From Epsilonproteobacteria bacterium tcs-49 (GTDB lineage Bacteria > Campylobacterota > Campylobacteria > Campylobacterales > Sulfurovaceae): a stretch of DNA of 64,000 nucleotides. The number at the start of each line of letters is the position of its first letter. The stretch's first letter is position 1. The position numbers and the translations under genes were made by a program. The DNA lies in assembly GCA_002049495.1 (NCBI GenBank), contig LLYS01000005.1:62001-126000 (forward strand). The letters run 5' to 3'. The notes beneath the pieces are model-generated. The model was given only the letters and a program-made list of their open reading frames with translations, ran no database searches and was not told where the DNA came from. Shown here in pieces: positions 1-64,000 of this stretch.

Positions 1-432
1 ACCTTTTTCATCGCTACCTTTTCCCTGGACGGGCTTGTTCTGGGGGGATCGCTCGTGCTGCTGTGTTTTGGCTACTGCGTACGCTTTTTGGCCGTAGGGC
101 TCAACAGCGTCGAATCCAGCTTTGAAAAGGTGGGAAGCGGCGTAAACAAAGCTTCTCGCAGTTTGAACAAATCCCTGCTGCAAACCCTGCTGCGTATAGA
201 TCTCCCCCTGATCAGGGGAGCTTTGTTTGCAGGTTTTATTCTGGTCTTTATCGATATTTTAAAAGAGTTGCCCGCTACGCTGATCCTGCGCCCGTTTAAT
301 TACGAAACCCTGGCAACAAAAACCTATGAACTGGCGATGAACGAGATGGTTCAAGAATCCGCCATCTATGCGCTGAGCATCGTCGCCGTTTCGATTATCC
401 CCATTCTTATCACCCTGAGGAGTTACCGATGA
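1..432 (+). CDS. Ferric iron ABC transporter permease, 3' part (FbpB/SfuB-like)
   Basis: The reading frame is open from base 1, so the gene starts outside the window and only the last 143 residues are seen. They form the final membrane segments of a binding-protein-dependent transport permease. The loop with DLPLIRGA followed by the hydrophobic FAGFILVFIDILKELPATL stretch and LRPFNYETLA is characteristic of FbpB/SfuB ferric iron permeases, where it contacts the ATPase. The stop overlaps the start of the ATPase gene (ATGA), so the two are translationally coupled. Substrate is inferred from family resemblance; thiamine or another cation is less likely. Confidence 0.85.
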   Translation, partial: TFFIATFSLDGLVLGGSLVLLCFGYCVRFLAVGLNSVESSFEKVGSGVNKASRSLNKSLLQTLLRIDLPLIRGALFAGFILVFIDILKELPATLILRPFNYETLATKTYELAMNEMVQESAIYALSIVAVSIIPILITLRSYR

Positions 433-1376
433 AACCTTTGCTACGACTTGACGATATTTATAAACGCTTCGGCTCAAAAGAGGTGCTGCAGCGCATTTCA
501 CTGGATATCCAAAGGGGCGAAATCATCTCCCTGCTGGGAAAAAGCGGCAGCGGCAAAAGCACCCTTTTAAACGTCATCGCCGGTTTCGAATCGCCGCAGC
601 AAGGCTCGGTTACGCTGGGGGCGAGAGAGATCACCCACACCCCCGCAAATAAGCGCGATATCGGTTTCGTTTTCCAAAACTACGCCCTTTTCCCCCATAT
701 GAATGTTTTGGAAAATATCACTTTCGGCATCTCCCATCTGCCCAAAAAGGAGCAACGCAGCAAAGCGGCACAGCTGCTGGAACTGGTACAGCTGCAAGCG
801 TACGCAAACAGTTACCCCCACCAACTCTCCGGGGGGCAGCAGCAGCGCATCGCCCTTATCCGCGCCATGGCACTGGAACCGGAGCTGATTTTGCTCGACG
901 AACCCTTCAGCGGAATCGATGCCATACTCAAAACGCAGATTCAAAAGCAGCTGCTGCAAATTTTGCGCGCGACGCAAAAAACCGCGCTGATTGTCACCCA
1001 CGATGCCAAAGAGGCGATGGCGATGAGCGATAAGATTATCTATCTGGAAAATGGCAGGATTACCCAATACGATACTCCCGAAAATATTTACCGGAACCCG
1101 AAAACAAAAGAGATCGCCACCAGTTTCGGCGTCGCCAACTTTCTGCAGCGCGACGGCAAACTCTACTGTCTGCGCCCCGAGGCATGTTCGCTGGCTAGAG
1201 ACGGAGAGTTTCCCGTCAACGTCACCCACTGCATGTTTGAGGGGGAGCGCTTTAACGTCGAGGTTCGGCTGCAAAATACTTTTTTACGGCTTTTTTGCTC
1301 CTCCAGGCCCCAAAACAACCAGCTGCGCCTCTCTATCGACTGGGACAAAGCGGTGGAGTTGGAAAAGATCAATTGA
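429..1376 (+). CDS. Ferric iron ABC transporter ATP-binding protein (FbpC-like)
   Basis: This is the cytoplasmic ATPase that powers the adjacent permease, in a CUT1/Fe-type importer. It is 315 residues long. Walker A is GKSGSGKST at 37-45, the signature LSGGQ at 133-137, Walker B LILLDEP at 153-159 and the switch His at 191. About 100 C-terminal residues after the ATPase core look like a short TOBE-type regulatory domain. Its start codon overlaps the permease stop. The periplasmic iron-binding protein must lie upstream of the window. Iron specificity is inferred, mainly from the permease. Confidence 0.88.
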   Translation: MKPLLRLDDIYKRFGSKEVLQRISLDIQRGEIISLLGKSGSGKSTLLNVIAGFESPQQGSVTLGAREITHTPANKRDIGFVFQNYALFPHMNVLENITFGISHLPKKEQRSKAAQLLELVQLQAYANSYPHQLSGGQQQRIALIRAMALEPELILLDEPFSGIDAILKTQIQKQLLQILRATQKTALIVTHDAKEAMAMSDKIIYLENGRITQYDTPENIYRNPKTKEIATSFGVANFLQRDGKLYCLRPEACSLARDGEFPVNVTHCMFEGERFNVEVRLQNTFLRLFCSSRPQNNQLRLSIDWDKAVELEKIN

Positions 1377-1400
1377 CATAAATCCCCTATCAAAATCTTT

Positions 1401-1416
1401 TGCTACACTATATAAT
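1401..1416 (+). promoter_or_regulatory. Probable sigma-70 promoter (-10 TATAAT)
   Basis: A perfect TATAAT lies at 1411-1416, 34 bases before the ATG at 1450, in an AT-rich stretch. No good -35 box is visible, which is common for Campylobacterota vegetative promoters. It would start the phasin-like/UbiB-kinase pair separately from the iron transporter. Motif seen directly; activity inferred. Confidence 0.5.
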
Positions 1417-1449
1417 AGACTTCTTGCAAAACACTACAAAGGAGCCACC

Positions 1450-1704
1450 ATGTTAAAAGATCTCATCTACTCCTCCGTAGGAGCGGCTTTACTAACGAAA
1501 GAAAAGTTCGAGGAGGAGATTGAAGGATTCCATGAGAAAAATTCCAAAAACCGTGAAAGGGCGAAGGAGCTGTATGAGCAGTTGCAGCAAAAAGGGCAAC
1601 AGGAGGAGCAGCGCTTCAAAGCCGAACTCAAAGGGATGATCAAAGAGGTGATCGAGGAGATGGGCATAGCCACGAAAGACGATCTAAAAAACGTAAAAAA
1701 GTAG
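1450..1704 (+). CDS. Small phasin-like coiled-coil protein
   Basis: An 84-residue, highly charged, helical protein. The ATG at 1450 is preceded by AAAGGAG at a good distance; the frame stays open farther upstream through the iron transporter gene, but that part is a shadow. A short hydrophobic N terminus (MLKDLIYSSVGAALL) is followed by a Lys/Glu-rich amphipathic helix ending in IATKDDLKNVKK, the pattern of small phasin-superfamily proteins. The gene sits 4 bases before the UbiB-family kinase gene, suggesting joint expression. The exact role is unknown; phasins bind lipid or polyester granules, but no polyester synthase is in the window. Confidence 0.75.
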   Translation: MLKDLIYSSVGAALLTKEKFEEEIEGFHEKNSKNRERAKELYEQLQQKGQQEEQRFKAELKGMIKEVIEEMGIATKDDLKNVKK

Positions 1705-1708
1705 CCTT

Positions 1709-3241
1709 TTGTCCGTGCGTCACTTTTCTCCCCTACGGATCTACCGTATTTTTCGGTTTTTAACCACCGTCTTTTTACTGATCAAAAACAAACGCAGGAT
1801 CCTGCTGCTCCCCCCGCTTTCGCCTAAAAAGCTGGAAAAGACGATCAATGAGCTGGGGGTAAGCTTTATCAAACTCTCCCAGGTTCTTGCGACCCGCAGC
1901 GACTTTTTCCCCGAGCCATATCTGCACCGGCTCCAGAAGGTACACGACGCCGTCCCCGCCATGGGGAAAAAAGAGTTCCAAACCGCTTTTGACAACGCTT
2001 TTGCGAGCGATCCCTTTGAAGATTTTGACTTCACTCCCATCGCCAGCGCCTCCATCGGACAGGTACATAAAGCAAGCTACAAAGGAGAAACGGTAGCGGT
2101 CAAACTCAAACGCCTGGGGATTAAAAAGCGTATTAAAGCCGATATGTTTCTTCTTCATCTTTTTCTGCGCCTCTTTCAACCCCTCTTTTCGGAAAAGACG
2201 AAAAACTCCATCGAAACGGTAATCACCGAATACTCCAAGATGCTGTTTGAGGAGGTCAGCTTTTATCAAGAGGTGCGCAACCTCAAAAAGTTCTCTTACG
2301 TTTACGCCCACTGCGGCGTCACCTTTCCCACACCCGTAGAGGAGTTGTGCAACGACGACGTTATCGTGATGGATTACCTGGAGGGGTTCAGCTTTGACGA
2401 CAAAGCGGCGATAATGCGCAGCGGGATCGATATCGACGCCGTGATAGAAAAACTGGTCCATTTTTACGTGGAGCAGATGCTGATCAACGGCTATTTCCAC
2501 GCCGATCCCCACCCGGGTAACCTCCGGATCGGCGCAGGGGGAGAGCTGATCCTGCTTGATTTCGGGATGGTAAAAAATATCGATAACGCCACGCGCCTGG
2601 CACTGGTGGAGATGGTCAAAGCCGCCAACGAAAAGGATTTTGACCTCTATATCTCCGCGTGCAAACGCCTTGGCGTAGTTTCATACGATGCGAACCAGAG
2701 CGAAATGATCGCTTTTACCGAAAAGATGTTTGAAATCTTCGAAGATGATACCCTCGATGCCAAAAGTATGCAAACCCTGGCGACGGAGGTCCTTGAAACC
2801 ACCCATTCGATGCCCTTTAAGCTGCCCCAGGACGCCATCTACGTTTTACGCGTCAGCGCGATTATCGAAGGTTTGGGGACCACCTATATCGAAAATTTCA
2901 ACGGGGTAAAAGATATCTTGCCCATCTTAAAAAGAAATTTGACCAAAGCGCTGGGAGGGGAGCGCTTTACACAGCTGTTCAAAGAGGAGATCAGCGATCT
3001 GCCCCTGACGATCAAGCATATAAAAAATATCATCAACAAAGCCAGTGAGGGCAGCCTGGAGGTAACGCTCGAAACCAATCAGCTTGAAAGTATCCAGCAG
3101 CGTTCGGGCAATGCGCAAAAGCGCTACGCGCTTTGTTTTGCGCTGATGTTTCTGGGGGTGTACCTGCACCTGCAGGAGCTGCCTCTACTCTCGGCAACCG
3201 CTTTCGGCGCGGGATTTTTAGGGGTTGTTTTTAAACGTTAG
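1709..3241 (+). CDS. ABC1/UbiB-family atypical kinase
   Basis: A 510-residue protein of the ABC1 (UbiB/ADCK) family, membrane-associated ATPases linked to quinone or lipid metabolism. Visible motifs are the KxGQ-type helix, here FIKLSQVLATR around 53-63, the Ala/Ser-rich ATP loop ASASIGQVH at 112-120, the invariant Lys in AVKLKR near 132, the catalytic HADPHPGN at 264-271 and DFG at 284-286. Two hydrophobic segments end the protein. The KxGQ glycine is a serine here. The start appears to be TTG at 1709; GTG at 1715 is an in-frame alternative. A menaquinone-related role is inference. Confidence 0.85.
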   Translation: MSVRHFSPLRIYRIFRFLTTVFLLIKNKRRILLLPPLSPKKLEKTINELGVSFIKLSQVLATRSDFFPEPYLHRLQKVHDAVPAMGKKEFQTAFDNAFASDPFEDFDFTPIASASIGQVHKASYKGETVAVKLKRLGIKKRIKADMFLLHLFLRLFQPLFSEKTKNSIETVITEYSKMLFEEVSFYQEVRNLKKFSYVYAHCGVTFPTPVEELCNDDVIVMDYLEGFSFDDKAAIMRSGIDIDAVIEKLVHFYVEQMLINGYFHADPHPGNLRIGAGGELILLDFGMVKNIDNATRLALVEMVKAANEKDFDLYISACKRLGVVSYDANQSEMIAFTEKMFEIFEDDTLDAKSMQTLATEVLETTHSMPFKLPQDAIYVLRVSAIIEGLGTTYIENFNGVKDILPILKRNLTKALGGERFTQLFKEEISDLPLTIKHIKNIINKASEGSLEVTLETNQLESIQQRSGNAQKRYALCFALMFLGVYLHLQELPLLSATAFGAGFLGVVFKR

Positions 3242-4059
3242 CGGATAATTTCGATATTTTTCTGACTGCGCAGCTTTTGAAAGTGCAGTTTGATCGCTTC
3301 CTCCCTTTTATCCTTTTTCCACGCCTGCATCACTTGATTGCGCACTTGCTCGTAGGGCAAAATGCTACTGCCGATTTTGTCATTGACGAAAAAGGAGAGA
3401 TACCCCTCTCCCACGTCGATAACGGGAGTGAATTTCCCCTCCGGGGTATTTTGCAGCAGATACTGCAAATTGGCATTCAACTCCTGCGCGCTGATCGTCT
3501 CTTTACTTTTCATAATCCCCGCATCGCTGCTGAAGGGATCGCGGATATAACTTTCGATCACCTGTTTATCCTGGGCAAGGTATTTCGTCACCGTCGCCCG
3601 TTCAAAGGTCGAGAACTGCTCCTTATGGTTTTGGTAATACACCTTCAGCGCCGAAGCGGTGGGGTTGCTGAGTTTGATATTGGCGAGACGGTCAAAAAGC
3701 CGTTTTTTCCGCAGCTTCTCGGCGAACTCCTGTTTATACTCCAGATAATCCACGCCGCTGTTTTCCACCATCATTTGAAACTGGGTCATGGAAAGCCCGT
3801 TTTGTGCCGCCATATTTTCCAATTCCCGATCAACTTCAAAATCGCTCACTTCGATCCCCAGACGCTCGCTCTCCATCTCTTCGAGTTTCTCCTGCACGAG
3901 CATCTCGGCCGCTTCGTTGTCGCTCAACTTGTAATTTTGCTTCGCTTTATCGATATCGTAGAGCGTAATCGGTTTATCGCCGACAACGATGGCCACGGCA
4001 TTGACCAACCCCGCCTGCAAAGTCAGCGCCGCCGCCAAAAGATATACAAATATTTTCAT
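3238..4059 (-). CDS. Periplasmic SurA-like peptidyl-prolyl isomerase/chaperone
   Basis: A 273-residue protein with a cleavable-looking signal peptide (about residues 1-21, ending LVNA). A SurA-type N-terminal chaperone domain follows, beginning VAIVVGDKPITLYDID, rich in amphipathic helices. A shorter C-terminal part resembles a divergent parvulin (PPIC) domain; the usual parvulin catalytic residues are not obvious, so it may be mainly a chaperone. It likely assists outer-membrane protein folding. It converges with the UbiB-kinase gene, overlapping it by four bases, and diverges from gltX. On its strand a TATAAT-like box lies close upstream of the ATG. Confidence 0.75.
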   Translation of the reverse strand: MKIFVYLLAAALTLQAGLVNAVAIVVGDKPITLYDIDKAKQNYKLSDNEAAEMLVQEKLEEMESERLGIEVSDFEVDRELENMAAQNGLSMTQFQMMVENSGVDYLEYKQEFAEKLRKKRLFDRLANIKLSNPTASALKVYYQNHKEQFSTFERATVTKYLAQDKQVIESYIRDPFSSDAGIMKSKETISAQELNANLQYLLQNTPEGKFTPVIDVGEGYLSFFVNDKIGSSILPYEQVRNQVMQAWKKDKREEAIKLHFQKLRSQKNIEIIR

Positions 4060-4216
4060 ATCAGCCCTTTTTTTAAAGTATTATACTATAATTATAACCA
4101 ACTCACAGGGGGCAAAACCTGAAGTAAAAAGAGGTTTGGACAATCTTTTTTTATAAAATTTGCCGTTAATATTACAAGAGATATGATTTTGATAGATCGA
4201 TAGTTAAAGGTTTTAT

Positions 4217-5611
4217 ATGGTCGTAACACGATTTGCACCGAGTCCCACCGGATATCTCCACATCGGGGGGTTGCGCACGGCGCTGCTAAACTACCTCTGG
4301 GCACGGAAAAACGGTGGAAAATTCTATCTCCGTATCGAGGATACGGATTTAAAGCGAAACTCCCAGGAAGCGATGGAAGCGATTTTACAAGCGTTTGAAT
4401 GGGTCGGTTTGGACTATGACGGAGAAGTGGTTTACCAATCCAAGCGTTTTGATCTGTACAAACAGTATGTACAGCAGCTTCTGGATGAGGGAAAAGCGTA
4501 CTACTGCTATATGAGCAAAGAGGAGCTCGATGCGCTCAGAGCCCAGCAGATGGAGCGCGGCGAGCGGGCACGCTATGACGGCAGATACCGCGATTTCGAC
4601 GGAACGCCGCCGGAGGGAATCGATCCGGTCGTACGTATCAAAGCCCCCCAAGACGGCACTATCGTCGTACAAGACGGCGTCAAGGGAGATATCTCCATCA
4701 GCGCCGACGAAGTGGATGATTTTATTATCGCCAGAGCCGACGGGACGCCCACATACAACTTCGTCGTCGCCGTCGATGACGCGACCATGGGCTTAACCGA
4801 CGTAATCCGGGGAGATGACCACCTTTACAACACGCCCAAGCAGCTGGTTGTATATGAAGCGCTGGGCTTTACCCCGCCGAAGTTTTACCATGTTCCCATG
4901 ATCAACAATGAACAGGGTAAAAAACTTTCCAAACGCGACGGCGCGACCGACGTGATGGATTATAAAAGTATGGGGTATCTGCCCGAAGCGCTGTTAAACT
5001 TTTTGGTACGCCTTGGCTGGAGCTACGGGGATCAGGAGATCTTTTCCCTGGAGGAGATGCTAGAAAAGTTCAACCCCAAAGATTTGAACAAGAGCCCCTC
5101 CAGTTACAATCTGGACAAGCTCAACTGGCTCAACTCCCACTATATCAAAAACTGCTCCAACGATCAGCTGGCAAAGATGCTTGAAGCCTTTGACATCTAT
5201 ATCTTCAGCCACGATAAGAAAGAGATCCTGCTCGATGAGTCTAAGGAGCGCAGCAAAACGATTAAAGAGTTGGCGCAAAACGTGTATATGATTGTCACCG
5301 ATCCCGAAGAGTTCGATAAAAAAGCGGTGAAAAAGGCGCGTAAAAATGCCGATATACTCAAAGAGTTTAAAGCTTATCTCGGTCAAATTGAGCAAAAACT
5401 ACACCTTCCCAGCGATTACCACCAGGTTATAGAAACCTTTTTAAACAAAAACGATCTGGGTTTTGGTAAACTTGGACAACCGCTTCGTGTAGCACTCTTG
5501 GGACAGATGGCCGGCCCGGGGCTGGATGTGGTGATGAGTACCATCGGCAAAGACCAGACGCTCAAACGTATCGACACCGCCGTGGAATTTTTTGAAAGGC
5601 AGGAGGGATAA
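4217..5611 (+). CDS. gltX: Glutamyl-tRNA synthetase (first copy)
   Basis: Class I aminoacyl-tRNA synthetase, 464 residues, that attaches glutamate to tRNA. The HIGH signature is HIGG at 15-18 in FAPSPTGYLHIGGLRTAL, and the KMSKS signature is KLSKRDG around 236-242. The catalytic core is followed by a helical anticodon-binding domain. A second, different copy is at 44036-45334. In this phylum one copy classically charges tRNA-Glu and the other tRNA-Gln, with later amidation by GatCAB. This one, with HIGG and KLSKR, looks like the more canonical enzyme, but specificity cannot be read with certainty. Confidence 0.95.
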   Translation: MVVTRFAPSPTGYLHIGGLRTALLNYLWARKNGGKFYLRIEDTDLKRNSQEAMEAILQAFEWVGLDYDGEVVYQSKRFDLYKQYVQQLLDEGKAYYCYMSKEELDALRAQQMERGERARYDGRYRDFDGTPPEGIDPVVRIKAPQDGTIVVQDGVKGDISISADEVDDFIIARADGTPTYNFVVAVDDATMGLTDVIRGDDHLYNTPKQLVVYEALGFTPPKFYHVPMINNEQGKKLSKRDGATDVMDYKSMGYLPEALLNFLVRLGWSYGDQEIFSLEEMLEKFNPKDLNKSPSSYNLDKLNWLNSHYIKNCSNDQLAKMLEAFDIYIFSHDKKEILLDESKERSKTIKELAQNVYMIVTDPEEFDKKAVKKARKNADILKEFKAYLGQIEQKLHLPSDYHQVIETFLNKNDLGFGKLGQPLRVALLGQMAGPGLDVVMSTIGKDQTLKRIDTAVEFFERQEG

Positions 5612-5615
5612 CCCA

Positions 5616-6134
5616 GTGACTTTATACATCGAGATCGCGATCGCCTTATTGCTGCTTGTTTTGATCGTTATTGAGTATAAGCGGTTTACGGCCCAGAAGC
5701 AGGTTGCTGCAACCGACAGGGACGCTTCGGGTTCCGCCGCGTATAAGCGCCAGAAAACTACCCACAACAATATGGGCTGCACCTTTCTGGAGTCGCACAT
5801 CGATGAGGAGGTCAGCAAACTGCAGCGCTACAGCTCCTACGGCGTCACGCTGATGAACTTCAGTATGAATGCCGATCCCGCGGATATTTTACACGAACTG
5901 CGGGATTTTATCCGCAAAAGCGACCGCATCTTCGTCTGCGAAGATAAGGTTTATATCTTTTTTCCCTTTATCCAGGATGATCAAAATACGCGTATCAAAA
6001 TTGAAAACCGCATCGTCGGTCATCTGGAAAAACAGTTGAAGAAAAAGTTGCAATTTACCAATTTGAAGTTCCAGCGCTTCGAATACGACCCCCAGTTTAA
6101 ACGGGAGTTAATTGCCGTCCCGACGCAGAAGTAG
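5616..6134 (+). CDS. Membrane-anchored protein with degenerate GGDEF-like region
   Basis: The likely start is GTG at 5616, nine bases after an AGGAGG at 5601-5606; an upstream in-frame ATG lies inside gltX. The 172 residues begin with one membrane helix (about 5-22). After a linker comes a soluble domain whose spacing recalls a GGDEF fold: FLESHIDEEVSKLQRY, then a beta strand, RKSDRIFVCEDKVYIFFPF, and a helix IENRIVGHLEKQL. The GGDEF signature itself is absent, so no cyclase activity is expected. It may bind a nucleotide or a partner protein. The 3' end overlaps murG, which converges on it. Confidence 0.7.
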   Translation: MTLYIEIAIALLLLVLIVIEYKRFTAQKQVAATDRDASGSAAYKRQKTTHNNMGCTFLESHIDEEVSKLQRYSSYGVTLMNFSMNADPADILHELRDFIRKSDRIFVCEDKVYIFFPFIQDDQNTRIKIENRIVGHLEKQLKKKLQFTNLKFQRFEYDPQFKRELIAVPTQK

Positions 6135-7097
6135 CGACGCTATCTTTTCCGCCCCTTCCGGGGCGATGCAGGAGTCAAGCTCCGCGCTTGCCCGCTCAAT
6201 ATCCTCTTTTGTAAGCGCCGCAAAGAAATCCACGTCCAGCGCATCCTGGCGCATGATCCACGCCGCCCCCTTTTGCCGCAAAAACAAAGCGTTGTAGTAC
6301 TGGTGATCCCCCGCGGCATAGGGAAAGGGGATAAACAAAGCCGGCAGCGCGTTGGCGGCTAATTCCCACAGCGTCGACGCCCCCGCCCGCGCTACTGCGA
6401 AATCGGCTCGCTGCATCTTCTGCTCCAACGCGTCACTGAAAGCAAACAGTTCCACATCCTCTTTTCCCAGTTTGGCATATTCGGTTTTAAGCCACTCGTA
6501 ATCACGCTGCCCGCACTGATGGATAATAGTAAAATCGTAGCGTTTGGCCACTTCCAAAGCGAAGCTGTTGATCCCGCGGGCCCCCTGTGAACCGCCCAGA
6601 AAGATCACCGTTTGCAACTCGCTGCGTCGCCGCGCGGATTGGAAAAAGCGCTTTTTAACCGGATAGGGATGGGCTTTTGGGCCGAATGATTCGATAAACT
6701 CCGCGGCAAAGGGGCGAAGCAGCCGATTCAGCCTGCCCTGACGGGCATTTTGTTCATGGATGACCAGCGGCTTGCCCAAAACCACCGCCGCCAAAGCAGC
6801 CGGTGCGGCGGAAAAACCGCCCACGCTGAAAACACAGGAAGCTTTTCGCACCAATCCCAGTGAACGGAAAAAAGCCTTGATCAATTTCCACAGGGCTTTT
6901 CCCTTGTCCAAGCCCCGTTTATCGACGATGCCCGTGGTATCGAGGAAATACTTTTCACTGAAGCGGGGATCGCTTTCAAACCACTGCCGGTCCTGCCCCT
7001 TTTGCGACCCCACGTACACTCCGCCATCGATATGTTCGGCCACGGCGTCGATGATCGCCAGGTGACCGCCGGTACCCCCGCCGGTAAAAAGGATCAC
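6108..7097 (-). CDS. murG: MurG, lipid II-forming N-acetylglucosaminyltransferase
   Basis: This GT28 enzyme adds GlcNAc to lipid I at the inner face of the membrane, the last intracellular step of peptidoglycan precursor synthesis. It has 329 residues, slightly short for the family. The N-terminal glycine-rich loop GGGTGGHLA is at about 6-14, FSVGGFSAAPAALAA and HEQNARQG follow, and the UDP-GlcNAc-binding domain contains FLGGSQGARGIN and ARAGASTLWEL. The ATG overlaps the ftsW stop by four bases, so the lipid II maker and the SEDS polymerase are translationally coupled. Confidence 0.95.
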   Translation of the reverse strand: MILFTGGGTGGHLAIIDAVAEHIDGGVYVGSQKGQDRQWFESDPRFSEKYFLDTTGIVDKRGLDKGKALWKLIKAFFRSLGLVRKASCVFSVGGFSAAPAALAAVVLGKPLVIHEQNARQGRLNRLLRPFAAEFIESFGPKAHPYPVKKRFFQSARRRSELQTVIFLGGSQGARGINSFALEVAKRYDFTIIHQCGQRDYEWLKTEYAKLGKEDVELFAFSDALEQKMQRADFAVARAGASTLWELAANALPALFIPFPYAAGDHQYYNALFLRQKGAAWIMRQDALDVDFFAALTKEDIERASAELDSCIAPEGAEKIASLLLRRDGN

Positions 7098-8257
7098 AGC
7101 ACCACCTTTTTACTGATCATCAATACCATCCCGATAGCGATGGAGGAGGCGATAATATGGCTCCCCCCGTAGCTGAGAAACGGTACGGCGATCCCCTTGA
7201 TCGGCGCGATCCCGCTGATACCGTAAGCGTTGATCAAAAAAGAAAGCCCGATCACCATCGCCGTCCCGACCCCGAAAAGGTAGTAGCGGCTGTCCAGACT
7301 CCGCCCGGCGATTTTAAAGATACGAAAGATCAGTACCACAAAAAGCATGGTCAAAACAGATACCCCGAAAAAGCCCAGCTCCTCGGTAATCCCCGCCAGT
7401 ACGAAGTCGGTGTGCACCTCACTGAGATATCCCAGTTTGAACTGCCCGTTGCCAAGCCCGGTCCCGAACAGATCACCGTTGTTGATGGAGTTGAGCGAGT
7501 GGCCGATCTGGTAGGGTTCTTCGCCGGATTTGACCCGCAGATACTTTTCCAGCCCCGCAGGCAGGATTTGAAATACGAAATCCTGGATCATGGACCACCA
7601 GGAGCGGATACGCTCGATACGGTGATCGCTGATAAGGATAAAGAAGGTAAACGCCGCCAGTGCCACCGCGAAGATGGAGCTAAACAGCCGCAGACTTTTG
7701 CCCGCGAAAAGCAGCATCGTCGCCAGGGTGACGCTTAGTACCACCACTTGACCGAAATCGTTTTGAAAGATGGCGATCAATACCACGACGACGGCAAAGA
7801 CCCCCATATAGGGCAGCACTTCCAGAAGCTCCTCTTTATAGGGTTTTTTCCCGTCGTGGGGAGCGAATTTTCTCGAAAAACTCCACGCCAAAAACCATAC
7901 GAAGCCGATTTTGAAAAATTCGACGGGGGAGATGGAAACCACCCCGAGATTGATCCAGCGCTTCGCCCCGCCCACTTCCCGAACGATCGATTCGGGCATA
8001 AACTGCATCGCTATCATCGCCGCCAGAAAGAAAAGAAACATAAACGCCCCCACCCGGTTAAACCACAGATCGGGATCCAGGCGCGCAAGGGTGAAAATGA
8101 TGATAATCCCTAAAAATACGGCGATACCCTGCTTGATGAAGAAGCTGAACTCATCAAGTCCAAACAGCATCGTCACATAGGTCGATAGGGAGTAGGTAAA
8201 GACAAGGCTTACCGTTAAAAGTGCGATGGTCAGTTGCAGAAGATGTCTATCGATCAT
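7094..8257 (-). CDS. ftsW: FtsW, SEDS-family peptidoglycan polymerase of the divisome
   Basis: A 387-residue integral membrane protein with about ten helices, of the SEDS family that polymerises glycan strands together with a class B PBP. Family motifs include GGAKRWINLGVVSISPVEF near 95-115 and the C-terminal GIAPIKGIAVPFLSYGGSHI. Pairing with murG points to the division protein FtsW; the elongation paralogue rodA is at 60805-61923. The cognate transpeptidase may be the PBP at 9654. It is transcribed away from the flagellar operon across a 130-base divergent gap. Confidence 0.92.
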   Translation of the reverse strand: MIDRHLLQLTIALLTVSLVFTYSLSTYVTMLFGLDEFSFFIKQGIAVFLGIIIIFTLARLDPDLWFNRVGAFMFLFFLAAMIAMQFMPESIVREVGGAKRWINLGVVSISPVEFFKIGFVWFLAWSFSRKFAPHDGKKPYKEELLEVLPYMGVFAVVVVLIAIFQNDFGQVVVLSVTLATMLLFAGKSLRLFSSIFAVALAAFTFFILISDHRIERIRSWWSMIQDFVFQILPAGLEKYLRVKSGEEPYQIGHSLNSINNGDLFGTGLGNGQFKLGYLSEVHTDFVLAGITEELGFFGVSVLTMLFVVLIFRIFKIAGRSLDSRYYLFGVGTAMVIGLSFLINAYGISGIAPIKGIAVPFLSYGGSHIIASSIAIGMVLMISKKVVL

Positions 8258-8337
8258 TACACGGCTACTTTTTGTTTTATTTTATCCAAAAAGGGGTTCG
8301 AAAAAGATTATAAATTTCTATTTCTGAACCGTTCAAA

Positions 8338-8354
8338 TTGGTATGCTTTTTGCT
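8338..8354 (+). promoter_or_regulatory. Sigma-54 (RpoN) promoter upstream of flgB
   Basis: The sequence TTGGTATGCTTTTTGCT matches the -24/-12 consensus TTGGCACG-N4-TTGCT. GG is at 8340-8341 and GC at 8352-8353, with the required 10 bases between them. It lies 33 bases before the flgB ATG, which has AAGGAG just upstream. Rod genes of Campylobacter are known RpoN/FlgR targets, so the site fits the gene. Two bases of the -24 box (T for C) differ from consensus. Seen directly; function inferred. Confidence 0.8.
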
Positions 8355-8387
8355 TTTTTATCGGTAAGTTCAAAATAAGGAGTCCCC

Positions 8388-8813
8388 ATGGAGATCAGTA
8401 CAGCAAGAACCCTCGCCTATGAAGCACTGGATCACAGGGCGATGCGACAGGATTTAATCGCAAGTAATATTTCCAATGTGGATACTCCCTTTTACAGACC
8501 CAAAGATATCGCTTTTGAGCAGATGCTCGCACAGAAAAAAGCGAAGCTGATGGACGGTGACAGCTCCGGGGAGCTCAAACTCGCCAGCACAAACGCAACG
8601 CACCTGCAACCCGATGAAGAGATCGACTCCTCCAAGCCCACGGTTTTTTACCGGGACGGCCACATGGCCAGAAATGACGGCAACAGCGTCGATCTGGATA
8701 CCGAGACCACCGAACTTTCCAAAAACGGGGTGATGTACAACGGTTTGCTCGCCGCGCTCAAAAAAGACAAGATGATCTTTATGAACGTTATCGAATCATC
8801 GGCAAAAATTTAA
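8388..8813 (+). CDS. flgB: Flagellar proximal rod protein FlgB
   Basis: FlgB is a proximal rod subunit exported through the flagellar type III system. The 141-residue protein has the N-terminal rod motif IASNISNVDTPFYRPKDIAF (about 23-42), shared by axial proteins, and an amphipathic C terminus ending VMYNGLLAALKKDKMIFMNVIES. It begins a flgB-flgC-fliE group under the sigma-54-type promoter. The length is normal for the family. Confidence 0.94.
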   Translation: MEISTARTLAYEALDHRAMRQDLIASNISNVDTPFYRPKDIAFEQMLAQKKAKLMDGDSSGELKLASTNATHLQPDEEIDSSKPTVFYRDGHMARNDGNSVDLDTETTELSKNGVMYNGLLAALKKDKMIFMNVIESSAKI

Positions 8814-8841
8814 TAAGTAGATAAAAAACAGAGGACAGATT

Positions 8842-9336
8842 ATGGCATTTTTAAGCAGTTTTGATATCAGCGGATACGGATTAACGGCACAGCGCCAGCG
8901 CATCAACGCGGTCAGTTCCAATATTGCCAACGCCAATACGACCAGAACCGACGAGGGAGGCCCCTACCGACGAAAAGAGGTTGTCTTTCAAGCTTTCAAC
9001 TTCGATAAAGTTTTAAATGATAAAATAAATGAAGATAGCAATATGCTCAAGTTCGAAGATCCCCTGGACGAAGGCGATCTGGGAAAAGAGCCAAATCCCG
9101 CACTCCACGGTGTGCGTGTGGATAAGATCGTACGTGACGACAGCGAACCGATCATGAAGTACGACCCCAGCCACCCAGATGCGAATGCGAAAGGCTATGT
9201 GGCGTTTCCAAATATTAACCCGGTGATCGAAATGGCCGATCTGATAGAAGCCACGCGAGCGTATCAAGCCAACGTATCCGCTTTCCAAAGCGCGAAAACC
9301 ATGGCAACGAGTGCGATAGAGATGATGAGGACTTAG
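8842..9336 (+). CDS. flgC: Flagellar proximal rod protein FlgC
   Basis: A 164-residue rod protein that stacks on FlgB. The axial-protein motif is VSSNIANANTTRTDEGGPYRRKEVVF (positions 24 onward), and the C terminus has NPVIEMADLIEATRAYQANVSAF, the conserved FlgC/FlgG-type end helix. An AGAGGACAG ribosome-binding site precedes the ATG. It lies 28 bases after flgB and 4 bases before fliE, clearly within one operon. Confidence 0.95.
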   Translation: MAFLSSFDISGYGLTAQRQRINAVSSNIANANTTRTDEGGPYRRKEVVFQAFNFDKVLNDKINEDSNMLKFEDPLDEGDLGKEPNPALHGVRVDKIVRDDSEPIMKYDPSHPDANAKGYVAFPNINPVIEMADLIEATRAYQANVSAFQSAKTMATSAIEMMRT

Positions 9337-9340
9337 ATAG

Positions 9341-9643
9341 ATGTCAAACATTAATGATATTAAACAATTAAACAATGTAAATACCTTAAATAAACCTGAC
9401 AGCAAAACCGATAAGTCCGGCGATCTTGATTTCGGGAAGATGCTTAAAGATACCATCAATGAATCAAATGCGATCCAGAAGGATTCCGAAGAGGCGCTTG
9501 CTGATATGGCTACCGGACAGATCAAAGATCTGCACCAGGCAGCCAAATCCATCGGAAAAGCTGAAGTCAACATGAAAATGATGCTTGAGGTAAGAAACAA
9601 AGCGATCACGGCATATAAAGAAATCCTGAAAACACAGATATAG
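9341..9643 (+). CDS. fliE: Flagellar hook-basal body junction protein FliE
   Basis: FliE links the MS ring to the proximal rod and gates rod-protein export. The 100-residue protein is mostly helical, and its C-terminal half (DLHQAAKSIGKAEVNMKMM followed by LEVRNKAITAYKEILKTQI) is the diagnostic FliE region. It is placed after flgC as in Campylobacter and Helicobacter. Only ten bases separate it from the PBP gene, so the flagellar transcript probably continues. Confidence 0.94.
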   Translation: MSNINDIKQLNNVNTLNKPDSKTDKSGDLDFGKMLKDTINESNAIQKDSEEALADMATGQIKDLHQAAKSIGKAEVNMKMMLEVRNKAITAYKEILKTQI

Positions 9644-9653
9644 CGGCTAGCCT

Positions 9654-11426
9654 ATGAAGCCTGAGGAACAGATCGCCCAGCAAAAGGTCAGAGTACTGAT
9701 CTTTTTCGCCCTTTTTGTATTTTTCACCGCCATCTTTCTTGCCAAAATGGGCTATGAGGCCCTGGGCGAGAGGGAACTTCCTCCCCAAAAAACCACCCTC
9801 CACAACAAATCGATGCGGGGCAAGATCATCAGCAAGGACGGCTTTACCCTCAGCGAATCCACCAAACTCTACAAAGCGATGATCTACGCCAAGGGGATCG
9901 AAGAGGGGAAGCGGGATCTGTTTATAAACCTGTTTAGTATCTACAGCGGTATGGACCCCAAGCGGGTACGCAAACGCCTGGGCAATTTCGACCGCACGGT
10001 GGTGCTGTCGTACAAGATCGATGCGACCAAGGCGAAATACCTCAAAGAGCTTTCCCGGAAACTGTACAAGCTGGGCGTTTACAAGCGCCTGCATAAAAGC
10101 GACGGCACTACCGTCACCTATAAACTCGAAATCCTCGAAAGCGGTGAATCCAGGGAGTTTTTCTACCTCGATACCCTCACTCCGCTTTTGGGGCACATGA
10201 CTAAAATCGACGATGACGGCTACACCAAACCGGCGGGTCTCAAGGGCGTAGAGCGCTCCTACGAGCGCGAACTCAGCAGCGGCGTCGACGGTAAATGGGA
10301 AGGCAAACGCGACGTTTTGGGCGATATCATCTTAGACAGCAACAGCATCCGCAAAGCCCGTCACGACGGATTTGACGTTTATCTCAATATCAACTTAAAG
10401 TTCCAAAAACGGGTTGAACAGATTCTTGATGAGTATCAAGAAAAGCTCCAAGCCCAGGAGATCATAGCGGTCGTCATGGACAGCATCAGCGGCAAGGTCC
10501 TCAGCTTCGCCTCTTCCAACCGCTATATTCCCGACAATATCAAGCAAAACCAGATCGGCTACCTCAATCCGACCGCGACGGAGTACCTTTACGAACCGGG
10601 GTCGGTGATCAAGCCCATCACCTTTACGATTTTGCTCGAACAGGACAAGGTCAATCCTTTGGAAATTATCAAAGTGGAAAACGGCCGCTACCGTCTCAAC
10701 GGCCACCTTATTACCGATGAGCACAAAAAGATGTGGCTCAGCGCGGAAAATATCCTGGTTTACTCTTCAAATATCGGTATCGCCAAGCTGGCCCAGCGCC
10801 TGGAGGGGTATGAGATGTATGAGGGGTTCAAGCGCTTTGGCTTGACGGAAAAAAGCGGCATCGACCTGCCCTATGAAAACGTGGGACGGATGAAATCCCT
10901 TTCCAAACTCAACCGTGCCATATATAAAGCCAACACCGGCTACGGCTACGGGCTGAGCGTAAATCTGATGCAGCTGCTGCGCGCCCATACGGTATTTAAC
11001 AACGGCGGCTATCTGCTCCAGCCCCAGGTGGTAAACTATATCCAAAAGGAGGATAAGCGCTATATCCAAAAGCCCCGGCGGCAGCAGATCCTCTCCTCCA
11101 CCGTCGCCGCGCAGATGAACGGGATTTTGCAGAAGGTGGTCAAAGAGGGCAGCGGCCAGCGCGCGCAGATCGAGGGGTTGAGCATCGGCGGGAAAACGGG
11201 AACGGCGCACATCTCCGTCAAGGGCCGCTACCGCAACTTGTACAACTCCACCTTCATAGGATTTGTCAATGATGAAAAGAATCGCTATAATATAGCCGTA
11301 CTGACCGTCAAACCGAAGAAAAAATATTATCACTTTGCATCGTTGACGTCGGTGCCGGTGTTCAAAGAGATCGCTTTGAAAATGATCGAACTGGACTTTT
11401 TGAAACCGCGGAAAAAGAAGGAGTAG
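9654..11426 (+). CDS. ftsI: Class B penicillin-binding protein, FtsI-type transpeptidase
   Basis: A 590-residue bitopic protein: short cytoplasmic N terminus, one membrane helix (about 14-32), a dimerisation domain and a transpeptidase domain that crosslinks peptidoglycan. The three active-site motifs are intact: SxxK at 317-320 (EPGSVIKP), SSN at 371-373 and KTG at 514-516. The order flgB-flgC-fliE-pbp matches Campylobacter jejuni, where the gene is called pbpB and treated as FtsI. Assignment to the divisome rather than elongation is inferred from that synteny. Confidence 0.88.
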   Translation: MKPEEQIAQQKVRVLIFFALFVFFTAIFLAKMGYEALGERELPPQKTTLHNKSMRGKIISKDGFTLSESTKLYKAMIYAKGIEEGKRDLFINLFSIYSGMDPKRVRKRLGNFDRTVVLSYKIDATKAKYLKELSRKLYKLGVYKRLHKSDGTTVTYKLEILESGESREFFYLDTLTPLLGHMTKIDDDGYTKPAGLKGVERSYERELSSGVDGKWEGKRDVLGDIILDSNSIRKARHDGFDVYLNINLKFQKRVEQILDEYQEKLQAQEIIAVVMDSISGKVLSFASSNRYIPDNIKQNQIGYLNPTATEYLYEPGSVIKPITFTILLEQDKVNPLEIIKVENGRYRLNGHLITDEHKKMWLSAENILVYSSNIGIAKLAQRLEGYEMYEGFKRFGLTEKSGIDLPYENVGRMKSLSKLNRAIYKANTGYGYGLSVNLMQLLRAHTVFNNGGYLLQPQVVNYIQKEDKRYIQKPRRQQILSSTVAAQMNGILQKVVKEGSGQRAQIEGLSIGGKTGTAHISVKGRYRNLYNSTFIGFVNDEKNRYNIAVLTVKPKKKYYHFASLTSVPVFKEIALKMIELDFLKPRKKKE

Positions 11427-11427
11427 C

Positions 11428-11727
11428 ATGGCTTTGGAACATAAAGAAAAGGTAGATACCAAACTGGCTTTTCCCAAAAAGTATGAAGTTTTGTTACACA
11501 ACGATGATTATACGACGATGGATTTCGTCATCGAGATACTAAAAGAGTTTTTCAATAAAAGCGAGCACGATGCATACAATATCATGCTCAAAATACACAA
11601 GCAGGGCTTAGCCGTCTGCGGCGTATACACCAAAGAGATCGCCGAGACCAAGGTTGAACAGGTCACCGCCGCGGCGAAACAAAACGGCTTCCCGCTGCTT
11701 GCGACCATGAGGAAGCAAGATGATTAG
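11428..11727 (+). CDS. clpS: ClpS, N-degron adaptor of ClpA
   Basis: A 99-residue adaptor that binds proteins with N-terminal Leu, Phe, Trp or Tyr and passes them to ClpAP. The core YEVLLHNDDYTTMDFVIEIL contains the conserved acidic pair and Met/Val pocket that grip the destabilising residue, and the preceding charged tail is the flexible segment that enters ClpA. The start lies one base after the PBP stop, and the stop lies inside clpA. Confidence 0.95.
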   Translation: MALEHKEKVDTKLAFPKKYEVLLHNDDYTTMDFVIEILKEFFNKSEHDAYNIMLKIHKQGLAVCGVYTKEIAETKVEQVTAAAKQNGFPLLATMRKQDD

Positions 11728-13837
11728 TAAAGAGTTAAACGAAGTTTTTCAAAGCGCCATAGAGTTTGCCAAAGAGTACAACCATGAGTATTTAACCCTG
11801 GAACACCTGTTTTTAGCCTGCCTGCGCCACCAGCAGGGGGTAGGCATCTTTGAGAGCCTGCAGGTGGATATCGAGAGTATGAAAAAGGAGTTGATGCACT
11901 ACGTCGTAGCGCACAACGAATCCCTCTCCGCACCCAAGGAGCCGGTGGAGACCATGGCACTTTCACGGGTACTGGAGCGGATGATGATCCATATCCAAAG
12001 CTCGGGCAAGGAAAACGCCACCGTGGGCGACTTTATCGTCGCGGCCACCAGCGAAGAGGAATCGATCAGCGCGTACCTGCTGAGCAAGTATGCCGTGGAT
12101 CGGTTAGATATTCTTGAAGTGATCGCCCACGACGAACCCGTGGTAGAGGTCAAGGAGCAAAAGCAGGAGAAAAAAAGTCCCCTGGAGCAGTTTTGTACCC
12201 ACCTGAACAAGATAAAACACAAGATCGACCCCATCATCGGCCGCGAAAGCGAGGTGGAGCGGGTGTATCAAATCCTGGAGCGCAAAAAGAAAAACAATCC
12301 CCTGCTCGTAGGCGAAGCGGGCGTGGGCAAAAGCGCCATCGTCGAAGGGGTGGTTTTGCAAGATGACAAATATGAAATCTACTCCCTCGATATCGCCGCT
12401 TTGATGGCGGGGACGAAGTACCGGGGCGAGTTTGAAAAGCGCTTGAAAGTGGTGATCGAAGAGCTCAAACAGATCCCAAACAGCGTTTTGTTTATCGACG
12501 AGATCCACACAATCGTGGGCAGCGGGGCGACCAACGGATCGAGCATGGATATGTCCAATCTGCTCAAACCCGCCCTGGCAAAATCGGAGATCAAGTGCAT
12601 CGGCGCGACGACCTATGAGGAGTACCGCAACTATATCCTCAAAGACAAAGCCCTCAGCCGCCGCTTCAGCAAGGTCGATATCAAAGAACCCGGCAGCGGC
12701 GATACCCTTAAGATCCTGACGGGGCTGAAACCGCTGTATGAGAAACACCACGGCGTCAAATACAGCCAAAACGCCCTCAAACAGGCGATCTACCTCTCAA
12801 AACGCTATATCCACGACCATTTTCTGCCCGATAAAGCGATCGATATCATCGATGAAGCGGGCAGCCTGTTCAAACGCAAAAACAAAACCCATATCAACAG
12901 TAAAGATATCGAAAAGGTGGTAGCGAAGATGCTCAATCTCACCGGCATCAAAAGCGACAAGGAGCATTTGAAAAATTTGGAAAACCACCTCAAAGCCCGC
13001 ATCATCAACCAGGATGACGCGATCAAAGTGCTGACCCGGGCGATCAAGCGTTCGCATCTGAAACTGGACCGGGAAAAACCCATGGGCAGCTTTATGTTTG
13101 TCGGCCCGACCGGTGTGGGGAAAACGGAGCTTTCCAAGCAGTTGGCCAAAGAGTTGGATATGCACTTCTTAAAATTTGACATGAGCGAGTATATGCACAG
13201 CCACACCGTCAGCCGCCTCGTGGGTTCCCCTCCGGGATACGTGGGTTATGAAGAGGGGGGACTGCTGACAGAACAGATCCGCAAACACCCCCACAGCGTC
13301 GTCGTCTTTGACGAGATCGAAAAGGCCGACAGCAGCCTGATCAACATCTTTTTACAGCTGCTTGACAGTGCGCAGCTAACCGACAACAGCGGTCATGTGG
13401 CTGACTTTAAAAACTGTATCGTGATCATGACCAGCAACCTGGGGGCAAACGACAGTGAAGCGATGGGTTTCGTGGGCGGAGAGAGCCGCTACGAATCCGC
13501 GCTCAAAGAGTACTTCAGCCCCGAATTTCTCAACCGCATCGAAACGCAGGTGGTGTTTAACCAGCTTGATGCCAAAGATATGGAAAAGATCACCAAATTG
13601 GAGCTGCACGAACTGGAACAAAAGCTTAAAAACGTCACCATCGACATCACGCCCGCCGCCCTGCGGGAGTTGGCGAAGATGGGGTACGACAAACGCTACG
13701 GCGCGAGAAACCTGCAGCGCACCGTCGATGAAAAGATCGTCACGGTGTTGACTGATGAGATTCTCTTTGGCAAGCTGCAAAAGGGCGGCACGGTCAAGAT
13801 CGGCTATAACAAAGGGTTAACCTTTCGCTATGTTTAA
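11720..13837 (+). CDS. clpA: ClpA, ATP-dependent unfoldase of ClpAP protease
   Basis: A 705-residue AAA+ unfoldase with a Clp N-domain, which binds ClpS, and two ATPase modules. Walker A motifs are GEAGVGKSA near 197-205 and GPTGVGKTE near 461-469; Walker B VLFIDEIH and VVVFDEIEKA follow. The MGF tripeptide in EAMGFVGGE near residue 585 takes the place of the IGF/IGL loop that docks ClpP. The linker between modules is short, without the ClpB middle coiled coil, which confirms ClpA. It overlaps clpS by eight bases and aat by eight bases. No clpP is in the window. Confidence 0.95.
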   Translation: MISKELNEVFQSAIEFAKEYNHEYLTLEHLFLACLRHQQGVGIFESLQVDIESMKKELMHYVVAHNESLSAPKEPVETMALSRVLERMMIHIQSSGKENATVGDFIVAATSEEESISAYLLSKYAVDRLDILEVIAHDEPVVEVKEQKQEKKSPLEQFCTHLNKIKHKIDPIIGRESEVERVYQILERKKKNNPLLVGEAGVGKSAIVEGVVLQDDKYEIYSLDIAALMAGTKYRGEFEKRLKVVIEELKQIPNSVLFIDEIHTIVGSGATNGSSMDMSNLLKPALAKSEIKCIGATTYEEYRNYILKDKALSRRFSKVDIKEPGSGDTLKILTGLKPLYEKHHGVKYSQNALKQAIYLSKRYIHDHFLPDKAIDIIDEAGSLFKRKNKTHINSKDIEKVVAKMLNLTGIKSDKEHLKNLENHLKARIINQDDAIKVLTRAIKRSHLKLDREKPMGSFMFVGPTGVGKTELSKQLAKELDMHFLKFDMSEYMHSHTVSRLVGSPPGYVGYEEGGLLTEQIRKHPHSVVVFDEIEKADSSLINIFLQLLDSAQLTDNSGHVADFKNCIVIMTSNLGANDSEAMGFVGGESRYESALKEYFSPEFLNRIETQVVFNQLDAKDMEKITKLELHELEQKLKNVTIDITPAALRELAKMGYDKRYGARNLQRTVDEKIVTVLTDEILFGKLQKGGTVKIGYNKGLTFRYV

Positions 13838-14549
13838 CGCTCCCCCCATTCCCCGATTGGGGTATGATCATATCTTCCCCGACCCCAAAGAGGCGATGGA
13901 GGAGGGGCTGCTGGCTTACGGCGGCGATCTGAACCCCGACCGGGTGTTGACCGCCTACCGCAAAGGGATCTTCCCCTGGTTCAACCCCGGCGATCCCATC
14001 CTCTGGTGGTCGCCCAACCCCCGGGCACTGCTCTTTCCAAAGCAGTTTAAATGTTCCAGATCCCTGCGCAGGACCCTGCGCAACAAACCCCACGACATCT
14101 ACTTCGACCGCAACTTTGAAGCGGTCATTCGCCACTGTTCCACCGTCCCCAGAGAGGATCAGGATGGCAGCTGGATCACCAAAGAGATGATCAACACCTA
14201 CTTGCTGCTGCATCAAAGGGGATTTGCCCACAGCGTGGAGATCTATATGGATAATCAACTCGTAGGCGGTCTTTACGGAGTCAGCATCGGCAGCGCCTTT
14301 TTCGGCGAATCGATGTTTACCCTGCGGCGCGACGCTTCGAAGATGGCGTTTTACTACCTCTGCGAATTTGCCAAGATCCACGGCTTTGATTATATCGATT
14401 GCCAAATGCCCACGCCCCATCTGGAAAGCTTGGGCGCGGTTGCCGTAGAGCGGGACGATTTTCTCGACCTGCTTGAAATCTCCAACTTTAAAAGATCGGT
14501 TTTGGGCGATTGGCAGGAGGCGTGGGAGGGTCAAAAAGATGCGGATTGA
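13830..14549 (+). CDS. aat: Leucyl/phenylalanyl-tRNA-protein transferase
   Basis: Aat transfers Leu or Phe from aminoacyl-tRNA to proteins with N-terminal Lys or Arg, creating degrons for ClpS. The protein is 239 residues. Characteristic segments are [39 protein letters not shown] and [18 protein letters not shown] followed by the GNAT-like C-terminal fold with [14 protein letters not shown]. It overlaps both clpA and the next gene, so substrate marking, recognition and unfolding are encoded in one coupled set. No ATE/Bpt transferase is nearby. Confidence 0.95.
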
Positions 14550-14958
14550 ACAAACGACGCTTACCCTGCCCCCTTTTCCCCGGGGTTTTCACCTCATCAC
14601 CGATCATATCATCGAGGGGTTTCCCGCAATCGGGGATTTTGATACGGCGATACTGCATCTGTTTTTGCAGCATACCAGCGCATCGCTGAGCCTCAATGAA
14701 AACGCCGATCCTACGGTGCGCCGGGACCTGGAGGCGCTGTGCAGCGACCTCTTCGACGACAAAGCCTATTACCGCCACACCTACGAAGGTACGGATGATA
14801 TGCCCGCCCACGTCAAAAGCGCCATGCTGGGCGTTTCGCTGAACCTCCCCGTGACAAAGGGCCGATTAAATCTGGGCACCTGGCAGGGGATCTATCTCGG
14901 AGAGCACCGAGACAGGGGCGGTTCCAGAAGGATCGTCGCTACCCTTACCGGTCGCTAG
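14539..14958 (+). CDS. YjbQ/UPF0047 family protein (thiamin phosphate synthase-like)
   Basis: The start is ATG at 14539, inside the aat 3' end; the frame is open farther upstream only as an aat shadow. The 139-residue protein belongs to the YjbQ family: [20 protein letters not shown] and the C-terminal [20 protein letters not shown] are the signature segments with conserved His and Asn. Family members have weak thiamin-phosphate-synthase activity in vitro, but the physiological role is unsettled. It ends the flgB-to-yjbQ run. Its last 14 bases overlap the end of the GGDEF remnant on the other strand. Confidence 0.88.
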
Positions 14959-15225
14959 CTTGTACGACAATTCGATTTCTCCCCCCGGCTTTGGCTTCAT
15001 ATAGCGCGTCATCGGCCCCACCGGCCTATGACGTCGGTTTTTCGCACATGGCTTTGAAAGATACCGGCAAACCGGGTGAGTACTTTGTCGCCGATTTGGT
15101 GTCCGTAGCCGTCGTTGACGGATTTGAAGCGGTCGATATCGAGCAAACACAAACTAAACGTGTGCGGGTACCTTTGGTTTCTGCCTACTTCGCCGGAAGG
15201 GTAGTACAGTACCGTTTAAGCGGTT
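14945..15225 (-). pseudogene. Broken GGDEF (diguanylate cyclase) domain remnant
   Basis: No intact gene lies here, but the minus strand translates in pieces to a recognisable GGDEF domain. From about 15190 down to 15016 it reads EVGRNQRYPHTFSLCLLDID, then RFKSVNDGYGH..., ending VIGRWG. The frame then shifts by one and resumes at 15014 with DDALYEAKAGGRNRIVVQ and a stop at 14945-14947. About 55 residues including GGEEF itself are missing, so an internal deletion not divisible by three is the simplest explanation. A single-base loss near 15191 breaks the preceding RYCTTLPA segment from EVGR. Nothing recognisable was found at 15226-15350. Confidence 0.75.
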
Positions 15226-15350
15226 TTGCCGTAGCGTAGCCCTTGACCACACCGGCGCTCTTTTGTATTGATCATCTGTGGATAATATCGAGTTCACCCA
15301 TCGGTAAATTACTTCCCACAACAAAACAGAGCTTTACCGCAATCGTTATA

Positions 15351-17543
15351 TCACACAAAACAGCCTGAGCCAAGATCGCGCAGGGATCTCTCCACCTCCC
15401 CTGCCGCCGAAGGCTTGTGGTGCAGATACCCCTGTATCTGCTCGCACCCGTTTTGCAGTAAAAACGCTTCCTGCTCCCTGGTCTCGACCCCTTCCGCGAT
15501 CACGGTGAGTTGAAAACTTTTTGCCATGGCGATGATCGCTTTGACCATCTCCTCATCGTTTTGATCCCCGGGGATATCCCGGACAAAGGATTGGTCGATT
15601 TTGAGCTTATCGATAGGCAGCCGCTTTAGATACGCCAGGGAGGAGTATCCGGTACCGAAATCATCCATAGCGATCTCGATTCCGAAATCCGCAAGGGCTT
15701 TGAGCTTTTCGATACTGGAATCGGGATTTTTCATAATCTGGGTTTCGGTCACTTCCAAAGCCAGGGATTCGGGCCCCATCTGCGCCTGCCGCAAAGCGTT
15801 TTGTACCTTCTTTATAAAGCCCTCGTCCTCCAGCCACAGCGGAGAAAGGTTCAGCGAAAGCCTGCCCGGTTCATATCCCGCCTCCTGCCACGCTTTCCAG
15901 CGCCGCAGACAGCGATGCATCATCCACTCATCCAACTGTAAGATAAACCCCGTCTCCTCCGCAAAGGGGATAAACTTTCCGGGAGGGACCATCCCCTTTT
16001 GCGGATGTTTCCAGCGTATGAGCGCTTCCATCCCGACAAGCTTGCCGCTGTGGCGGTCAAACTGCATCTGAAAATGGGGTTCAAACTCTTCATTCTCCAA
16101 CGCACGGCGCATCTGTACGGCCAGTTCCATATGCGCAAACGCCTGCCGGGTCATGTCGGCTTTATAGAATTGATAACTGCTGCGGTTATCCTTTTTTGCC
16201 CTGTCCAACGCCGAATCGGCGTATTTGAGCAGCTCGTCGTGATAGGAGGAGTCCTCGGGAAAAAAGGAGATACCGATGCTGCAATTGATATAGATCCCGT
16301 GTCCCCCTAGCTGCATCGGCTTATCGATTTCCCGCTTGATCCGCTCAACGGTGTTGATCACCTCTTCAACCGATTCTATGTCGCTGAGAATAAGGGCGTA
16401 CTCGTCGCTGCTGATACGCGCAAGCATATCCCTGCTGTGGACAAACGCTATCAACTTTTGCGCCACGGTAACCAAAACCCGATCTCCCGTTTCATGTCCC
16501 AAAGAATCGTTTATCGTTTTAAAGCGGTCGATATCGAGCAGCACCACCGCCAGACGCTCTTTGTTCTGCCGTGCCCGCGCGACGTAGTGTTCCAGCGTAT
16601 GGACAAAAAAGCTGCGGTTGGAAAGGTGGGTGAGTTTATCATACTGCTCGATATAGCGCAAATTATTGCGCGTACGCATCAGTTCGCGGGTACGCGCTTC
16701 AACCATACGCCGGAAGACAAGCATCAAAACCAGCGAGATGACAAAACCGCCGATGACGAGTCCCAAGCTCCATAAAAGCCATGGGGGCAGATGGATATGG
16801 TTATCCAGCGTTTTTAAAAGCTTCTCTTTGGCGGTGTAATACACCGACTCCCTATCCGATTTCAAGCTGCGAAGCTCCTCATCGATCTGTTTTGCGAGCG
16901 CTTCGCGGCCAAAAGGGTAGGCAAATTTCAACTCCGAGGGTTTGATCAGGATATCGGTTTTTTTCAACCCGTAGTGCTTTTTTTGTCTCTCCCCGTGGAA
17001 TCTGTTGATCAGGATCGCTTCGGCCCGCCCGGTTTTTACGCCTTCCAACCCCTCTTTAAAACTCGCGACACGCACATAGCGGGGAGTGATACCAAAGGCT
17101 TCGGCCCGCTCTTTGATGGCAAAAGCCTGGATACTGTCTTTCAAAACGGCGATCCTTTTACCGTCAAGGTCAAGAATCGACTCGATCTTGCTGCCTTTGA
17201 CCTTATACACCGCGGACCAGCTGGAGAGTACCACCTCTTTTGAAAAGATAAAGCGCTCCCGCCTGGGAAGGGTTTCGGCTACGTCGGGCATAATATCAAG
17301 CTTGCCGCTTTCTAGCTGCCGCAAACATTCGCTCCAGCTGCATCTGCTGTATTCCAGCTTCCAATCCCGCTTCTTGGCGATTGCATCTAAAATCGTAACG
17401 AAAAAGCCGTCCGGTTTTTGCCGTGCGTCCATAAAGATTTTGGGCGGATTTTGGTAAAGCCCTACCCGATACACTTCCCGTGCATCCGCCTGCTGCGTCG
17501 ACAGCAGCAACACAACGGCGACAACGCCCCCGATCCTACGCAT
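15351..17543 (-). CDS. Periplasmic-sensor GGDEF/EAL protein, probable c-di-GMP phosphodiesterase
   Basis: The chosen ATG at 17543 follows AAAGGATAAGG and gives a signal peptide; 730 residues result. Residues about 24-230 form a solute-binding domain of the SBP_bac_3 type (EVYRVGLYQNPPKIF, SGKLDIMPDVAETLPR), then comes one membrane helix (about 253-278), a GGDEF domain and an EAL domain. The GGDEF site is SSDEY at 378-382, so cyclase activity is unlikely. The EAL domain keeps EALIRW at 506-511, EVTET, DDFGTGYSS, DKLKID and EGVET, as in active phosphodiesterases. It probably links a periplasmic small molecule, perhaps an amino acid, to c-di-GMP breakdown. Confidence 0.88.
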   Translation of the reverse strand: MRRIGGVVAVVLLLSTQQADAREVYRVGLYQNPPKIFMDARQKPDGFFVTILDAIAKKRDWKLEYSRCSWSECLRQLESGKLDIMPDVAETLPRRERFIFSKEVVLSSWSAVYKVKGSKIESILDLDGKRIAVLKDSIQAFAIKERAEAFGITPRYVRVASFKEGLEGVKTGRAEAILINRFHGERQKKHYGLKKTDILIKPSELKFAYPFGREALAKQIDEELRSLKSDRESVYYTAKEKLLKTLDNHIHLPPWLLWSLGLVIGGFVISLVLMLVFRRMVEARTRELMRTRNNLRYIEQYDKLTHLSNRSFFVHTLEHYVARARQNKERLAVVLLDIDRFKTINDSLGHETGDRVLVTVAQKLIAFVHSRDMLARISSDEYALILSDIESVEEVINTVERIKREIDKPMQLGGHGIYINCSIGISFFPEDSSYHDELLKYADSALDRAKKDNRSSYQFYKADMTRQAFAHMELAVQMRRALENEEFEPHFQMQFDRHSGKLVGMEALIRWKHPQKGMVPPGKFIPFAEETGFILQLDEWMMHRCLRRWKAWQEAGYEPGRLSLNLSPLWLEDEGFIKKVQNALRQAQMGPESLALEVTETQIMKNPDSSIEKLKALADFGIEIAMDDFGTGYSSLAYLKRLPIDKLKIDQSFVRDIPGDQNDEEMVKAIIAMAKSFQLTVIAEGVETREQEAFLLQNGCEQIQGYLHHKPSAAGEVERSLRDLGSGCFV

Positions 17544-17688
17544 CCTTATCCTTTCAAAAGTTCTTTGCAATAATAGCATATTTGAGCAAATAGGGTATGA
17601 AAAACGGCCTTGCGTCTTTTGGCAACATCACGCTTGAAATATGCTATCATTGGTAATAGCATTTTATCCCAACTGTAAGGAGTAAAAG

Positions 17689-18033
17689 ATGAAAACGTTT
17701 CTGACCGCAGCGATATTGACCTCCCTGGCACTGGCGGCAGGGCCCATGGGTTTCGAAGATTTTGACGCCGACAACGACGGCAAAGTTACGGCTGAAGAGT
17801 TCAGCGCGCAGCAGGCGAAAAATATGCAAGAACGTGCACAAAGCGGAGCACCCATGCGCAATGCGGGCAACGCTCCGGGATTTGGACAGATGGATCAAAA
17901 CGGTGACGGGATCATGACCCGTGAAGAGTTTAACGCACACCGCGCCAACCGGATGCGGCAACGCACCGTGCCGGCGCAGCGCAAAGGTATGGGCCAAAGC
18001 CGAGGACAGGGCATGGGAATGGGGCGAAATTAA
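17689..18033 (+). CDS. Secreted EF-hand calcium-binding protein
   Basis: A 114-residue protein with a signal peptide (about 1-17) and two EF-hand loops: D26-E37 (DADNDGKVTAEE) and D69-E80 (DQNGDGIMTREE). Both have the acidic residues at positions 1, 3, 5 and 12 or acceptable replacements needed to bind calcium. The C terminus is rich in Arg, Gln, Gly and Met with no domain. AAGGAG precedes the ATG. It stands alone between divergent and convergent neighbours. Location is probably periplasmic; the role is unknown. Confidence 0.82.
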   Translation: MKTFLTAAILTSLALAAGPMGFEDFDADNDGKVTAEEFSAQQAKNMQERAQSGAPMRNAGNAPGFGQMDQNGDGIMTREEFNAHRANRMRQRTVPAQRKGMGQSRGQGMGMGRN

Positions 18034-18043
18034 CCTCCCTCCC

Positions 18044-18056
18044 GCGGCTTTGCCGC
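18044..18056 (+). terminator. Possible rho-independent terminator after the EF-hand gene
   Basis: GCGGC-TTT-GCCGC forms a perfect five-pair GC stem 11 bases after the stop. A T-rich tract (CTCTTTTTCCTTTTT) follows about ten bases later rather than immediately, so it is suggestive only. It lies between two convergent genes. Confidence 0.45.
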
Positions 18057-18075
18057 TCCTGCCTCTTTTTCCTTT

Positions 18076-19023
18076 TTAATACCGCTCCACTTTATCATAC
18101 TCGTAATAGTGCAATCCCGTTTTTCCTTCAAGCAGATCCTCTAAGTGGCGCTGCTTATGCAACCCCTCGATCCAGTCGGCGGGGATAGCCTGCAGCCCGT
18201 TATACGCGCCTAACACCATACCGATGATCAACCCGCGTGCCGCACTGTCGCCGCCGGCGGTTGCGTTTGCCTTGAGGGCACCTTGAAAATCATCTTCATA
18301 TTTTTTAATCAGATACACCGTCGAAGGCAACGCATCGTTAATGGGGCAGCTTTTGCCCAGCTCGGCGACCGCTTCTACGGGATCGTCCACACTGCAATCA
18401 AGCCCCTTTTTCACATATTCCGAAATCATAGGGTAGTTGCCCGAATGCAGCAGGGTTTCCATGCGCTGCGAGGGTTTCTCTCCGTCAAGGACGCCAAATA
18501 CCGTTGCCGCGAAAAACCCGGCGGCTTCGACCACTTCGGGATTGTTGTGCGTCACCGCCGTTTGCTTGCGTGCCGCCTCTTTGAGTCCATAGGAATCGTC
18601 AGCGTACGCATAGAGCAGCGGTGCGATTCTGGAAGCGCCTCCCAGATCCGATGAGGGGGAACCGCACTTGTCAAACTCGTCGTGGCACTCCAGCACCTCC
18701 TCGAGGGTTTGTTTACTGGCGTGGTCCATATAGATGGGATGATCGGATTTCATCAGCGCCCGCCAGCGGACCATAAACGCTTCGGCGTCAAATCCGCCTT
18801 CGGCCACCGTACTGATAAGCAGTTCATAAACCTGATCGCCGTAGTGGGTGAAATCTCCGGCCTCTTTGCCGTCGTGATAATGCTGCAGTGAGGGGTTGAC
18901 GTAGGAGTCCACTTCCCCGTAGCGCTCTTTGATTTTGTTTGCGTCATATTCCCAGTGTACGCCCATAGCCATGGCGTCACCGATAAAAGAACCTAATATT
19001 GCCGCTTTTACATTATTGTTCAT
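18076..19023 (-). CDS. ADP-ribosylglycohydrolase (DraG/crystallin-J1) family protein
   Basis: A 315-residue all-helical hydrolase-like protein. The N-terminal GSFIGDAMAMGVHWEY (11-26) supplies one metal-binding site, and GGDSAARG at 257-264 is the C-terminal motif. In true ADP-ribosylarginine hydrolases that motif is GGDTDT-like with two metal-binding aspartates; here the second is Ala, as in crystallin-J1-type relatives. Catalysis on ADP-ribose is therefore uncertain. No ADP-ribosyltransferase or nitrogenase gene is nearby, and the gene is monocistronic. Confidence 0.75.
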   Translation of the reverse strand: MNNNVKAAILGSFIGDAMAMGVHWEYDANKIKERYGEVDSYVNPSLQHYHDGKEAGDFTHYGDQVYELLISTVAEGGFDAEAFMVRWRALMKSDHPIYMDHASKQTLEEVLECHDEFDKCGSPSSDLGGASRIAPLLYAYADDSYGLKEAARKQTAVTHNNPEVVEAAGFFAATVFGVLDGEKPSQRMETLLHSGNYPMISEYVKKGLDCSVDDPVEAVAELGKSCPINDALPSTVYLIKKYEDDFQGALKANATAGGDSAARGLIIGMVLGAYNGLQAIPADWIEGLHKQRHLEDLLEGKTGLHYYEYDKVERY

Positions 19024-19287
19024 TTCTCATCCTTTCTTTGCATATGAAAGTGAGCAATGGTTATGATTGAGCGTCGAATAGGTCACACCGGTTAAACCGA
19101 TGCCCTATTTCCAACATACAGCGGTACACCTTAAACCAAAGTTAGCTTTTACATTCCTTCGGGGATTTTTTCTGATATAAAAAAAAGTGATAATTTCAAA
19201 AAAATATTATTATAGGTATCGGGAAATATCTCCTCAAGTATCTACGCGGTATAACCGATATACCTATAAGATACAAAGGAGCCTTTT
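19024..19287. other. 264-base divergent intergenic region, AT-rich with a long inverted repeat
   Basis: No coding signal was found. This is the divergent upstream region for the hydrolase-like gene (minus) and the DUF6868-like gene (plus). The central part is strongly A/T rich (AAAAAAAAGTGATAATTTCAAAAAAATATTATTATA in part), suitable for promoters, and the right end carries the inverted repeat listed separately. Confidence 0.6.
19211..19268 (+). repeat. Inverted repeat in the leader of the DUF6868-like gene
   Basis: The left arm TATAGGTATCGG (19211-19222) pairs with the right arm CCGATATACCTATA (19255-19268), with a two-base insertion in the right arm and a 32-base centre. It ends 19 bases before the ATG. 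It could be an operator for a dimeric regulator or a stem-loop in the mRNA leader. The AT-rich arms argue against a terminator. Confidence 0.55.
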
Positions 19288-19536
19288 ATGATCTCTTTAA
19301 GCGATATAACGCAACTGCTTGGGTGGTGCGCAACTATCAATATCGTACTGCTGCTGCTTTCGACGATCCTCTTACTGGGGATGCAAAAGCAGGTACTCAG
19401 ACTCCACAGCGCCGTCACGGAGATCGAAACGGTGGAGTTGAAGAAGATGTATATCAACTATCTGGCGTATTATAAGATCGCTATTTTGATCTTTAACCTC
19501 GCGCCCTATCTGGGATTGAAGATCATGGGGTATTGA
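19288..19536 (+). CDS. Small two-helix membrane protein, DUF6868-like
   Basis: An 82-residue protein with an ATG preceded by AAAGGAG. It has a hydrophobic segment at about 15-33 (TINIVLLLLSTILLLGM, with the preceding GWC), a charged middle, and a second segment near 64-80. The pattern GWCxxINIxLLL, KxxYxxYLAxYKIxILxFNLxPYLxLKIM matches my recollection of the DUF6868 family; function is unknown. It converges with the DUF455 gene with no gap. Its leader carries an unusual inverted repeat. Confidence 0.75.
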   Translation: MISLSDITQLLGWCATINIVLLLLSTILLLGMQKQVLRLHSAVTEIETVELKKMYINYLAYYKIAILIFNLAPYLGLKIMGY

Positions 19537-20346
19537 TCACTCGCACTGCGCGTCGCTGATAACGCGGATCTCTTCACAGCTAAAACCCGCCTTTTTGCGG
19601 TCATCGACGTTGACGTAGGGCTTTTTTCTTTTTGCCCCGGGCAGCACCCCCTCGACGATATCAAAGTAGCTTTTGGGATCGACCCCTACAGCTTCGCAGG
19701 CATACTGAAACCAGCGGTCCCCCTTTTTGACGTGATCAACCTCCTCTTCCAGGATCACCTCCAGCGCTTTTATGATCTTTTGGCTCATCGCATCATCCAG
19801 ATTGCGCAGTTTTTCGATGATCTTGGGATTGGAATCCAGCCCCGACGCTTCCAGATAGCGCGGTACCGCCGCCATACGTTCATGCAGCGTCAGCGTTTTC
19901 ATGCAGGTATCAAATAAAAACGCGTGCACGGGCAGATCGCCGTAGGCGTAGCCCAGCTCCTTCAGCAGCGTCTCAATCATTTCAAAGTGGCGGATCTCAT
20001 CTTCGGCCACCTCCAGCCAATCGTCGTAAAACGTACGGGGCAACCCCTCAAAACGGTAACACGCATCCAGTGCCAAATCGATAGCGCTGTATTCGATATG
20101 GGCGATGGCGTGCAGCAAGATCGCCTTGCCCCTGAGCGTACTTAGCGCCTGACGCTTGGGAACCTCCCTGGCTTCGACCACGCGACACTGCGCGGCGTAG
20201 GTGGGCTGGGTAAAGATCCTTTTCTCCGTGCTTTCAAAGCTCACTTCCCCCTTTTTGTACGCCTCGTAGAGTTTGGCAAAACGGGCAAAGCGCCACTGCC
20301 TGTCGGTGGATTCAAGCAGCCGTTCCAACTCGGCATAAAAGTTCAT
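19537..20346 (-). CDS. DUF455 ferritin-like protein
   Basis: A 269-residue protein of the DUF455 (COG2833) family, predicted to be a ferritin-like four-helix bundle. Candidate di-metal ligands are in AHIEYSAIDLALD, VAEDEIRHFEMIE, LHERMAAVP and LEEEVDHVKKGDRWF, giving two ExxH-type motifs plus extra Glu residues. The start directly abuts the folP stop, so it is the last gene of the lysC-hobA-holB-folP operon. The reaction is unknown; a tRNA-modifying or oxidative role for related bundles is only analogy. Confidence 0.8.
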   Translation of the reverse strand: MNFYAELERLLESTDRQWRFARFAKLYEAYKKGEVSFESTEKRIFTQPTYAAQCRVVEAREVPKRQALSTLRGKAILLHAIAHIEYSAIDLALDACYRFEGLPRTFYDDWLEVAEDEIRHFEMIETLLKELGYAYGDLPVHAFLFDTCMKTLTLHERMAAVPRYLEASGLDSNPKIIEKLRNLDDAMSQKIIKALEVILEEEVDHVKKGDRWFQYACEAVGVDPKSYFDIVEGVLPGAKRKKPYVNVDDRKKAGFSCEEIRVISDAQCE

Positions 20347-21486
20347 CTACACCTCCTCGATGGCTCTGTGCAGCGCAAACGCCTGTACATGTTCGGCCAC
20401 GTCGTGGGCGCGGATGATACTCGCGCCGTTGTCGTAGGCTTTGAGGTGGATCGCAAGCGTCCCGGGCAGGCGCTCCTGTACGGAGGTCGGGATCACTTTA
20501 TCGATCATCGATTTGCGGCTGGCGCCCACGAGCAGTTCGCAGCCGTGGTGTTTGAAATGTTCCATGGAGTTTAGCAGCGTCAAGTTGTGCCCCAGCGTCT
20601 TGCCAAAACCGATCCCCACGTCCAAAATGACCGATTCCTCCTTTACTCCGCGCTCCTTTGCCGCAGCAAGGCGACGGGTGAAGAAGCGGTCCACGTCTAA
20701 AACCACATCTTCGTACTCGGGGCTTTGCTGCATCGTTTTGGGATCGTTTTGCATATGCATGATGCACAGCCGCGCATCGTACTCCCGTGCCAGATCGGCG
20801 AGCTCGGGATTTGCCAGCCCCGTGATATCGTTGATGAGGCTAAACCCCCGATCCAGGGCGTAGCGCAGCACCTCGGGTTGGAAACTGTCCAGGCTGAACG
20901 TCGCTTTGTCGTAAAGCCCGTTTGCGTAGATCAGATCGATCACGGGGGCTACGCGCGCCAGTTCGGTTTCGGCATCGACGCTTTCGCTGCCGGGCCGGCT
21001 GGAAACCCCGCCAAGATCGATGATGTGCGCCCCCTGTTCGATCATGCGCTCGATATGGGCCACCGCTTCGGCTTCTTGAAAGCGGCTGCCGCTAAAGAAG
21101 CTGTCTTCGTTGGCGTTGACAACCCCCATTATCTGCAGCGGATACCTCTTGGGATGTAAAAAGGTTTTGAGCTCCTTTGCCATCTGTTTCAAGCCGTAGG
21201 GCTGCGCCGCCTCCTTTTGCGCCAACTTTTCCAGCTGCCGGACGGTTCCAACAAGAACCGCTTCGTTTTTGGTGTTGCTGCACGTAATCGTCCCGTACGG
21301 CAGCGCCACGTCCGCGCCCACGCTAAGGGCATCCTGTTTCAAGATATTTGCCGCGCCGCAGGGGATGCCGGTCAAATGGAAACTGAGAACCTTCGCTTTT
21401 TTGGCCATTATCGTGATCCCGGCTTTATCCACGCCGAGTTCTTCCATCATCTTTGTCGCGTCACGATCGATCCGTTTGATTTGCAT
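20347..21486 (-). CDS. folP: Dihydropteroate synthase with N-terminal extension
   Basis: FolP condenses p-aminobenzoate with dihydropterin pyrophosphate in folate synthesis and is the sulfonamide target. The TIM-barrel core begins at IMGVVNANEDSFFSGSRF (119-136), with IIDLGGVSSRPGSE, SFQPEVLRYAL, LINDITG and GASRKSMI following. At 379 residues it is about 100 longer than typical enzymes because of an N-terminal domain (1-110), as I recall for HP1232-type proteins of this phylum. A structured gap of about 200 bases separates it from holB upstream. Confidence 0.93.
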   Translation of the reverse strand: MQIKRIDRDATKMMEELGVDKAGITIMAKKAKVLSFHLTGIPCGAANILKQDALSVGADVALPYGTITCSNTKNEAVLVGTVRQLEKLAQKEAAQPYGLKQMAKELKTFLHPKRYPLQIMGVVNANEDSFFSGSRFQEAEAVAHIERMIEQGAHIIDLGGVSSRPGSESVDAETELARVAPVIDLIYANGLYDKATFSLDSFQPEVLRYALDRGFSLINDITGLANPELADLAREYDARLCIMHMQNDPKTMQQSPEYEDVVLDVDRFFTRRLAAAKERGVKEESVILDVGIGFGKTLGHNLTLLNSMEHFKHHGCELLVGASRKSMIDKVIPTSVQERLPGTLAIHLKAYDNGASIIRAHDVAEHVQAFALHRAIEEV

Positions 21487-21517
21487 CTTCTATCCTTTTT
21501 TCTCTAAGGGCTGTTTT

Positions 21518-21562
21518 AAGGGTGCAACTCTGAGGAGAGATCTCCGCTACACTCTGCACCTT
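21518..21562. repeat. Hairpin-forming inverted repeat between holB and folP (first)
   Basis: AAGGGTGCA at 21518-21526 pairs with TGCACCTT at 21555-21562 (one unpaired G), and an inner GGAGA-GA-TCTCC sits at 21534-21545. It lies in the folP mRNA leader on the minus strand. No terminator-like T tract follows. Confidence 0.5.
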
Positions 21563-21595
21563 GCGATACAGCACGGTAAAAAGTTTATCAATATG

Positions 21596-21675
21596 AAGGT
21601 TTTTGTAAAAGCAAAGCTCCGAGGGCAAATCCTCCCTTCGGTCTGAGCCTCTGCGTTTACTTTTACAAAACCCTT
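21596..21675. repeat. Long imperfect inverted repeat between holB and folP (second)
   Basis: AAGGTTTTTGTAAAAG at 21596-21611 is nearly the reverse complement of CTTTTACAAAACCCTT at 21660-21675, and pairing can extend inwards (GCAAAGCTCCGAG against CTCTGCGTTTAC, imperfect). Total span is 80 bases. The shape recalls a small palindromic mobile repeat or a structured leader RNA. No coding frame was found in it. Confidence 0.6.
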
Positions 21676-21689
21676 ACCTGTGTTCCTAT

Positions 21690-22301
21690 CTATTTTCTGT
21701 TTTTGATATCGAGCAGTTTCAATCCCACCGTATTTAAAAGCACGATGGCGGGAGAGCCCAGATCCAAAAGTTTGATACACTCCTCGATACTTTTATAATC
21801 GCTCTGTTTAAAGCGGTACTGGTTGCTTTGCATCGCGTCTTTGACCATCTGCTCCATCACCGCCTTGGCTTCAAAGGGTTTGATCCCTTTACTCTCTTGC
21901 AGCAGTTCATACAACGTCCCCAAATCAAAGCGTGCCATATCCACGCCCTGCTTCCCTTGCCGTTTTTGCAGCTCGTTGTAGATGGGCAGACGGGAACGGA
22001 TAGTGGGCAGGATCGTGTTTTTTGTCGGTGTCAGCAGGATAAAGGTGATATTTTTGGGCGGTTCCTCGATGATTTTGAGCAGCTTATTCTGCGCGATTTG
22101 CGAAAACTTCTGCGCCCCCAAAAGGATTACCTTCTGCTCCTCGCTGCTGACATACGCCTTTTCCACGGCAAACTTCGCATCCTCGATCAAAAACTCATCG
22201 ACGAGGCGGGTGACAAACTGCACCCCCGGATTGCTTTGTACCAACTGCTCGGCCTTTGCCGAAACGTCGTTGTGCAAAATCAACCCCGTATGCAGACTCA
22301 T
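21690..22301 (-). CDS. holB: DNA polymerase III delta-prime subunit, short form
   Basis: A 203-residue clamp-loader subunit containing the core of the delta-prime fold: KVILLGAQKFSQIAQNKLLK followed by IIEEPPKNITFILLT and LPTIRSRL. It lacks the N-terminal P-loop and zinc module and part of the collar of E. coli delta-prime (334 residues), as I recall for this phylum. It overlaps hobA by four bases. Placement in lysC-hobA-holB-folP supports the call. Confidence 0.85.
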   Translation of the reverse strand: MSLHTGLILHNDVSAKAEQLVQSNPGVQFVTRLVDEFLIEDAKFAVEKAYVSSEEQKVILLGAQKFSQIAQNKLLKIIEEPPKNITFILLTPTKNTILPTIRSRLPIYNELQKRQGKQGVDMARFDLGTLYELLQESKGIKPFEAKAVMEQMVKDAMQSNQYRFKQSDYKSIEECIKLLDLGSPAIVLLNTVGLKLLDIKNRK

Positions 22302-22834
22302 ATCTCACCAAACAGCGCTGCGTTTATGGAGTCGTTAAACAGCCGAAAAAGCTCCAGCAGCTTGATATCGCAGTTTTTATCGTAGGATTTGAGGTTAAAC
22401 GCACTCTGGATCTCGTCATTGAACACCCACAAAAAGTTGTCATCATCGCGAAACGCCACTCGGGTATAGCGGTGGTCGCTTTTGCCCACGTACCAGATAA
22501 AATATCCCCCCTCAAAGGAGATGCTGAGCATATCCTGCATCAGTTCGATATCGGCGGAATTCTTGATTTCGTCGATATTGGGATACACTTTTTTCAGGGG
22601 ATAGATGGGCAGCATGGGGCGATTAAGCGCGGGATCGTTGATCTTTTTGAGGATGTAGTTCTCCAGCCACTCGTGCTCCTCATCACACAGCAGCAAGATG
22701 GTCTTGCCCTCAAGGATCTTTAAAAGCGGATTGGTCGCGATGGGCCCCCACTCAAAGATCCGCTCCTCCATCCAACTCATAGGATGGGTTTGGCGGATAT
22801 AGTTTCGGGTCCAGTTGATCAGTTCTTGCTGCAT
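22298..22834 (-). CDS. hobA: HobA, DnaA-binding initiation regulator
   Basis: A 178-residue protein matching HobA, the Helicobacter/Campylobacter functional equivalent of DiaA. HobA tetramers bind the N-terminal domain of DnaA and help build the initiation complex at oriC. The fold is SIS-like; segments such as NWTRNYIRQTHPMSWMEERI and the GGYFIWYVGKSDHRYTRVAF stretch are typical. Position between lysC and holB is as in Helicobacter pylori (HP1229-HP1231). It is a strong marker for the phylum. Confidence 0.88.
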   Translation of the reverse strand: MQQELINWTRNYIRQTHPMSWMEERIFEWGPIATNPLLKILEGKTILLLCDEEHEWLENYILKKINDPALNRPMLPIYPLKKVYPNIDEIKNSADIELMQDMLSISFEGGYFIWYVGKSDHRYTRVAFRDDDNFLWVFNDEIQSAFNLKSYDKNCDIKLLELFRLFNDSINAALFGEI

Positions 22835-22837
22835 ATA

Positions 22838-24037
22838 TTAGAGTTCGTAAGCACTGTGCAGCGCGCGCACAGCCAACTCCCCGTACTTTTTATCGATCAC
22901 CATGGAGACTTTGATCTCGCTGGTACTGATCATCTGGATATTGATATTTTCCTTCGCCAGGGTTTCAAAGGCAAGCGCGGCGATACCGCTGTGGTTTTTC
23001 ATCCCCACGCCGACGATGGAAACTTTGACGATCTCATCGTTGTACTCGATCTCATTGATGCTTTCGCTGAAGTTTTGCATCACGCTTTTGACGCTTTCAA
23101 GTTCGCTTTGGGGGACGGTAAAATCCAAAGAGGTCGCCCCGTCTTTGCTGATTGTTTGTACGATCATGTCCACGTTGATATTTTCTTTGGAAAGGGCGTT
23201 AAAAATCTCCGATGCGATCCCCGGACGGTCCGCCACTCCCCGCAGATCGATACGCGCCTGGTTCTTATCCAAAGCGACACCGCTGACTAAAACTTCCTCC
23301 ATCATCTTATCTTCCTTTGTAATTAATGTTCCCTCGTTTTCGTTAAAGCTGCTCCGAACCACGAGATTGAGATCGAGCTTCTTCGCAAGCTCCACGGAAC
23401 GGTTTTGCAAAACCTTCGCGCCCAAACTGGCCAATTCAAGCATTTCGTCATAACTGATCTTGTGCATCTTGTGCGCATCCGGTTCGATGCGCGGATCGGT
23501 GGTGTAGATGCCGTCGACGTCGGTATAGATTTCACACAGATCCGCTTCGATGGCTCCCGCGATCGCCACGGCGCTCAGGTCGCTGCCGCCTCGGCCGAGA
23601 GTCGTGACTTTGCCGTCGGCGCTGATGCCCTGAAAGCCCGCGACCACGACCACTTTGCCCTCTTCCACCGCATCGATCATCGGCTTGGGGTCGATATTGG
23701 AGATGCGCGCCATGGTGTGCGACGCATCGGTCAAGATCCCCGCTTCGCGCCCGGTCATCGCCACGGCGGGCGTGCCCATCTCATTGAGCGCGATGGAAAG
23801 CAGCGCGCTGGTGACCCGCTCGCCGGAACTCAGCAGCAGATCCATCTCCTTTTTTCTCGGGGTTTTGCTGAAATGGTGGGCGTAATCGGTCAACTTGTTG
23901 GTTTCTCCGCTCATGGCTGACACCACGACGACGACATCGTTCCCCTGAGCACGGGTTTTTGCCACGCGCTTGGCCACATTTTCGATACGGTCTAAATCTC
24001 CGACGCTCGTTCCGCCGAACTTTTGGACTACTAGCAT
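22838..24037 (-). CDS. lysC: Aspartate kinase
   Basis: LysC phosphorylates aspartate, the first step to lysine/diaminopimelate, threonine and methionine. The start chosen is ATG at 24037, preceded by AGGAAAGAG; an in-frame ATG at 24055 lies within that site. The 399-residue protein has KFGGTSVGD at 5-13, the [16 protein letters not shown]-site segment near 151-163, and two C-terminal ACT domains ([40 protein letters not shown]) that usually give feedback control by lysine or threonine. HobA follows after three bases. Confidence 0.95.
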
Positions 24038-24083
24038 AGTTTTCTCTTTCCTCATTTATTAATTCAAGTATTCTAATCGCGGG

Positions 24084-24551
24084 TTAAATAAATCCCTCTT
24101 TTTTAAAATAGCCCAGCACCTTTTTATAAACGGGTTTTTTAAAGTGCGTGGTCTGTTCCAGCACCTCTTTGTAGGTACTGAATTTGTAATCTTGAAACTC
24201 CACCTCTTCATGGGTTTCCAAATCGATCCTGGCTTCGCTTTTGAGCCGAACCAGAAAATAGCGCTGAGTCTGACCGTCGAAGGGATACATCTTCTTCGCG
24301 ATCACCGGCGGAAAATCGTATTTGATCCAATCGGGATAGGCTGCGATCACTTCCACCTCATCCGTACCGATCTCCTCTTTTAACTCCCGAAACAGTGCGT
24401 CTTTTGGGTTTTCGCCCTCATCGATCCCGCCCTGGGGGAACTGCCATACGTTATTCAAATCCGTGCGCAAACCCAAAAAGAATTCGCATTTTTCCGGATA
24501 TCTGGAAGATAGTACGATAGCGGCCACATTGGGCCTGTATCTCTTTTCCAT
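24084..24551 (-). CDS. rppH: Nudix hydrolase, RNA pyrophosphohydrolase type (RppH)
   Basis: The ATG at 24551 follows AAGGAG; an upstream in-frame start (24638) is less likely. The 155-residue protein carries the Nudix box GGIDEGENPKDALFRELKEE ending IGT at about 41-63. YRPNVAAIVLS, VWQFPQGG and PDWIKYDFPP are typical of RppH, which removes pyrophosphate from mRNA 5' ends to trigger decay; diadenosine polyphosphates are possible alternative substrates. It is the gene just upstream of lysC, 46 bases away. Confidence 0.88.
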   Translation of the reverse strand: MEKRYRPNVAAIVLSSRYPEKCEFFLGLRTDLNNVWQFPQGGIDEGENPKDALFRELKEEIGTDEVEVIAAYPDWIKYDFPPVIAKKMYPFDGQTQRYFLVRLKSEARIDLETHEEVEFQDYKFSTYKEVLEQTTHFKKPVYKKVLGYFKKEGFI

Positions 24552-24652
24552 CCTATTCTCCTTACGAGAAAAACACATCAAGTAAACTATCTCTTTTTCT
24601 TGGCTATACTCTTCTGTTTTTGATATTATTTTACTCAAAAAGTGATTAAAAT

Positions 24653-25669
24653 ATGCTTCTGTACCTCCACGTGCCCTACTGCGACAGCAAGTGCCACTAC
24701 TGCGCTTTCAACTCCTATACGGGGATGTTTCACACCAAAGATGCCTACTTTGAAGCCCTGTACAAGCAGCTGCGCCATCTGCTTGGGCAAACCGATGAAC
24801 CCATTGAGACGGTTTTTATCGGCGGAGGTACCCCTTCGGCCGTGCAGGCACACTATTATGAAAAGATATTTTCCCTGCTGCCGCGTAGCGGGATCGAAAT
24901 TACCGCAGAGGCCAACCCCGGAAGCGCCACCGGGGAGTGGATAAAACAGATGGCGGATATGGGGGTCAATCGCCTGAGCCTCGGGGTACAAAGCTTTGAT
25001 GAGGATAAACTGCGCTTCCTAAACCGGGCCCATGATCAAAACATGGCCCTGGAGGCTATAGAGGCGGCAAAACAGTACCTTGAGAGGGTTTCTCTGGATC
25101 TGATCTACAATACGCCCGTGGACAGTAAAAAGCTGCTGCAAAAAGATCTGGATACCTTTTTGTCGCTGGGGCTGGAACATATCAGCTGTTACGAACTCAC
25201 CCCCGAAGCGGGCACCAGGTTTGCCGATCTCACCCTGCCCGAAGGGAGTTTCGGCCCCCTGATCAAGGAGAAACTGGAGCGATCGGGGTTTGGCGCCTAC
25301 GAAGTTTCCAACTACGGCAAACCCTCTTTGCACAACCTGGGCTACTGGCAGTATAAAAACTACCTGGGTGTCGGCGCGGGCGCGATCGGGTTCAACGGCG
25401 GCATACGCTACTACCCCCATAGTGACCTCAACGCCTATATCGCCGATCCCCTGTTTACAAAAAAGGAGCGCTTAAGCGCCGCGGATATGGAGATGGAAAA
25501 GATCTTTCTGGGACTTCGCAGCAGTGTGGGCGTCACTAGCGAAAATCCCGCCGTTATCAAGCGTTTGAAGCATCTGGCGGATGAAGGCAAACTTATAGAA
25601 AAGAGAAATCGCTTTTATAATAGGGATTTTTTCCTTGCCGATGAGATTGCACTCTATCTTTTAAAGTGA
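24653..25669 (+). CDS. hemW: HemW, radical SAM haem chaperone
   Basis: A 338-residue radical SAM protein. The cluster cysteines are C10, C14 and C17 in PYCDSKCHYCAF. VFIGGGTPSAV, EANPGS and RLSLGVQSFDE are typical of the HemN/HemW family. The short length and lack of the HemN N-terminal extension indicate HemW, which binds haem and delivers it to membrane targets, rather than coproporphyrinogen dehydrogenase. A clear ribosome-binding site is not visible before the ATG. Confidence 0.87.
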   Translation: MLLYLHVPYCDSKCHYCAFNSYTGMFHTKDAYFEALYKQLRHLLGQTDEPIETVFIGGGTPSAVQAHYYEKIFSLLPRSGIEITAEANPGSATGEWIKQMADMGVNRLSLGVQSFDEDKLRFLNRAHDQNMALEAIEAAKQYLERVSLDLIYNTPVDSKKLLQKDLDTFLSLGLEHISCYELTPEAGTRFADLTLPEGSFGPLIKEKLERSGFGAYEVSNYGKPSLHNLGYWQYKNYLGVGAGAIGFNGGIRYYPHSDLNAYIADPLFTKKERLSAADMEMEKIFLGLRSSVGVTSENPAVIKRLKHLADEGKLIEKRNRFYNRDFFLADEIALYLLK

Positions 25670-25682
25670 GACAAGGTATAAT
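25655..25682 (+). promoter_or_regulatory. Possible sigma-70 promoter for the tat genes
   Basis: TATAAT at 25677-25682 overlaps the region just after the hemW stop, 62 bases before tatB, with a T-rich stretch upstream but no clear -35 box. Motif seen; use inferred. Confidence 0.4.
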
Positions 25683-25744
25683 ATTTGTTTTAATTATGAA
25701 AGAGAATAGACTTTTGGCAAAGGCCTACGTGTAGGAGTACAGAT

Positions 25745-26098
25745 ATGTTTGGAATGGGTTTGGCCGAGCTTTTTTTGGTCGCAGCAATCGCCATACTGTT
25801 TCTCGGTCCCGATAAATTACCGGGAGCGCTGGTGGAAACGGCAAAATTTTTCAAAAAGATCAAAAGCGGTTTAAGCGATGCGAAAGAAACGCTTGATAAC
25901 GAGATGAAGATCGCTGACCTCAAGGAGGAAGCGCTCAGCTATAAAAAGCAGCTTGACGACGCAACGGCGAAGATTGACGATATCAAGGGGTATGACATTA
26001 CCAAAGAGCTTGAAAGTACCGTCAAAGACGTGGAAAAAAGTGAAAAAAAGTTTGACAAAAAGATAGAAACAATTAAAAAGGAAGACGAGAATGCTTGA
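25745..26098 (+). CDS. tatB: TatB, twin-arginine translocase subunit
   Basis: A 117-residue protein with one N-terminal membrane helix (about 5-20, GLAELFLVAAIAILFLGPDKLP), then an amphipathic helix and a long charged coiled tail. The long tail and position directly before tatC favour TatB over TatA. TatB and TatC form the receptor for folded proteins with RR signal peptides. The 3' end overlaps tatC by eight bases. Confidence 0.9.
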   Translation: MFGMGLAELFLVAAIAILFLGPDKLPGALVETAKFFKKIKSGLSDAKETLDNEMKIADLKEEALSYKKQLDDATAKIDDIKGYDITKELESTVKDVEKSEKKFDKKIETIKKEDENA

Positions 26099-26837
26099 GG
26101 ATATGAAGCCCCATATCGCCGAACTTCGTAAACGGCTTGCGTACTCTCTGGGTACGGTAATCGTGATGTTTATCATCTCCTTTACTTTTTACGAACCGAT
26201 CCTGGAGTGGATGATGCGGCCGCTCAAAGATGTCCTGCCCGAGCAGGCGAGTATGATCGCAACGGGGGTTCCCGAAGCGTTTTTTACCGCGCTGAAGGTG
26301 AGCTTTTTTACCGCGATCATCCTCTCTTTGCCCGTGATCTTTTGGCAGCTGTGGCTCTTTGTGGCTCCGGGTTTATACGCCAATGAAAAGAAGTTTATCG
26401 TTCCCTTTACCTTTTTTGCCACGCTGATGTTTATCCTGGGCGCGGCCTTTGCCTACTACATCGTCGTGCCTTTCGGGTTTGAGTTTTTGGTCAACTTCGG
26501 TAACACCCTTGTCAGCGTCGCCCCCAAGATCAATGAGTACGTGGGCTTTTTCACCAAACTTATGATCGGGTTCGGACTCTCCTTTGAACTGCCCGTGATC
26601 ACCTTCTTCTTGGCAACCATCGGTCTTGTTACCGACGAATCGCTCAAAGGTTTTTTCAAATACGCGGTTGTGTTTATCTTTATCTTTTCGGCGATCCTTA
26701 CGCCGCCCGACGTGATTACGCAGATGCTCATGTCCGTGCCGATGATCCTGCTTTATGGCTTGTCCATTCTTATCGCAAAAGCGATCAATCCCGAAAAACC
26801 CCAGGAAGCGCCCGCAGCGGCAAGCGAAGAAGAATAG
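26091..26837 (+). CDS. tatC: TatC, twin-arginine translocase core subunit
   Basis: A 248-residue protein with six predicted membrane helices. The N-terminal HIAELRKRLAYSL is the family signature for the signal-peptide-binding face, followed by FIVPFTFFATLMFILGAAFAY and TPPDVITQMLMSVPMILLY. A short Pro/Ala/Glu tail ends it. It recognises the twin-arginine motif. tatA is not in this window and must be encoded elsewhere. Confidence 0.96.
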   Translation: MLEDMKPHIAELRKRLAYSLGTVIVMFIISFTFYEPILEWMMRPLKDVLPEQASMIATGVPEAFFTALKVSFFTAIILSLPVIFWQLWLFVAPGLYANEKKFIVPFTFFATLMFILGAAFAYYIVVPFGFEFLVNFGNTLVSVAPKINEYVGFFTKLMIGFGLSFELPVITFFLATIGLVTDESLKGFFKYAVVFIFIFSAILTPPDVITQMLMSVPMILLYGLSILIAKAINPEKPQEAPAAASEEE

Positions 26838-26843
26838 CCCGCG

Positions 26844-27869
26844 ATGCCCCTTGATCCGACTCTTACGGCAAGCTACGACTACAGCTTGCCCCAGGAGCTC
26901 ATCGCCACGGCTCCGGCTACACCCAAAGACAGCGCGAAACTTTTGATCTACGATCGAAAAAGCGACAAGATAACACACACGACGTTCAGACATATCCTGG
27001 AGTTTCTCCCCAAGGGGTGCGAAATCTGCCTGAACGATACAAAAGTGATCAAAGCGCGCCTGTATGGTAAAAAACAAAGCGGCGGCAAGGTGGAGCTGCT
27101 GATCAATAAGCCCCTGCCGAACAACCGCTTTTTAGTGATGATCCGCGGACGGGTCAAAGAGGGAACCGGGCTGCTTTTTGACAGGGGGCTGGAAGCGGTA
27201 GTGGAGCGGCTGCAAACTGACGGCAGCCGCATCGTCTCGTTTATGCGAAAGGGGCAAGATCTGGATTTTGAACAGGTGGTCACTCTCCTTGAGAGCATAG
27301 GACATATCCCCCTGCCGCCCTATATGCAGCGTGAAGATACCAAAGCCGACGAAAGCGATTACCAACCGCTCTTTGCGCAAAACTACGGCGCCGTAGCCGC
27401 GCCTACGGCATCCTTGCACTTTACCGACGAACTGTTTGCGAAGCTGCAGCGGCAATTTCATACCAACTACATCACCCTGCACGTGGGCGCGGGCACCTTT
27501 AAACCCGTGGATGCAAAAACGATCACCGACCACCCCATGCACAGCGAATATTTTCATATCGACGGACAAACACAAAAGCTGCTGCAAAGCGATAAGGAGT
27601 TGCTGGCGGTGGGAACGACGGTGACGCGCACCATAGAGTATTTTGCCAGAACGGGACGGACGCAGGGCGAGTGCGATCTGTTTCTACACCCCAACAATCC
27701 CCCCGTTCGCGTGAATCACCTGTTGACGAATTTCCACCTGCCAAAATCGACGCTTATCATGCTTGTAGCGGGGTTTGTGGGATTAAAAAAGTGCTTGGAA
27801 CTTTATGAGGAAGCGATCGCAAAGCGCTACCGCTTTTACAGCTACGGCGACGCGATGCTGATTTTGTAG
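26844..27869 (+). CDS. queA: S-adenosylmethionine:tRNA ribosyltransferase-isomerase
   Basis: QueA transfers the ribosyl moiety of SAM to preQ1 in tRNA anticodons to make epoxyqueuosine. The 341-residue protein has the family landmarks YDYSLPQELIA, LPKGCEICLNDTKVIKARL, GHIPLPPYMQRED, HVGAGTFKPV, HSEYF and LTNFHLPKSTLIMLVAGF. The start is six bases after tatC. The other queuosine genes are not in the window. Confidence 0.96.
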   Translation: MPLDPTLTASYDYSLPQELIATAPATPKDSAKLLIYDRKSDKITHTTFRHILEFLPKGCEICLNDTKVIKARLYGKKQSGGKVELLINKPLPNNRFLVMIRGRVKEGTGLLFDRGLEAVVERLQTDGSRIVSFMRKGQDLDFEQVVTLLESIGHIPLPPYMQREDTKADESDYQPLFAQNYGAVAAPTASLHFTDELFAKLQRQFHTNYITLHVGAGTFKPVDAKTITDHPMHSEYFHIDGQTQKLLQSDKELLAVGTTVTRTIEYFARTGRTQGECDLFLHPNNPPVRVNHLLTNFHLPKSTLIMLVAGFVGLKKCLELYEEAIAKRYRFYSYGDAMLIL

Positions 27870-27879
27870 ACTTTGTATA

Positions 27880-28068
27880 TTACCCGTCTTTACGGGTGCG
27901 CTTTTTCTTTTTGGCCCGGCGTTCTACGGCTTCGTTGGAAGCGGTGGAGGGATCGGAAAAAACCACTTTCCCATAGAGTACGCACCCCTTATCACCCGGA
28001 TCGCACTCCTTATCAAGCAGTTTGCACCACGATCCCGAAAGGTAGTTGCATCCCCATCCCGAACTCAT
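27880..28068 (-). CDS. Small Cys-containing conserved-looking protein
   Basis: A 62-residue protein. The N-terminal half has the pattern GWGCxY...WCxxLxxxCDPGDKGCVLYGK with four cysteines (7, 15, 22, 29), which could bind zinc or an iron-sulfur centre; the C terminus is Lys/Arg rich. Its start overlaps the stop of the gene upstream by four bases, suggesting coupling. I recall similar short ORFs in related genomes, but no function. The basic tail hints at nucleic acid contact. Confidence 0.65.
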   Translation of the reverse strand: MSSGWGCNYLSGSWCKLLDKECDPGDKGCVLYGKVVFSDPSTASNEAVERRAKKKKRTRKDG

Positions 28069-28487
28069 GATTTCACCCCCTGCAGATACTCCATCACCCG
28101 CTGCTGATAGATACGATCCTCCTCATCCTTGGTACAGTCGCAAAACCGCTGCAACTGTTCAAGGTCGATCTTATTTCTATAGCGGGCGATCAGTTTAATC
28201 TCGTGTTCTATCATCTTTATAAGATAGTTAAACTCCACATCGGTGTTATCTTCGATCTTTTCAAGATACTCATTGACCGCGCTGATCAATACTTCGGCAC
28301 GATCGCTTTCATCCTTGTACGTCGAATACGCGATATCTTTCAAAATCTCCTGTTCGCACTCGCCGTGCCTGGAGTTGGCGGCGATGACGACTACGAGCAC
28401 CTTGGCGCGAAACTCCAGAGATCTGCTGTGATAGACGAAAAGTTCGCGAAACAGCGAGAGAAAAAGCGTTTTGAACTTTTTTAGCAT
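28065..28487 (-). CDS. Uncharacterised helical protein
   Basis: A 140-residue, mainly helical soluble protein. Segments such as RAKVLVVVIAANSRHGECEQEILKDIA and EHEIKLIARYRNKIDLEQLQRFCDCTKDEE loosely resemble the TerB-like helical fold, but I would not assign it. It is followed by the small Cys protein with overlapping stop and start, so the two may work together. There is no signal peptide or membrane helix. Confidence 0.7.
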   Translation of the reverse strand: MLKKFKTLFLSLFRELFVYHSRSLEFRAKVLVVVIAANSRHGECEQEILKDIAYSTYKDESDRAEVLISAVNEYLEKIEDNTDVEFNYLIKMIEHEIKLIARYRNKIDLEQLQRFCDCTKDEEDRIYQQRVMEYLQGVKS

Positions 28488-28531
28488 TGGGCCACACCTT
28501 CAATGGTTGTTCATACTGCCGCTTGGCAAAG

Positions 28532-29743
28532 CTATTTGCGAGCCCGCCCCTCTACGATCAACCGCAAAGCGTTGAGGCGGATAAAGCCTTCCGCATCCTT
28601 TTGATCATATACGCTGTCCTCCTCAAAGGTACACAACTCTTCATTAAAAAGCGACTGCTCCGACTCCCGTCCCACGACGATGACGTTGCCTTTGTAGAGT
28701 TTAAGCTTGACCGTACCGTTGACGTTTTTCTGGGTTTCGTCGATGGCTGCTTGCAGCATACGGCGCTCGCTGGCAAACCAGAAGCCGTTGTAGATAAGTT
28801 TAGCGTATTTTGGCATGATCTCATCTTTGGTATGCGCTTCCTCACGGTCTAAGGTGATCGATTCGATCGCTCTGTGGGCTTTGAGCATAATCGTCCCGCC
28901 CGGCGTTTCGTAGCAGCCGCGGCTTTTCATCCCCACAAAACGGTTTTCGACGATATCGATCCGTCCGATACCGTGCTTGTTGCCAAGGGCGTTAAGCTCG
29001 GTCAGCATCTGCGCGGGCGTCAACACTTTGCCGTTTAAGCTCACGGGATCGCCGTTTCTGTACTCAAGTTCGATATATTCAGGTTCACCGGGCGCGTTTT
29101 CGGGAGAAACGCTCCATCGCCACATACTCTCTTCCGGTTCCGCCGCGGGATCTTCCAAAATACCGCCCTCATAGGAGATATGCAGCAGGTTCGCATCCAT
29201 AGAGTAGGGAGATTTCTGCCCGTGTTTTTCGATGGGGATACCGTGATCGGCCGCGAAGCTTAGCAGCTTTTCGCGGGAGTTGAGGTCCCACTCTCTCCAG
29301 GGTGCGATAATCTTGATATCGGGGTTAAGGCCCAGATATCCCAACTCAAAACGGACCTGGTCGTTGCCCTTGCCCGTCGCTCCGTGGGATACGGCGTCAG
29401 CACCCATCTGCTTTGCGATCTCGACCTGGCGCTTTGCGATCAGGGGACGCGCGATGGAGGTTCCAAGCAGGTACTCCCCCTCATAGATAGCGTTGGAGCG
29501 GAACATGGGAAATACATAATCGCGCACGAACTCCTCGCGCAGATCCTCGATAAAGATGTTTTCCTCTTTGATTCCCAACTGCTTGGCTTTTGCCCGTGCG
29601 GGTTCCACCTCTTCCCCCTGTCCGATATCGGCGGTAAAGGTGATCACTTCACAGTCATACTCATCCTGCAGCCACTTGAGGATGATGCTCGTATCCAAGC
29701 CGCCGCTGTATGCCAGTACGACTTTATTAACTTTTTTACTCAT
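28532..29743 (-). CDS. argG: Argininosuccinate synthase
   Basis: ArgG joins citrulline and aspartate using ATP in arginine synthesis. The 403-residue protein has the PP-loop AYSGGLDTS at 11-19, [33 protein letters not shown], the [19 protein letters not shown] loop and EAHTKDEI. It appears to be a single-gene unit between the flagellar group and the helical protein gene. Confidence 0.96.
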
Positions 29744-29798
29744 ATATCTTCCTTACGATATGGTGTGTATAGTTTGTGCAATTTTAACTAAAATGTAA

Positions 29799-30053
29799 TT
29801 AAGAGTAGGCTATGCGGATACGGTCACTGGATTTGAGGAAACTTTTTGTTTTTTGCAGCTTTTTCATATTGGAGCGGACCTCTTCGCGCGAAGAGTGCAG
29901 GCGGCGTATCGCTTCTGCGATATACGCTTGCGCCTCCTTCATCTGCTCAATCTTTTCGAACGTGGGAAGGTTTTCGTTGAGTTCGATCATTTTCTCACGG
30001 TCATCATCGACCAGAGCGATCTTAAACTCCGTTAGCCAACCTTCGTTTGACAC
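29799..30053 (-). CDS. Small helical protein following fliS, possible FliT-like chaperone
   Basis: The preferred start is GTG at 30053, four bases after GGGAGG; another in-frame GTG lies at 30068. About 84 residues, all helical and charged (EFKIALVDDDREKMIELNEN, AQAYIAEAIRRLHSSREEVR). Position after flaG-fliD-fliS, with its start inside the fliS 3' end, and size suggest a FliT-type export chaperone or other flagellar accessory. The sequence itself is not diagnostic. Confidence 0.6.
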   Translation of the reverse strand: MSNEGWLTEFKIALVDDDREKMIELNENLPTFEKIEQMKEAQAYIAEAIRRLHSSREEVRSNMKKLQKTKSFLKSSDRIRIAYS

Positions 30054-30409
30054 ACTTCCTCCCTCCACGCTTCCAAAAGGTTTTTGGTAACGCTGACCAC
30101 CTCGTCGAGTTTCTCCATATCGTTTGAAGCGTTGGCTTCGGAGAGATTTTTGATCTGCTGAACGTACAGACCGCTGAGATAGTGGCTCACCTCCCCGCCC
30201 TGATCATAATCCAAAGAGTTGATCAGTTCGGTAAAGATCGCCGTTGTTCTGTTGATCCAGTAGGTTCGCTTTTCGATATCCTCATTGAGCAATGCATTCT
30301 TTGCCTGCCCGGTAAATTTTAGAATCCCTTCGTATAGCATCTCTATCAAACGCTCAGGCGATTCGATCTGAACGTGATTTTGGTTGTATGCATTATATGC
30401 ACTTTGCAT
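30032..30409 (-). CDS. fliS: Flagellin export chaperone FliS
   Basis: FliS is a four-helix chaperone that keeps flagellin from polymerising before export. The 125-residue protein begins MQSAYNAYNQNHVQIESPERLIEMLYEG, the typical FliS opening in which the Tyr-rich N terminus caps the binding groove, and continues with NRTTAIFTELINSLDYDQGGEVS. GGGAG precedes the ATG. It follows fliD by 18 bases. Confidence 0.95.
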   Translation of the reverse strand: MQSAYNAYNQNHVQIESPERLIEMLYEGILKFTGQAKNALLNEDIEKRTYWINRTTAIFTELINSLDYDQGGEVSHYLSGLYVQQIKNLSEANASNDMEKLDEVVSVTKNLLEAWREEVCQTKVG

Positions 30410-30427
30410 CTAAACTCCCTTTTAGAA

Positions 30428-31807
30428 TTAACTCAATGATTGTTCAATTTGCATCGACAAGGATTGGAAAGAACTGTTCATATTTGAAATCTGCTCATCA
30501 TACGCAGCAAAGCGCGCGGCCATGGTTTCATACCGTTGGTCCAACCGCTGTACGGCCTTTTCACGCTCTTTTGTCAAACTTGACTCTTCGTTCTCCAACT
30601 GATCGCCGAAGTATTTAAATATACCATCGGCAAAGCTGGTGTATTCGTTAACGGTTTCCTCAAATTGTGTGAAAACTCCGTCTACCAAACGCTCCTCGCC
30701 GTAAATCTCTTCATAGTCGCCTACGAAAAACTGTTCGATATCTTCGATCTCCATCTCATCGATCGCTTCGTCCCACTCCTCGTCATCAAGGCTGATCTTA
30801 CCGTATTCGTCAAGGTTCAGTCCGAAGTTTCTCAACCCCGTTGCATCGGCGTCGGTATAGGTCATAATGTGGGTAATATCGCTTTTTAGCCGGTTGATGG
30901 TACTCTCCCCCTGGAAAATACCGGTTTCACCGGTTTCGGGATCATATTTCGTCAATTCGTCCAACTGCCCGATCAACGCGTTATACTGGCTGACGAAATC
31001 CTCCATCTTGCCTTTTAAACCGCTGTTGTCACGGGTAATTTCGATATTGGTCGTTTTCCCCGGATCGTTTTCCTCAAGGAGTGTCAAATGCACCCCCTGG
31101 ATCAGGTCATCCACCTCGTTGGATCCGCGTTTGATCTCGACGCCGTTATATTTAAACGTCGCGTCCTGGGCCGTTTGGATATTGCCGAAGGTCGTATTCA
31201 TCGTCCCGTTGGTATCGGTAATACTCAGGGCGTTATCCAAACCGCTTTCGTCGGCTTTGATAACCAGTGAATAGGGGTTTGCCTGCCCCGTATCAAGGAT
31301 CGATGCGGTTACTCTCGCCCCCGCTTTTTCGTTGATCTTATCCCGAAGCTCCTCCAGGCTGGTATTTTCATCCACGTCGATACTGTAGACGACACCGCCG
31401 GCATTGATCTCCATCGTCGTAGCACCGCTTGCGACGCTGGATGCCGTCGTAGGGAAGCTGGTATCGGATTCATAGACATCTTTTTGTGCCAATTGGGTAA
31501 CCTCTATATTCATATCCTGTATATCGACACCCGGATCGACCGTTACGCCTACCGAGTCACCCGTTACGCTCACATCCCTTTGAGCAAACAGGGTTTCACT
31601 GGAGAGCTCTTCTACGGCATCACTGAAGGAGGACAGTTGCGACTTTAGCGTCGCCAAAGAGGATTGTTTCTCATTTACCTCTACGATATCGCGTTCGATG
31701 GGGGTAACCAAGCTCGCTTTATCCGCTTCTTTCAACTGGTCGATAATATCGTAACTCAGTGTCCCGTTACTACCGATCCCCAAAGAACTTAATGCTCCCG
31801 TAGCCAT
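30428..31807 (-). CDS. fliD: Flagellar filament cap protein FliD
   Basis: FliD forms the cap that guides flagellin assembly and may act as an adhesin. The 459-residue protein has the FliD N domain (LGIGSNGTLSYDIIDQLKEADKA, then IERDIVEVNEKQSSLATLKSQLS), the variable middle, and a C-terminal domain with FVSQYNALIGQLDELTKYDPETGE and a coiled end (LTKEREKAVQRLDQRYETMAARF). It is somewhat shorter than Campylobacter jejuni FliD because of a smaller middle. Confidence 0.94.
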   Translation of the reverse strand: MATGALSSLGIGSNGTLSYDIIDQLKEADKASLVTPIERDIVEVNEKQSSLATLKSQLSSFSDAVEELSSETLFAQRDVSVTGDSVGVTVDPGVDIQDMNIEVTQLAQKDVYESDTSFPTTASSVASGATTMEINAGGVVYSIDVDENTSLEELRDKINEKAGARVTASILDTGQANPYSLVIKADESGLDNALSITDTNGTMNTTFGNIQTAQDATFKYNGVEIKRGSNEVDDLIQGVHLTLLEENDPGKTTNIEITRDNSGLKGKMEDFVSQYNALIGQLDELTKYDPETGETGIFQGESTINRLKSDITHIMTYTDADATGLRNFGLNLDEYGKISLDDEEWDEAIDEMEIEDIEQFFVGDYEEIYGEERLVDGVFTQFEETVNEYTSFADGIFKYFGDQLENEESSLTKEREKAVQRLDQRYETMAARFAAYDEQISNMNSSFQSLSMQIEQSLS

Positions 31808-31810
31808 AAT

Positions 31811-32224
31811 TTATCCTTTCTGGTCAAATATCATTCCAACCAACTCTTTCATTTTAACAGAAAGTTTCATCGCATCTTCGGAGGGAAACTTTCTGATAAC
31901 GTCGTTGGTGTTTGTATCGATCACGCTGACATAGTAGGTGTCGCTTTTATCTTCAAACCCGAATTTCAGGGAAGTGTTAAAAGGGTCGAGATTTTTATTC
32001 ATATTGTCCACCAACTCTTTTAACTGCGATTTTTGCACCTGCTCCTGCATCTTTTCAACGTGCGTTCCCTCTTGCTGCACCTTTTGCGCAGCTTTTTCAT
32101 TTTCCATTTTTACCTTTTGCGTCAATGTCGTGTCCTGCGACAAAGAGTCCTGGCGTCCTTCCGATCCCCCGACATTTTGCAAATTGGTAAAATTTTGCTG
32201 GTTGGTTACCTGTGATATACTCAT
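31811..32224 (-). CDS. flaG: FlaG-family flagellar protein
   Basis: The ATG at 32224 has AAGGAG six bases upstream; an in-frame ATG at 32242 overlaps that site. The 137-residue protein has a variable Gln-rich N terminus and a FlaG domain at the C end (LDPFNTSLKFGFEDKSDTYYVSVIDTNTNDVIRKFPSE). FlaG proteins affect filament length. The flaG-fliD-fliS order is conserved in the phylum. Confidence 0.9.
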   Translation of the reverse strand: MSISQVTNQQNFTNLQNVGGSEGRQDSLSQDTTLTQKVKMENEKAAQKVQQEGTHVEKMQEQVQKSQLKELVDNMNKNLDPFNTSLKFGFEDKSDTYYVSVIDTNTNDVIRKFPSEDAMKLSVKMKELVGMIFDQKG

Positions 32225-32278
32225 TTGAAACTCCTTTTTCAAATTTTATATACATAATTAGAGTATTCTCTACTAGGT

Positions 32279-32305
32279 AGATCGGACAAAATAGTTTTTT
32301 GTTAA
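32279..32305 (-). promoter_or_regulatory. Possible sigma-28 (FliA) promoter for flaG-fliD-fliS
   Basis: On the minus strand TTAAC (32301-32305) and TCCGATCT (32279-32286) resemble the FliA elements TAAA and GCCGATAA, spaced about one base tighter than ideal. The -10-like box is about 55 bases before flaG. FliA control of this operon is known in relatives. The match is imperfect. Confidence 0.45.
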
Positions 32306-32330
32306 TCGGGATATAAGGTAAATGCAGTTA

Positions 32331-32363
32331 TGTGTAACATCGGATGCTACCCGACGTTACACA
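32331..32363 (-). terminator. Stem-loop terminator after serA
   Basis: TGTGTAACATCGG (32331-32343) and CCGACGTTACACA (32351-32363) pair over 13 positions with one mismatch around a seven-base loop. It starts eight bases after the serA stop. There is no T tract directly after it, so termination may be partial or factor-assisted; the hairpin itself is unambiguous. Confidence 0.65.
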
Positions 32364-32370
32364 CGGGCGG

Positions 32371-33951
32371 TTAAATCACCACCGTAGAGACTTCAATAGC
32401 CGCTTCCAGTGCCTTTAACTCCTCCAGAACCTGCTTATCGATCGCTTCGTCTACGATAATCACCGCAAGCGCCTGATCCTGGGTTCTACCGAGTCTGAAA
32501 TCGGCGATATTGATATTGTGTTTGGCAAGAATATGCCCCACGTCACCGATCACTCCCGGAGTATCGCTGTTTTTAAGCAGGATCATTTTCCCCTGTGGTT
32601 CGATATCGAGATCATACTCGTTGATTTTAATAATTCTAAGCTTGTCTTCGTCAAAAACGGTCCCCGAAATGGAAAAAACCGATGCCCCCGTAGTCAATTC
32701 CACGCACACTTTGTTGGTATACCCCGAGGGTTTTTCGCAAACTTCGCTGCTGATTTCGATCCCGCGATCCTTTGCCACGTGCTCGGCGTTGACGTAGTTG
32801 ATCTTATCGCCCAACGACTCCTTTAACGCACCGACGACACTGAAAGTCGTCAAGGAATCCAGATAGTTTTTGATCTCCCCGTCGACGCTGATCTTGATCT
32901 TTTTAATCCCGCTTTTTGTCGCCTGCGCGGCAAAGAAGGAGATCTTTTGCGCCAAATCAAGATATTTTTTCGCCGTTTCGGAAATCTCCTCCTCCTTAAT
33001 AGGCAGGTTCATCGCATTTGGGTAACTGATCCCCTTGGCCGCTTCGATCGCCTGCTGCGCGGCTTGTACGCCGATACGCTGCTGGGATTCAAGGGTATTT
33101 GCACCCAGGTGCGGCGTTACCGTAACGTTGTCCAGGTCAAGCAGGGGGTGGTCCGTCGCCGGTTCTTTGTCAAACACGTCGATCCCGGCAAATTTAACCT
33201 TTTTACTCTTAAGCGCGTCGTATAGATCTTTTTCATTATATAAACCGCCCCGCGCGCAGTTGATCAAGATCACGCCCTCTTTCATCTTCGCAATCTCGTC
33301 TTTTGTGATCATATCGATCGTTTCAACGGTTTTTGGCGTATGGATCGTAATAAGATCACATCCAAGAATCTCTTCAAAATCCGAAGTGTAGCGCACACCC
33401 GCGTCGGTGGCTTTTTTCGGATCGATGTAGGGATCGTAGGTCACCACGTCCATCTCGAAAGCTTTTGCCCGGACTCCTACGCGGCTGCCGATATTACCGA
33501 ATCCGATAACCCCCAGTTTTTTACCCTTCAGCTCCGTGCCGTACCAATCCTGACGTCTCCAGATACGATCTTGCTTTAAGTTGTTGTGCGCGTAGGGAAA
33601 GGTCCGCACGCAACTGAGAATATGCGTCATAGTCAACTCCACCGCAGCGATGGTATTGGCGGTGGGGACGTTCATCACGATAACGCCCTCTTTGCTACAG
33701 CCCTCGATATCCACGTTATCCACGCCTACACCCGCACGTACGATCGCTTTAAGGTTTTTTCCCGCAGCGATAAACTTCTCGTCCACGTCCGTGGAACTTC
33801 TCGTAATCGTCACGTCGGCGTCACTGATAATATCAAGAAGCTTTACCTTGTCTTCATCCGCAGCATTGACATAATCGATATCGGTATCGTTTTCCAACAT
33901 TTTCAAACCGTCTTGGTGTATATGGTCACATACAACAACTTTAAATGCCAT
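32371..33951 (-). CDS. serA: D-3-phosphoglycerate dehydrogenase
   Basis: SerA oxidises 3-phosphoglycerate, the first step of serine synthesis. The 526-residue protein has the NAD-binding loop GFGNIG at 150-155, the RAGVGVDNVD segment at 72-81, the catalytic EKD region ending TPHLGANT, an intervening domain, and a C-terminal ACT domain (SDTPGVIGDVGHILAKHNINIADFRLGR). The size matches the long type I enzyme. It lies directly after the anchored protein gene in the rpsA cluster. Confidence 0.95.
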   Translation of the reverse strand: MAFKVVVCDHIHQDGLKMLENDTDIDYVNAADEDKVKLLDIISDADVTITRSSTDVDEKFIAAGKNLKAIVRAGVGVDNVDIEGCSKEGVIVMNVPTANTIAAVELTMTHILSCVRTFPYAHNNLKQDRIWRRQDWYGTELKGKKLGVIGFGNIGSRVGVRAKAFEMDVVTYDPYIDPKKATDAGVRYTSDFEEILGCDLITIHTPKTVETIDMITKDEIAKMKEGVILINCARGGLYNEKDLYDALKSKKVKFAGIDVFDKEPATDHPLLDLDNVTVTPHLGANTLESQQRIGVQAAQQAIEAAKGISYPNAMNLPIKEEEISETAKKYLDLAQKISFFAAQATKSGIKKIKISVDGEIKNYLDSLTTFSVVGALKESLGDKINYVNAEHVAKDRGIEISSEVCEKPSGYTNKVCVELTTGASVFSISGTVFDEDKLRIIKINEYDLDIEPQGKMILLKNSDTPGVIGDVGHILAKHNINIADFRLGRTQDQALAVIIVDEAIDKQVLEELKALEAAIEVSTVVI

Positions 33952-34434
33952 CTAGTAGTCCTTTTTATAAAATGTTTTCAATTTGTAATCTATTTCGTAA
34001 TATTTTAAACTCTCTTGCAACTTTGCAAGTTTCCCATCCTGCACATTGGCCAGGTTTGCCACCAGGTTATCCTCTTTTTTTAAAATTGAGTAGTTTACAC
34101 TATTTTGTTCAAAAATCTGTTTAATGCAAAAAAATTGATAGCTATCAACCATTTTTGCCGTTATCTGTAAGATCTTTTTTGGTTTGGGCAGGTCACTGAG
34201 TGCAAATTCGATATGCAGTTCCTCAACGGGAAGCGAGTAGGAAAGGCTTTTGGCTTCGCTCAAGCCCTTCAGCCACCCGAAATCTTTTTCACTGCCCAAC
34301 TCCTTGGTCAGGGCAGTGGTTTCGTAATCGGTAGATATGGTAGTGGTTTCAACACTTTTGTAGAGAAAAAAAAGTGCACTCGAAACCGTAAGCAGGATCG
34401 TTCCGCCTACAGCGTAGTACACCTTTTTTGTCAC
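33952..34434 (-). CDS. Membrane-anchored conserved protein between rpsA and serA
   Basis: A 160-residue protein with one N-terminal membrane helix (about 7-26, signal anchor) and a soluble domain of alternating strands and helices (LPVEELHIEFALSDLPKPKKILQITAKM). I recognise no domain. A gene of this kind stands at the same place in Campylobacter (between serA and rpsA), so it is likely conserved and real. It abuts serA. Confidence 0.75.
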   Translation of the reverse strand: MTKKVYYAVGGTILLTVSSALFFLYKSVETTTISTDYETTALTKELGSEKDFGWLKGLSEAKSLSYSLPVEELHIEFALSDLPKPKKILQITAKMVDSYQFFCIKQIFEQNSVNYSILKKEDNLVANLANVQDGKLAKLQESLKYYEIDYKLKTFYKKDY

Positions 34435-34443
34435 GTTAGCTCC

Positions 34444-36084
34444 CTATTTGAGCTGCTCTTTCAAAACATCACCGAGAGTTGATTTTGAGTCGTCCATGGA
34501 ATCGAGAATCTCTTTCTCTTTCTGTTTCTCTTTTCTCTTTACCGAGAGTCTGACTCTGTCTTTCTTCTCATCGATCATGATGATGACCGCTTCGATCTCC
34601 TGTCCCTTCTCAAGCTCTTCGGCGTTGAGGGGATAAAGTTCTTCGTTTCTGATCAATCCGTCTACACTGTCGTTGAGTTTTACGAAAACACCGAAATCGG
34701 TAATATCTTTGATCGTACCGTTGATGATGTCGCCGACTTTGTACTCCTTGGCAAAAGCTGCCGCAGGTGATTCAAGAAGCGCTTTTTTGCTCAGGCTGAT
34801 CTTTTCGTTGTCTCTGTCGATCGCGGTGATTTTAACTTCCACTTTATCGCCCGCTTTGAATACGTCTTTGGCTTTGTTGCCGTCCCAATCGACGTTATCG
34901 TTGTGCAGCAACCCTTCTACGTTGCCGATCTTGACAAATGCGCCGAAATCGGTTGTATTGCTCACTTCACCCTCTACCACGTCACCGGGTTTGTGGCTGG
35001 AAGCGAAGCTGTCAAAGGGTTTGGGCTGTAGTGATTTCAAAGAAACACGGAGTCTTTGGTTTTCACTGTCGATCTCGATCACTTCCACGTCCAGCTCCTG
35101 ACCGATCTCAAGGTAATCTTTGGGGTCTTTTCTCCCCTTGTCCCAGGAGATTTCGGAAACGTGCAAAAAGCCCTCGATATCGTTGCCCAGATCTACAAAT
35201 GCCCCGTAGCTTTCGATATTGCTGACGACGACTTTGATCGTGTCGCCCTCATCGATCTCCTCTTTAACCTCGTCCCAGGGGTTGGCGATAGTGGCTTTGA
35301 TCGAAAGGGAAAGGTGTTTTTTCTCCTTGTCGTAACCGATCGCTTTAACTTCAACCTCGTTGCCCACTTCAAAGTGGCGCGCCGCGTTTACGGGACCTCT
35401 GTGGCTGATTTCACTGTAGTGAACCAAACCGTCTACGCCGCCGACGTCAACAAACATCCCGTAGTTGGTGATCGTTTTGACCACGCCGCTCATGACATCT
35501 TTTTTGAGCACTTCCTGGATGATATCCTCACGCTCTTCGTCTTTTCTGTCCAGATACTCTTTTCTGGAGATGATGATACTGTTTTTCTCTCTATCGACTT
35601 TGACGACATACGCTTTGATCTCTCTGCCGATCACTTTCGCATTTTTTCTAAACGCCGCCAAAGAGTTTGGCATGAAAAATTCAATATCGTCCGCTTTTAC
35701 GACGTAACCGCCCTTGTTCTGCGCGACGATCTTCCCTTCGATCAGGTATTCGTTTTCCTCGTCATACTCTTTGATAAACTCTTTTGTCTGCAGCTTGCTA
35801 AGCGCTTTGGCATGCGAAACAAAACTTCTGGAACCTGCGGATCTGGTTTTGATAACCTCGATCTTGTCGCCCTCTTTCCAAACGACGTTGCCCTCTTCAT
35901 CTTTCAACTCATCAAGATTTAAAATTGCTTCGAGCTTTTGATTGATGTCAATCAAAGCTTGAGAATCTTCAATCTTTGCGATCACACCCTCAAGAATCTG
36001 ATCCTGTGAACTTCTCAACGATTCATCAAGCATCGCCGCGAAATCTTCATCTGTCATCTCAATATCTTGAAACTCTTTATCCAT
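34444..36084 (-). CDS. rpsA: Ribosomal protein S1
   Basis: A 546-residue protein with six consecutive S1 RNA-binding repeats. Well-marked ones include MSGVVKTITNYGMFVDVGGV followed by DGLVHYSEIS, KVVVSNIESYGAFVDLGNDIEGFLHVSEISW, VEGEVSNTTDFGAFVKIGNVEGLLH and INGTIKDITDFGVFVKLND. S1 holds mRNA on the 30S subunit. It is placed between ispH and serA as in related genomes. Confidence 0.96.
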   Translation of the reverse strand: MDKEFQDIEMTDEDFAAMLDESLRSSQDQILEGVIAKIEDSQALIDINQKLEAILNLDELKDEEGNVVWKEGDKIEVIKTRSAGSRSFVSHAKALSKLQTKEFIKEYDEENEYLIEGKIVAQNKGGYVVKADDIEFFMPNSLAAFRKNAKVIGREIKAYVVKVDREKNSIIISRKEYLDRKDEEREDIIQEVLKKDVMSGVVKTITNYGMFVDVGGVDGLVHYSEISHRGPVNAARHFEVGNEVEVKAIGYDKEKKHLSLSIKATIANPWDEVKEEIDEGDTIKVVVSNIESYGAFVDLGNDIEGFLHVSEISWDKGRKDPKDYLEIGQELDVEVIEIDSENQRLRVSLKSLQPKPFDSFASSHKPGDVVEGEVSNTTDFGAFVKIGNVEGLLHNDNVDWDGNKAKDVFKAGDKVEVKITAIDRDNEKISLSKKALLESPAAAFAKEYKVGDIINGTIKDITDFGVFVKLNDSVDGLIRNEELYPLNAEELEKGQEIEAVIIMIDEKKDRVRLSVKRKEKQKEKEILDSMDDSKSTLGDVLKEQLK

Positions 36085-36127
36085 TATCTACCTTTTATTA
36101 ACCTATAATTGCAAATTTTATCTAAAA

Positions 36128-36964
36128 CTAGGTTTTAATTAACTGAATTTTTTTAACATTTTTTTCAATTATCCAATCGGGGGTGGATGCACCCGCGCTG
36201 ATTCCGCATATCTGTTTCCCTTTAAACCACGCATCCTCCAGGTCGTTTTCATTCTCTACGAGGTAGCTGTCTTCACACTCTTGCAAGCAGATACTGAGCA
36301 GCTGTTTCGTATTTGAGGAGTGCTTTCCGCCGATAACGATCATAATATCGGCTTCTTTGGCCAAATCCCTCGCCGCGTCCTGGTTTTCAAAGGTCGCGTT
36401 GCAGATAGTGTTAAATACCCGCACCTCCTTGTAGTTGCGGATCAGATAATCGACGAGTTTGGAAAAATCGTCGGGTTTTCTCGTGGTTTGGGAAACGATG
36501 GCGACCTTTTGATTGAGTTGCAGCTTTTGCAACTCCTCCACGCCGTTGACGACGAAGGTGCGTTCGTTGCCGTAACTTAGAACCCCTTTGATCTCGGGGT
36601 GTTTGCTGTCGCCGAAAATGACGACGTCATACCCCTCCGTACTCATCTGTTCGACGATATTTTGCGGTTTTGTCACGAAGGGGCAGGTAGCGTCAATGAG
36701 GTTGACGCCCTTGTTTTGCAGATAGATTTTATTATCTTTTTCGATGCCGTGGGTGCGGATCACCGCATCCTGACCGCCGGCTATCTCTTCGATCTCGTCG
36801 GTAACATCCACGTCGTAATCGGCTTTTAAGCGGCGTATTTCGGCGTTATTGTGGATAAGCGGTCCGATGGTAACGCTGCCCTTATGCTCCTGGGCGATAC
36901 CGATGGCACGCTTGACGCCGAAACAAAACCCCAGGCTTTTGGCTATGCGTATCTCGATCATCAC
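36128..36964 (-). CDS. ispH: 4-hydroxy-3-methylbut-2-enyl diphosphate reductase
   Basis: IspH makes IPP and DMAPP in the last step of the MEP pathway using a [4Fe-4S] cluster. The three cluster cysteines are in [12 protein letters not shown] (about 10-21), [11 protein letters not shown] and [11 protein letters not shown]. His residues in GPLIHN and FGDSKHPE bind the diphosphate. Length is 278; ATGATG gives two adjacent starts. The gene overlaps aroA by four bases. Confidence 0.96.
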
Positions 36965-38250
36965 GCCTCCTTGACCGCCGTCACCCGCCCGAGAATTTCA
37001 AAGAAGTTGGGGAAGGAGGTATCGATACACTCCGTATCTTCGATGCGCATCCCGCACAATAAACCGCCTACGGCAAAGCTCATGGCGATGCGGTGGTCCC
37101 CGTGGCTATCGATCACTGCGCTTTTCAATTCGCCGCCGGTGATATCGTAGCCGTCCTCACACTCTGCAACTTCGACCCCGCACCTTTGCAAGCCCGCCAC
37201 CACCGTAGCGATGCGGTCACTTTCCTTGACCCGCAGCTCCTCGGCGTTGCGTACGCTGCTTGTTCCCTGCGCAACCGCCATAGCGATGGCCAAAGCGGGA
37301 AGCTCATCGATAAGCCAGGAGATGTTTTCGCTCACCTCCACCCCCTTTAAGCCGTCGCTGTAGGTTACGGTGATATCTCCCATGGGTTCATAGATATCCT
37401 CTTTTTGGATATACTGGATATCAGCGCCCATACGCTCGAGCACTTTATATGCCCCGATACGCGTTTTATTGAGCGTAATATCTTTGATCGTTACCTTCGC
37501 TCCCGGCACGATCGCCGCGGCTACGGCAAAGAAAAAAGCGCTGGAGGGATCGGTGGGTACGGTCAGTTCAAGGGGTTTTAAGGGCCCCTGCATAGGTTCT
37601 ACGCCGACTTTGTTGCCCTCGATTTCAAGTTTCGCGCCCATCCCCCGAAGCATCCGCTCGGTATGGTCGCGGCTTTTATGGGGTTCGCTGACGGTTGAAC
37701 GCCCTTTGGCTTTGAGCGCGGCGAGGATCAGCGCGCTTTTGACCTGCGCCGAAGCGATCTTGCTCTCATAATTAAAAGGTTGCAGACTTTTACCCCGGAT
37801 ACTCAGCGGCGCCAAATCTCCGTTATTGCGCCCGTCTATCTGCGCGCCGATGGAGCGCAGCGGATCGGCGACGCGCTTCATGGGGCGTCTTCGCAGGTAT
37901 TTGTCCCCGGTCAGGACAAAGTGCCCCTCCAAACCGCTCAAAAAGCCGCAAAACAGCCGGATCGCCGTACCGCTGTTGCCGCAATCGAGGATATCGTCGG
38001 GCTCTTGCAGCGTTTTTGGCGGGGTGATCGTCAAAACGCCCCGTTCATCCTCTTTGACCCGTGCACCCAACTGTTTGGTGATATGGAGGGTGTTGAGGGT
38101 ATCTTCGGCTTTGAGAAAGTTTTTGATTGTCGAGGGTTGATCACTCAACAGCGCAAACATGGCGCTTCTGTGCGAAATCGATTTATCGCTGGCGATATCG
38201 TCGCACAGCAGGGAGAAAGGCCTGGCCTGCTCTACGGTTACGGACCTCAT
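36961..38250 (-). CDS. aroA: EPSP synthase (3-phosphoshikimate 1-carboxyvinyltransferase)
   Basis: AroA adds enolpyruvate to shikimate-3-phosphate in the chorismate pathway. The 429-residue protein has [18 protein letters not shown] near 18-35, [18 protein letters not shown], the RPM segment of [30 protein letters not shown] and RVKESDRI, with DGYDITGG and [16 protein letters not shown] at the end. It overlaps both ispH and pheT by four bases. Confidence 0.96.
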
Positions 38251-40553
38251 CGCAGTTTCGCACCCAGCTTTGCTTCCGCGGTTTTCAAGACCGAATCCAT
38301 AATCGGTTCGATATCCTTATCCCCCAAAGTTCCTTCGGTGGATTGGATAAAGAAGCGAACCGTCAAACTTTTCTCTTTCCCCAGACTTTTATCCTCAAAC
38401 AGATCCACGGGATAAAAGCTTTTGAGCATCGGATTCTCCACGGTTTCCAGTACCGAGCGGATCTGTTCGTAGGGGATCTTTTTATCGACCAGCAGACTCA
38501 GATCACGGGTAACGCCCTGGTAGTTGGAGATACCGCCCACCTCTTTTTTCTCCGGCAAGAGCGCGTCAAGATTCACCGACGCAACAAAACCGGTGGGCAG
38601 TTCAAACTCCGTATCGGGGTGCAGCTTTGATAAAAAGCCCACCGTTTCGCCTTTGATGACGATATCGGCACTCTGATAGGGATGCAGCAGACGGTTTTCA
38701 TAGCTGCAGGATTTAAGTTCGAAATCCCCGATCACCGACCCGAGGGTTTTGATAAACTCCTCTACGTCGATCTCTTCGGGTTTGCCCGCGTTGGTGATAT
38801 TTTCGTCGCTTTTTGCCCCGCAGAAAACAAAGCTGATCTCATCACGCTCTTCGCGTTTGGCGTTAAAAACGGTCCCGATCTCAAACAGGCGTACGCTTTT
38901 CTTGCCGTAGTTGATATTTCGCTGGGCCGCTTCGAGCATATTCAAAAGCGCCGTGGAGCGCAGGCCGTCCATATCGGAGGTGATGGGATTAACTACCGCA
39001 AGTTTTTCCTGCACCGTTTCAAAGCCGTAGTGTTCAAGCTTTTTGTTTTCGCAAAACAGATAGGTCATCACTTCAAAGTAGCCGTTCGCCGCCGCGCGCT
39101 GTTTCAGATCACGCTTGAATTTAAAGCGCGCCATGGTGGGGTTGAGGCGGTTGTGCTCCACAAACTTCATCCGCTTGGGCGCGATATTGTCGATCCCGAT
39201 CATACGCACGATCTCTTCGGTGATATCTTGCATATTCATCACGTCGTGACGGAACGCCGGAACGATAACACCGAAACGGTCGCTTTCTAGGTTTTGGATC
39301 GTAAAGCCCAGGTGCTTAAGCACGTTACTCACATCGGTGCGGTCCACTTTCTGTCCGATCAGGTTTTCCACATCCTGCAGGTTCACCGAAATGGAGCGGC
39401 GCTGTGCCTGGGAATAGAAGGTCGAACTGCCGCTGTAGATATTGCTTTTACTGCAAGCTGCCAGGTTTTTAGCCAGCAGTTCCATACCAAAATCCACGTC
39501 CGGTTCGCTGCCCCGGGAGGTTCTGAAATAAAGCTCGTCGGGTTTGATATCCGTTGTCGCTACTACCGGAACGATCTTGTCGGGGCGGATATAGCTGGCT
39601 TCAAGGATGATCTTTTCATTTTGAGGCAGCGACGTATCGCTTTGGTTGATCCCCACCGCGGCCGCTTCCGCGCTGCCCGTTAACTGTACGTATTCATCCT
39701 CCTGCAGTGTCAACTTCGCTTTTTTCTCTCCGAAAAAACCAAAATCGTACGCACGCAAAATCACCCCCGATTCGTGGGTCGTATAGTAAAGCAGTTTATC
39801 GATATCGTTTTCGATCTGCTTCTCCACCGTCGCCAGGCGCAACTGTACGATAAAGGGGACCTGCAGCTTTTTGACCTCGGCGACTTTATAGTGCATATTG
39901 ACCCCGTCGATATCATCATACACAAAAGAAAGAATCTTTCCGATCCCGATGGAGGCGCGATCCTCTCCGCCGGATTCGAAGGTTTTCAACTCTTTGTTAA
40001 ACGCCGCGCTGAGATCTCTGGCGACGCCGTGGATACTCAGACAGTCGCCGCGGTTTGGCGTCAAATCGATTTCGATCACGTCGTCGTCAAAGAGGGAAAA
40101 GCCCCGCAGTTCGATCCCCGGCGTGAGTTTTCCCACACTTGCGTCAAGCTGCATGATCCCGTCGTTCATCTTCGGCAGACCCAACTCTTCGGAGGAGCAG
40201 ATCATCCCCTCGCTCTCCACGCCACGCAGTTTGGCGTGTTTGATCTCAAAATTTCCCGGCAGTACCGCTCCGATCATCGCAACGGCCACGTACTCGGCGT
40301 CCACGACGTTTTTCGCGCCGCAGACGATCTGGCGGGTATCGGTGCCCACATCCACCGTACAAACGTTGAGTTTATCCGCATCGGGGTGTTTTTCGCAGGA
40401 AACGATCTTTCCCACTACCACTTTCTCGGGAACGGTGTAACTCTTTACTCCGTCAACCTCCAAGCCCAAATCGTTGAGTTTTTTACACAGCTGCTGCGTT
40501 GAAATATCACTCAGGTCCACCCATTCGTTTAACCAACTTCTTGTTATTATCAT
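38247..40553 (-). CDS. pheT: Phenylalanyl-tRNA synthetase beta subunit
   Basis: A 768-residue subunit of the (alpha-beta)2 enzyme. In order it shows the N-terminal helical segment, the EMAP/Trbp111-like tRNA-binding domain ([20 protein letters not shown] at about 46-65), the B3/B4 editing domain, B5 ([19 protein letters not shown]), the catalytic-like core and the C-terminal anticodon-binding ferredoxin fold ([22 protein letters not shown]). It lies downstream of pheS but with an unusual 124-base gap. Confidence 0.96.
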
Positions 40554-40568
40554 TTTGTACTCTCTCCT

Positions 40569-40623
40569 TTTTGCGAAAACGTACCTTCCGCAAAACTCCC
40601 TCCGGCCGAAGCTGTGCTCCGGA
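40569..40623. repeat. Two small inverted repeats in the pheS-pheT gap
   Basis: TTTTGCG (40569-40575) pairs with CGCAAAA (40589-40595), and TCCGG (40601-40605) pairs with CCGGA (40619-40623). Together they occupy the gap between pheS and pheT. No coding frame or T-rich terminator is seen. They could be a processing site, an attenuator or a dispersed palindromic repeat. Confidence 0.5.
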
Positions 40624-40677
40624 CAGGAGAAATATCATGGTTTTTATATCTGTTTACTGTTTTCAAAGCCGGGTATT

Positions 40678-41670
40678 TCATCTAAATTGCTCCAATAATC
40701 GTTCATCACCTTCAAAAAGCGAACGCAGATCGGGAATTTTGTGGATCAGCATGGCAAAACGCTCGACCCCCAGACCAAAGGCGTATCCGCTCACGTCTTT
40801 GTACCCGACCGCTTTAAATACGTTGGGATCGACCATCCCGCACCCAAGCACTTCCAGCCAACCCGTATGGGAGCACACGCGGCACCCTTCGCCTTTGCAA
40901 AAGATACAGCTGATATCCGCTTCGGCGCTGGGTTCGGTAAAGGGGAAGAAGCTCGGGCGAAAGCGTACGGCCACGTCGCCGAACATATACTGCAAAAACT
41001 CCGTAAGCATCGATTTGAGATTGGCAAAGGAGACTTCGCCGCTCTCTTCTACGACCAAGCCTTCCACCTGGTGAAACATCGGCGTATGGGTCAAATCAAA
41101 ATCGCGCCGGAATACCGTCCCGGGGCTGATCATGCGCACGGGCGGTTTTGTTTTAAGCATGGTTCGGATCTGTACGGGGGAGGTGTGGGTCCGCAAAAGC
41201 GACCCGTCCTTGCAGTAGAAAGTGTCCTGCATATCCCGTGCGGGGTGGAACTTGGGCAGGTTCAGCGCTTCAAAGTTGTGAAAATCGTCTTCGACCAGCG
41301 GCCCCGTTTCCACGGAAAAATTCTGCGCCGCAAAATACTCGATAATGCGGTCCATCGTATCCATCACCGGATGCAGCGCCCCGGTTTTTTGTTTGGGCGC
41401 GTACATGGACAGATCCATCGCTTCGCTTTTGAGCTGTTCCTGCAGCGCTTTTTGTTCCAACTTTTCCTTGGTAGCGTCAAAGAGGTTTTGTAAAGAGGTT
41501 TTTGTTTCGTTGAGTTTTTTTGCAAAGCCCGCTTTCTCGTCGTTGGGCAAATCCTTGAGCTTGGCAAACTCCTTCGCCAAATCACCCTTTTTCCCGAAAA
41601 CGGAGATGCGCACTTTTTCTAAGCTTTGTAAATCCTTAGCTTTTTTTATTCTGCTTTCTAACTCTTTCAA
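40678..41670 (-). CDS. pheS: Phenylalanyl-tRNA synthetase alpha subunit
   Basis: The catalytic class II subunit, 330 residues. A coiled N-terminal arm (about 1-85) is followed by motif 2 ([12 protein letters not shown] and [23 protein letters not shown]) and motif 3 ([18 protein letters not shown]). The start is TTG at 41670, with AAGGGAA upstream; no in-frame ATG fits. It follows a 98-base AT-rich gap after psd that contains TATAAA-like elements and probably a promoter. Confidence 0.95.
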
Positions 41671-41768
41671 GAAGGTTCCCTTAGTTTTTTCCTAATATTT
41701 TATAATAAATACTATTAATACCAAATGAAAGATGAAAGATAACGGCCGGGAGCAAGGCGGAGAGGGCG

Positions 41769-42575
41769 CTATCTACCCGCTTTGATCGCGGCGATCGCTT
41801 CGCCGAAACGCACCTTGCTGCCCTCGTGCAGATCCAGATCAAACAGTCCCTCCTGGGAAACCATTACGACCGTCGAACCCATTTTAAAATACCCCAAAAG
41901 CTCCCCCTTTTCGACAAAAAGTTCCCGGTAGGTATACTTTTTGATCACGCCGCTTTTGACATTGGTTTGGATATCCTTTTCAAACTCCACGGTCATCTGT
42001 CCCACGTTCAGCGCTCCGATAAGGATCAAAAACAGTTTTTTCCCCTCCACCTGCGCCTCGATAATCACCCGCTCGTTTTCCACGAACAGTCCCGGGATCT
42101 TTTTGAGGTATTTCAAATTCACCGGAAAAAGCTTTCCCGGGACGTGCGTGACGCTAAGAACCTGCATATCGCAGGGGATATGGTAGCGGTGGTAATCCTT
42201 AGGGGAGAGGTAAAAATTTACGTAATCCCCGCCCTCAAACTCCGGTTCGCAATCTGCGTAATTGGAGGTGAGCAGCTTTTTGAGCGAATAGCTTTTGCCC
42301 TTGATTTGAAACAGGGTATCGCGCTCGACTCTGCCCATCTTTGTGATAAAGGCATCCACCGGGGAGATCACCCCCTCTTGCAGCGCTCTTGGCTGCTTTA
42401 GCGCTCTGGTAAAGAGCGCGTTTAAACTTTTATAGCTTTCTACGGGAGCAAACTCTCCCATATCCAGTTTCATCAATTTGACGTATGCTTTATTTATAAG
42501 CTTTTGCAAAAACGCGGGAAAACTCGCCTGCGCGAACTTGCCAAATATCCTCGATATTTGATTGGTACATATCAT
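41769..42575 (-). CDS. psd: Phosphatidylserine decarboxylase
   Basis: Psd makes phosphatidylethanolamine at the inner membrane. The ATG at 42575 lies inside the 3' end of the preceding gene and gives 268 residues; earlier in-frame starts are shadow sequence. The proenzyme cleavage motif is GST at 233-235 in FKMGSTVVMV, where the serine becomes the pyruvoyl group (LGST is usual, here MGST). VSPVDAFITKMG-type, HRYHIPCDMQVLSVTHVPGKLFPVN and FVENERVIIEA segments are typical. Confidence 0.93.
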   Translation of the reverse strand: MICTNQISRIFGKFAQASFPAFLQKLINKAYVKLMKLDMGEFAPVESYKSLNALFTRALKQPRALQEGVISPVDAFITKMGRVERDTLFQIKGKSYSLKKLLTSNYADCEPEFEGGDYVNFYLSPKDYHRYHIPCDMQVLSVTHVPGKLFPVNLKYLKKIPGLFVENERVIIEAQVEGKKLFLILIGALNVGQMTVEFEKDIQTNVKSGVIKKYTYRELFVEKGELLGYFKMGSTVVMVSQEGLFDLDLHEGSKVRFGEAIAAIKAGR

Positions 42576-43396
42576 TCTTTCTTTGCCTCCGATTTTTCGA
42601 GGTACCCCAACGCGTCTTCCATCAGCGCGATGTGGTAATCCTCCTGGTAATTGATACATTCAAAAAACTCCGAGAGTTCCTGATCGGTGATCTTGGCTGC
42701 CAACTCTTTGCACTCGCCCTTTGCCGCGACCTCTTCTTCGATGCCGTCGTGGAGGAATACAGATAGATCGTCAAATTTATAAATATCTTGCATTATCATA
42801 CGAGGAACGGCTAAAATCCCCATCTTCGCCATCAACTTCCCGAAGGATTTGAGATGGAAAAAGGATTCCTCGATGAGGATTTGAAACATCCGATTCAGGT
42901 ACGCATCCTCGCTGTGGGCTTTGGCGTAGTTATACACCATGATCAACTCATACTCTTTGTAACTTTCCTCAAACAAAAACAGCGTCAGCGCATCCCTGGC
43001 CTCTTCGGGCAGATTCAAATAATCACGCTTGCCGTTAAACGCGGTAATTTCGCGATCTTCAAAGCCCCGTACCGCCTTTGAAAGAAACTCCAGATCCTTC
43101 ACGATGCGGAAAAACAGCGGATCGTCCGTGCCCTCGCCGCATAGCAGAAGCAGCTGCTCATACTGTTTTTGCAGCGCCTCGAGCATGGGTGCCAACCGCC
43201 CGACGCGGATCGGTACGTCACTTCTGTCGTAACTGTAGGCGATTCCTTTTTGCACAAGACGCTGCTCCACCCAGGTAAAGTGGCGAAACAGAATCTGCGA
43301 GTAATCGTAGAGTTTGTCTTCGCCGCTCATAAAGGAGGTAAACTGCGTCGCCAGCCACGCATGGTGCAACCTGTCTAAAATCGTCGTCAGCTTCAT
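42572..43396 (-). CDS. Ferritin-like helical protein linked to a NifU-like gene
   Basis: A 274-residue all-helical protein. Glu/His pairs spaced as in diiron four-helix bundles appear in LFLFEESYKEYELIMVYNYA, LIEESFFHLKSFGKLMAKMG, DGIEEEVAAKGE and NYQEDYHIALMEDALG, so a metal site is plausible. I do not recognise a named family. It overlaps psd and the NifU-like gene at its ends by a few bases, so the three are one unit. A role in iron-sulfur or metal handling is inference from that neighbour. Confidence 0.65.
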   Translation of the reverse strand: MKLTTILDRLHHAWLATQFTSFMSGEDKLYDYSQILFRHFTWVEQRLVQKGIAYSYDRSDVPIRVGRLAPMLEALQKQYEQLLLLCGEGTDDPLFFRIVKDLEFLSKAVRGFEDREITAFNGKRDYLNLPEEARDALTLFLFEESYKEYELIMVYNYAKAHSEDAYLNRMFQILIEESFFHLKSFGKLMAKMGILAVPRMIMQDIYKFDDLSVFLHDGIEEEVAAKGECKELAAKITDQELSEFFECINYQEDYHIALMEDALGYLEKSEAKKE

Positions 43397-43818
43397 ACCT
43401 CCTCCTTCGTTTCACAGGTTTGGCTGATATAGTACGTCTTCATGGGAAGATCACTCTCCTCCTGGCGCGCATAGTACGTATCCAGCGCCGCCTGTGCCGC
43501 CACGGCGACCATCTCCGAACACGCCGCTTCCTTGGGATCAAGCTCATCCAGCGTCGCTTTGAGGTGATCGATCATCCTTTGCAACTCCTCCAGACTCTGC
43601 CCCTTGGCCGCCTCGGTAAAGATCGAACCGCTCACCACCGTGGTGGAACACCCCACCGCCTGAAAACTGATTTGAGCGATCCTGCCCGCCTCAGGGGTAA
43701 AATAAAGCCCCACTTTTTCGCCGTTGTCGGGGTTTTTACCGATCCCCTCCCCCTGCGCGTTTTCAAGCGGGCCGTAGTTTTTAGGCTGCATCAAATGTTC
43801 CAATACCTGGGCATCCAT
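43393..43818 (-). CDS. NifU/IscU-like scaffold protein with one cluster Cys replaced
   Basis: The ATG at 43818 follows AAAGGAA and gives 141 residues. The IscU/NifU N-terminal fold is clear: VLEHLMQPKNYGPLENAQGEGIG, then ISFQAVGCSTTVVSGSIFTEAAKG and ELDPKEAACSEMVAVAAQAALDTYYA. IscU needs three cluster cysteines. C57 and C100 are present, but the first, normally in NPxCGD, is Asn32 here (NPDNGEKV). An extra C135 lies near the C terminus. It may hold a cluster differently or be a non-scaffold relative. I recall such NGEK variants in this phylum but cannot verify it. Confidence 0.8.
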   Translation of the reverse strand: MDAQVLEHLMQPKNYGPLENAQGEGIGKNPDNGEKVGLYFTPEAGRIAQISFQAVGCSTTVVSGSIFTEAAKGQSLEELQRMIDHLKATLDELDPKEAACSEMVAVAAQAALDTYYARQEESDLPMKTYYISQTCETKEEV

Positions 43819-43833
43819 CGTGTCGTTCCTTTG

Positions 43834-43876
43834 GGCTATTTTGGGTATAATTGTATCCAAATTTGGTACTGTCAAA
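43834..43876 (-). promoter_or_regulatory. Possible promoter upstream of the NifU-like gene
   Basis: The minus strand reads TTGACA (43870-43875) followed within about 20 bases by TACAATTATAC. The -35 box is perfect, but spacing to either -10 candidate (14 or 20) is not ideal. It lies within the divergent gap with gltX2. Confidence 0.35.
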
Positions 43877-44035
43877 ATAGCACTTGCGGTTTAGATCGCC
43901 GCATAAAGGTAAAAACAAGCTCTTTTTTACATAATCTACTTGTTCTGAAGCACTATAGTGAATGATTGTGTAAAAAATATGTAAAAGCTGTTTGGTCAGT
44001 GGCAAAAAGTAGAAAAAAACCAATAAAGGATTTCA

Positions 44036-45334
44036 ATGCTTCGATTTGCACCCTCCCCCACCGGGGATATGCATATTGGAAACCTCCGGGTTGCCATCTT
44101 CAACTACATTTTAGCAAAGCAGCAAAACAAGGATTTTATCGTCCGCATCGAGGATACGGACAGGGAAAGAAATATCGAGGACAAGGATCAAGAGATCCTG
44201 GCGATTTTGCAAAAGTTCGGCATCAACGACGACCAGCTTTACTATCAGAGCAAAAACCTGCATATCCACCAGCACATGGCGATCAAGCTCGTAGAGCAGA
44301 AAAAAGCGTTTGCGTGTTTCTGTTCCGAGCAGGAGCTTGAAGCCCAGCGCGAATTGGCGAAGAAAAACAAAAAGGCGTACCGCTACAGCGGCAAGTGCGA
44401 ATTTTTAACGCAGCAAGAGGTGCTTAAAAGCGATAAAAAGTACGTTATCCGCTTGAAAAAACCCGAAAGCGATATCACCTTTGAGGATGCGATTAAAGGG
44501 GAGCAAAGCATGAGCCCCGGCGAAGTGGACAGCTTCGTCATCCTCCGAGCCGACGGGACGCCGACGTACAACTTCGCCTGCGCCGTCGATGATATGATCC
44601 ACGGGGTCAGTTTCGTGTGCAGGGGCGAAGACCACACCAGCAACACGCCCAAACAGATCCATATCCGCAATATGCTCGATTATGAGAAATCGATCCGCTA
44701 CGCGCACCTGCCCATCATCCTCAATACCGAAGGCAAAAAGATGAGCAAACGCGACGACGCCTCCAGCGTCAAATGGCTGCTTAGCGAAGGCTTCCTGCCC
44801 GATGCGATCATCAACTACCTGGTACAGCTGGGCAATAAAACCCCCAAAGAGATCTTTGATCTGCATGAAGCGATCGAGTGGTTCAAACTCGAAAACGTTT
44901 CCAAAGCCCCCGCGAAGTTCGATCTGGACAAACTGCGCTTTTTAAACCGCGCGCATATCAACCGTACCGACGACCGGACCCTTTCGAAATATTTCGGCTT
45001 TGCCGATGAGCAAGTGGGCAAGCTGGCAAAACTCTATACCGAGGAAGCCAGCACCCTCAAAGAGATCGATGAAAAGATCGTATCGATCTTTCGGCCGAAG
45101 AATTTTGACAACGAGTTTGGCGAGCAGATGAAGATTTTGCAGCAAGTGATTCTGGATGCGCCGATGTTTGACGCTTTTGACGCCTTTAAAAAGCATTTGA
45201 TGGAAAAAAGCGGGTTAAAGGGTAAAAACTTTTTCAAACCCCTGCGCCTGCTTTTGACCAACAAACCAAACGGCCCCGAAGTGGCTGATGTATACGACTT
45301 GATCAAAGGCTACATTACGCAGATCGTACGCTAA
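44036..45334 (+). CDS. gltX2: Glutamyl-tRNA synthetase (second copy)
   Basis: A 432-residue class I synthetase. HIGH is HIGN in FAPSPTGDMHIGNLRVAIFNY, and KMSKS is KMSKRDDASSVKWLL near 234-248. It is shorter than the first copy at 4217 and clearly divergent from it. In Helicobacter pylori the second enzyme (GluRS2) mischarges tRNA-Gln specifically, and GatCAB corrects it. No glutaminyl-tRNA synthetase is in the window. Which of the two copies here is the tRNA-Gln enzyme is not settled by sequence reading alone. Confidence 0.93.
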   Translation: MLRFAPSPTGDMHIGNLRVAIFNYILAKQQNKDFIVRIEDTDRERNIEDKDQEILAILQKFGINDDQLYYQSKNLHIHQHMAIKLVEQKKAFACFCSEQELEAQRELAKKNKKAYRYSGKCEFLTQQEVLKSDKKYVIRLKKPESDITFEDAIKGEQSMSPGEVDSFVILRADGTPTYNFACAVDDMIHGVSFVCRGEDHTSNTPKQIHIRNMLDYEKSIRYAHLPIILNTEGKKMSKRDDASSVKWLLSEGFLPDAIINYLVQLGNKTPKEIFDLHEAIEWFKLENVSKAPAKFDLDKLRFLNRAHINRTDDRTLSKYFGFADEQVGKLAKLYTEEASTLKEIDEKIVSIFRPKNFDNEFGEQMKILQQVILDAPMFDAFDAFKKHLMEKSGLKGKNFFKPLRLLLTNKPNGPEVADVYDLIKGYITQIVR

Positions 45335-45338
45335 CGCT

Positions 45339-45872
45339 TCAGTGTGCCAGCGTCACGGCGTAGGGAACGCTTACCCCGTGGGCGCGCAGCACCTTTTTTG
45401 CTTCCAGCAGCGTCGTGGCTGTGGTGTAGATATCATCAACGAGAACGACGCTTTCTATCCCCTCTCCCCTGTAGATAAAATCCCTGGGATTGTTCCTGCG
45501 AAACGCCAGGCTTTTCCCCGAATACCGTACGTCGTTTCGTGCCTGCAAAAGGTTGTAGCGGGTATGGCGCGCCAAATGTTTGGCGATGATCGCGCCGTGG
45601 CTGTAGCCGCTTTTGACGCTGTGGTCCACGGGCAGCGCGGTAAAGGGGATGCGAAACTCCCGTGCCGTCAGTTGTGCCAAGCGGTGGAAGATGCGGTGGC
45701 CAAGGGGGGTGTGTTTGGTCGTCAGCAGCGGTTTAATATCGTCGTAGCGGTAGAAGTGGATGATTTCAAGCCCCTCTGCGGATCTGCATGTCCGTCTCGG
45801 GATTAAAAACTCTTTTTCACACGCTTTGCACGTGATCTGCCAAGAAAACCTCCCGCAGATCACGCAGCGCAT
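45339..45872 (-). CDS. ComF-family phosphoribosyltransferase-like protein
   Basis: A 177-residue protein with an N-terminal Cys4 cluster (C3, C6, C15, C18), probably zinc, and a type I PRTase fold. The PRPP-binding motif is ESVVLVDDIYTTATTLLEAKKVL near 139-161. ComF proteins help DNA uptake in competent bacteria, but the biochemical reaction is unknown. Its start abuts the lepA stop and it converges with gltX2. Confidence 0.85.
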   Translation of the reverse strand: MRCVICGRFSWQITCKACEKEFLIPRRTCRSAEGLEIIHFYRYDDIKPLLTTKHTPLGHRIFHRLAQLTAREFRIPFTALPVDHSVKSGYSHGAIIAKHLARHTRYNLLQARNDVRYSGKSLAFRRNNPRDFIYRGEGIESVVLVDDIYTTATTLLEAKKVLRAHGVSVPYAVTLAH

Positions 45873-47668
45873 CAGTCGATCTTGAGGACGCTTAAGAACG
45901 CTTCCTGGGGCAGTTCGACGCTGCCGACGGATTTCATCCGCTTCTTGCCCTCTTTTTGCTTCTCAAGCAGTTTTCTTTTCCGGCTGATATCCCCGCCGTA
46001 ACATTTCGCCGTTACGTTTTTACGCATGGCGCTGATCTTTGTCGCGGAGATGATCTTATTGCCCAGGCTTGCCTGGATGGAGACTTCAAAGAGTTGTCTT
46101 GGGACGATCTCTTTCATCTTCGCTACCAGATCCTTGCCCCGGCTGTAGGCTTTGTCTTTGGGGACGATGATACTTAGTGCGTCCACGTCCTCGCCCGCGA
46201 CTTTGAGATCGAGCTTCACCAGATCGCCTTCGCGGTATTCGATCATTTCATAATCAAAACTGGCGTAGCCTTTTGTCGCGCTTTTGAGTTTATCGTAAAA
46301 ATCGGTAACGATTTCACTCATGGGCACGGCGTAGACAAGCATCACCCGATCCTCGTTGAGGTAATCCATCTTCTCCTGGATACCGCGGCGGTTGTTGAGC
46401 ATGGTGATGATGTTGCCCACAAACTCGTTCGGTGTCAGAATTGTCGCCCTGACGTAGGGTTCCTCGATCACGTCGATCTTTTGCGGATCGGGCATCTGGG
46501 AGGGGTTTTCCACCTTCAGGTGCGTTCCGTCGGTCAGATGCACATGGTACACCACCGTCGGGGCGGTGGCGATCAGATCGATATTGTACTCTCTCTCCAA
46601 CCGCTCCTTGACCACCTCCATATGCAGCATCCCCAAAAAGCCCACACGGAAGCCAAAGCCAAGGGCCGCGGAGGTTTCGGGCTCGTACTGCAAACTGGCG
46701 TCGTTGAGTTTGAGCTTATCCAGCGCATCTCGCAGATCTTCGAAGCGGTCGGTTTCGATGGGGTAGATCCCCGCAAATACAAAGGGTTTGACCTCTTCAT
46801 ACCCCGCGATGGGCTCTTTTGCCGGATCGTTTGCCAGGGTCATGGTATCGCCCACGGCCAAGTCGGAAACGCTTTTTAACCCTAAAACCACGATCCCCAC
46901 TTCCCCGACGCCGATGGCGTTTGTATCTACCGGCTTGACCGGGTGGGGGTACATGATATTGTTGACTTCGTGCTTTTTGCCGGTGTTCATGATAAGGATA
47001 TTGTCGCCTTTTTTGATCTCTCCGTCAAAAACACGCACCAGCGCCAGCGCGCCCAGATAGTTGTCAAACCAGCTGTCATAGATCATCGCTTTGACTTCGC
47101 CCTCGTTTTTCGACTCGGGGGCGGGAACGCGCTCGATAATCGCGTCGATAAGCTCCTTGATCCCAAGACCGCTTTTTGCGCTGACGTGCAGCGCGTCGGT
47201 GCAGTCTAAACCGATACTCTCCTCGATCTCTTCGGCTACCCGGTCCGCATCGGCCGCGGGCAGGTCGATCTTGTTAAGCACCGGGATAATCTCCAAATCG
47301 TTATCCAGCGCCATGTAAACGTTGGCGATGGTTTGCGCCTCGACGCCCTGACTGGCGTCCACGACCAAAAGCGCGCCTTCGCACGCGGCCAGGGAGCGGC
47401 TCACTTCGTAGCTAAAATCCACGTGCCCCGGGGTATCGATCAGATTGATCACGTACTCCTGCCCCTCTTTGACGTAGTTTAGCCGCACGCTCTGGGCTTT
47501 GATGGTGATGCCGCGCTCCTTTTCGATATCCATGGTATCCATCATCTGCGCACTGAGTTCGCGGTCGCTGACGGCGTTGCACTCTTGAATGATCCGATCG
47601 GCCAGGGTGCTTTTGCCGTGGTCGATATGGGCGATAATTGAAAAGTTTCTGATGTTTTGACTATTCAC
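45872..47668 (-). CDS. lepA: LepA (EF4), ribosomal back-translocase GTPase
   Basis: A 598-residue translational GTPase. G1 is AHIDHGKST near 13-21, G2 ERGITIK, G3 DTPGHVDF, G4 NKID and G5 SAKSG. Domain II, EF-G III/V-like regions and the unique LepA C-terminal domain ([20 protein letters not shown]) follow. EF4 acts on stalled or mispositioned ribosomes and in biogenesis. Length is normal. Confidence 0.97.
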
Positions 47669-47709
47669 TACTGTGCATCTCCTTATGTTTATGCCTTGTT
47701 TTGAGAGTC

Positions 47710-47723
47710 GCCCCGGAAGGGGC
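47710..47723. terminator. GC-rich hairpin between prs and lepA
   Basis: GCCCC-GGAA-GGGGC forms a perfect five-pair stem with a four-base loop, 19 bases after the prs stop on the minus strand. No strong T tract follows on that strand, so it may attenuate rather than stop transcription into lepA. Confidence 0.4.
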
Positions 47724-47742
47724 TTTGAATGAGTGGAGCTGT

Positions 47743-48681
47743 TTAGCTAAAGAGCGAGTTGACACTTTCGTTGTGGTACACTCTGCGGATCACTTCCCCA
47801 AAGATCGGGGCGACGGAAAGTACCTTGATCTTTTCGCAATCCTGGCACTCTTTTGTTAACGGGATCGTATCTGAAACCACAAGCTCGTCCAAAACACTGT
47901 CTTTGATGCGCTCATATGCCGGACCGCTGAGTACGGGGTGCGTCGCACACGCCATTACGGAGTTTGCCCCTTTTTCCTTGAGCACTTTCGCGGCTTTGAC
48001 CATGGTCCCGGCGGTATCGATCATATCATCGACCAAAATCACGTCCTTACCCTCGACGTTACCGATGATGTTCATCACTTCGGAAGTGTTGGCTTGTTCA
48101 CGCTTTTTATCGACGATCACCATCTCCGTTCCCAGGCGCTCGGCAAAATATCTGGCTCTGGCGACCCCGCCGATATCGGGACTGGCAATGATGGGATCGG
48201 GAAGTTTTTTATTTTTGAGATAGTTTGCAAAAAGCATAGCGCCGTAAAGGTTGTCGACGGGGATGTCGAAAAAGCCCTGAATCTGGCCGGCGTGCAGATC
48301 CATCGTCACGACCCGGTCTACGCCCGCTTTTTCGATCAGGTCAGAAACCAGTTTGGCGGTAATCGGTACTCTGGGTGCGGCTTTTCTATCCTGTCTTGCG
48401 TAACCGAAATAGGGAACGACGGCGGTGATGGAGCTGGCGCTGCTTCTTCGAAGCGCGTCGGTCATGATCAAAAGTTCCATCAGGTTGTCGTTTGCGGGAG
48501 CACAGGTGGGCTGGATGATAAATACGTCGCGTCCGCGCACGCTTTCACTGATCTGGACACTGATCTCTCCGTCGCTGAACTTGCTGACCTTTGCCTTGCT
48601 CAGGGGCATATCCAGCGCTTTGGCGATATCTTCGGCCAACTCTTCGTTTGCGGTACCTGCAAATACCTTATATCCTCTCAT
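47743..48681 (-). CDS. prs: Ribose-phosphate pyrophosphokinase
   Basis: Prs makes PRPP for nucleotide, histidine, tryptophan and NAD synthesis. The ATG at 48681 follows AGGAGAGAG; a longer in-frame start (48720) is unlikely. The 312-residue protein shows [60 protein letters not shown] and the PRPP loop [15 protein letters not shown]. Length and motifs are typical of class I. Confidence 0.96.
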
Positions 48682-48785
48682 TCTCTCTCCTGTTTTCTCT
48701 CGTCTAAAATTTTTTCGCAATTTTATAGTAATAAAGCAAAAAAAGCAAAAGGTCTTTCAAACTAGATTGTAACTCTTTGATTGTC

Positions 48786-50606
48786 TTAATACTTGTTCGT
48801 ATCCTTGCTTTTTTGCGTATAGCGCACAACCTTGTTCCGTCCCGATTCCTTGGCTTCATACAGCGCCATATCCGCGTATTTGATACATTTCCACGCCGTA
48901 TCGCCGTCTGTGGGGTAGTATGACGCGCCCACCGAACAGGTTTTGGTAAAGGATTCCTGCCCCACTTCGATCACCTTTTTCTCAAAGCGCGTACGGATCT
49001 TTTCGGCGATTTTCATCATCCCCTCTTCGGTGGTGTTATACAGCAGTACCACGAACTCTTCGCCGCCAAAGCGGATAGCCAGATCCGATTCGCGGATCGA
49101 ATCCATGATGACGTGGGCGATGACGCGGATCGCTTCGTCCCCTACGTCGTGGCCGTAGGTATCGTTGACCATTTTAAAGTAATCGATATCGACCATCAAA
49201 AAGCCGTAGGTGATGTTGTTGCGTTTTGCCTGGGCGAAACTTTTGGTGATATACTCTTCCAAAAACTTGCGGTTGTACATCTTGGTCAGTTGATCGGTAC
49301 GCGCCGATTCGTGCAGTACCTGCAACAGTTTCTTACTCACAAACTCCGGACGGGACGCGTTGATGTAATCTTCGATGGAGTGCAGATGCTTCTTTACCCG
49401 CTCATGTTCCTCCATCGTTTCGGAGACGATGGAGATGATAAAATCCAGGTCGTTGGAGATGGAGTAGGGAATACACAGATGCTCCAAATCCTTCGCTTCA
49501 AAGGAGTCGCATACGTTTTCAAACTGGCACGAATCCACCAAAGTATTGGTTCTGTCGGCGCGGCACCCGTTTTCCTCGGCTTTGCAGTAGCTTTTGCCCT
49601 CGGCATACACGACCTTGGTCTCCTTATTAGTCGTATCGGCTTCGATAAATTTAAAGTTGCTCAAGCCGAACTTGTTGCGCAGTACCGTCGCCAAACGCTC
49701 GTAAACCACTTCGATGGATTCGTCGCGTTCGATAATTTGGCGGTATTTGTAGATATCGCTGAGTTGATCGACCGTTTCGTTGACCTCTTCGAGGGGATCT
49801 TTTTTCTTCTCTTTCTGGGTGAGGAAGATATCGATCTTACTTTCGATACTGTCAAGGACCACCTGCAGCTTTTTCATCAGCGAATTCACCCACTCCGCAA
49901 GTTCTCTGGTCTCTTTTGAGGAGGTCTGGGTTACCCGCTGGCTGTAATCGCCGTTGCTCGCCGATTGCATCACCGCCTTGATATTTTCAAAGATATCCAC
50001 GTAGGGTTTGAGCAGGAAGTGGATAATCAGCTGGATCAGCATAAAACTGATCATGGAAATGATCACGACGTTTTCGATGGTTTCGATACCGATATTTTTG
50101 GAATTACTCATATCCAGTACGACCGTTACCGCCCCCAGAGTATCACCGGGTTTTGCCTGGTGGCACTGCAGGCAGTTGAGCTCCCCCTCCTCGGTGGCGA
50201 TATAGGGAATGGTCAAACGGAAGGTACTGGAGGTGAGGTTATCGTTGATAACGGCTTTTTCCTTTCCCGCTCGCAAAACATGCTTATCGACTTTGTCTCT
50301 GGGGATCTCGTTGTTAAAGCCCTTGCCGTACTGCTCGATCACGCTTTGGGCCCTGATCACCCAAAGGTCTTTCAAGTTCTCCGTCTGCTCGATGTTACTC
50401 AGGAAAAACTCCCTGTTATCCATCACGCCGCTGACCATATGCGCGGTCAAGCCGTCCTTGACCATCTTGGCGGTAAGCCTGGCTTTATCCTCGGCGTTTT
50501 TAAGCCCCACTTCCCGCAGGTTCAGACTAAAGATCGAAATAATCGCTATAAACAGCGCTATAAAAACGACTGTCAGGATCAGGGTTGTTTTCTGTTTTGC
50601 GTTCAT
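48786..50606 (-). CDS. Membrane diguanylate cyclase with periplasmic c-type haem motif
   Basis: A 606-residue sensor. Membrane helices at about 8-28 and 180-198 enclose a periplasmic domain with CLQCH at 145-149, a c-type haem site in a DUF3365/Tll0287-like setting. A HAMP-like region (about 200-250), a coiled linker and a GAF-sized domain follow; the latter has five close cysteines (341, 348, 360, 366, 378). The C-terminal cyclase domain has intact GGEEF at 514-518 and an inhibitory I-site RESD at 505-508. It likely adjusts c-di-GMP to redox state or a gas; the ligand is unknown. It abuts glmS. Confidence 0.88.
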   Translation of the reverse strand: MNAKQKTTLILTVVFIALFIAIISIFSLNLREVGLKNAEDKARLTAKMVKDGLTAHMVSGVMDNREFFLSNIEQTENLKDLWVIRAQSVIEQYGKGFNNEIPRDKVDKHVLRAGKEKAVINDNLTSSTFRLTIPYIATEEGELNCLQCHQAKPGDTLGAVTVVLDMSNSKNIGIETIENVVIISMISFMLIQLIIHFLLKPYVDIFENIKAVMQSASNGDYSQRVTQTSSKETRELAEWVNSLMKKLQVVLDSIESKIDIFLTQKEKKKDPLEEVNETVDQLSDIYKYRQIIERDESIEVVYERLATVLRNKFGLSNFKFIEADTTNKETKVVYAEGKSYCKAEENGCRADRTNTLVDSCQFENVCDSFEAKDLEHLCIPYSISNDLDFIISIVSETMEEHERVKKHLHSIEDYINASRPEFVSKKLLQVLHESARTDQLTKMYNRKFLEEYITKSFAQAKRNNITYGFLMVDIDYFKMVNDTYGHDVGDEAIRVIAHVIMDSIRESDLAIRFGGEEFVVLLYNTTEEGMMKIAEKIRTRFEKKVIEVGQESFTKTCSVGASYYPTDGDTAWKCIKYADMALYEAKESGRNKVVRYTQKSKDTNKY

Positions 50607-50609
50607 CGG

Positions 50610-52415
50610 CTACTCCACTGTTACGCTTTTTGCTAAATTTCTGGGCATATCCACATCGTTGCCGAGCCGGATCGCCACCTCCATCGAAAGCAGTTGCAGT
50701 ACCACCATCATTTCAAAATACTCACTCATCACATGGCCGTGCTCATCTATGACAAGAAAATCATCGGCTATGTTATCTAAAATTTCCGGAGCTATGGTCA
50801 AAATCGTCGCATCCCGCGCACTAAGCTCTTCGACGTTGCTTTTCATCTTTTCATATAGTTGCGATTTGGGCATCAGCGCCACGGTAAAGAGTTCACTGTC
50901 AGCCAACGCGATGGGACCGTGTTTCATCTCTCCGGCGGGATACCCCTCTGCATGCAGGTAGCTGATCTCTTTGAGTTTCAATGCCCCCTCCATCGCCAAA
51001 GGATAAAACAGATCGCGTCCGATAAAGAAAAAACCGTGCCCATGCAGATAACGCTTGCTTAAGCGTTTGATCTTTTCATGGTGACGCAGCGCCTCGGCCG
51101 TGACTTTGGGCAGATGACGCAGCGCTTTGAGCTCGGCATCCATATCGCACGCGACCCCGTTTTTGCGGGCAAAAAACAGAGCGCACATCCACAATACCGC
51201 CATCTGTGTCGCAAAGGCTTTGGTACTGGCGACACCCTTTTCGATCCCGGCCCGGGTCAGGATCGTACTGTCACACAATCGCACGATGGAGGAGTTGTCG
51301 ACGTTGCAGACCGCCAGGGTTTGCAAGCCGGCGTTTTTCGCCATTTTGAGCGCTTCGAGCGTATCTGCGGTTTCCCCGCTTTGGCTGATCACGACAAAAA
51401 GCGTGTCGGGGGTCAGGATCGGTTCTTTGTAGCGAAACTCGCTGGCGATCACCACGTCGGTTTTGATTTTGGCGACGTGTTCAAACAGATAGCTGCTTGA
51501 AAGGGCGGCGTGGTAGCTGGTCCCGCAGGCACAGATGGTGATAGCACTGATCCCCTCAAGGTCCATATCCTCCAACTCGTCGATATGCACCCTGTTTTCA
51601 AAGACCCTGCCCATAAGCGTGTCGCTTAAGACATCCCCCTGCTCATAGATCTCTTTTTCCATGAAGAAGCGAAAACCGCCCTTTTGCGCCGAAACCTTGT
51701 CGCCTCTGAGCGCTTTATACTCCAGATCCGAACACCCCTTTTCAAAATCGGTGATGATCGTACCGTTTTCCACTTTGCCGATGCAGTTTTCCTCCAGATA
51801 CGCCACCTCGGTCGCTTTACCCAAAATGGCCGCGTCGCTGGAAGCGAAAAAGATCTCCTGTTTCCCATTGCGTCCAAGCATCAACGGGGAGCCAAAGCGG
51901 GCAAAGTATACCGTTTCGGGCACATCTTTACTCAGCAGCAAAACCGCATACGCCCCTTCAAGGGCGGCTATGGTCGCTTCAAAGGCTTTATCCCCCGTGC
52001 CGAGTTTTTCGAGATTTTTCTCGAAAAGATGAACGATCACTTCGGTATCGGTCTGGCTGACGAATTTGACCCCCTGGGCTTCGAGCTCCTTTTTCAACTC
52101 CACGTAGTTTTCGATGATCCCGTTGTGCACGACGTAGCTGTAGGTCCCGTAGTGGGGGTGGGCGTTGAGTTCGGTGGGTTTGCCGTGGGTCGCCCAGCGG
52201 GTGTGGCCGATACCGATACCGCCGTCTTGGGCATACTCCTTTGCTTTTTGCTCCAGGTTCTTTAACTTTCCTGTAGCTTTGAAACTAGTCACATGGTTCT
52301 GCTCCATGAGCGCAATTCCGGCGGAATCGTACCCCCTGTACTCAAGCTCCTTTAAGCCTGAAAGCAGTTCATCTTTGACGTCCCCTCTGCCGATATACCC
52401 AACTATTCCACACAT
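50610..52415 (-). CDS. glmS: Glucosamine-fructose-6-phosphate aminotransferase
   Basis: GlmS makes glucosamine-6-phosphate, entry to UDP-GlcNAc for peptidoglycan and LPS. The 601-residue protein has the N-terminal nucleophile Cys2 (MCGIVGYIG), the glutaminase segments HTRWATHGKP and HNGIIENY, and two SIS sugar-isomerase domains (CGTSYHAAL, ISQSGETADT) with the C terminus ending PRNLAKSVTVE. It overlaps glnD by 13 bases. Confidence 0.97.
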   Translation of the reverse strand: MCGIVGYIGRGDVKDELLSGLKELEYRGYDSAGIALMEQNHVTSFKATGKLKNLEQKAKEYAQDGGIGIGHTRWATHGKPTELNAHPHYGTYSYVVHNGIIENYVELKKELEAQGVKFVSQTDTEVIVHLFEKNLEKLGTGDKAFEATIAALEGAYAVLLLSKDVPETVYFARFGSPLMLGRNGKQEIFFASSDAAILGKATEVAYLEENCIGKVENGTIITDFEKGCSDLEYKALRGDKVSAQKGGFRFFMEKEIYEQGDVLSDTLMGRVFENRVHIDELEDMDLEGISAITICACGTSYHAALSSSYLFEHVAKIKTDVVIASEFRYKEPILTPDTLFVVISQSGETADTLEALKMAKNAGLQTLAVCNVDNSSIVRLCDSTILTRAGIEKGVASTKAFATQMAVLWMCALFFARKNGVACDMDAELKALRHLPKVTAEALRHHEKIKRLSKRYLHGHGFFFIGRDLFYPLAMEGALKLKEISYLHAEGYPAGEMKHGPIALADSELFTVALMPKSQLYEKMKSNVEELSARDATILTIAPEILDNIADDFLVIDEHGHVMSEYFEMMVVLQLLSMEVAIRLGNDVDMPRNLAKSVTVE

Positions 52416-54802
52416 AACGATCCTAAAACTTTTTCTATATTATTACAAATTTTATCCGTTTTTTCGATTAAAAAAAGATCCCGTGCGCGATTTTTGTGCG
52501 TATTGACTTTTGAGGAGATAATATCGATGCCGTATTGTTCAAAAATATTGGCCACGTGTGCCAGCAGACCGATCTGGTTTTTACAATTAAGCTTCATCAG
52601 CGCGATGGTTTTGGAGTGTTCGCAATCGATAAACACCTCTTTTCTGAAAATCTCGGGGGTTTTGAGCTGGATTTCACGCTCCATATCAAAGGATTGTTCG
52701 ATCAGCGCATTGACCTCCTGGAGTTCAAACTCTTCAACCTTTTCCAAAAACTCGATCTTAAAATACTTTTTATTGTCGAAAAGTTTGTATATATCCATCG
52801 TTACCACGTTCAGGCGCTTAAGCTTTGCCAGCAGATACGCGATATTGAGCTGTTTTGCGCGGATAATTTTGATGCAGAGGTGATCGCTGTTGTCCACTTC
52901 ATACCAGTAGTTTTGGGTTTTGGCGGCGATTTCGCCCACGCTGCAGATCTCTTCGAGGGTCAGTTTTTGAAACATCAGGTTTGAACTGATGGAGAGGATA
53001 TTTTTTTGCAGAGCTCTTTTCATCTGTTTAAAGGGTTCAAAACGCTGCAGGCGCTTCTCCACCTTGAGCCGCTTGGCCACTTCGTCAAGGACCTTCTCTT
53101 CGCTAAGCAGATCCAAAGAGCGTTCATAAAGCTCCATCAGCAGTTTGCGGATATAGTGGTTGTAGATATTTTCCCCCACCGCGCTCATATCCGCAACCGT
53201 CAGCAAAAAGAGCATATCAAGGTGCTTTCTGCCGCCCACTTCGGAGAGAAATTTCAACACGATCGTATCGTCGTGGATATCTTCACGCTGCGCCACGACG
53301 CTCATGAAGGTATGCACTTTGATCAGCCGCACCCCGATCTCGATATGCTCCATCCCCAGCTTTGTGGCAAACTGTCGAAAAATGCGCGCGCCGATTTCGC
53401 TGTGGTCGCTTTTGCGCCCCTTGCCGCTATCGTGCAGCAGTGCCACGAGTTTGAGCATCGCTTTTTCGTCAGCATCGAGTTTGTCGTACAGCTCCAGCAA
53501 GAAGGGATCTTCCAAATGTTCGAGGTGATACAGCGTCAAGAGGGAGTGCTTGCGCACCGAGTATTGGTGGTAACCGTCAAACTGGGGCACGTACATGATC
53601 TTTCGCATCGGTTCGATAACGTTGGAAAGCTGCCCGCAATCGATAAGAGCCTGCAAAATGGCGTAACTGCTTTTGGCGTAAAAGATATCTTTTCTATAGC
53701 GTCCCAATCTGTTTTTTTTCGCGTTGCCCACCCGTTTGACAAAGCGGGGAGAGATGCGGTAATCCTTTTGCTGCACCAGAACTTTGAGATAGTGCGCCAA
53801 ATCCTGCTGCTTCCTTCCCGCCAGTAAACAATCCCCCAAGCGGTATACCCCTTCGCTTAATTTTTCGATCCTGGCGATGTTGGCGGGATCGACAAAAAAC
53901 TGCTTGGTCAATTCATACACCCAGATGCGGCTTAAACGCTTTATCACGTTAAGACTGTGCAGGGTTTTGCTGACGATTTTAAACTTGTCTTTGTAACTGT
54001 CGCTGTCTTTAAGCAGCCGCGCCACGTCACTGAGATCTTGAAAACGCAAAATATCGTTTTTGCGCTTAATGGTGATATGCAGCGCCGCGCGGACGCGGAA
54101 CAGGTACTCCAGCGCCTTGCGGAACTCCCTGTAGTCGGCTTCGTCAAAGCCGATCTCTTTGATTTTGGAAACGCCGAAGAGAATGTTGCCGATCCAGTAG
54201 ACCAGGTTGGCGTCGCGGAAACCGCCCTGACTGTCTTTAAGATTGGGTTCCACGGTCACCGGGTGCTTTTCGTGGCGCTTCTCATACTCGGCGATCTTCT
54301 CCTCGATAAACTTTTTGGGATCGTCTTTGCGGATGAGTTGGAGCTGGTTTTGGGTTTTGGTCCACACAAAACTCGAACCGATGATAAAGCGCGATTCAAG
54401 CAGAGCCGTTTTGATGGTGATATCGGTTTTGGATACCTCCAGCAGCTCATCGATGCGGTGGACGCGGTGGCCGATTTTCAACCCCGTGTCAAAAAGTTTG
54501 AGTACCACCTTTTGCAAGATCGCTTCGCAGTTATACACCTCCACCTCGTCATAAACCAGCATGATATCGATATCGGAATAGACACACAGCTGCTCCCTGC
54601 CGTAGCTTCCCATAGCCACAAGGGCGATGGGGATGGAGTTGCGCATGGGCAGATACTCCGAAAACATCTCATCCAGCACCTCCTTATACGCCTGCGCGAT
54701 AAACTTGTCGATGCGGCGGGTGTGTTTAAAGAGGAAATCTTTCCCCTGGGTCTGCTGGAAGGTGTGTTCGACGGAGTTTAAATACTGCTTGATCTCATTC
54801 AT
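52403..54802 (-). CDS. glnD: GlnD-type uridylyltransferase/uridylyl-removing enzyme
   Basis: GlnD senses glutamine and modifies PII proteins. The 799-residue protein begins with a nucleotidyltransferase domain carrying GSYGREQLCVYSDIDIML (the GS and DxD metal motif near 66-83), then a helical GlnD_UR region, an HD domain with LVALLHDSGKGRKSDH, and two C-terminal ACT domains. Domain order is canonical. Sequence between domains is divergent from enterobacterial GlnD, so the PII target is inferred. glmS directly follows, another glutamine-using enzyme. Confidence 0.88.
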   Translation of the reverse strand: MNEIKQYLNSVEHTFQQTQGKDFLFKHTRRIDKFIAQAYKEVLDEMFSEYLPMRNSIPIALVAMGSYGREQLCVYSDIDIMLVYDEVEVYNCEAILQKVVLKLFDTGLKIGHRVHRIDELLEVSKTDITIKTALLESRFIIGSSFVWTKTQNQLQLIRKDDPKKFIEEKIAEYEKRHEKHPVTVEPNLKDSQGGFRDANLVYWIGNILFGVSKIKEIGFDEADYREFRKALEYLFRVRAALHITIKRKNDILRFQDLSDVARLLKDSDSYKDKFKIVSKTLHSLNVIKRLSRIWVYELTKQFFVDPANIARIEKLSEGVYRLGDCLLAGRKQQDLAHYLKVLVQQKDYRISPRFVKRVGNAKKNRLGRYRKDIFYAKSSYAILQALIDCGQLSNVIEPMRKIMYVPQFDGYHQYSVRKHSLLTLYHLEHLEDPFLLELYDKLDADEKAMLKLVALLHDSGKGRKSDHSEIGARIFRQFATKLGMEHIEIGVRLIKVHTFMSVVAQREDIHDDTIVLKFLSEVGGRKHLDMLFLLTVADMSAVGENIYNHYIRKLLMELYERSLDLLSEEKVLDEVAKRLKVEKRLQRFEPFKQMKRALQKNILSISSNLMFQKLTLEEICSVGEIAAKTQNYWYEVDNSDHLCIKIIRAKQLNIAYLLAKLKRLNVVTMDIYKLFDNKKYFKIEFLEKVEEFELQEVNALIEQSFDMEREIQLKTPEIFRKEVFIDCEHSKTIALMKLNCKNQIGLLAHVANIFEQYGIDIISSKVNTHKNRARDLFLIEKTDKICNNIEKVLGSLCVE

Positions 54803-54803
54803 A

Positions 54804-56027
54804 TCAGCGCAGACTTATCAAACGGGTAGGATTGAGGTGTTTGCTGTATTTCGTCGCTTCAAAGGTCAAGCGGCTCTGGACCCGACCGATCACGAATCCT
54901 TTGCGCACTTTTTGCCCCACTTGCAAGCCGGGACTGATCTTGGAAAGGCCCGCGTAGATAGTATGCAGCGAATTGGCGTGCTTGATGATGACCACTTTGC
55001 CCAGCATCTGGGTTTCCTCGGCGTACATCACTTCGCCGTTGAGAACGTTGCGCACGTTTGCCGGCGTTCTGGGCGCTTTTAACACCACCGATTCGTTAAA
55101 GATCTTGATATCGTAGATCGGATCGGTATAGGTACCGAAATTGCGCACAAGTTTCGCGCCTTTTAGCGGCGAAATGGTCTTGGGTCCCCGGTAGCGGTAC
55201 AGGTTGTCGTGATAGTACGACGACCCGATCTGGCGTACTTTTATATCTTTGTCGTTTCGGCTCAAGCGCAGCCGTTCACTCTCTCTTGCCGCGTCCGCGA
55301 TCTGTTCCTGCGCCTTTTTCTCCTGCTGCTCCCTTGCTACGATACGCAGCTTTTGCAGGGTTTTTCGCAGATCGGATTTTTGACGGCTGATACGCTGCAG
55401 GCGCTTTTTATAACTGTCTTTATCCCGATTGAGCCGCGCGATCAGACTATCCAGCGAAGCGCGCTTTTTTTGCAGGGTCTGCTCCTTTTGCTTCAAATTG
55501 GCGATGATCGTTTCAAACTCTTCGGTTTTTTTCGCCAATGCGACGCGGTTTTGCTTCATCTGCGTAATCTTGTCGTTATACTCTTTGATCTTTTTATGGG
55601 TATATTCGCTTGTCGCCTCAAAGAGGTACTGATCGATAAAGCCCTGCTTGGTTTTGATCTTTTGATCCTTCAGCGCCATGGAGAGCCCGAACTCCTGTGA
55701 CAAGAGTTTGCGCAGGCGGGTTTCAAGCTCGTGTTTCTGGGTATCGAGCTCCTTGAGTGCCAGCTTTTTCTCCGTCAGCTTCTTTTGGGTAACGCTATAA
55801 ACCTTCTCCTTGTTGACAAGCTGCTTTTCCAAACCTTTAATATCACTGTTTAAGGCACTGCGCCGTTTTTTGGCCCGCAAAATCTTTTTTGCGGTATCGG
55901 CGAGTCTACTGTCCATCTGTTGATAGTTGCTCTCGATCGACGCCAGTTTTTTGCTGTTGGCGTCAATCTTTTTCTCCACGGAGGCATAGGCAAACAGTGC
56001 AATGCAAACAATGATCAAATATCTCAA
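54804..56027 (-). CDS. EnvC-like murein hydrolase activator (degenerate LytM)
   Basis: A 407-residue exported protein: signal peptide (about 1-16), a long coiled coil (about 17-250) and a C-terminal LytM/M23-like domain. In active M23 enzymes the zinc site includes an HxH motif (YAH-like); here the corresponding strand reads HANSLHTIYAGLSKI, with Gly in place of the motif His, and the start of the domain lacks the HxxxD pattern. So it is probably inactive, like E. coli EnvC, which activates amidases when FtsEX moves it. The ftsX-ftsE genes next to it support this. Confidence 0.85.
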   Translation of the reverse strand: MRYLIIVCIALFAYASVEKKIDANSKKLASIESNYQQMDSRLADTAKKILRAKKRRSALNSDIKGLEKQLVNKEKVYSVTQKKLTEKKLALKELDTQKHELETRLRKLLSQEFGLSMALKDQKIKTKQGFIDQYLFEATSEYTHKKIKEYNDKITQMKQNRVALAKKTEEFETIIANLKQKEQTLQKKRASLDSLIARLNRDKDSYKKRLQRISRQKSDLRKTLQKLRIVAREQQEKKAQEQIADAARESERLRLSRNDKDIKVRQIGSSYYHDNLYRYRGPKTISPLKGAKLVRNFGTYTDPIYDIKIFNESVVLKAPRTPANVRNVLNGEVMYAEETQMLGKVVIIKHANSLHTIYAGLSKISPGLQVGQKVRKGFVIGRVQSRLTFEATKYSKHLNPTRLISLR

Positions 56028-56035
56028 AACGTCCC

Positions 56036-56842
56036 CTACTCTTTAGAATTGAAAATTACCAGCGAAACCGCCAGAAAAACCGTCACCAGCGCAAAGCCCA
56101 GCATAAAGAAAAAATCCTGCATCTTAAACAGCAAACCGTGTTCGATATCCAGCACCCCCAGCGCGGAGGTCACGAGCGCTACGTCCTTTGCGTAGTGGAA
56201 AACCGCCGAAATCACGACCGCTGCGATGATGGCATTGACAAATCCCAACTTGTACAGTACCCCCGAACGCAGCATCACCGGCGCCCCGAAAAGCGCCATG
56301 ATCTGCATCCGCTCGCTGTGTTCAAGCTCCCATACCACGATCTGTTTATACACCAGCATAAAGCTGATAAAGGTTAAAATACCCACAAACAGTTCAAAAG
56401 CAAGCTGCACCAGTGAAAGCAGCTCGTATGTTTGGTTGTGGCTGGCTTTAAAACTTTCTACATTTACTATATCGCTATTTTTGAGCAAATCTTTAGTCAC
56501 CCGCTCCAACCCGTCGCTTCCCAGGAAGTTATCCAGCTTCACCGTATAGAAAAAGGGCAGATCCTGCTTTAGGGAGTTGACCAGTTCAGCGGGGAGATTT
56601 TTGGAAAAATCGGCAAGGATCGTTTTTTTGTCGATATGTTCGATCGTATCGATCTGCTTGATGCTTTTGGCTACCTTGAGCGTATCGATCTTGTTCTGCG
56701 CGGCAAAGACCATGGTGTATTGCTGGGTCAGACGCTGTTCGAAAAAGTTTACGACCCGCTCAAAACTGATGACAAACTGCAACCCGAACAGGATCGCCAG
56801 CAGCGGCAGCAGCAAAGAGATATGGCTTTTAATAGATTTCAT
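56036..56842 (-). CDS. ftsX: FtsX, divisome ABC-transporter-like membrane protein
   Basis: A 268-residue protein with the FtsX layout: an N-terminal helix (about 9-26), a periplasmic domain (to about 155) that contacts the hydrolase activator, and three C-terminal helices. With FtsE it forms a mechanotransmitting complex rather than a transporter. The start overlaps the ftsE stop region. Its partner is the EnvC-like protein encoded next. Confidence 0.92.
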   Translation of the reverse strand: MKSIKSHISLLLPLLAILFGLQFVISFERVVNFFEQRLTQQYTMVFAAQNKIDTLKVAKSIKQIDTIEHIDKKTILADFSKNLPAELVNSLKQDLPFFYTVKLDNFLGSDGLERVTKDLLKNSDIVNVESFKASHNQTYELLSLVQLAFELFVGILTFISFMLVYKQIVVWELEHSERMQIMALFGAPVMLRSGVLYKLGFVNAIIAAVVISAVFHYAKDVALVTSALGVLDIEHGLLFKMQDFFFMLGFALVTVFLAVSLVIFNSKE

Positions 56843-57497
56843 AAAGCGCTCCGTCCTTGATGGAAAACTGCCGATAGGGGATGCTCAGATGGGTAGGGAT
56901 ATTGTGCGTGACCACCACCACCGTCGTCTCCAGCTGGGCATTTGCCCCCTCCAGCAGCTCCCACACCACGTTTGCCGAATACTCGTCCAGATTCCCGGTA
57001 GGTTCGTCGGCAAGGATCAAAAAGGGGTTGTGTGACAGCGCCCGCGCCATCGCCACGCGCTGCTGCTCCCCGCCGCTGAGTTCAAAGGGATAGCGGTCCA
57101 CTTTGTGCGAAAGCTTGACGTGCGCCAGCAGCTTTTTGGTTTGTTCTTCCAAAACCTGGTTGGAATACCCCGCGATGATCAGCGGCAGCTGAACGTTTTT
57201 ATCCACCCGCCACTCATTGACAAGTTTGTAATCTTGAAAGATCACCCCGATATGGCGGCGCAGCTTTTGCAGTTTGCGCTTGCCGATCTTGCCCAGTTCC
57301 ATACCGCCGATATTGAGCGAGCCTTTTCCCACCCTCAACGCTCCGTAAAGGGATTTTAAAAAGGTGGACTTCCCGCTTCCGCTGGGGCCGGTGATGAAAA
57401 CGAACTCCCCTTTTTTGATGGAGAGATTGATATCTTGCAGGATCGTTTCATTGCCGTAGGACAGATCCATATTCGCGATTTTTACTACATTAGCCAT
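56829..57497 (-). CDS. ftsE: FtsE, divisome ATPase
   Basis: A 222-residue ABC ATPase. Walker A is GPSGSGKST at 37-45, the signature LSGGEQQR near 139-146, and Walker B ILADEPTGNLDE follows. It drives FtsX conformational change. It overlaps ftsX and trmB by a few bases, so the set is translationally coupled. Confidence 0.95.
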   Translation of the reverse strand: MANVVKIANMDLSYGNETILQDINLSIKKGEFVFITGPSGSGKSTFLKSLYGALRVGKGSLNIGGMELGKIGKRKLQKLRRHIGVIFQDYKLVNEWRVDKNVQLPLIIAGYSNQVLEEQTKKLLAHVKLSHKVDRYPFELSGGEQQRVAMARALSHNPFLILADEPTGNLDEYSANVVWELLEGANAQLETTVVVVTHNIPTHLSIPYRQFSIKDGALYEIY

Positions 57498-58617
57498 GGC
57501 ACATTATCTCCGCAATTTTTTGGTGGGCTTTAGCGTTTGCTTCGGTTTTAACCGGATCGGCATACATATAGCGTGCCCCGCCCTCTTCAATGAGGATGTA
57601 GCGGGATTCGGGCTTGTCAAAACTCCCAAACGTCACCTTCTGCACGTAACCTCCCCCGTCGATACGGTACACCCGGTCAAAATGGAGGAAAAAGTCTTCA
57701 AAAGTAGCGCTCATCCCGTCCCGCACCGGCGCAACCTCCCCCGGAAAAGAAAAATCATACTCCTGCCGTAAAGGCGCGCTCTTTTCAAGGGCGGTCAGAT
57801 GCAGGTCGTAGATATCTTTTTGCTGCTTTTTCCAGCGATCCTCATACTTGCTGCTGATATCGATATCGCGGTTTTTACGGATGGAGAGTTCGCACGATTT
57901 TTGCGCCAAAAAGGTTTCCACGGAGTAGTGGAAATAGTTGTCGCTGTCGGTGCGCAGTTCTAAAAAACCGCCCCGTTTCAAAATCCGCATCGACTGCTCC
58001 ACAAACGCCGTCGAAATCACCCTTCTGTGGGGCTTTTTGTCCCAGGGTACGGGAAAGTGAACATAGATTTTATTGCAAATATTCGAGGGAACGAACTCCA
58101 TAAACAGCCGCGCGTCGTAATTAAGCACCCACACGTTGGTGATATTTTGCAACTCCAGCTGGCGCAGCAGCTGGTTGATCGATGGGGTGTGCACCTCGAT
58201 ACCGATAAAGAGCTCCTGCGGGGACTCCTTGGCGCGGTGGAGCAGATGCCTGCCGCTACCAAAGCCCACTTCGATATTGCAATCTTTCTGCCCAAAAACC
58301 GCCGGATCTTCGAAAAAGCCGATATCTTTGAGATACTCCGAGCGCTTTTTCCGCTTTTTCGCTTCGACATTTTCCTGCACAATATCCAGATCCCACAGCG
58401 AAGCGTATTCGCGCAGGGTATCTTTGATCTTTTCCACCTCCGCGGGGCGCGTTATCTTTTCGGGTTTGAGCAGCCAGCGGTCGTCGCGCCGCTTGAGTTC
58501 CAAAAGAAAATCGCCCGCATTGATCAGGTGATCGCTGCCGTTTTTCTCGTCGGTAGCGAAAAAGTCACACCCTTGAATCTTTCCAAGGTCAAAGGGTTTT
58601 GCGATAATGTGCGGCAT
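57490..58617 (-). CDS. trmB: tRNA (guanine-N7-)-methyltransferase with N-terminal extension
   Basis: TrmB forms m7G46 in tRNA. The SAM motif is EVGFGSGRHL at 116-125, and IGIEVHTPSINQLLRQ, PVPWDKKPHRRV and the TDSDNYFHYSVETF active-site segment follow. At 375 residues it is about 130 longer than E. coli TrmB owing to extra N- and C-terminal parts, as I recall for Campylobacter. It lies in the ftsEX block, where synteny rather than function seems to hold it. Confidence 0.92.
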   Translation of the reverse strand: MPHIIAKPFDLGKIQGCDFFATDEKNGSDHLINAGDFLLELKRRDDRWLLKPEKITRPAEVEKIKDTLREYASLWDLDIVQENVEAKKRKKRSEYLKDIGFFEDPAVFGQKDCNIEVGFGSGRHLLHRAKESPQELFIGIEVHTPSINQLLRQLELQNITNVWVLNYDARLFMEFVPSNICNKIYVHFPVPWDKKPHRRVISTAFVEQSMRILKRGGFLELRTDSDNYFHYSVETFLAQKSCELSIRKNRDIDISSKYEDRWKKQQKDIYDLHLTALEKSAPLRQEYDFSFPGEVAPVRDGMSATFEDFFLHFDRVYRIDGGGYVQKVTFGSFDKPESRYILIEEGGARYMYADPVKTEANAKAHQKIAEIMCHG

Positions 58618-59841
58618 CTACTGCTTTTCCAACACCATAGGTAAAAAGAGGCTCGCTTCCTCGCTGGGTTCGCTGGTCAAACCGTACTCGTCCACCGCGA
58701 TTACGGAGTAGTTGTACTCCTTACCCGGCTGCACGTCTCGGTCGGTATAAACGGTATTGGTCAAATTGTTCAAAACCCGCTCCCCATTTTTGATCAGGAT
58801 AAAACTCTCCGCCCGGTCGCCGCTTGGGTGCCACTGCAGGTAGATGCTTTTTTCATCCATTTTTATAAGCCCGATCTTCGGAGCCGGGGGTTTGGGCAGG
58901 GTCGTACCGCGTACGACGACGCTGTGCAGGCTTTCCAACCCGTCTTTGTCCACGACGCTGACTTTGTATTCATAACTTTCGCCGTCCTCGTCGATGCGAT
59001 CGACGAAGCGGTTTTGTTTCACTTTTGCGTGGTAGCTCCAGAAAAAGGATTTGCGGTAAAGCTTATAGTGGGAAAAATCCTCCACCTTCGCCAGGGACCA
59101 CTCCACCGTGATCTGTTTGGGTTGATCGTTCGTGGCGCTGATCTTGGTGATCATGGGCGGCAGCGGCTTGGTTTGGGCCGTCACCACTTCGCTGGGAGCG
59201 CTGATGAGGCCGTTATACATCTTGACCCGGATACGGTAGTTGTACACGCTGTTGTCCTCGAGGTTCCTATCGATATACTCCGCGCTGAGTCTGTTGGGTA
59301 TCTCCGCGTGTTTGCTCCACTCCTCGCCCGCGATTTTACGCTCGATGATGTAACTTTCAACGCTTCTTGAAGTGTGCGGTCTCCAGATCAGTTTAACCCG
59401 TCTTGGCAGGGTTTGGATCGCTTTGATGAAGCTAACCGATTTGATCATGGGCAGGGTTTGGGTTTTGATCGTCTTGCCCGGTTCGGAGCGCACCCCGTCG
59501 TCCGTATAGGTGGCAAAGCGGTAAAAATATTTGGTATTTGGCTGCAGCTTGCGATCTACGTAGTGCGTGGCAAAACGATCCGCCACCCGGTCGATCTCGG
59601 CGAGTTTGCCCCCCTCATCCTGCGGGTTGGATCGAAAGACGACGTAGCCTTTGACCCTGGGGTCGACGGCTCCTTGCCACTCGAAACCGATGGTACTGAT
59701 ATCTTCGATCACTTTGACGTCGTTGACTTTGGGCAGTTCGGGATCGACGGCGGGTTTGACCACCTTGGGCTGGGTCAGGCTACAGCCGCTAAGAATCAGA
59801 ACCGAAGCTAGCGATAATATTTTCAGACTTAATCTTTTCAT
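58618..59841 (-). CDS. Fibronectin type III repeat lipoprotein
   Basis: A 407-residue lipoprotein: signal peptide with lipobox LSGC (Cys at 20). About four repeats of roughly 95 residues follow, each with the fibronectin type III pattern of beta strands (IGFEWQGAVDPRVKGYVVFR; RVKLIWRPHTSRSVESYIIER; QITVEWSLAKVEDFSHYKLYR; IYLQWHPSGDRAESFILIK). It probably lies in the outer or inner membrane facing the periplasm and may bind partners; the target is unknown. It is conserved beside trmB in the phylum. It overlaps the next gene by 53 bases. Confidence 0.9.
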   Translation of the reverse strand: MKRLSLKILSLASVLILSGCSLTQPKVVKPAVDPELPKVNDVKVIEDISTIGFEWQGAVDPRVKGYVVFRSNPQDEGGKLAEIDRVADRFATHYVDRKLQPNTKYFYRFATYTDDGVRSEPGKTIKTQTLPMIKSVSFIKAIQTLPRRVKLIWRPHTSRSVESYIIERKIAGEEWSKHAEIPNRLSAEYIDRNLEDNSVYNYRIRVKMYNGLISAPSEVVTAQTKPLPPMITKISATNDQPKQITVEWSLAKVEDFSHYKLYRKSFFWSYHAKVKQNRFVDRIDEDGESYEYKVSVVDKDGLESLHSVVVRGTTLPKPPAPKIGLIKMDEKSIYLQWHPSGDRAESFILIKNGERVLNNLTNTVYTDRDVQPGKEYNYSVIAVDEYGLTSEPSEEASLFLPMVLEKQ

Positions 59842-60772
59842 TCAGGCGCTCCATGGAAAAATTTTTTTTGAGTATCTCGTTAAAATCTGCTCCCAAAGGG
59901 ACGGTAAAGTGCATCACTTCACCGCTTCTGGGGTGCTTGAGGTACATTATATATGCGTGTAAAAAAAATCTACCTATTTTATCGTTCTTGCTCTTAAAAC
60001 CATATAAATTATCCCCTACAATGTGGCGCCCAAGGCTATTTAAGTGCACTCTGATCTGGTGGGTACGCCCCGTATACAGTTTCGCTGCGATCAACTCATA
60101 GCGGTTTTTTTCACCGCCTAAAAGTTTGACAAAGGCCGTTTTTGCCCCTTTGCCTCCGGGAACCACCCCCATTTTCAGACGGTTTTTTGGGTTTCTGGCG
60201 ATGGGCGCTTCGACGGTGCAGTTTTCCTTGAGTTCCATATCGATCAGCGCCAGATAGTAGCGCCCCATGCTTTTATCCTGCAGCTGGGCGGAGAGTTTTT
60301 CGTGGGCGAAGTTGTTTTTTGCGATTACCAGCGCGCCGCTGGTCTCCTTGTCGATCCGGTGAACGATCCCGTGGCGCTCCTGCCCGCTGAGGGTTGAGAG
60401 GGAGATGTGTTTGGATTTGAGCCAATCGACCAGGGTGGCTTCTTTGACGCTGGGCGCGGGGTGGACCACCAGCCCGCTTGGCTTGTTGACCACCATGATA
60501 TCCTCATCCTCATAAATAATCTCCACCTCAAAATCCACTTCGGCGCGGCTGGGCGCAGCCTCTAGGAGCGTCACCTCCACCCGCTGGCCGGCTTTGAGTT
60601 TCCGGCCCGCTTTTTTCACCCGCTTTTGCTCTATGCAAACCAGCCCCTTTTTTATCAACTGTTCGATCTGATTGCGCGATACGTCCAGCTTGGACTGCAA
60701 AAATCTGTCTAAACGGATATCGTCGGTTTCGGCGGTAAAGTTGCGGCGTGATTCGATGGAAAGCTCCTGCAA
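59789..60772 (-). CDS. RluA/RluD-family 23S rRNA or tRNA pseudouridine synthase
   Basis: A 327-residue enzyme with an N-terminal S4-like RNA-binding domain (about 18-75) and the catalytic domain. The catalytic Asp is D141 in HRIDKETSG (138-146). VVNKPSGLVVHPA, ARNPKNRLKMGV and YTGRTHQIRVHLNSLGRHIVGD are typical. The RluD type is the closest, so 23S rRNA is a likely target, but several paralogues exist in this phylum. Confidence 0.9.
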   Translation of the reverse strand: MQELSIESRRNFTAETDDIRLDRFLQSKLDVSRNQIEQLIKKGLVCIEQKRVKKAGRKLKAGQRVEVTLLEAAPSRAEVDFEVEIIYEDEDIMVVNKPSGLVVHPAPSVKEATLVDWLKSKHISLSTLSGQERHGIVHRIDKETSGALVIAKNNFAHEKLSAQLQDKSMGRYYLALIDMELKENCTVEAPIARNPKNRLKMGVVPGGKGAKTAFVKLLGGEKNRYELIAAKLYTGRTHQIRVHLNSLGRHIVGDNLYGFKSKNDKIGRFFLHAYIMYLKHPRSGEVMHFTVPLGADFNEILKKNFSMERLNEKIKSENIIASFGSDS

Positions 60773-60804
60773 GATTTTAATTACAAAGGTGATATACTTT
60801 TGCT

Positions 60805-61923
60805 ATGAAAAAAATTATCTTTGATAAACGAATTTTAACACATTTTGACTTTTTAATCGTTATCCTCCTGGTCCCCATCTTCGGCTGGTCGCTGTTTCTG
60901 GTTTATGAGATCAGCGATACCCTCTTTCAAAAGCAGGTCCTGTACTACGTCATCGGTCTGGGGGGCTTTTTCGTCGCCTTTTTTATCTCCTGGCGAAAGA
61001 TCAAATGGCTGATCCCGCCCATGTACTGGGTGATGATTTTGCTGCTTGTCGCCGTGGAGTTTTTCGGCGTGACGAAACTGGGGGCGAAAAGGTGGCTGGA
61101 GATCCCCTTTGTCAATCTCACCATCCAACCCTCCGAACTGTTCAAACCGGCGTTTTTGCTGATGATGGCGTTTTTGATCCATGAAAACCCGCCGGGCAAA
61201 AACGGCTACAGCGTCAAAGAGTTTGCAAAACTCTCCTTTTATATCCTGCTGCCCTTTACTTTGATCTTGAAAGAACCGGATCTGGGGACGGCACTGGTAC
61301 TGCTGATCATCGGCTACGGCATCTTGTTTATCGTCGGGGTCAACTGGCGCATCTGGGCAGCGATCTTTCTGGCTATCGCCGTTGCGTCGCCGCTCATTTA
61401 CCAAAATCTTGAAGATTACCAGAAAAAGCGGGTGGAGGATTTTATCAGCGAAAAACCCAGCTACCACGTACAGCAATCGATCATCGCCGTGGGCAGCGGC
61501 GGGATGCATGGCCAGGACAAAGAATCCTCCACCCAGACACACCTGAAGTTTCTGCCCATCGCTTCAAGCGATTTTATCTTCTCCTATCTCAGCGAGCGTT
61601 TCGGCTTTGTGGGGGTCGTAGCACTTATCAGCATCTACGCGCTGCTGATTTTGCACCTTTTCTCCATAGCGATCAATGCGGGGGAGGATTATTTTCTCAA
61701 AGTGATCGCCAGCGGGTTAAGCTTTTTGATATTTTTATATATGAGCGTAAACATAGCGATGACTATCGGTTTAGCTCCCGTCGTAGGTCTGCCCCTGCCC
61801 ATGTTCAGCCACGGCGGCAGCAGCTTTTTGAACTTCCTGGTCATTTTCGGCATCTTGCAAAATCTTCTTGCTTTTAGATTCAATTTTCTGTATAATTCCG
61901 CCAGCAAAATAAACTACGTTTAA
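60805..61923 (+). CDS. rodA: RodA (MrdB), SEDS polymerase of cell elongation
   Basis: A 372-residue SEDS protein with about ten membrane helices. GAKRWLEIPFVNLTIQPSELFKPAFLLMM and the C-terminal GLAPVVGLPLPMFSHGGSSFLNFLVIFGILQNLL are characteristic. With a class B PBP (PBP2) it builds side-wall peptidoglycan; that PBP is not here. Its position next to the pseudouridine synthase matches mrdB in Campylobacter jejuni. ftsW is the other family member, at 7094. Confidence 0.93.
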   Translation: MKKIIFDKRILTHFDFLIVILLVPIFGWSLFLVYEISDTLFQKQVLYYVIGLGGFFVAFFISWRKIKWLIPPMYWVMILLLVAVEFFGVTKLGAKRWLEIPFVNLTIQPSELFKPAFLLMMAFLIHENPPGKNGYSVKEFAKLSFYILLPFTLILKEPDLGTALVLLIIGYGILFIVGVNWRIWAAIFLAIAVASPLIYQNLEDYQKKRVEDFISEKPSYHVQQSIIAVGSGGMHGQDKESSTQTHLKFLPIASSDFIFSYLSERFGFVGVVALISIYALLILHLFSIAINAGEDYFLKVIASGLSFLIFLYMSVNIAMTIGLAPVVGLPLPMFSHGGSSFLNFLVIFGILQNLLAFRFNFLYNSASKINYV

Positions 61924-61931
61924 CCGCACGG

Positions 61932-62008
61932 GGGTCTTTAGCTCAGTTGGTTAGAGCACTCGGCTCATAACCGAGTGGTCCCGAGTTCGAATCTCGGAGG
62001 ACCCACCA
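61932..62008 (+). tRNA. tRNA with CAU anticodon, probably tRNA-Met
   Basis: A complete cloverleaf of 77 bases with encoded CCA. The acceptor stem GGGTCTT pairs with AGGACCC (one wobble pair), the D arm is GCTCAGTTGGTTAGAGC, the anticodon stem CTCGG/CCGAG encloses loop CTCATAA, and the T arm is CCGAGTTCGAATCTCGG. The anticodon is CAT. The stem is not the GGG/CCC of initiator tRNA, so it is elongator Met, or tRNA-Ile2 read after lysidine modification; the D-loop GTTGGTTA resembles Met. Confidence 0.95.
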
Positions 62009-62133
62009 CTTTTTCCACCCCTTTTCCCGTCGATTTTACCGCTTTACGTTACCTTTTTACACCGCATTTAAAAAAATTCATAAATTTCTCTATATACATT
62101 AATTACACGCAAAGAAGGTTGTCGATTAATATT

Positions 62134-62152
62134 GATAACGATGATCATTTTA
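62134..62152. promoter_or_regulatory. Fur box upstream of the imelysin gene
   Basis: GATAACGATGATCATTTTA matches the 19-base Fur consensus GATAATGATAATCATTATC at 15 of 19 positions by my count. It is about 75 bases before the start codon. A weaker second candidate (12 of 19) is at 62191-62209. The pattern predicts iron-repressed expression. Confidence 0.7.
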
Positions 62153-62226
62153 AACTTATCCAAAGAAAAGATATGGTTTAATTCTGTATTGATAATAAAT
62201 TTCAAATTCAAAAAAAGGATCATCAC

Positions 62227-63570
62227 ATGACCAAGACTCGACTTTTGACGCTTTCGGCTTCCGTCGCGGCGGTACTGAGCCTATCGGGCTGCACCGCTTC
62301 TTCACAATCGCATAATGTTGCCGCTTCGGCTTATGAAAAATCCCCCACGATTTTACAAACCTACGCCGATATCGCTCTGGCAAACTATACCGATGCCCTA
62401 AACGATGCGAAGGAGTTGCAAAACGCGATCGCTTCCTTTGCCGCCGATCCTACGCAGCAAAATTTCGACAATGCCAAAGCCGCATGGCTGACTTCTCGGG
62501 AATCCTACGGCCAAACGGAGATATTTAGACTCTCCAACGGCCCCATCGACGCCGAAGAGGGTTGGGTCGCCCAAACCTACGGAGCCCTGGAGGGGCAGAT
62601 CAACGCGTGGCCTTTGGATGAAAATATGATCGATTACACCGTCGATGCCAGAGGCAACAAAACTTCAGGCAACATTATCGACACCAAAGGCGATTTCACC
62701 CCCGTTGGAGAAGATGCGCAAACGGTCGATGTCAGCTCCATCGACGCCGCTGTACTGACAGCGCTCAATGAAAACGGCGGAGAAGCCAACGTCGCGACGG
62801 GTTACCACGCCGTCGAGTTTCTGCTTTGGGGACAGGATCAGGATTACTCCAACTTTTTAAAAGATGAGATTACCCACGGAGCTCTCCAGGCGGGGCAGCG
62901 CCCGCTGAGCGATTTTACGACCGACGCCGATGCGCAAAGACGGCTGCACTACCTCAAAGCCGCCGCCGACAAGATCGTCAACGACCTGCAAACGGTACAA
63001 AGCGCGTGGGTTAAAGATGTCGAGGGAAGCAAGGGCTTATACCGCGCCGCGCTGCTTGGTCAAGCCGGAGACAAAAGCCTTTCCAAAGAGCAGGCACTCA
63101 CGCAGATCTTTGCGGGGATGGGCGTCTTTGTCAAATCCGAACTGGCCAACGAGCGGATCGCCGTGGCGGTACTGACCCCCAGCGAAGAGGATGAACACTC
63201 CTGCTTTTCGGACAATACCCACCGCGATATCGTAACCAATTATCAAGGGTTTAAAAATATCCTCATGGGCACCTACAACGGCAGAAGTTTTGGAAAAGCC
63301 CCCTTTGACACCCTCTCGGCCAAACAGCAAAAGCGCCTTGTAGCGATGATGGATTCCATCGAGAAAAAGATCGCTTCGATCAACGCCACGGCCCAGACTT
63401 CGCGCCACTTTGATTACCAAATCAAACCAAACGACCCTCAGGCCCGCGTGATCAGAAACTTGAAAAACGAACTCCGACGCCTGGGCGATGAGATGATCGG
63501 CGTAGCCCAAGCCAACGGCATCGATCTCAACGTCAACGACGTTACCGACGCGGAGGAAACGAAAGTTTAA
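62227..63570 (+). CDS. Imelysin-family (peptidase M75) iron-regulated lipoprotein
   Basis: A 447-residue lipoprotein: lipobox LSGC near 18-21. The imelysin fold has two helical repeats; the GxHxxE motif is GYHAVEFLLWGQD, and SNGPIDAEEGW is a second conserved site. Imelysin proteins are periplasmic or surface proteins of iron-uptake operons; an earlier peptidase claim is doubtful. The Fur box upstream and the downstream COG3488-like gene, two bases later, fit an iron uptake operon. Confidence 0.88.
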   Translation: MTKTRLLTLSASVAAVLSLSGCTASSQSHNVAASAYEKSPTILQTYADIALANYTDALNDAKELQNAIASFAADPTQQNFDNAKAAWLTSRESYGQTEIFRLSNGPIDAEEGWVAQTYGALEGQINAWPLDENMIDYTVDARGNKTSGNIIDTKGDFTPVGEDAQTVDVSSIDAAVLTALNENGGEANVATGYHAVEFLLWGQDQDYSNFLKDEITHGALQAGQRPLSDFTTDADAQRRLHYLKAAADKIVNDLQTVQSAWVKDVEGSKGLYRAALLGQAGDKSLSKEQALTQIFAGMGVFVKSELANERIAVAVLTPSEEDEHSCFSDNTHRDIVTNYQGFKNILMGTYNGRSFGKAPFDTLSAKQQKRLVAMMDSIEKKIASINATAQTSRHFDYQIKPNDPQARVIRNLKNELRRLGDEMIGVAQANGIDLNVNDVTDAEETKV

Positions 63571-63572
63571 CG

Positions 63573-64000
63573 ATGAAAACACACCTTTTTTCACTGATCC
63601 TGGCGGCGACCTTTGCCGCGGGGTCGGAGCTTTCCACAACACAATACCACGGTTTTTCAAAGGGCAGCGACGCCTTTTCGCAAAAGCGAGACGGCTTGAG
63701 CGATGAGCAGCTTGATCTGTTTATCCTGGGTAAAAGCTTTTTTCGTATCCCCTGGGTAGAAGCCCCGAGCGCAACGACGGCTAGAGACGGTCTCGGTCCG
63801 CTTTTTAACGCCAATACCTGTACCGGCTGCCACCCAGGAAACGGCCCGGCCGCTTTGCACAAGAGCGACGCTTCCCTTTCAAGAACCGCCGTACTACGAC
63901 TTTCACGCCCCTCCGACGGCTCGGATACACACAAAGCACTCCTTGCCAAAACGGGTTTTATTCCAGATCCCGTGTACGGAGACCAGCTCTCCTTTAGCGC
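63573..64000 (+). CDS. COG3488-type c-type cytochrome (thiol oxidoreductase-like), 5' part
   Basis: The frame is open to the end of the window, so 142 residues are seen and the gene is incomplete. A signal peptide (about 1-17) precedes GLGPLFNANTCTGCHPGNGPA, where CTGCH is a c-type haem site. This resembles the DUF1111/COG3488 di-haem proteins found next to imelysins in Fur-controlled operons. Role in iron uptake or redox is inference. The start is ATG two bases after the imelysin stop. Confidence 0.82.
   Translation, partial: MKTHLFSLILAATFAAGSELSTTQYHGFSKGSDAFSQKRDGLSDEQLDLFILGKSFFRIPWVEAPSATTARDGLGPLFNANTCTGCHPGNGPAALHKSDASLSRTAVLRLSRPSDGSDTHKALLAKTGFIPDPVYGDQLSFS

Follow-up and report, generated by a model that had tools for sequence, protein, structure and literature searches.

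Probable two-part transcription of a gene run joining flagellar rod, cell division and N-degron genes in a member of Sulfurovaceae

Introduction

The flagellar genes flgB, flgC and fliE form an ancestral cluster, which, according to the available part of the source, is conserved in every genome that has the F3 chemosensory class (PMC9321776). In Campylobacter jejuni, flgB is listed as a class II gene, and class II genes are described in the accessible sections as rpoN dependent (PMC7105676, PMC3656092). We analyzed a gene run of this kind in a 64,000-nucleotide stretch (hereafter, the window) of the genome of Epsilonproteobacteria bacterium tcs-49, which belongs to Sulfurovaceae. The run has the same genes in the same order as the ancestral Campylobacterota cluster. 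However, the available description of that cluster does not mention a penicillin-binding protein (PBP) gene as its tail, and the window adds clpS-clpA-aat-yjbQ (PMC9321776). Judging by sequence and synteny, we consider it moderately likely that the run consists of two parts: an old RpoN-dependent flagellar unit with read-through, and a later tail that is transcribed mainly from an internal sigma-70 promoter.

Results

Gene run and its sigma-54 element

Eight genes, from flgB to yjbQ, follow each other on the same strand (Table 1). The genes from flgB to clpS are separated by gaps of 28, 4, 10 and 1 nt, and those from clpS to yjbQ overlap by 8, 8 and 11 nt, in full agreement with the coordinates, gaps and overlaps given in an initial annotation of this DNA. 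Within the run we found no convincing plus-strand terminator, as the matches were no more numerous than in shuffled sequences. The components of the Leu/N-degron pathway are all encoded: Aat, ClpS and ClpA in the run, and ClpP, represented by a strong match, elsewhere in the genome.

Table 1. Features of the gene run and of its divergent neighbors (window coordinates).
Feature	Position	Strand	Evidence and remarks
murG, behind ftsW	6108..7097	-	best NCBIfam model TIGR01133, 216 bits, below cut-off 250
ftsW, divergent partner of the run	7094..8257	-	PF01098; best NCBIfam model ftsW, below cut-off
Candidate ftsW promoter TTGAAC-18-TATAAT	8307..8336	-	10/12 consensus; -35 abuts the sigma-54 -24 box
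Sigma-54 -24/-12 element TTGGTATGCTTTTTGCT	8338..8354	+	33 nt 5' of flgB start
flgB, proximal rod protein	8388..8813	+	TIGR01396; strong Shine-Dalgarno, -8.8 kcal/mol
flgC, rod protein	8842..9336	+	TIGR01395
fliE, rod/MS-ring junction protein	9341..9643	+	PF02049, TIGR00205
FtsI-type (septal) class B PBP gene	9654..11426	+	PF00905, PF03717; weak Shine-Dalgarno, -1.7 kcal/mol
Candidate sigma-70 promoter TTGTCA-17-TATAAT in PBP gene	11263..11291	+	11/12 consensus; 137 nt before clpS
clpS, N-degron adaptor	11428..11727	+	PF02617; strong Shine-Dalgarno, -8.3
clpA, unfoldase of ClpAP	11720..13837	+	best NCBIfam model TIGR02639, 875 bits, below cut-off 993
aat, leucyl/phenylalanyl-tRNA-protein transferase	13830..14549	+	PF03588, TIGR00667
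yjbQ (UPF0047)	14539..14958	+	PF01894, TIGR00149

The GG and GC of the element before flgB are 10 nt apart, as is characteristic of sigma-54 -24/-12 promoters. Exact matches to TTGGYAYRNNNNTTGCW number four in the 2.22 Mb genome, this element among them, compared to two for the reversed control pattern. With one mismatch there are 36 matches versus 51 for the control, which is not above chance; therefore, the pattern alone is weak evidence. Since the reversed control was richer, the one-mismatch pattern was also dropped as a means of defining the regulon. We then scored sites using a matrix of 20 columns, trained on 54 flgB-upstream sites of other genomes with the window excluded. The element noted in the initial annotation proved to be real, as it scores 20.9 bits against 11.3 bits for the second-best site in the 64 kb, while the runner-up on the plus strand inside 8258-14958 has only 0.3 bits. 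The same genome has rpoN and flhA as well as two genes that are strong matches to sigma-54 activator ATPases, so that both RpoN and an AAA+ activator are encoded. A sigma-54 site precedes flgB in all 54 relatives with enough sequence. A complete genome of Sulfurospirillum, for example, has both this site and the fliE-PBP junction. At the 63 PBP loci lacking flg genes, the same matrix gives a median of -1.2 bits and a maximum of 11.1 bits upstream of the PBP gene. The element therefore belongs to the flagellar genes.

An old unit of rod genes and a septal transpeptidase gene

Synteny indicates that the order flgB-flgC-fliE, with an FtsI-type transpeptidase gene close behind, is old and found phylum-wide in Campylobacterota. 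The fliE-to-PBP gap does not exceed 60 nt in 50 of the 54 relatives' loci. As in the ancestral unit, the window has flgB-flgC-fliE-PBP divergent from ftsW-murG, the ancestral neighbor of the flgB run. The distances between the ftsW and flgB promoters vary in relatives. The window departs from the ancestral unit in that the PBP gene is not the last one, four more genes being present downstream. In many relatives the gene after PBP is convergent or unrelated; where it could be read, it is often a convergent gene with a panC-like N-terminus (named by eye). Within the family, FliE was found in the window genome alone among 175 genomes. This genome sits on a sister branch to the other sampled family members, and its FliE and position help to place the loss of flagella.

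The PBP is FtsI-like: when it was compared with solved structures, 14 of the top 15 matches were called FtsI or PBP3. It has dimerisation and transpeptidase domains and is nearer to FtsI than to PBP2, which suggests a septal role. Elsewhere, the genome encodes another class B PBP, of 588 aa, as well as a third transpeptidase. The PBP gene differs from the rod genes in its translation signal. Counting the best value over all possible starts, summing two groups of loci and using a generic consensus not trained on the window organism, we found a Shine-Dalgarno of -5 kcal/mol or stronger in relatives before flgB (46/52), flgC (48/55) and fliE (46/55), but in none of 52 cases before PBP. In these loci the ftsW Shine-Dalgarno is also weak (strong in 0/21 and 2/6 for the two groups). 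Hence, a weak Shine-Dalgarno may be a common trait of division genes and not an answer to the operon context.

The initial annotation had asked for a search of promoters inside fliE and the PBP gene. This search yielded none at the end of fliE and a good candidate in the PBP gene (see below). The -10 model used was likewise a generic consensus not trained on the window organism. At the fliE end, there is no -10 signal above synonymous shuffles in the window (p 0.90), nor an excess in relatives (p<=0.05 in 2/54 versus 2/53 for the control). In the middle of flgC of relatives, a -10-like site, TGATAAAAT, occurs in 13 of 55 cases, compared to 6.8 expected from codon usage. A Tyr-Asp-Pro motif turned out to be the wrong source of this excess; it was traced instead to a Val/Ile-Asp-Lys-Ile/Val stretch, at which the window lacks the site. 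The window flgC does carry TGATAAAAT at 9021, but not above synonymous shuffles (p 0.49). Upstream of PBP, -10 scores of at least 8 bits are present in 42 of the 63 loci without flg genes versus 7 of the 41 behind fliE. However, this difference is largely due to base composition, as shuffling gives p<=0.05 in 11/63 and 6/41, respectively.

These data bear on the possibility that the genes are merely adjacent, with transcription from the sigma-54 site ending, or its RNA decaying, beyond fliE, PBP being fed from a promoter in flgC or fliE, and no regulatory link existing. Such an arrangement would agree with the persistence of the PBP gene where both flg genes and the sigma-54 site are missing, and with the TGATAAAAT sites in flgC of relatives and of the window. 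Yet we regard it as rather unlikely, given that fliE shows no -10 excess, that the site at 9021 does not exceed shuffles, and that the 10-nt fliE-PBP gap is too short for an ordinary terminator. In the literature available in part on Cj0525c, HP1556 and pbpB in connection with flagella, we found nothing on the fliE-PBP junction. Read-through from the sigma-54 site into the septal gene is thus plausible, and so is the earlier proposal that RpoN raises the septal transpeptidase, considering the old order, the tight gaps, the invariant site and the lack of a fliE -10. However, PBP has a strong Shine-Dalgarno in none of the 52 relatives, while its flagellar neighbors mostly have one.

The clpS-clpA-aat-yjbQ tail

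PBP followed by clpS/clpA was observed in none of 109 relatives, so that the tail is unique to the window. In all eight family loci checked, clpS is away from the PBP gene, and yjbQ was not found beside clpS-clpA-aat. The best -10 upstream of clpS in these loci scores from 5.8 to 10.1 bits (at least 7.2 in 7/8); in 6/8, the closest frame upstream runs on the opposite strand. No sigma-54 site was detected upstream of relatives' clpS, the best score among 20 scored loci being 7.4 bits.

The PBP gene of the window contains a candidate sigma-70 promoter shortly before clpS, one of only two such sites (11/12) in the 64 kb. For the last 300 nt of the gene, a promoter of this quality arose in 0 of 2000 dinucleotide shuffles and in 104 of 3000 synonymous codon shuffles with the protein fixed, whereas a model of the -10 alone gives the site no significance (p 0.17). 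Its TATAAT was created by a substitution, Asn546, which the alignment shows in none of 118 other PBPs, and TATAAT occurs at those codons in the window only. However, the substitution may be drift, because the window PBP represents a long branch that deviates from 22 of 167 conserved columns.

The initial annotation had also placed ClpS-ClpA-Aat under RpoN. This part of the proposal is weakened: the uniqueness of the tail, the location of clpS elsewhere in relatives and the candidate internal promoter make such control doubtful. In the full model, all eight genes would share a single sigma-54 transcript, and RpoN would raise ClpS-ClpA-Aat and the septal transpeptidase along with the rod. The 1-nt PBP-clpS gap and the overlaps downstream also fit a single long transcript. 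Tight spacing throughout, terminators no better than in shuffles and the lack of a further sigma-54 site in the run are likewise in its favor, and the strong Shine-Dalgarno sequences of clpS, clpA and yjbQ would permit translation from a long RNA. Even so, we consider this model unlikely, since the attachment of the tail is unique to the window, a -10-like sequence but no sigma-54 site is mostly present upstream of relatives' clpS, and the PBP gene contains the candidate promoter. We regard it as improbable that an action of ClpAP on flagellar or division proteins drew the N-degron genes to the rod/septum cluster: one other family (f10) does offer a second attachment, in another order (clpS-clpA-aat directly 5' of flgB-flgC-fliE-PBP in four loci and of PBP alone in a fifth), but there the sigma-54 site is downstream of aat, leaving clpS-clpA-aat outside its control, and two cases are compatible with chance.

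Discussion

In the two-part reading that we favor, RpoN and its activator would start transcription at the element before flgB and transcribe flgB-flgC-fliE, the promoter being supported by sequence and conservation. Part of this transcription probably continues into the FtsI-type gene, where the absence of a strong ribosome-binding site would keep the yield low by translational damping. In the window lineage, clpS-clpA-aat-yjbQ appears to have been relocated behind the PBP gene. There, the main source of its transcription is most likely a sigma-70 promoter that emerged within the 3' end of this gene, to which sigma-54 read-through would add a share at most.

If sigma-54 read-through does feed the septal transpeptidase, the flagellar checkpoint would extend to division in the Campylobacter/Helicobacter phylum, and a published elongation phenotype of an rpoN mutant (PMC3196706, available in part) could be tested at one junction. 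Lineages in which the native flagellum was lost can serve as a natural control, since the PBP gene is retained there but the sigma-54 site is not. A bolder and rather doubtful extension is that in flagellated Campylobacterota FtsI is effectively a class II (RpoN-activated) gene, buffered by loss of the ribosome-binding site, so that flagellar status tunes the septum, the window adding ClpS-ClpA-Aat. If true, this would explain the abnormal length of the C. jejuni rpoN mutant under salt stress, 79.3% of the cells being abnormally elongated in 0.8% NaCl. Against it stand, in the accessible text of the same source, the little effect of the mutation on antimicrobial resistance and growth like the wild type in shaken culture; the latter makes a purely RpoN-dependent septal transpeptidase unlikely (PMC3196706).

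Among known systems, the C. jejuni class II promoters are, in the parts of the reports available, similar to that of the window in having a -24/-12 element with standard spacing (PMC7105676, PMC3656092). The window element reads TGGTAT, while relatives mostly have TGGAAT or TGGAAC. In Vibrio and Pseudomonas flgB operons, flgB transcription needs sigma-54 and a two-component activator; the Vibrio operon, as far as the accessible text describes it, is flgBCDE, with hook genes in place of the fliE and transpeptidase genes of the window (PMC7064773). The clpS-clpA-aat of family members has the same genes in the same order as the window in 8/8 loci but is separate from the PBP gene and in most cases has its own -10-like sequence, no yjbQ having been found beside it, whereas in the window it is attached to the PBP gene together with yjbQ.

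The sigma-54 element and the gene run behind it

The exact sigma-54 pattern has four matches in the 2.22 Mb genome versus two for the reversed control, and with one mismatch allowed the matches across the genome are at chance level. We therefore trained a matrix on relatives, using the 54 of 56 flgB-bearing loci with at least 230 nt upstream and leaving out the window site. Scored with this held-out matrix, the element preceding flgB reaches 20.9 bits, as against 11.3 for the runner-up in the window, and we regard it as real. A candidate was found upstream of flgB in all 54 loci with enough sequence; in L039 (family f4) the pick within 220 nt was false, and reading further upstream revealed a CGGAACGATTCTTGCT site some 280 nt ahead of the flgB gene. 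The stretch of about 230 nt between this site and flgB (L039, 2904-3200) looks by eye like a repeat insert. Upstream of the PBP gene in 63 loci without flg genes, the top score is 11.1 and the median -1.2. Since these loci score low and flgB loci high, the element belongs with flgB rather than with the PBP gene.

Two of the exact matches lie elsewhere (stretches L003/L004, contig C2), one before a DUF3972 gene that has an ARMT1-like phosphatase gene behind it, the other before a 185-aa gene for which no Pfam model passed the cut-off. These genes are possible further RpoN targets.

Behind the element, eight genes follow on one strand (flgB, flgC, fliE, the FtsI-type class B PBP gene, clpS, clpA, aat and yjbQ); the first four junctions leave 28, 4, 10 and 1 nt between genes and the later ones overlap, as initially annotated. 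The ftsW-flgB spacer measures 100-142 nt in 15 of the 22 loci scored, window included, and in the window a candidate ftsW -35 box abuts the sigma-54 -24 box. With this layout, RpoN polymerase sitting at the element could hamper ftsW. The genome encodes rpoN, FlhA and ClpP, two strong sigma-54 activator ATPases and three transpeptidase genes. Among solved structures, the window PBP is closest to FtsI/PBP3 (14 of the 15 best matches); the second class B PBP of the genome (588 aa) we read by eye as PBP2-like.

Features in and around the gene run (window positions)
Feature	Position	Strand	Remark
ftsW, murG		opposite to run	left of run
Candidate ftsW -35 box	8331-8336	-	within 8307-8354
Sigma-54 element	8338-8354	+	before flgB
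flgB-flgC-fliE	8388-9643	+	beside ftsW
PBP gene	9654-11426	+	FtsI-type
Candidate promoter	11263-11291		TTGTCA-17-TATAAT
GGDEF-like remnant	14959-15350	-	C-terminal; between yjbQ and GGDEF/EAL gene
GGDEF/EAL gene	ends at 15351	convergent	right of run

Distribution of the flgB-flgC-fliE-PBP arrangement

PBP loci were compiled from 40 stretches of whole genomes, 80 loci of a named collection and two later stretches (122 in total, 120 different; L065 and L121 have one PBP sequence in common). Of the 122, 54 have the order flgB-flgC-fliE-PBP (median fliE-PBP gap 6 nt), and it is present in named Sulfurospirillum, Helicobacter, Hydrogenimonas and Nautiliaceae records. In three further loci (L085, L087 and L097) fliE and the PBP gene are 1.6-2.8 kb apart, and in 65 no fliE lies within reach. 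The usual neighbour is divergent ftsW-murG; in PBP-only loci of named Sulfurovum, Nitratifractor and Arcobacter records, ftsW is directly divergent from the PBP gene. The accessible part of a published study terms flgBC-fliE an ancestral cluster and describes loss of flagella in Sulfurovum, Nitratifractor and a small Campylobacter clade, replacement of the flagellar set in Nitratiruptor and its reshuffling in Arcobacter (PMC9321776). The PBP-only loci agree with these losses and reshuffling.

Of the 175 genomes in the window's family, the window's own is the one with FliE (1 of 90 among good-quality genomes). A quick tree was built from joined MurG, FtsW and PBP sequences (30 rows); in it the window forms a long branch and is sister to all 11 sampled genomes of its family (support 99, SH-aLRT only). 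Because the flg genes occupy their ancestral position next to ftsW, retention is likelier than re-acquisition; more likely, the window kept them and its relatives in the family lost the block between ftsW and the PBP gene.

Expression of the PBP gene

The fliE end shows no conspicuous -10 element: the best in the window has 2.0 bits (p 0.90), and among relatives 2 of 54 loci reach p<=0.05 versus 2 of 53 in the flgC control. A strong -10 (11.4 bits) is present in the fliE end and spacer of L094, L105, L108 and L110, loci with longer spacers. Therefore, in most lineages the PBP gene is either read from upstream or has a promoter that is not visible. The initial annotation proposed that, unless an internal promoter or terminator intervenes, RpoN would raise the septal transpeptidase together with ClpS-ClpA-Aat; its flgB-flgC-fliE-PBP half is a reasonable hypothesis for the whole phylum.

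A separate -10-like site, TGATAAAAT, overlies a Val/Ile-Asp-Lys-Ile/Val motif in mid flgC of 13 of 55 relatives (6.8 expected from codon usage) and is missing at the corresponding position in the window (9118-9129).

Shine-Dalgarno strength was taken as the best over all possible start codons, with a threshold of -5 kcal/mol or better, leaving out rows in which the alignment started beyond residue 45. The threshold is reached by flgB in 46 of 52 loci, flgC in 48 of 55, fliE in 46 of 55 and the PBP gene in 0 of 52 (12 of 61 in fliE-less loci). The window values are -8.8 (flgB), -5.8 (flgC), -6.0 (fliE), -1.7 (PBP) and -8.3 kcal/mol (clpS). From these sequences, we read the weak PBP site as damping: the promoter ahead is strong and switched, and the PBP gene would be poorly translated. 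However, ftsW reaches the threshold in 0 of 21 loci with the PBP gene close behind fliE, so weak PBP sites may reflect a generally low need for division proteins.

The clpS-clpA-aat tail

Among 109 loci with 700 nt or more of sequence downstream, none has clpS or clpA within 3 kb downstream of the PBP gene, and clpS-clpA-aat lies elsewhere in 8 of 8 loci that come from further genomes of the window's family. There, the best -10 within 150 nt upstream of clpS scores 5.8 to 10.1 bits, and in 6 of the 8 the closest frame upstream runs on the opposite strand. No sigma-54 site was detected before clpS in 20 scorable loci, where the top score was 7.4 bits; another two loci were too short to score. 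In family f10, clpS-clpA-aat sits upstream of the sigma-54 site: directly upstream of flgB-flgC-fliE-PBP in L059, L075, L202 and L204, the opposite order to the window, and of the PBP gene alone in L069. The GGDEF-like remnant, read by eye, may be a scar left when a rearrangement placed the clpS block here.

Two promoters in the 64 kb match at 11 of 12 positions, and the candidate inside the PBP gene is one of them. Such a match arose in the last 300 nt of the gene in 0 of 2000 dinucleotide shuffles and 104 of 3000 synonymous shuffles; scored by its -10 box alone, the site falls short of significance (p 0.17). Its TATAAT rests on Asn546, where the other 118 PBPs have Thr (106), Ser (8), Ile (2) or Glu (2). 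The window PBP departs also at the nearby positions 548 (Gly in 118 of 118 others) and 551. Since it differs from the others at 22 of 167 conserved columns, drift may have produced the substitution behind the TATAAT. Considering the 0 of 109 tails and this candidate site, a separate promoter for ClpS-ClpA-Aat appears more likely than the RpoN control originally proposed.

Comparison with Campylobacter jejuni

In C. jejuni, the PBP gene presumably stands behind fliE. As described by Hwang and colleagues in the accessible part of PMC3196706, a C. jejuni rpoN mutant grew like wild type in shaken culture; therefore, FtsI cannot depend on RpoN alone. In 0.8% NaCl, 79.3% of the mutant cells were abnormally elongated, a defect that was complemented (PMC3196706), and lowered FtsI would fit this elongation. 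Antimicrobial resistance of the mutant was described there as little changed (PMC3196706), which speaks against a large fall in FtsI. According to the accessible part of PMC6946799, flagella and division in C. jejuni are already linked through a different route, which involves FlhG and the C ring.
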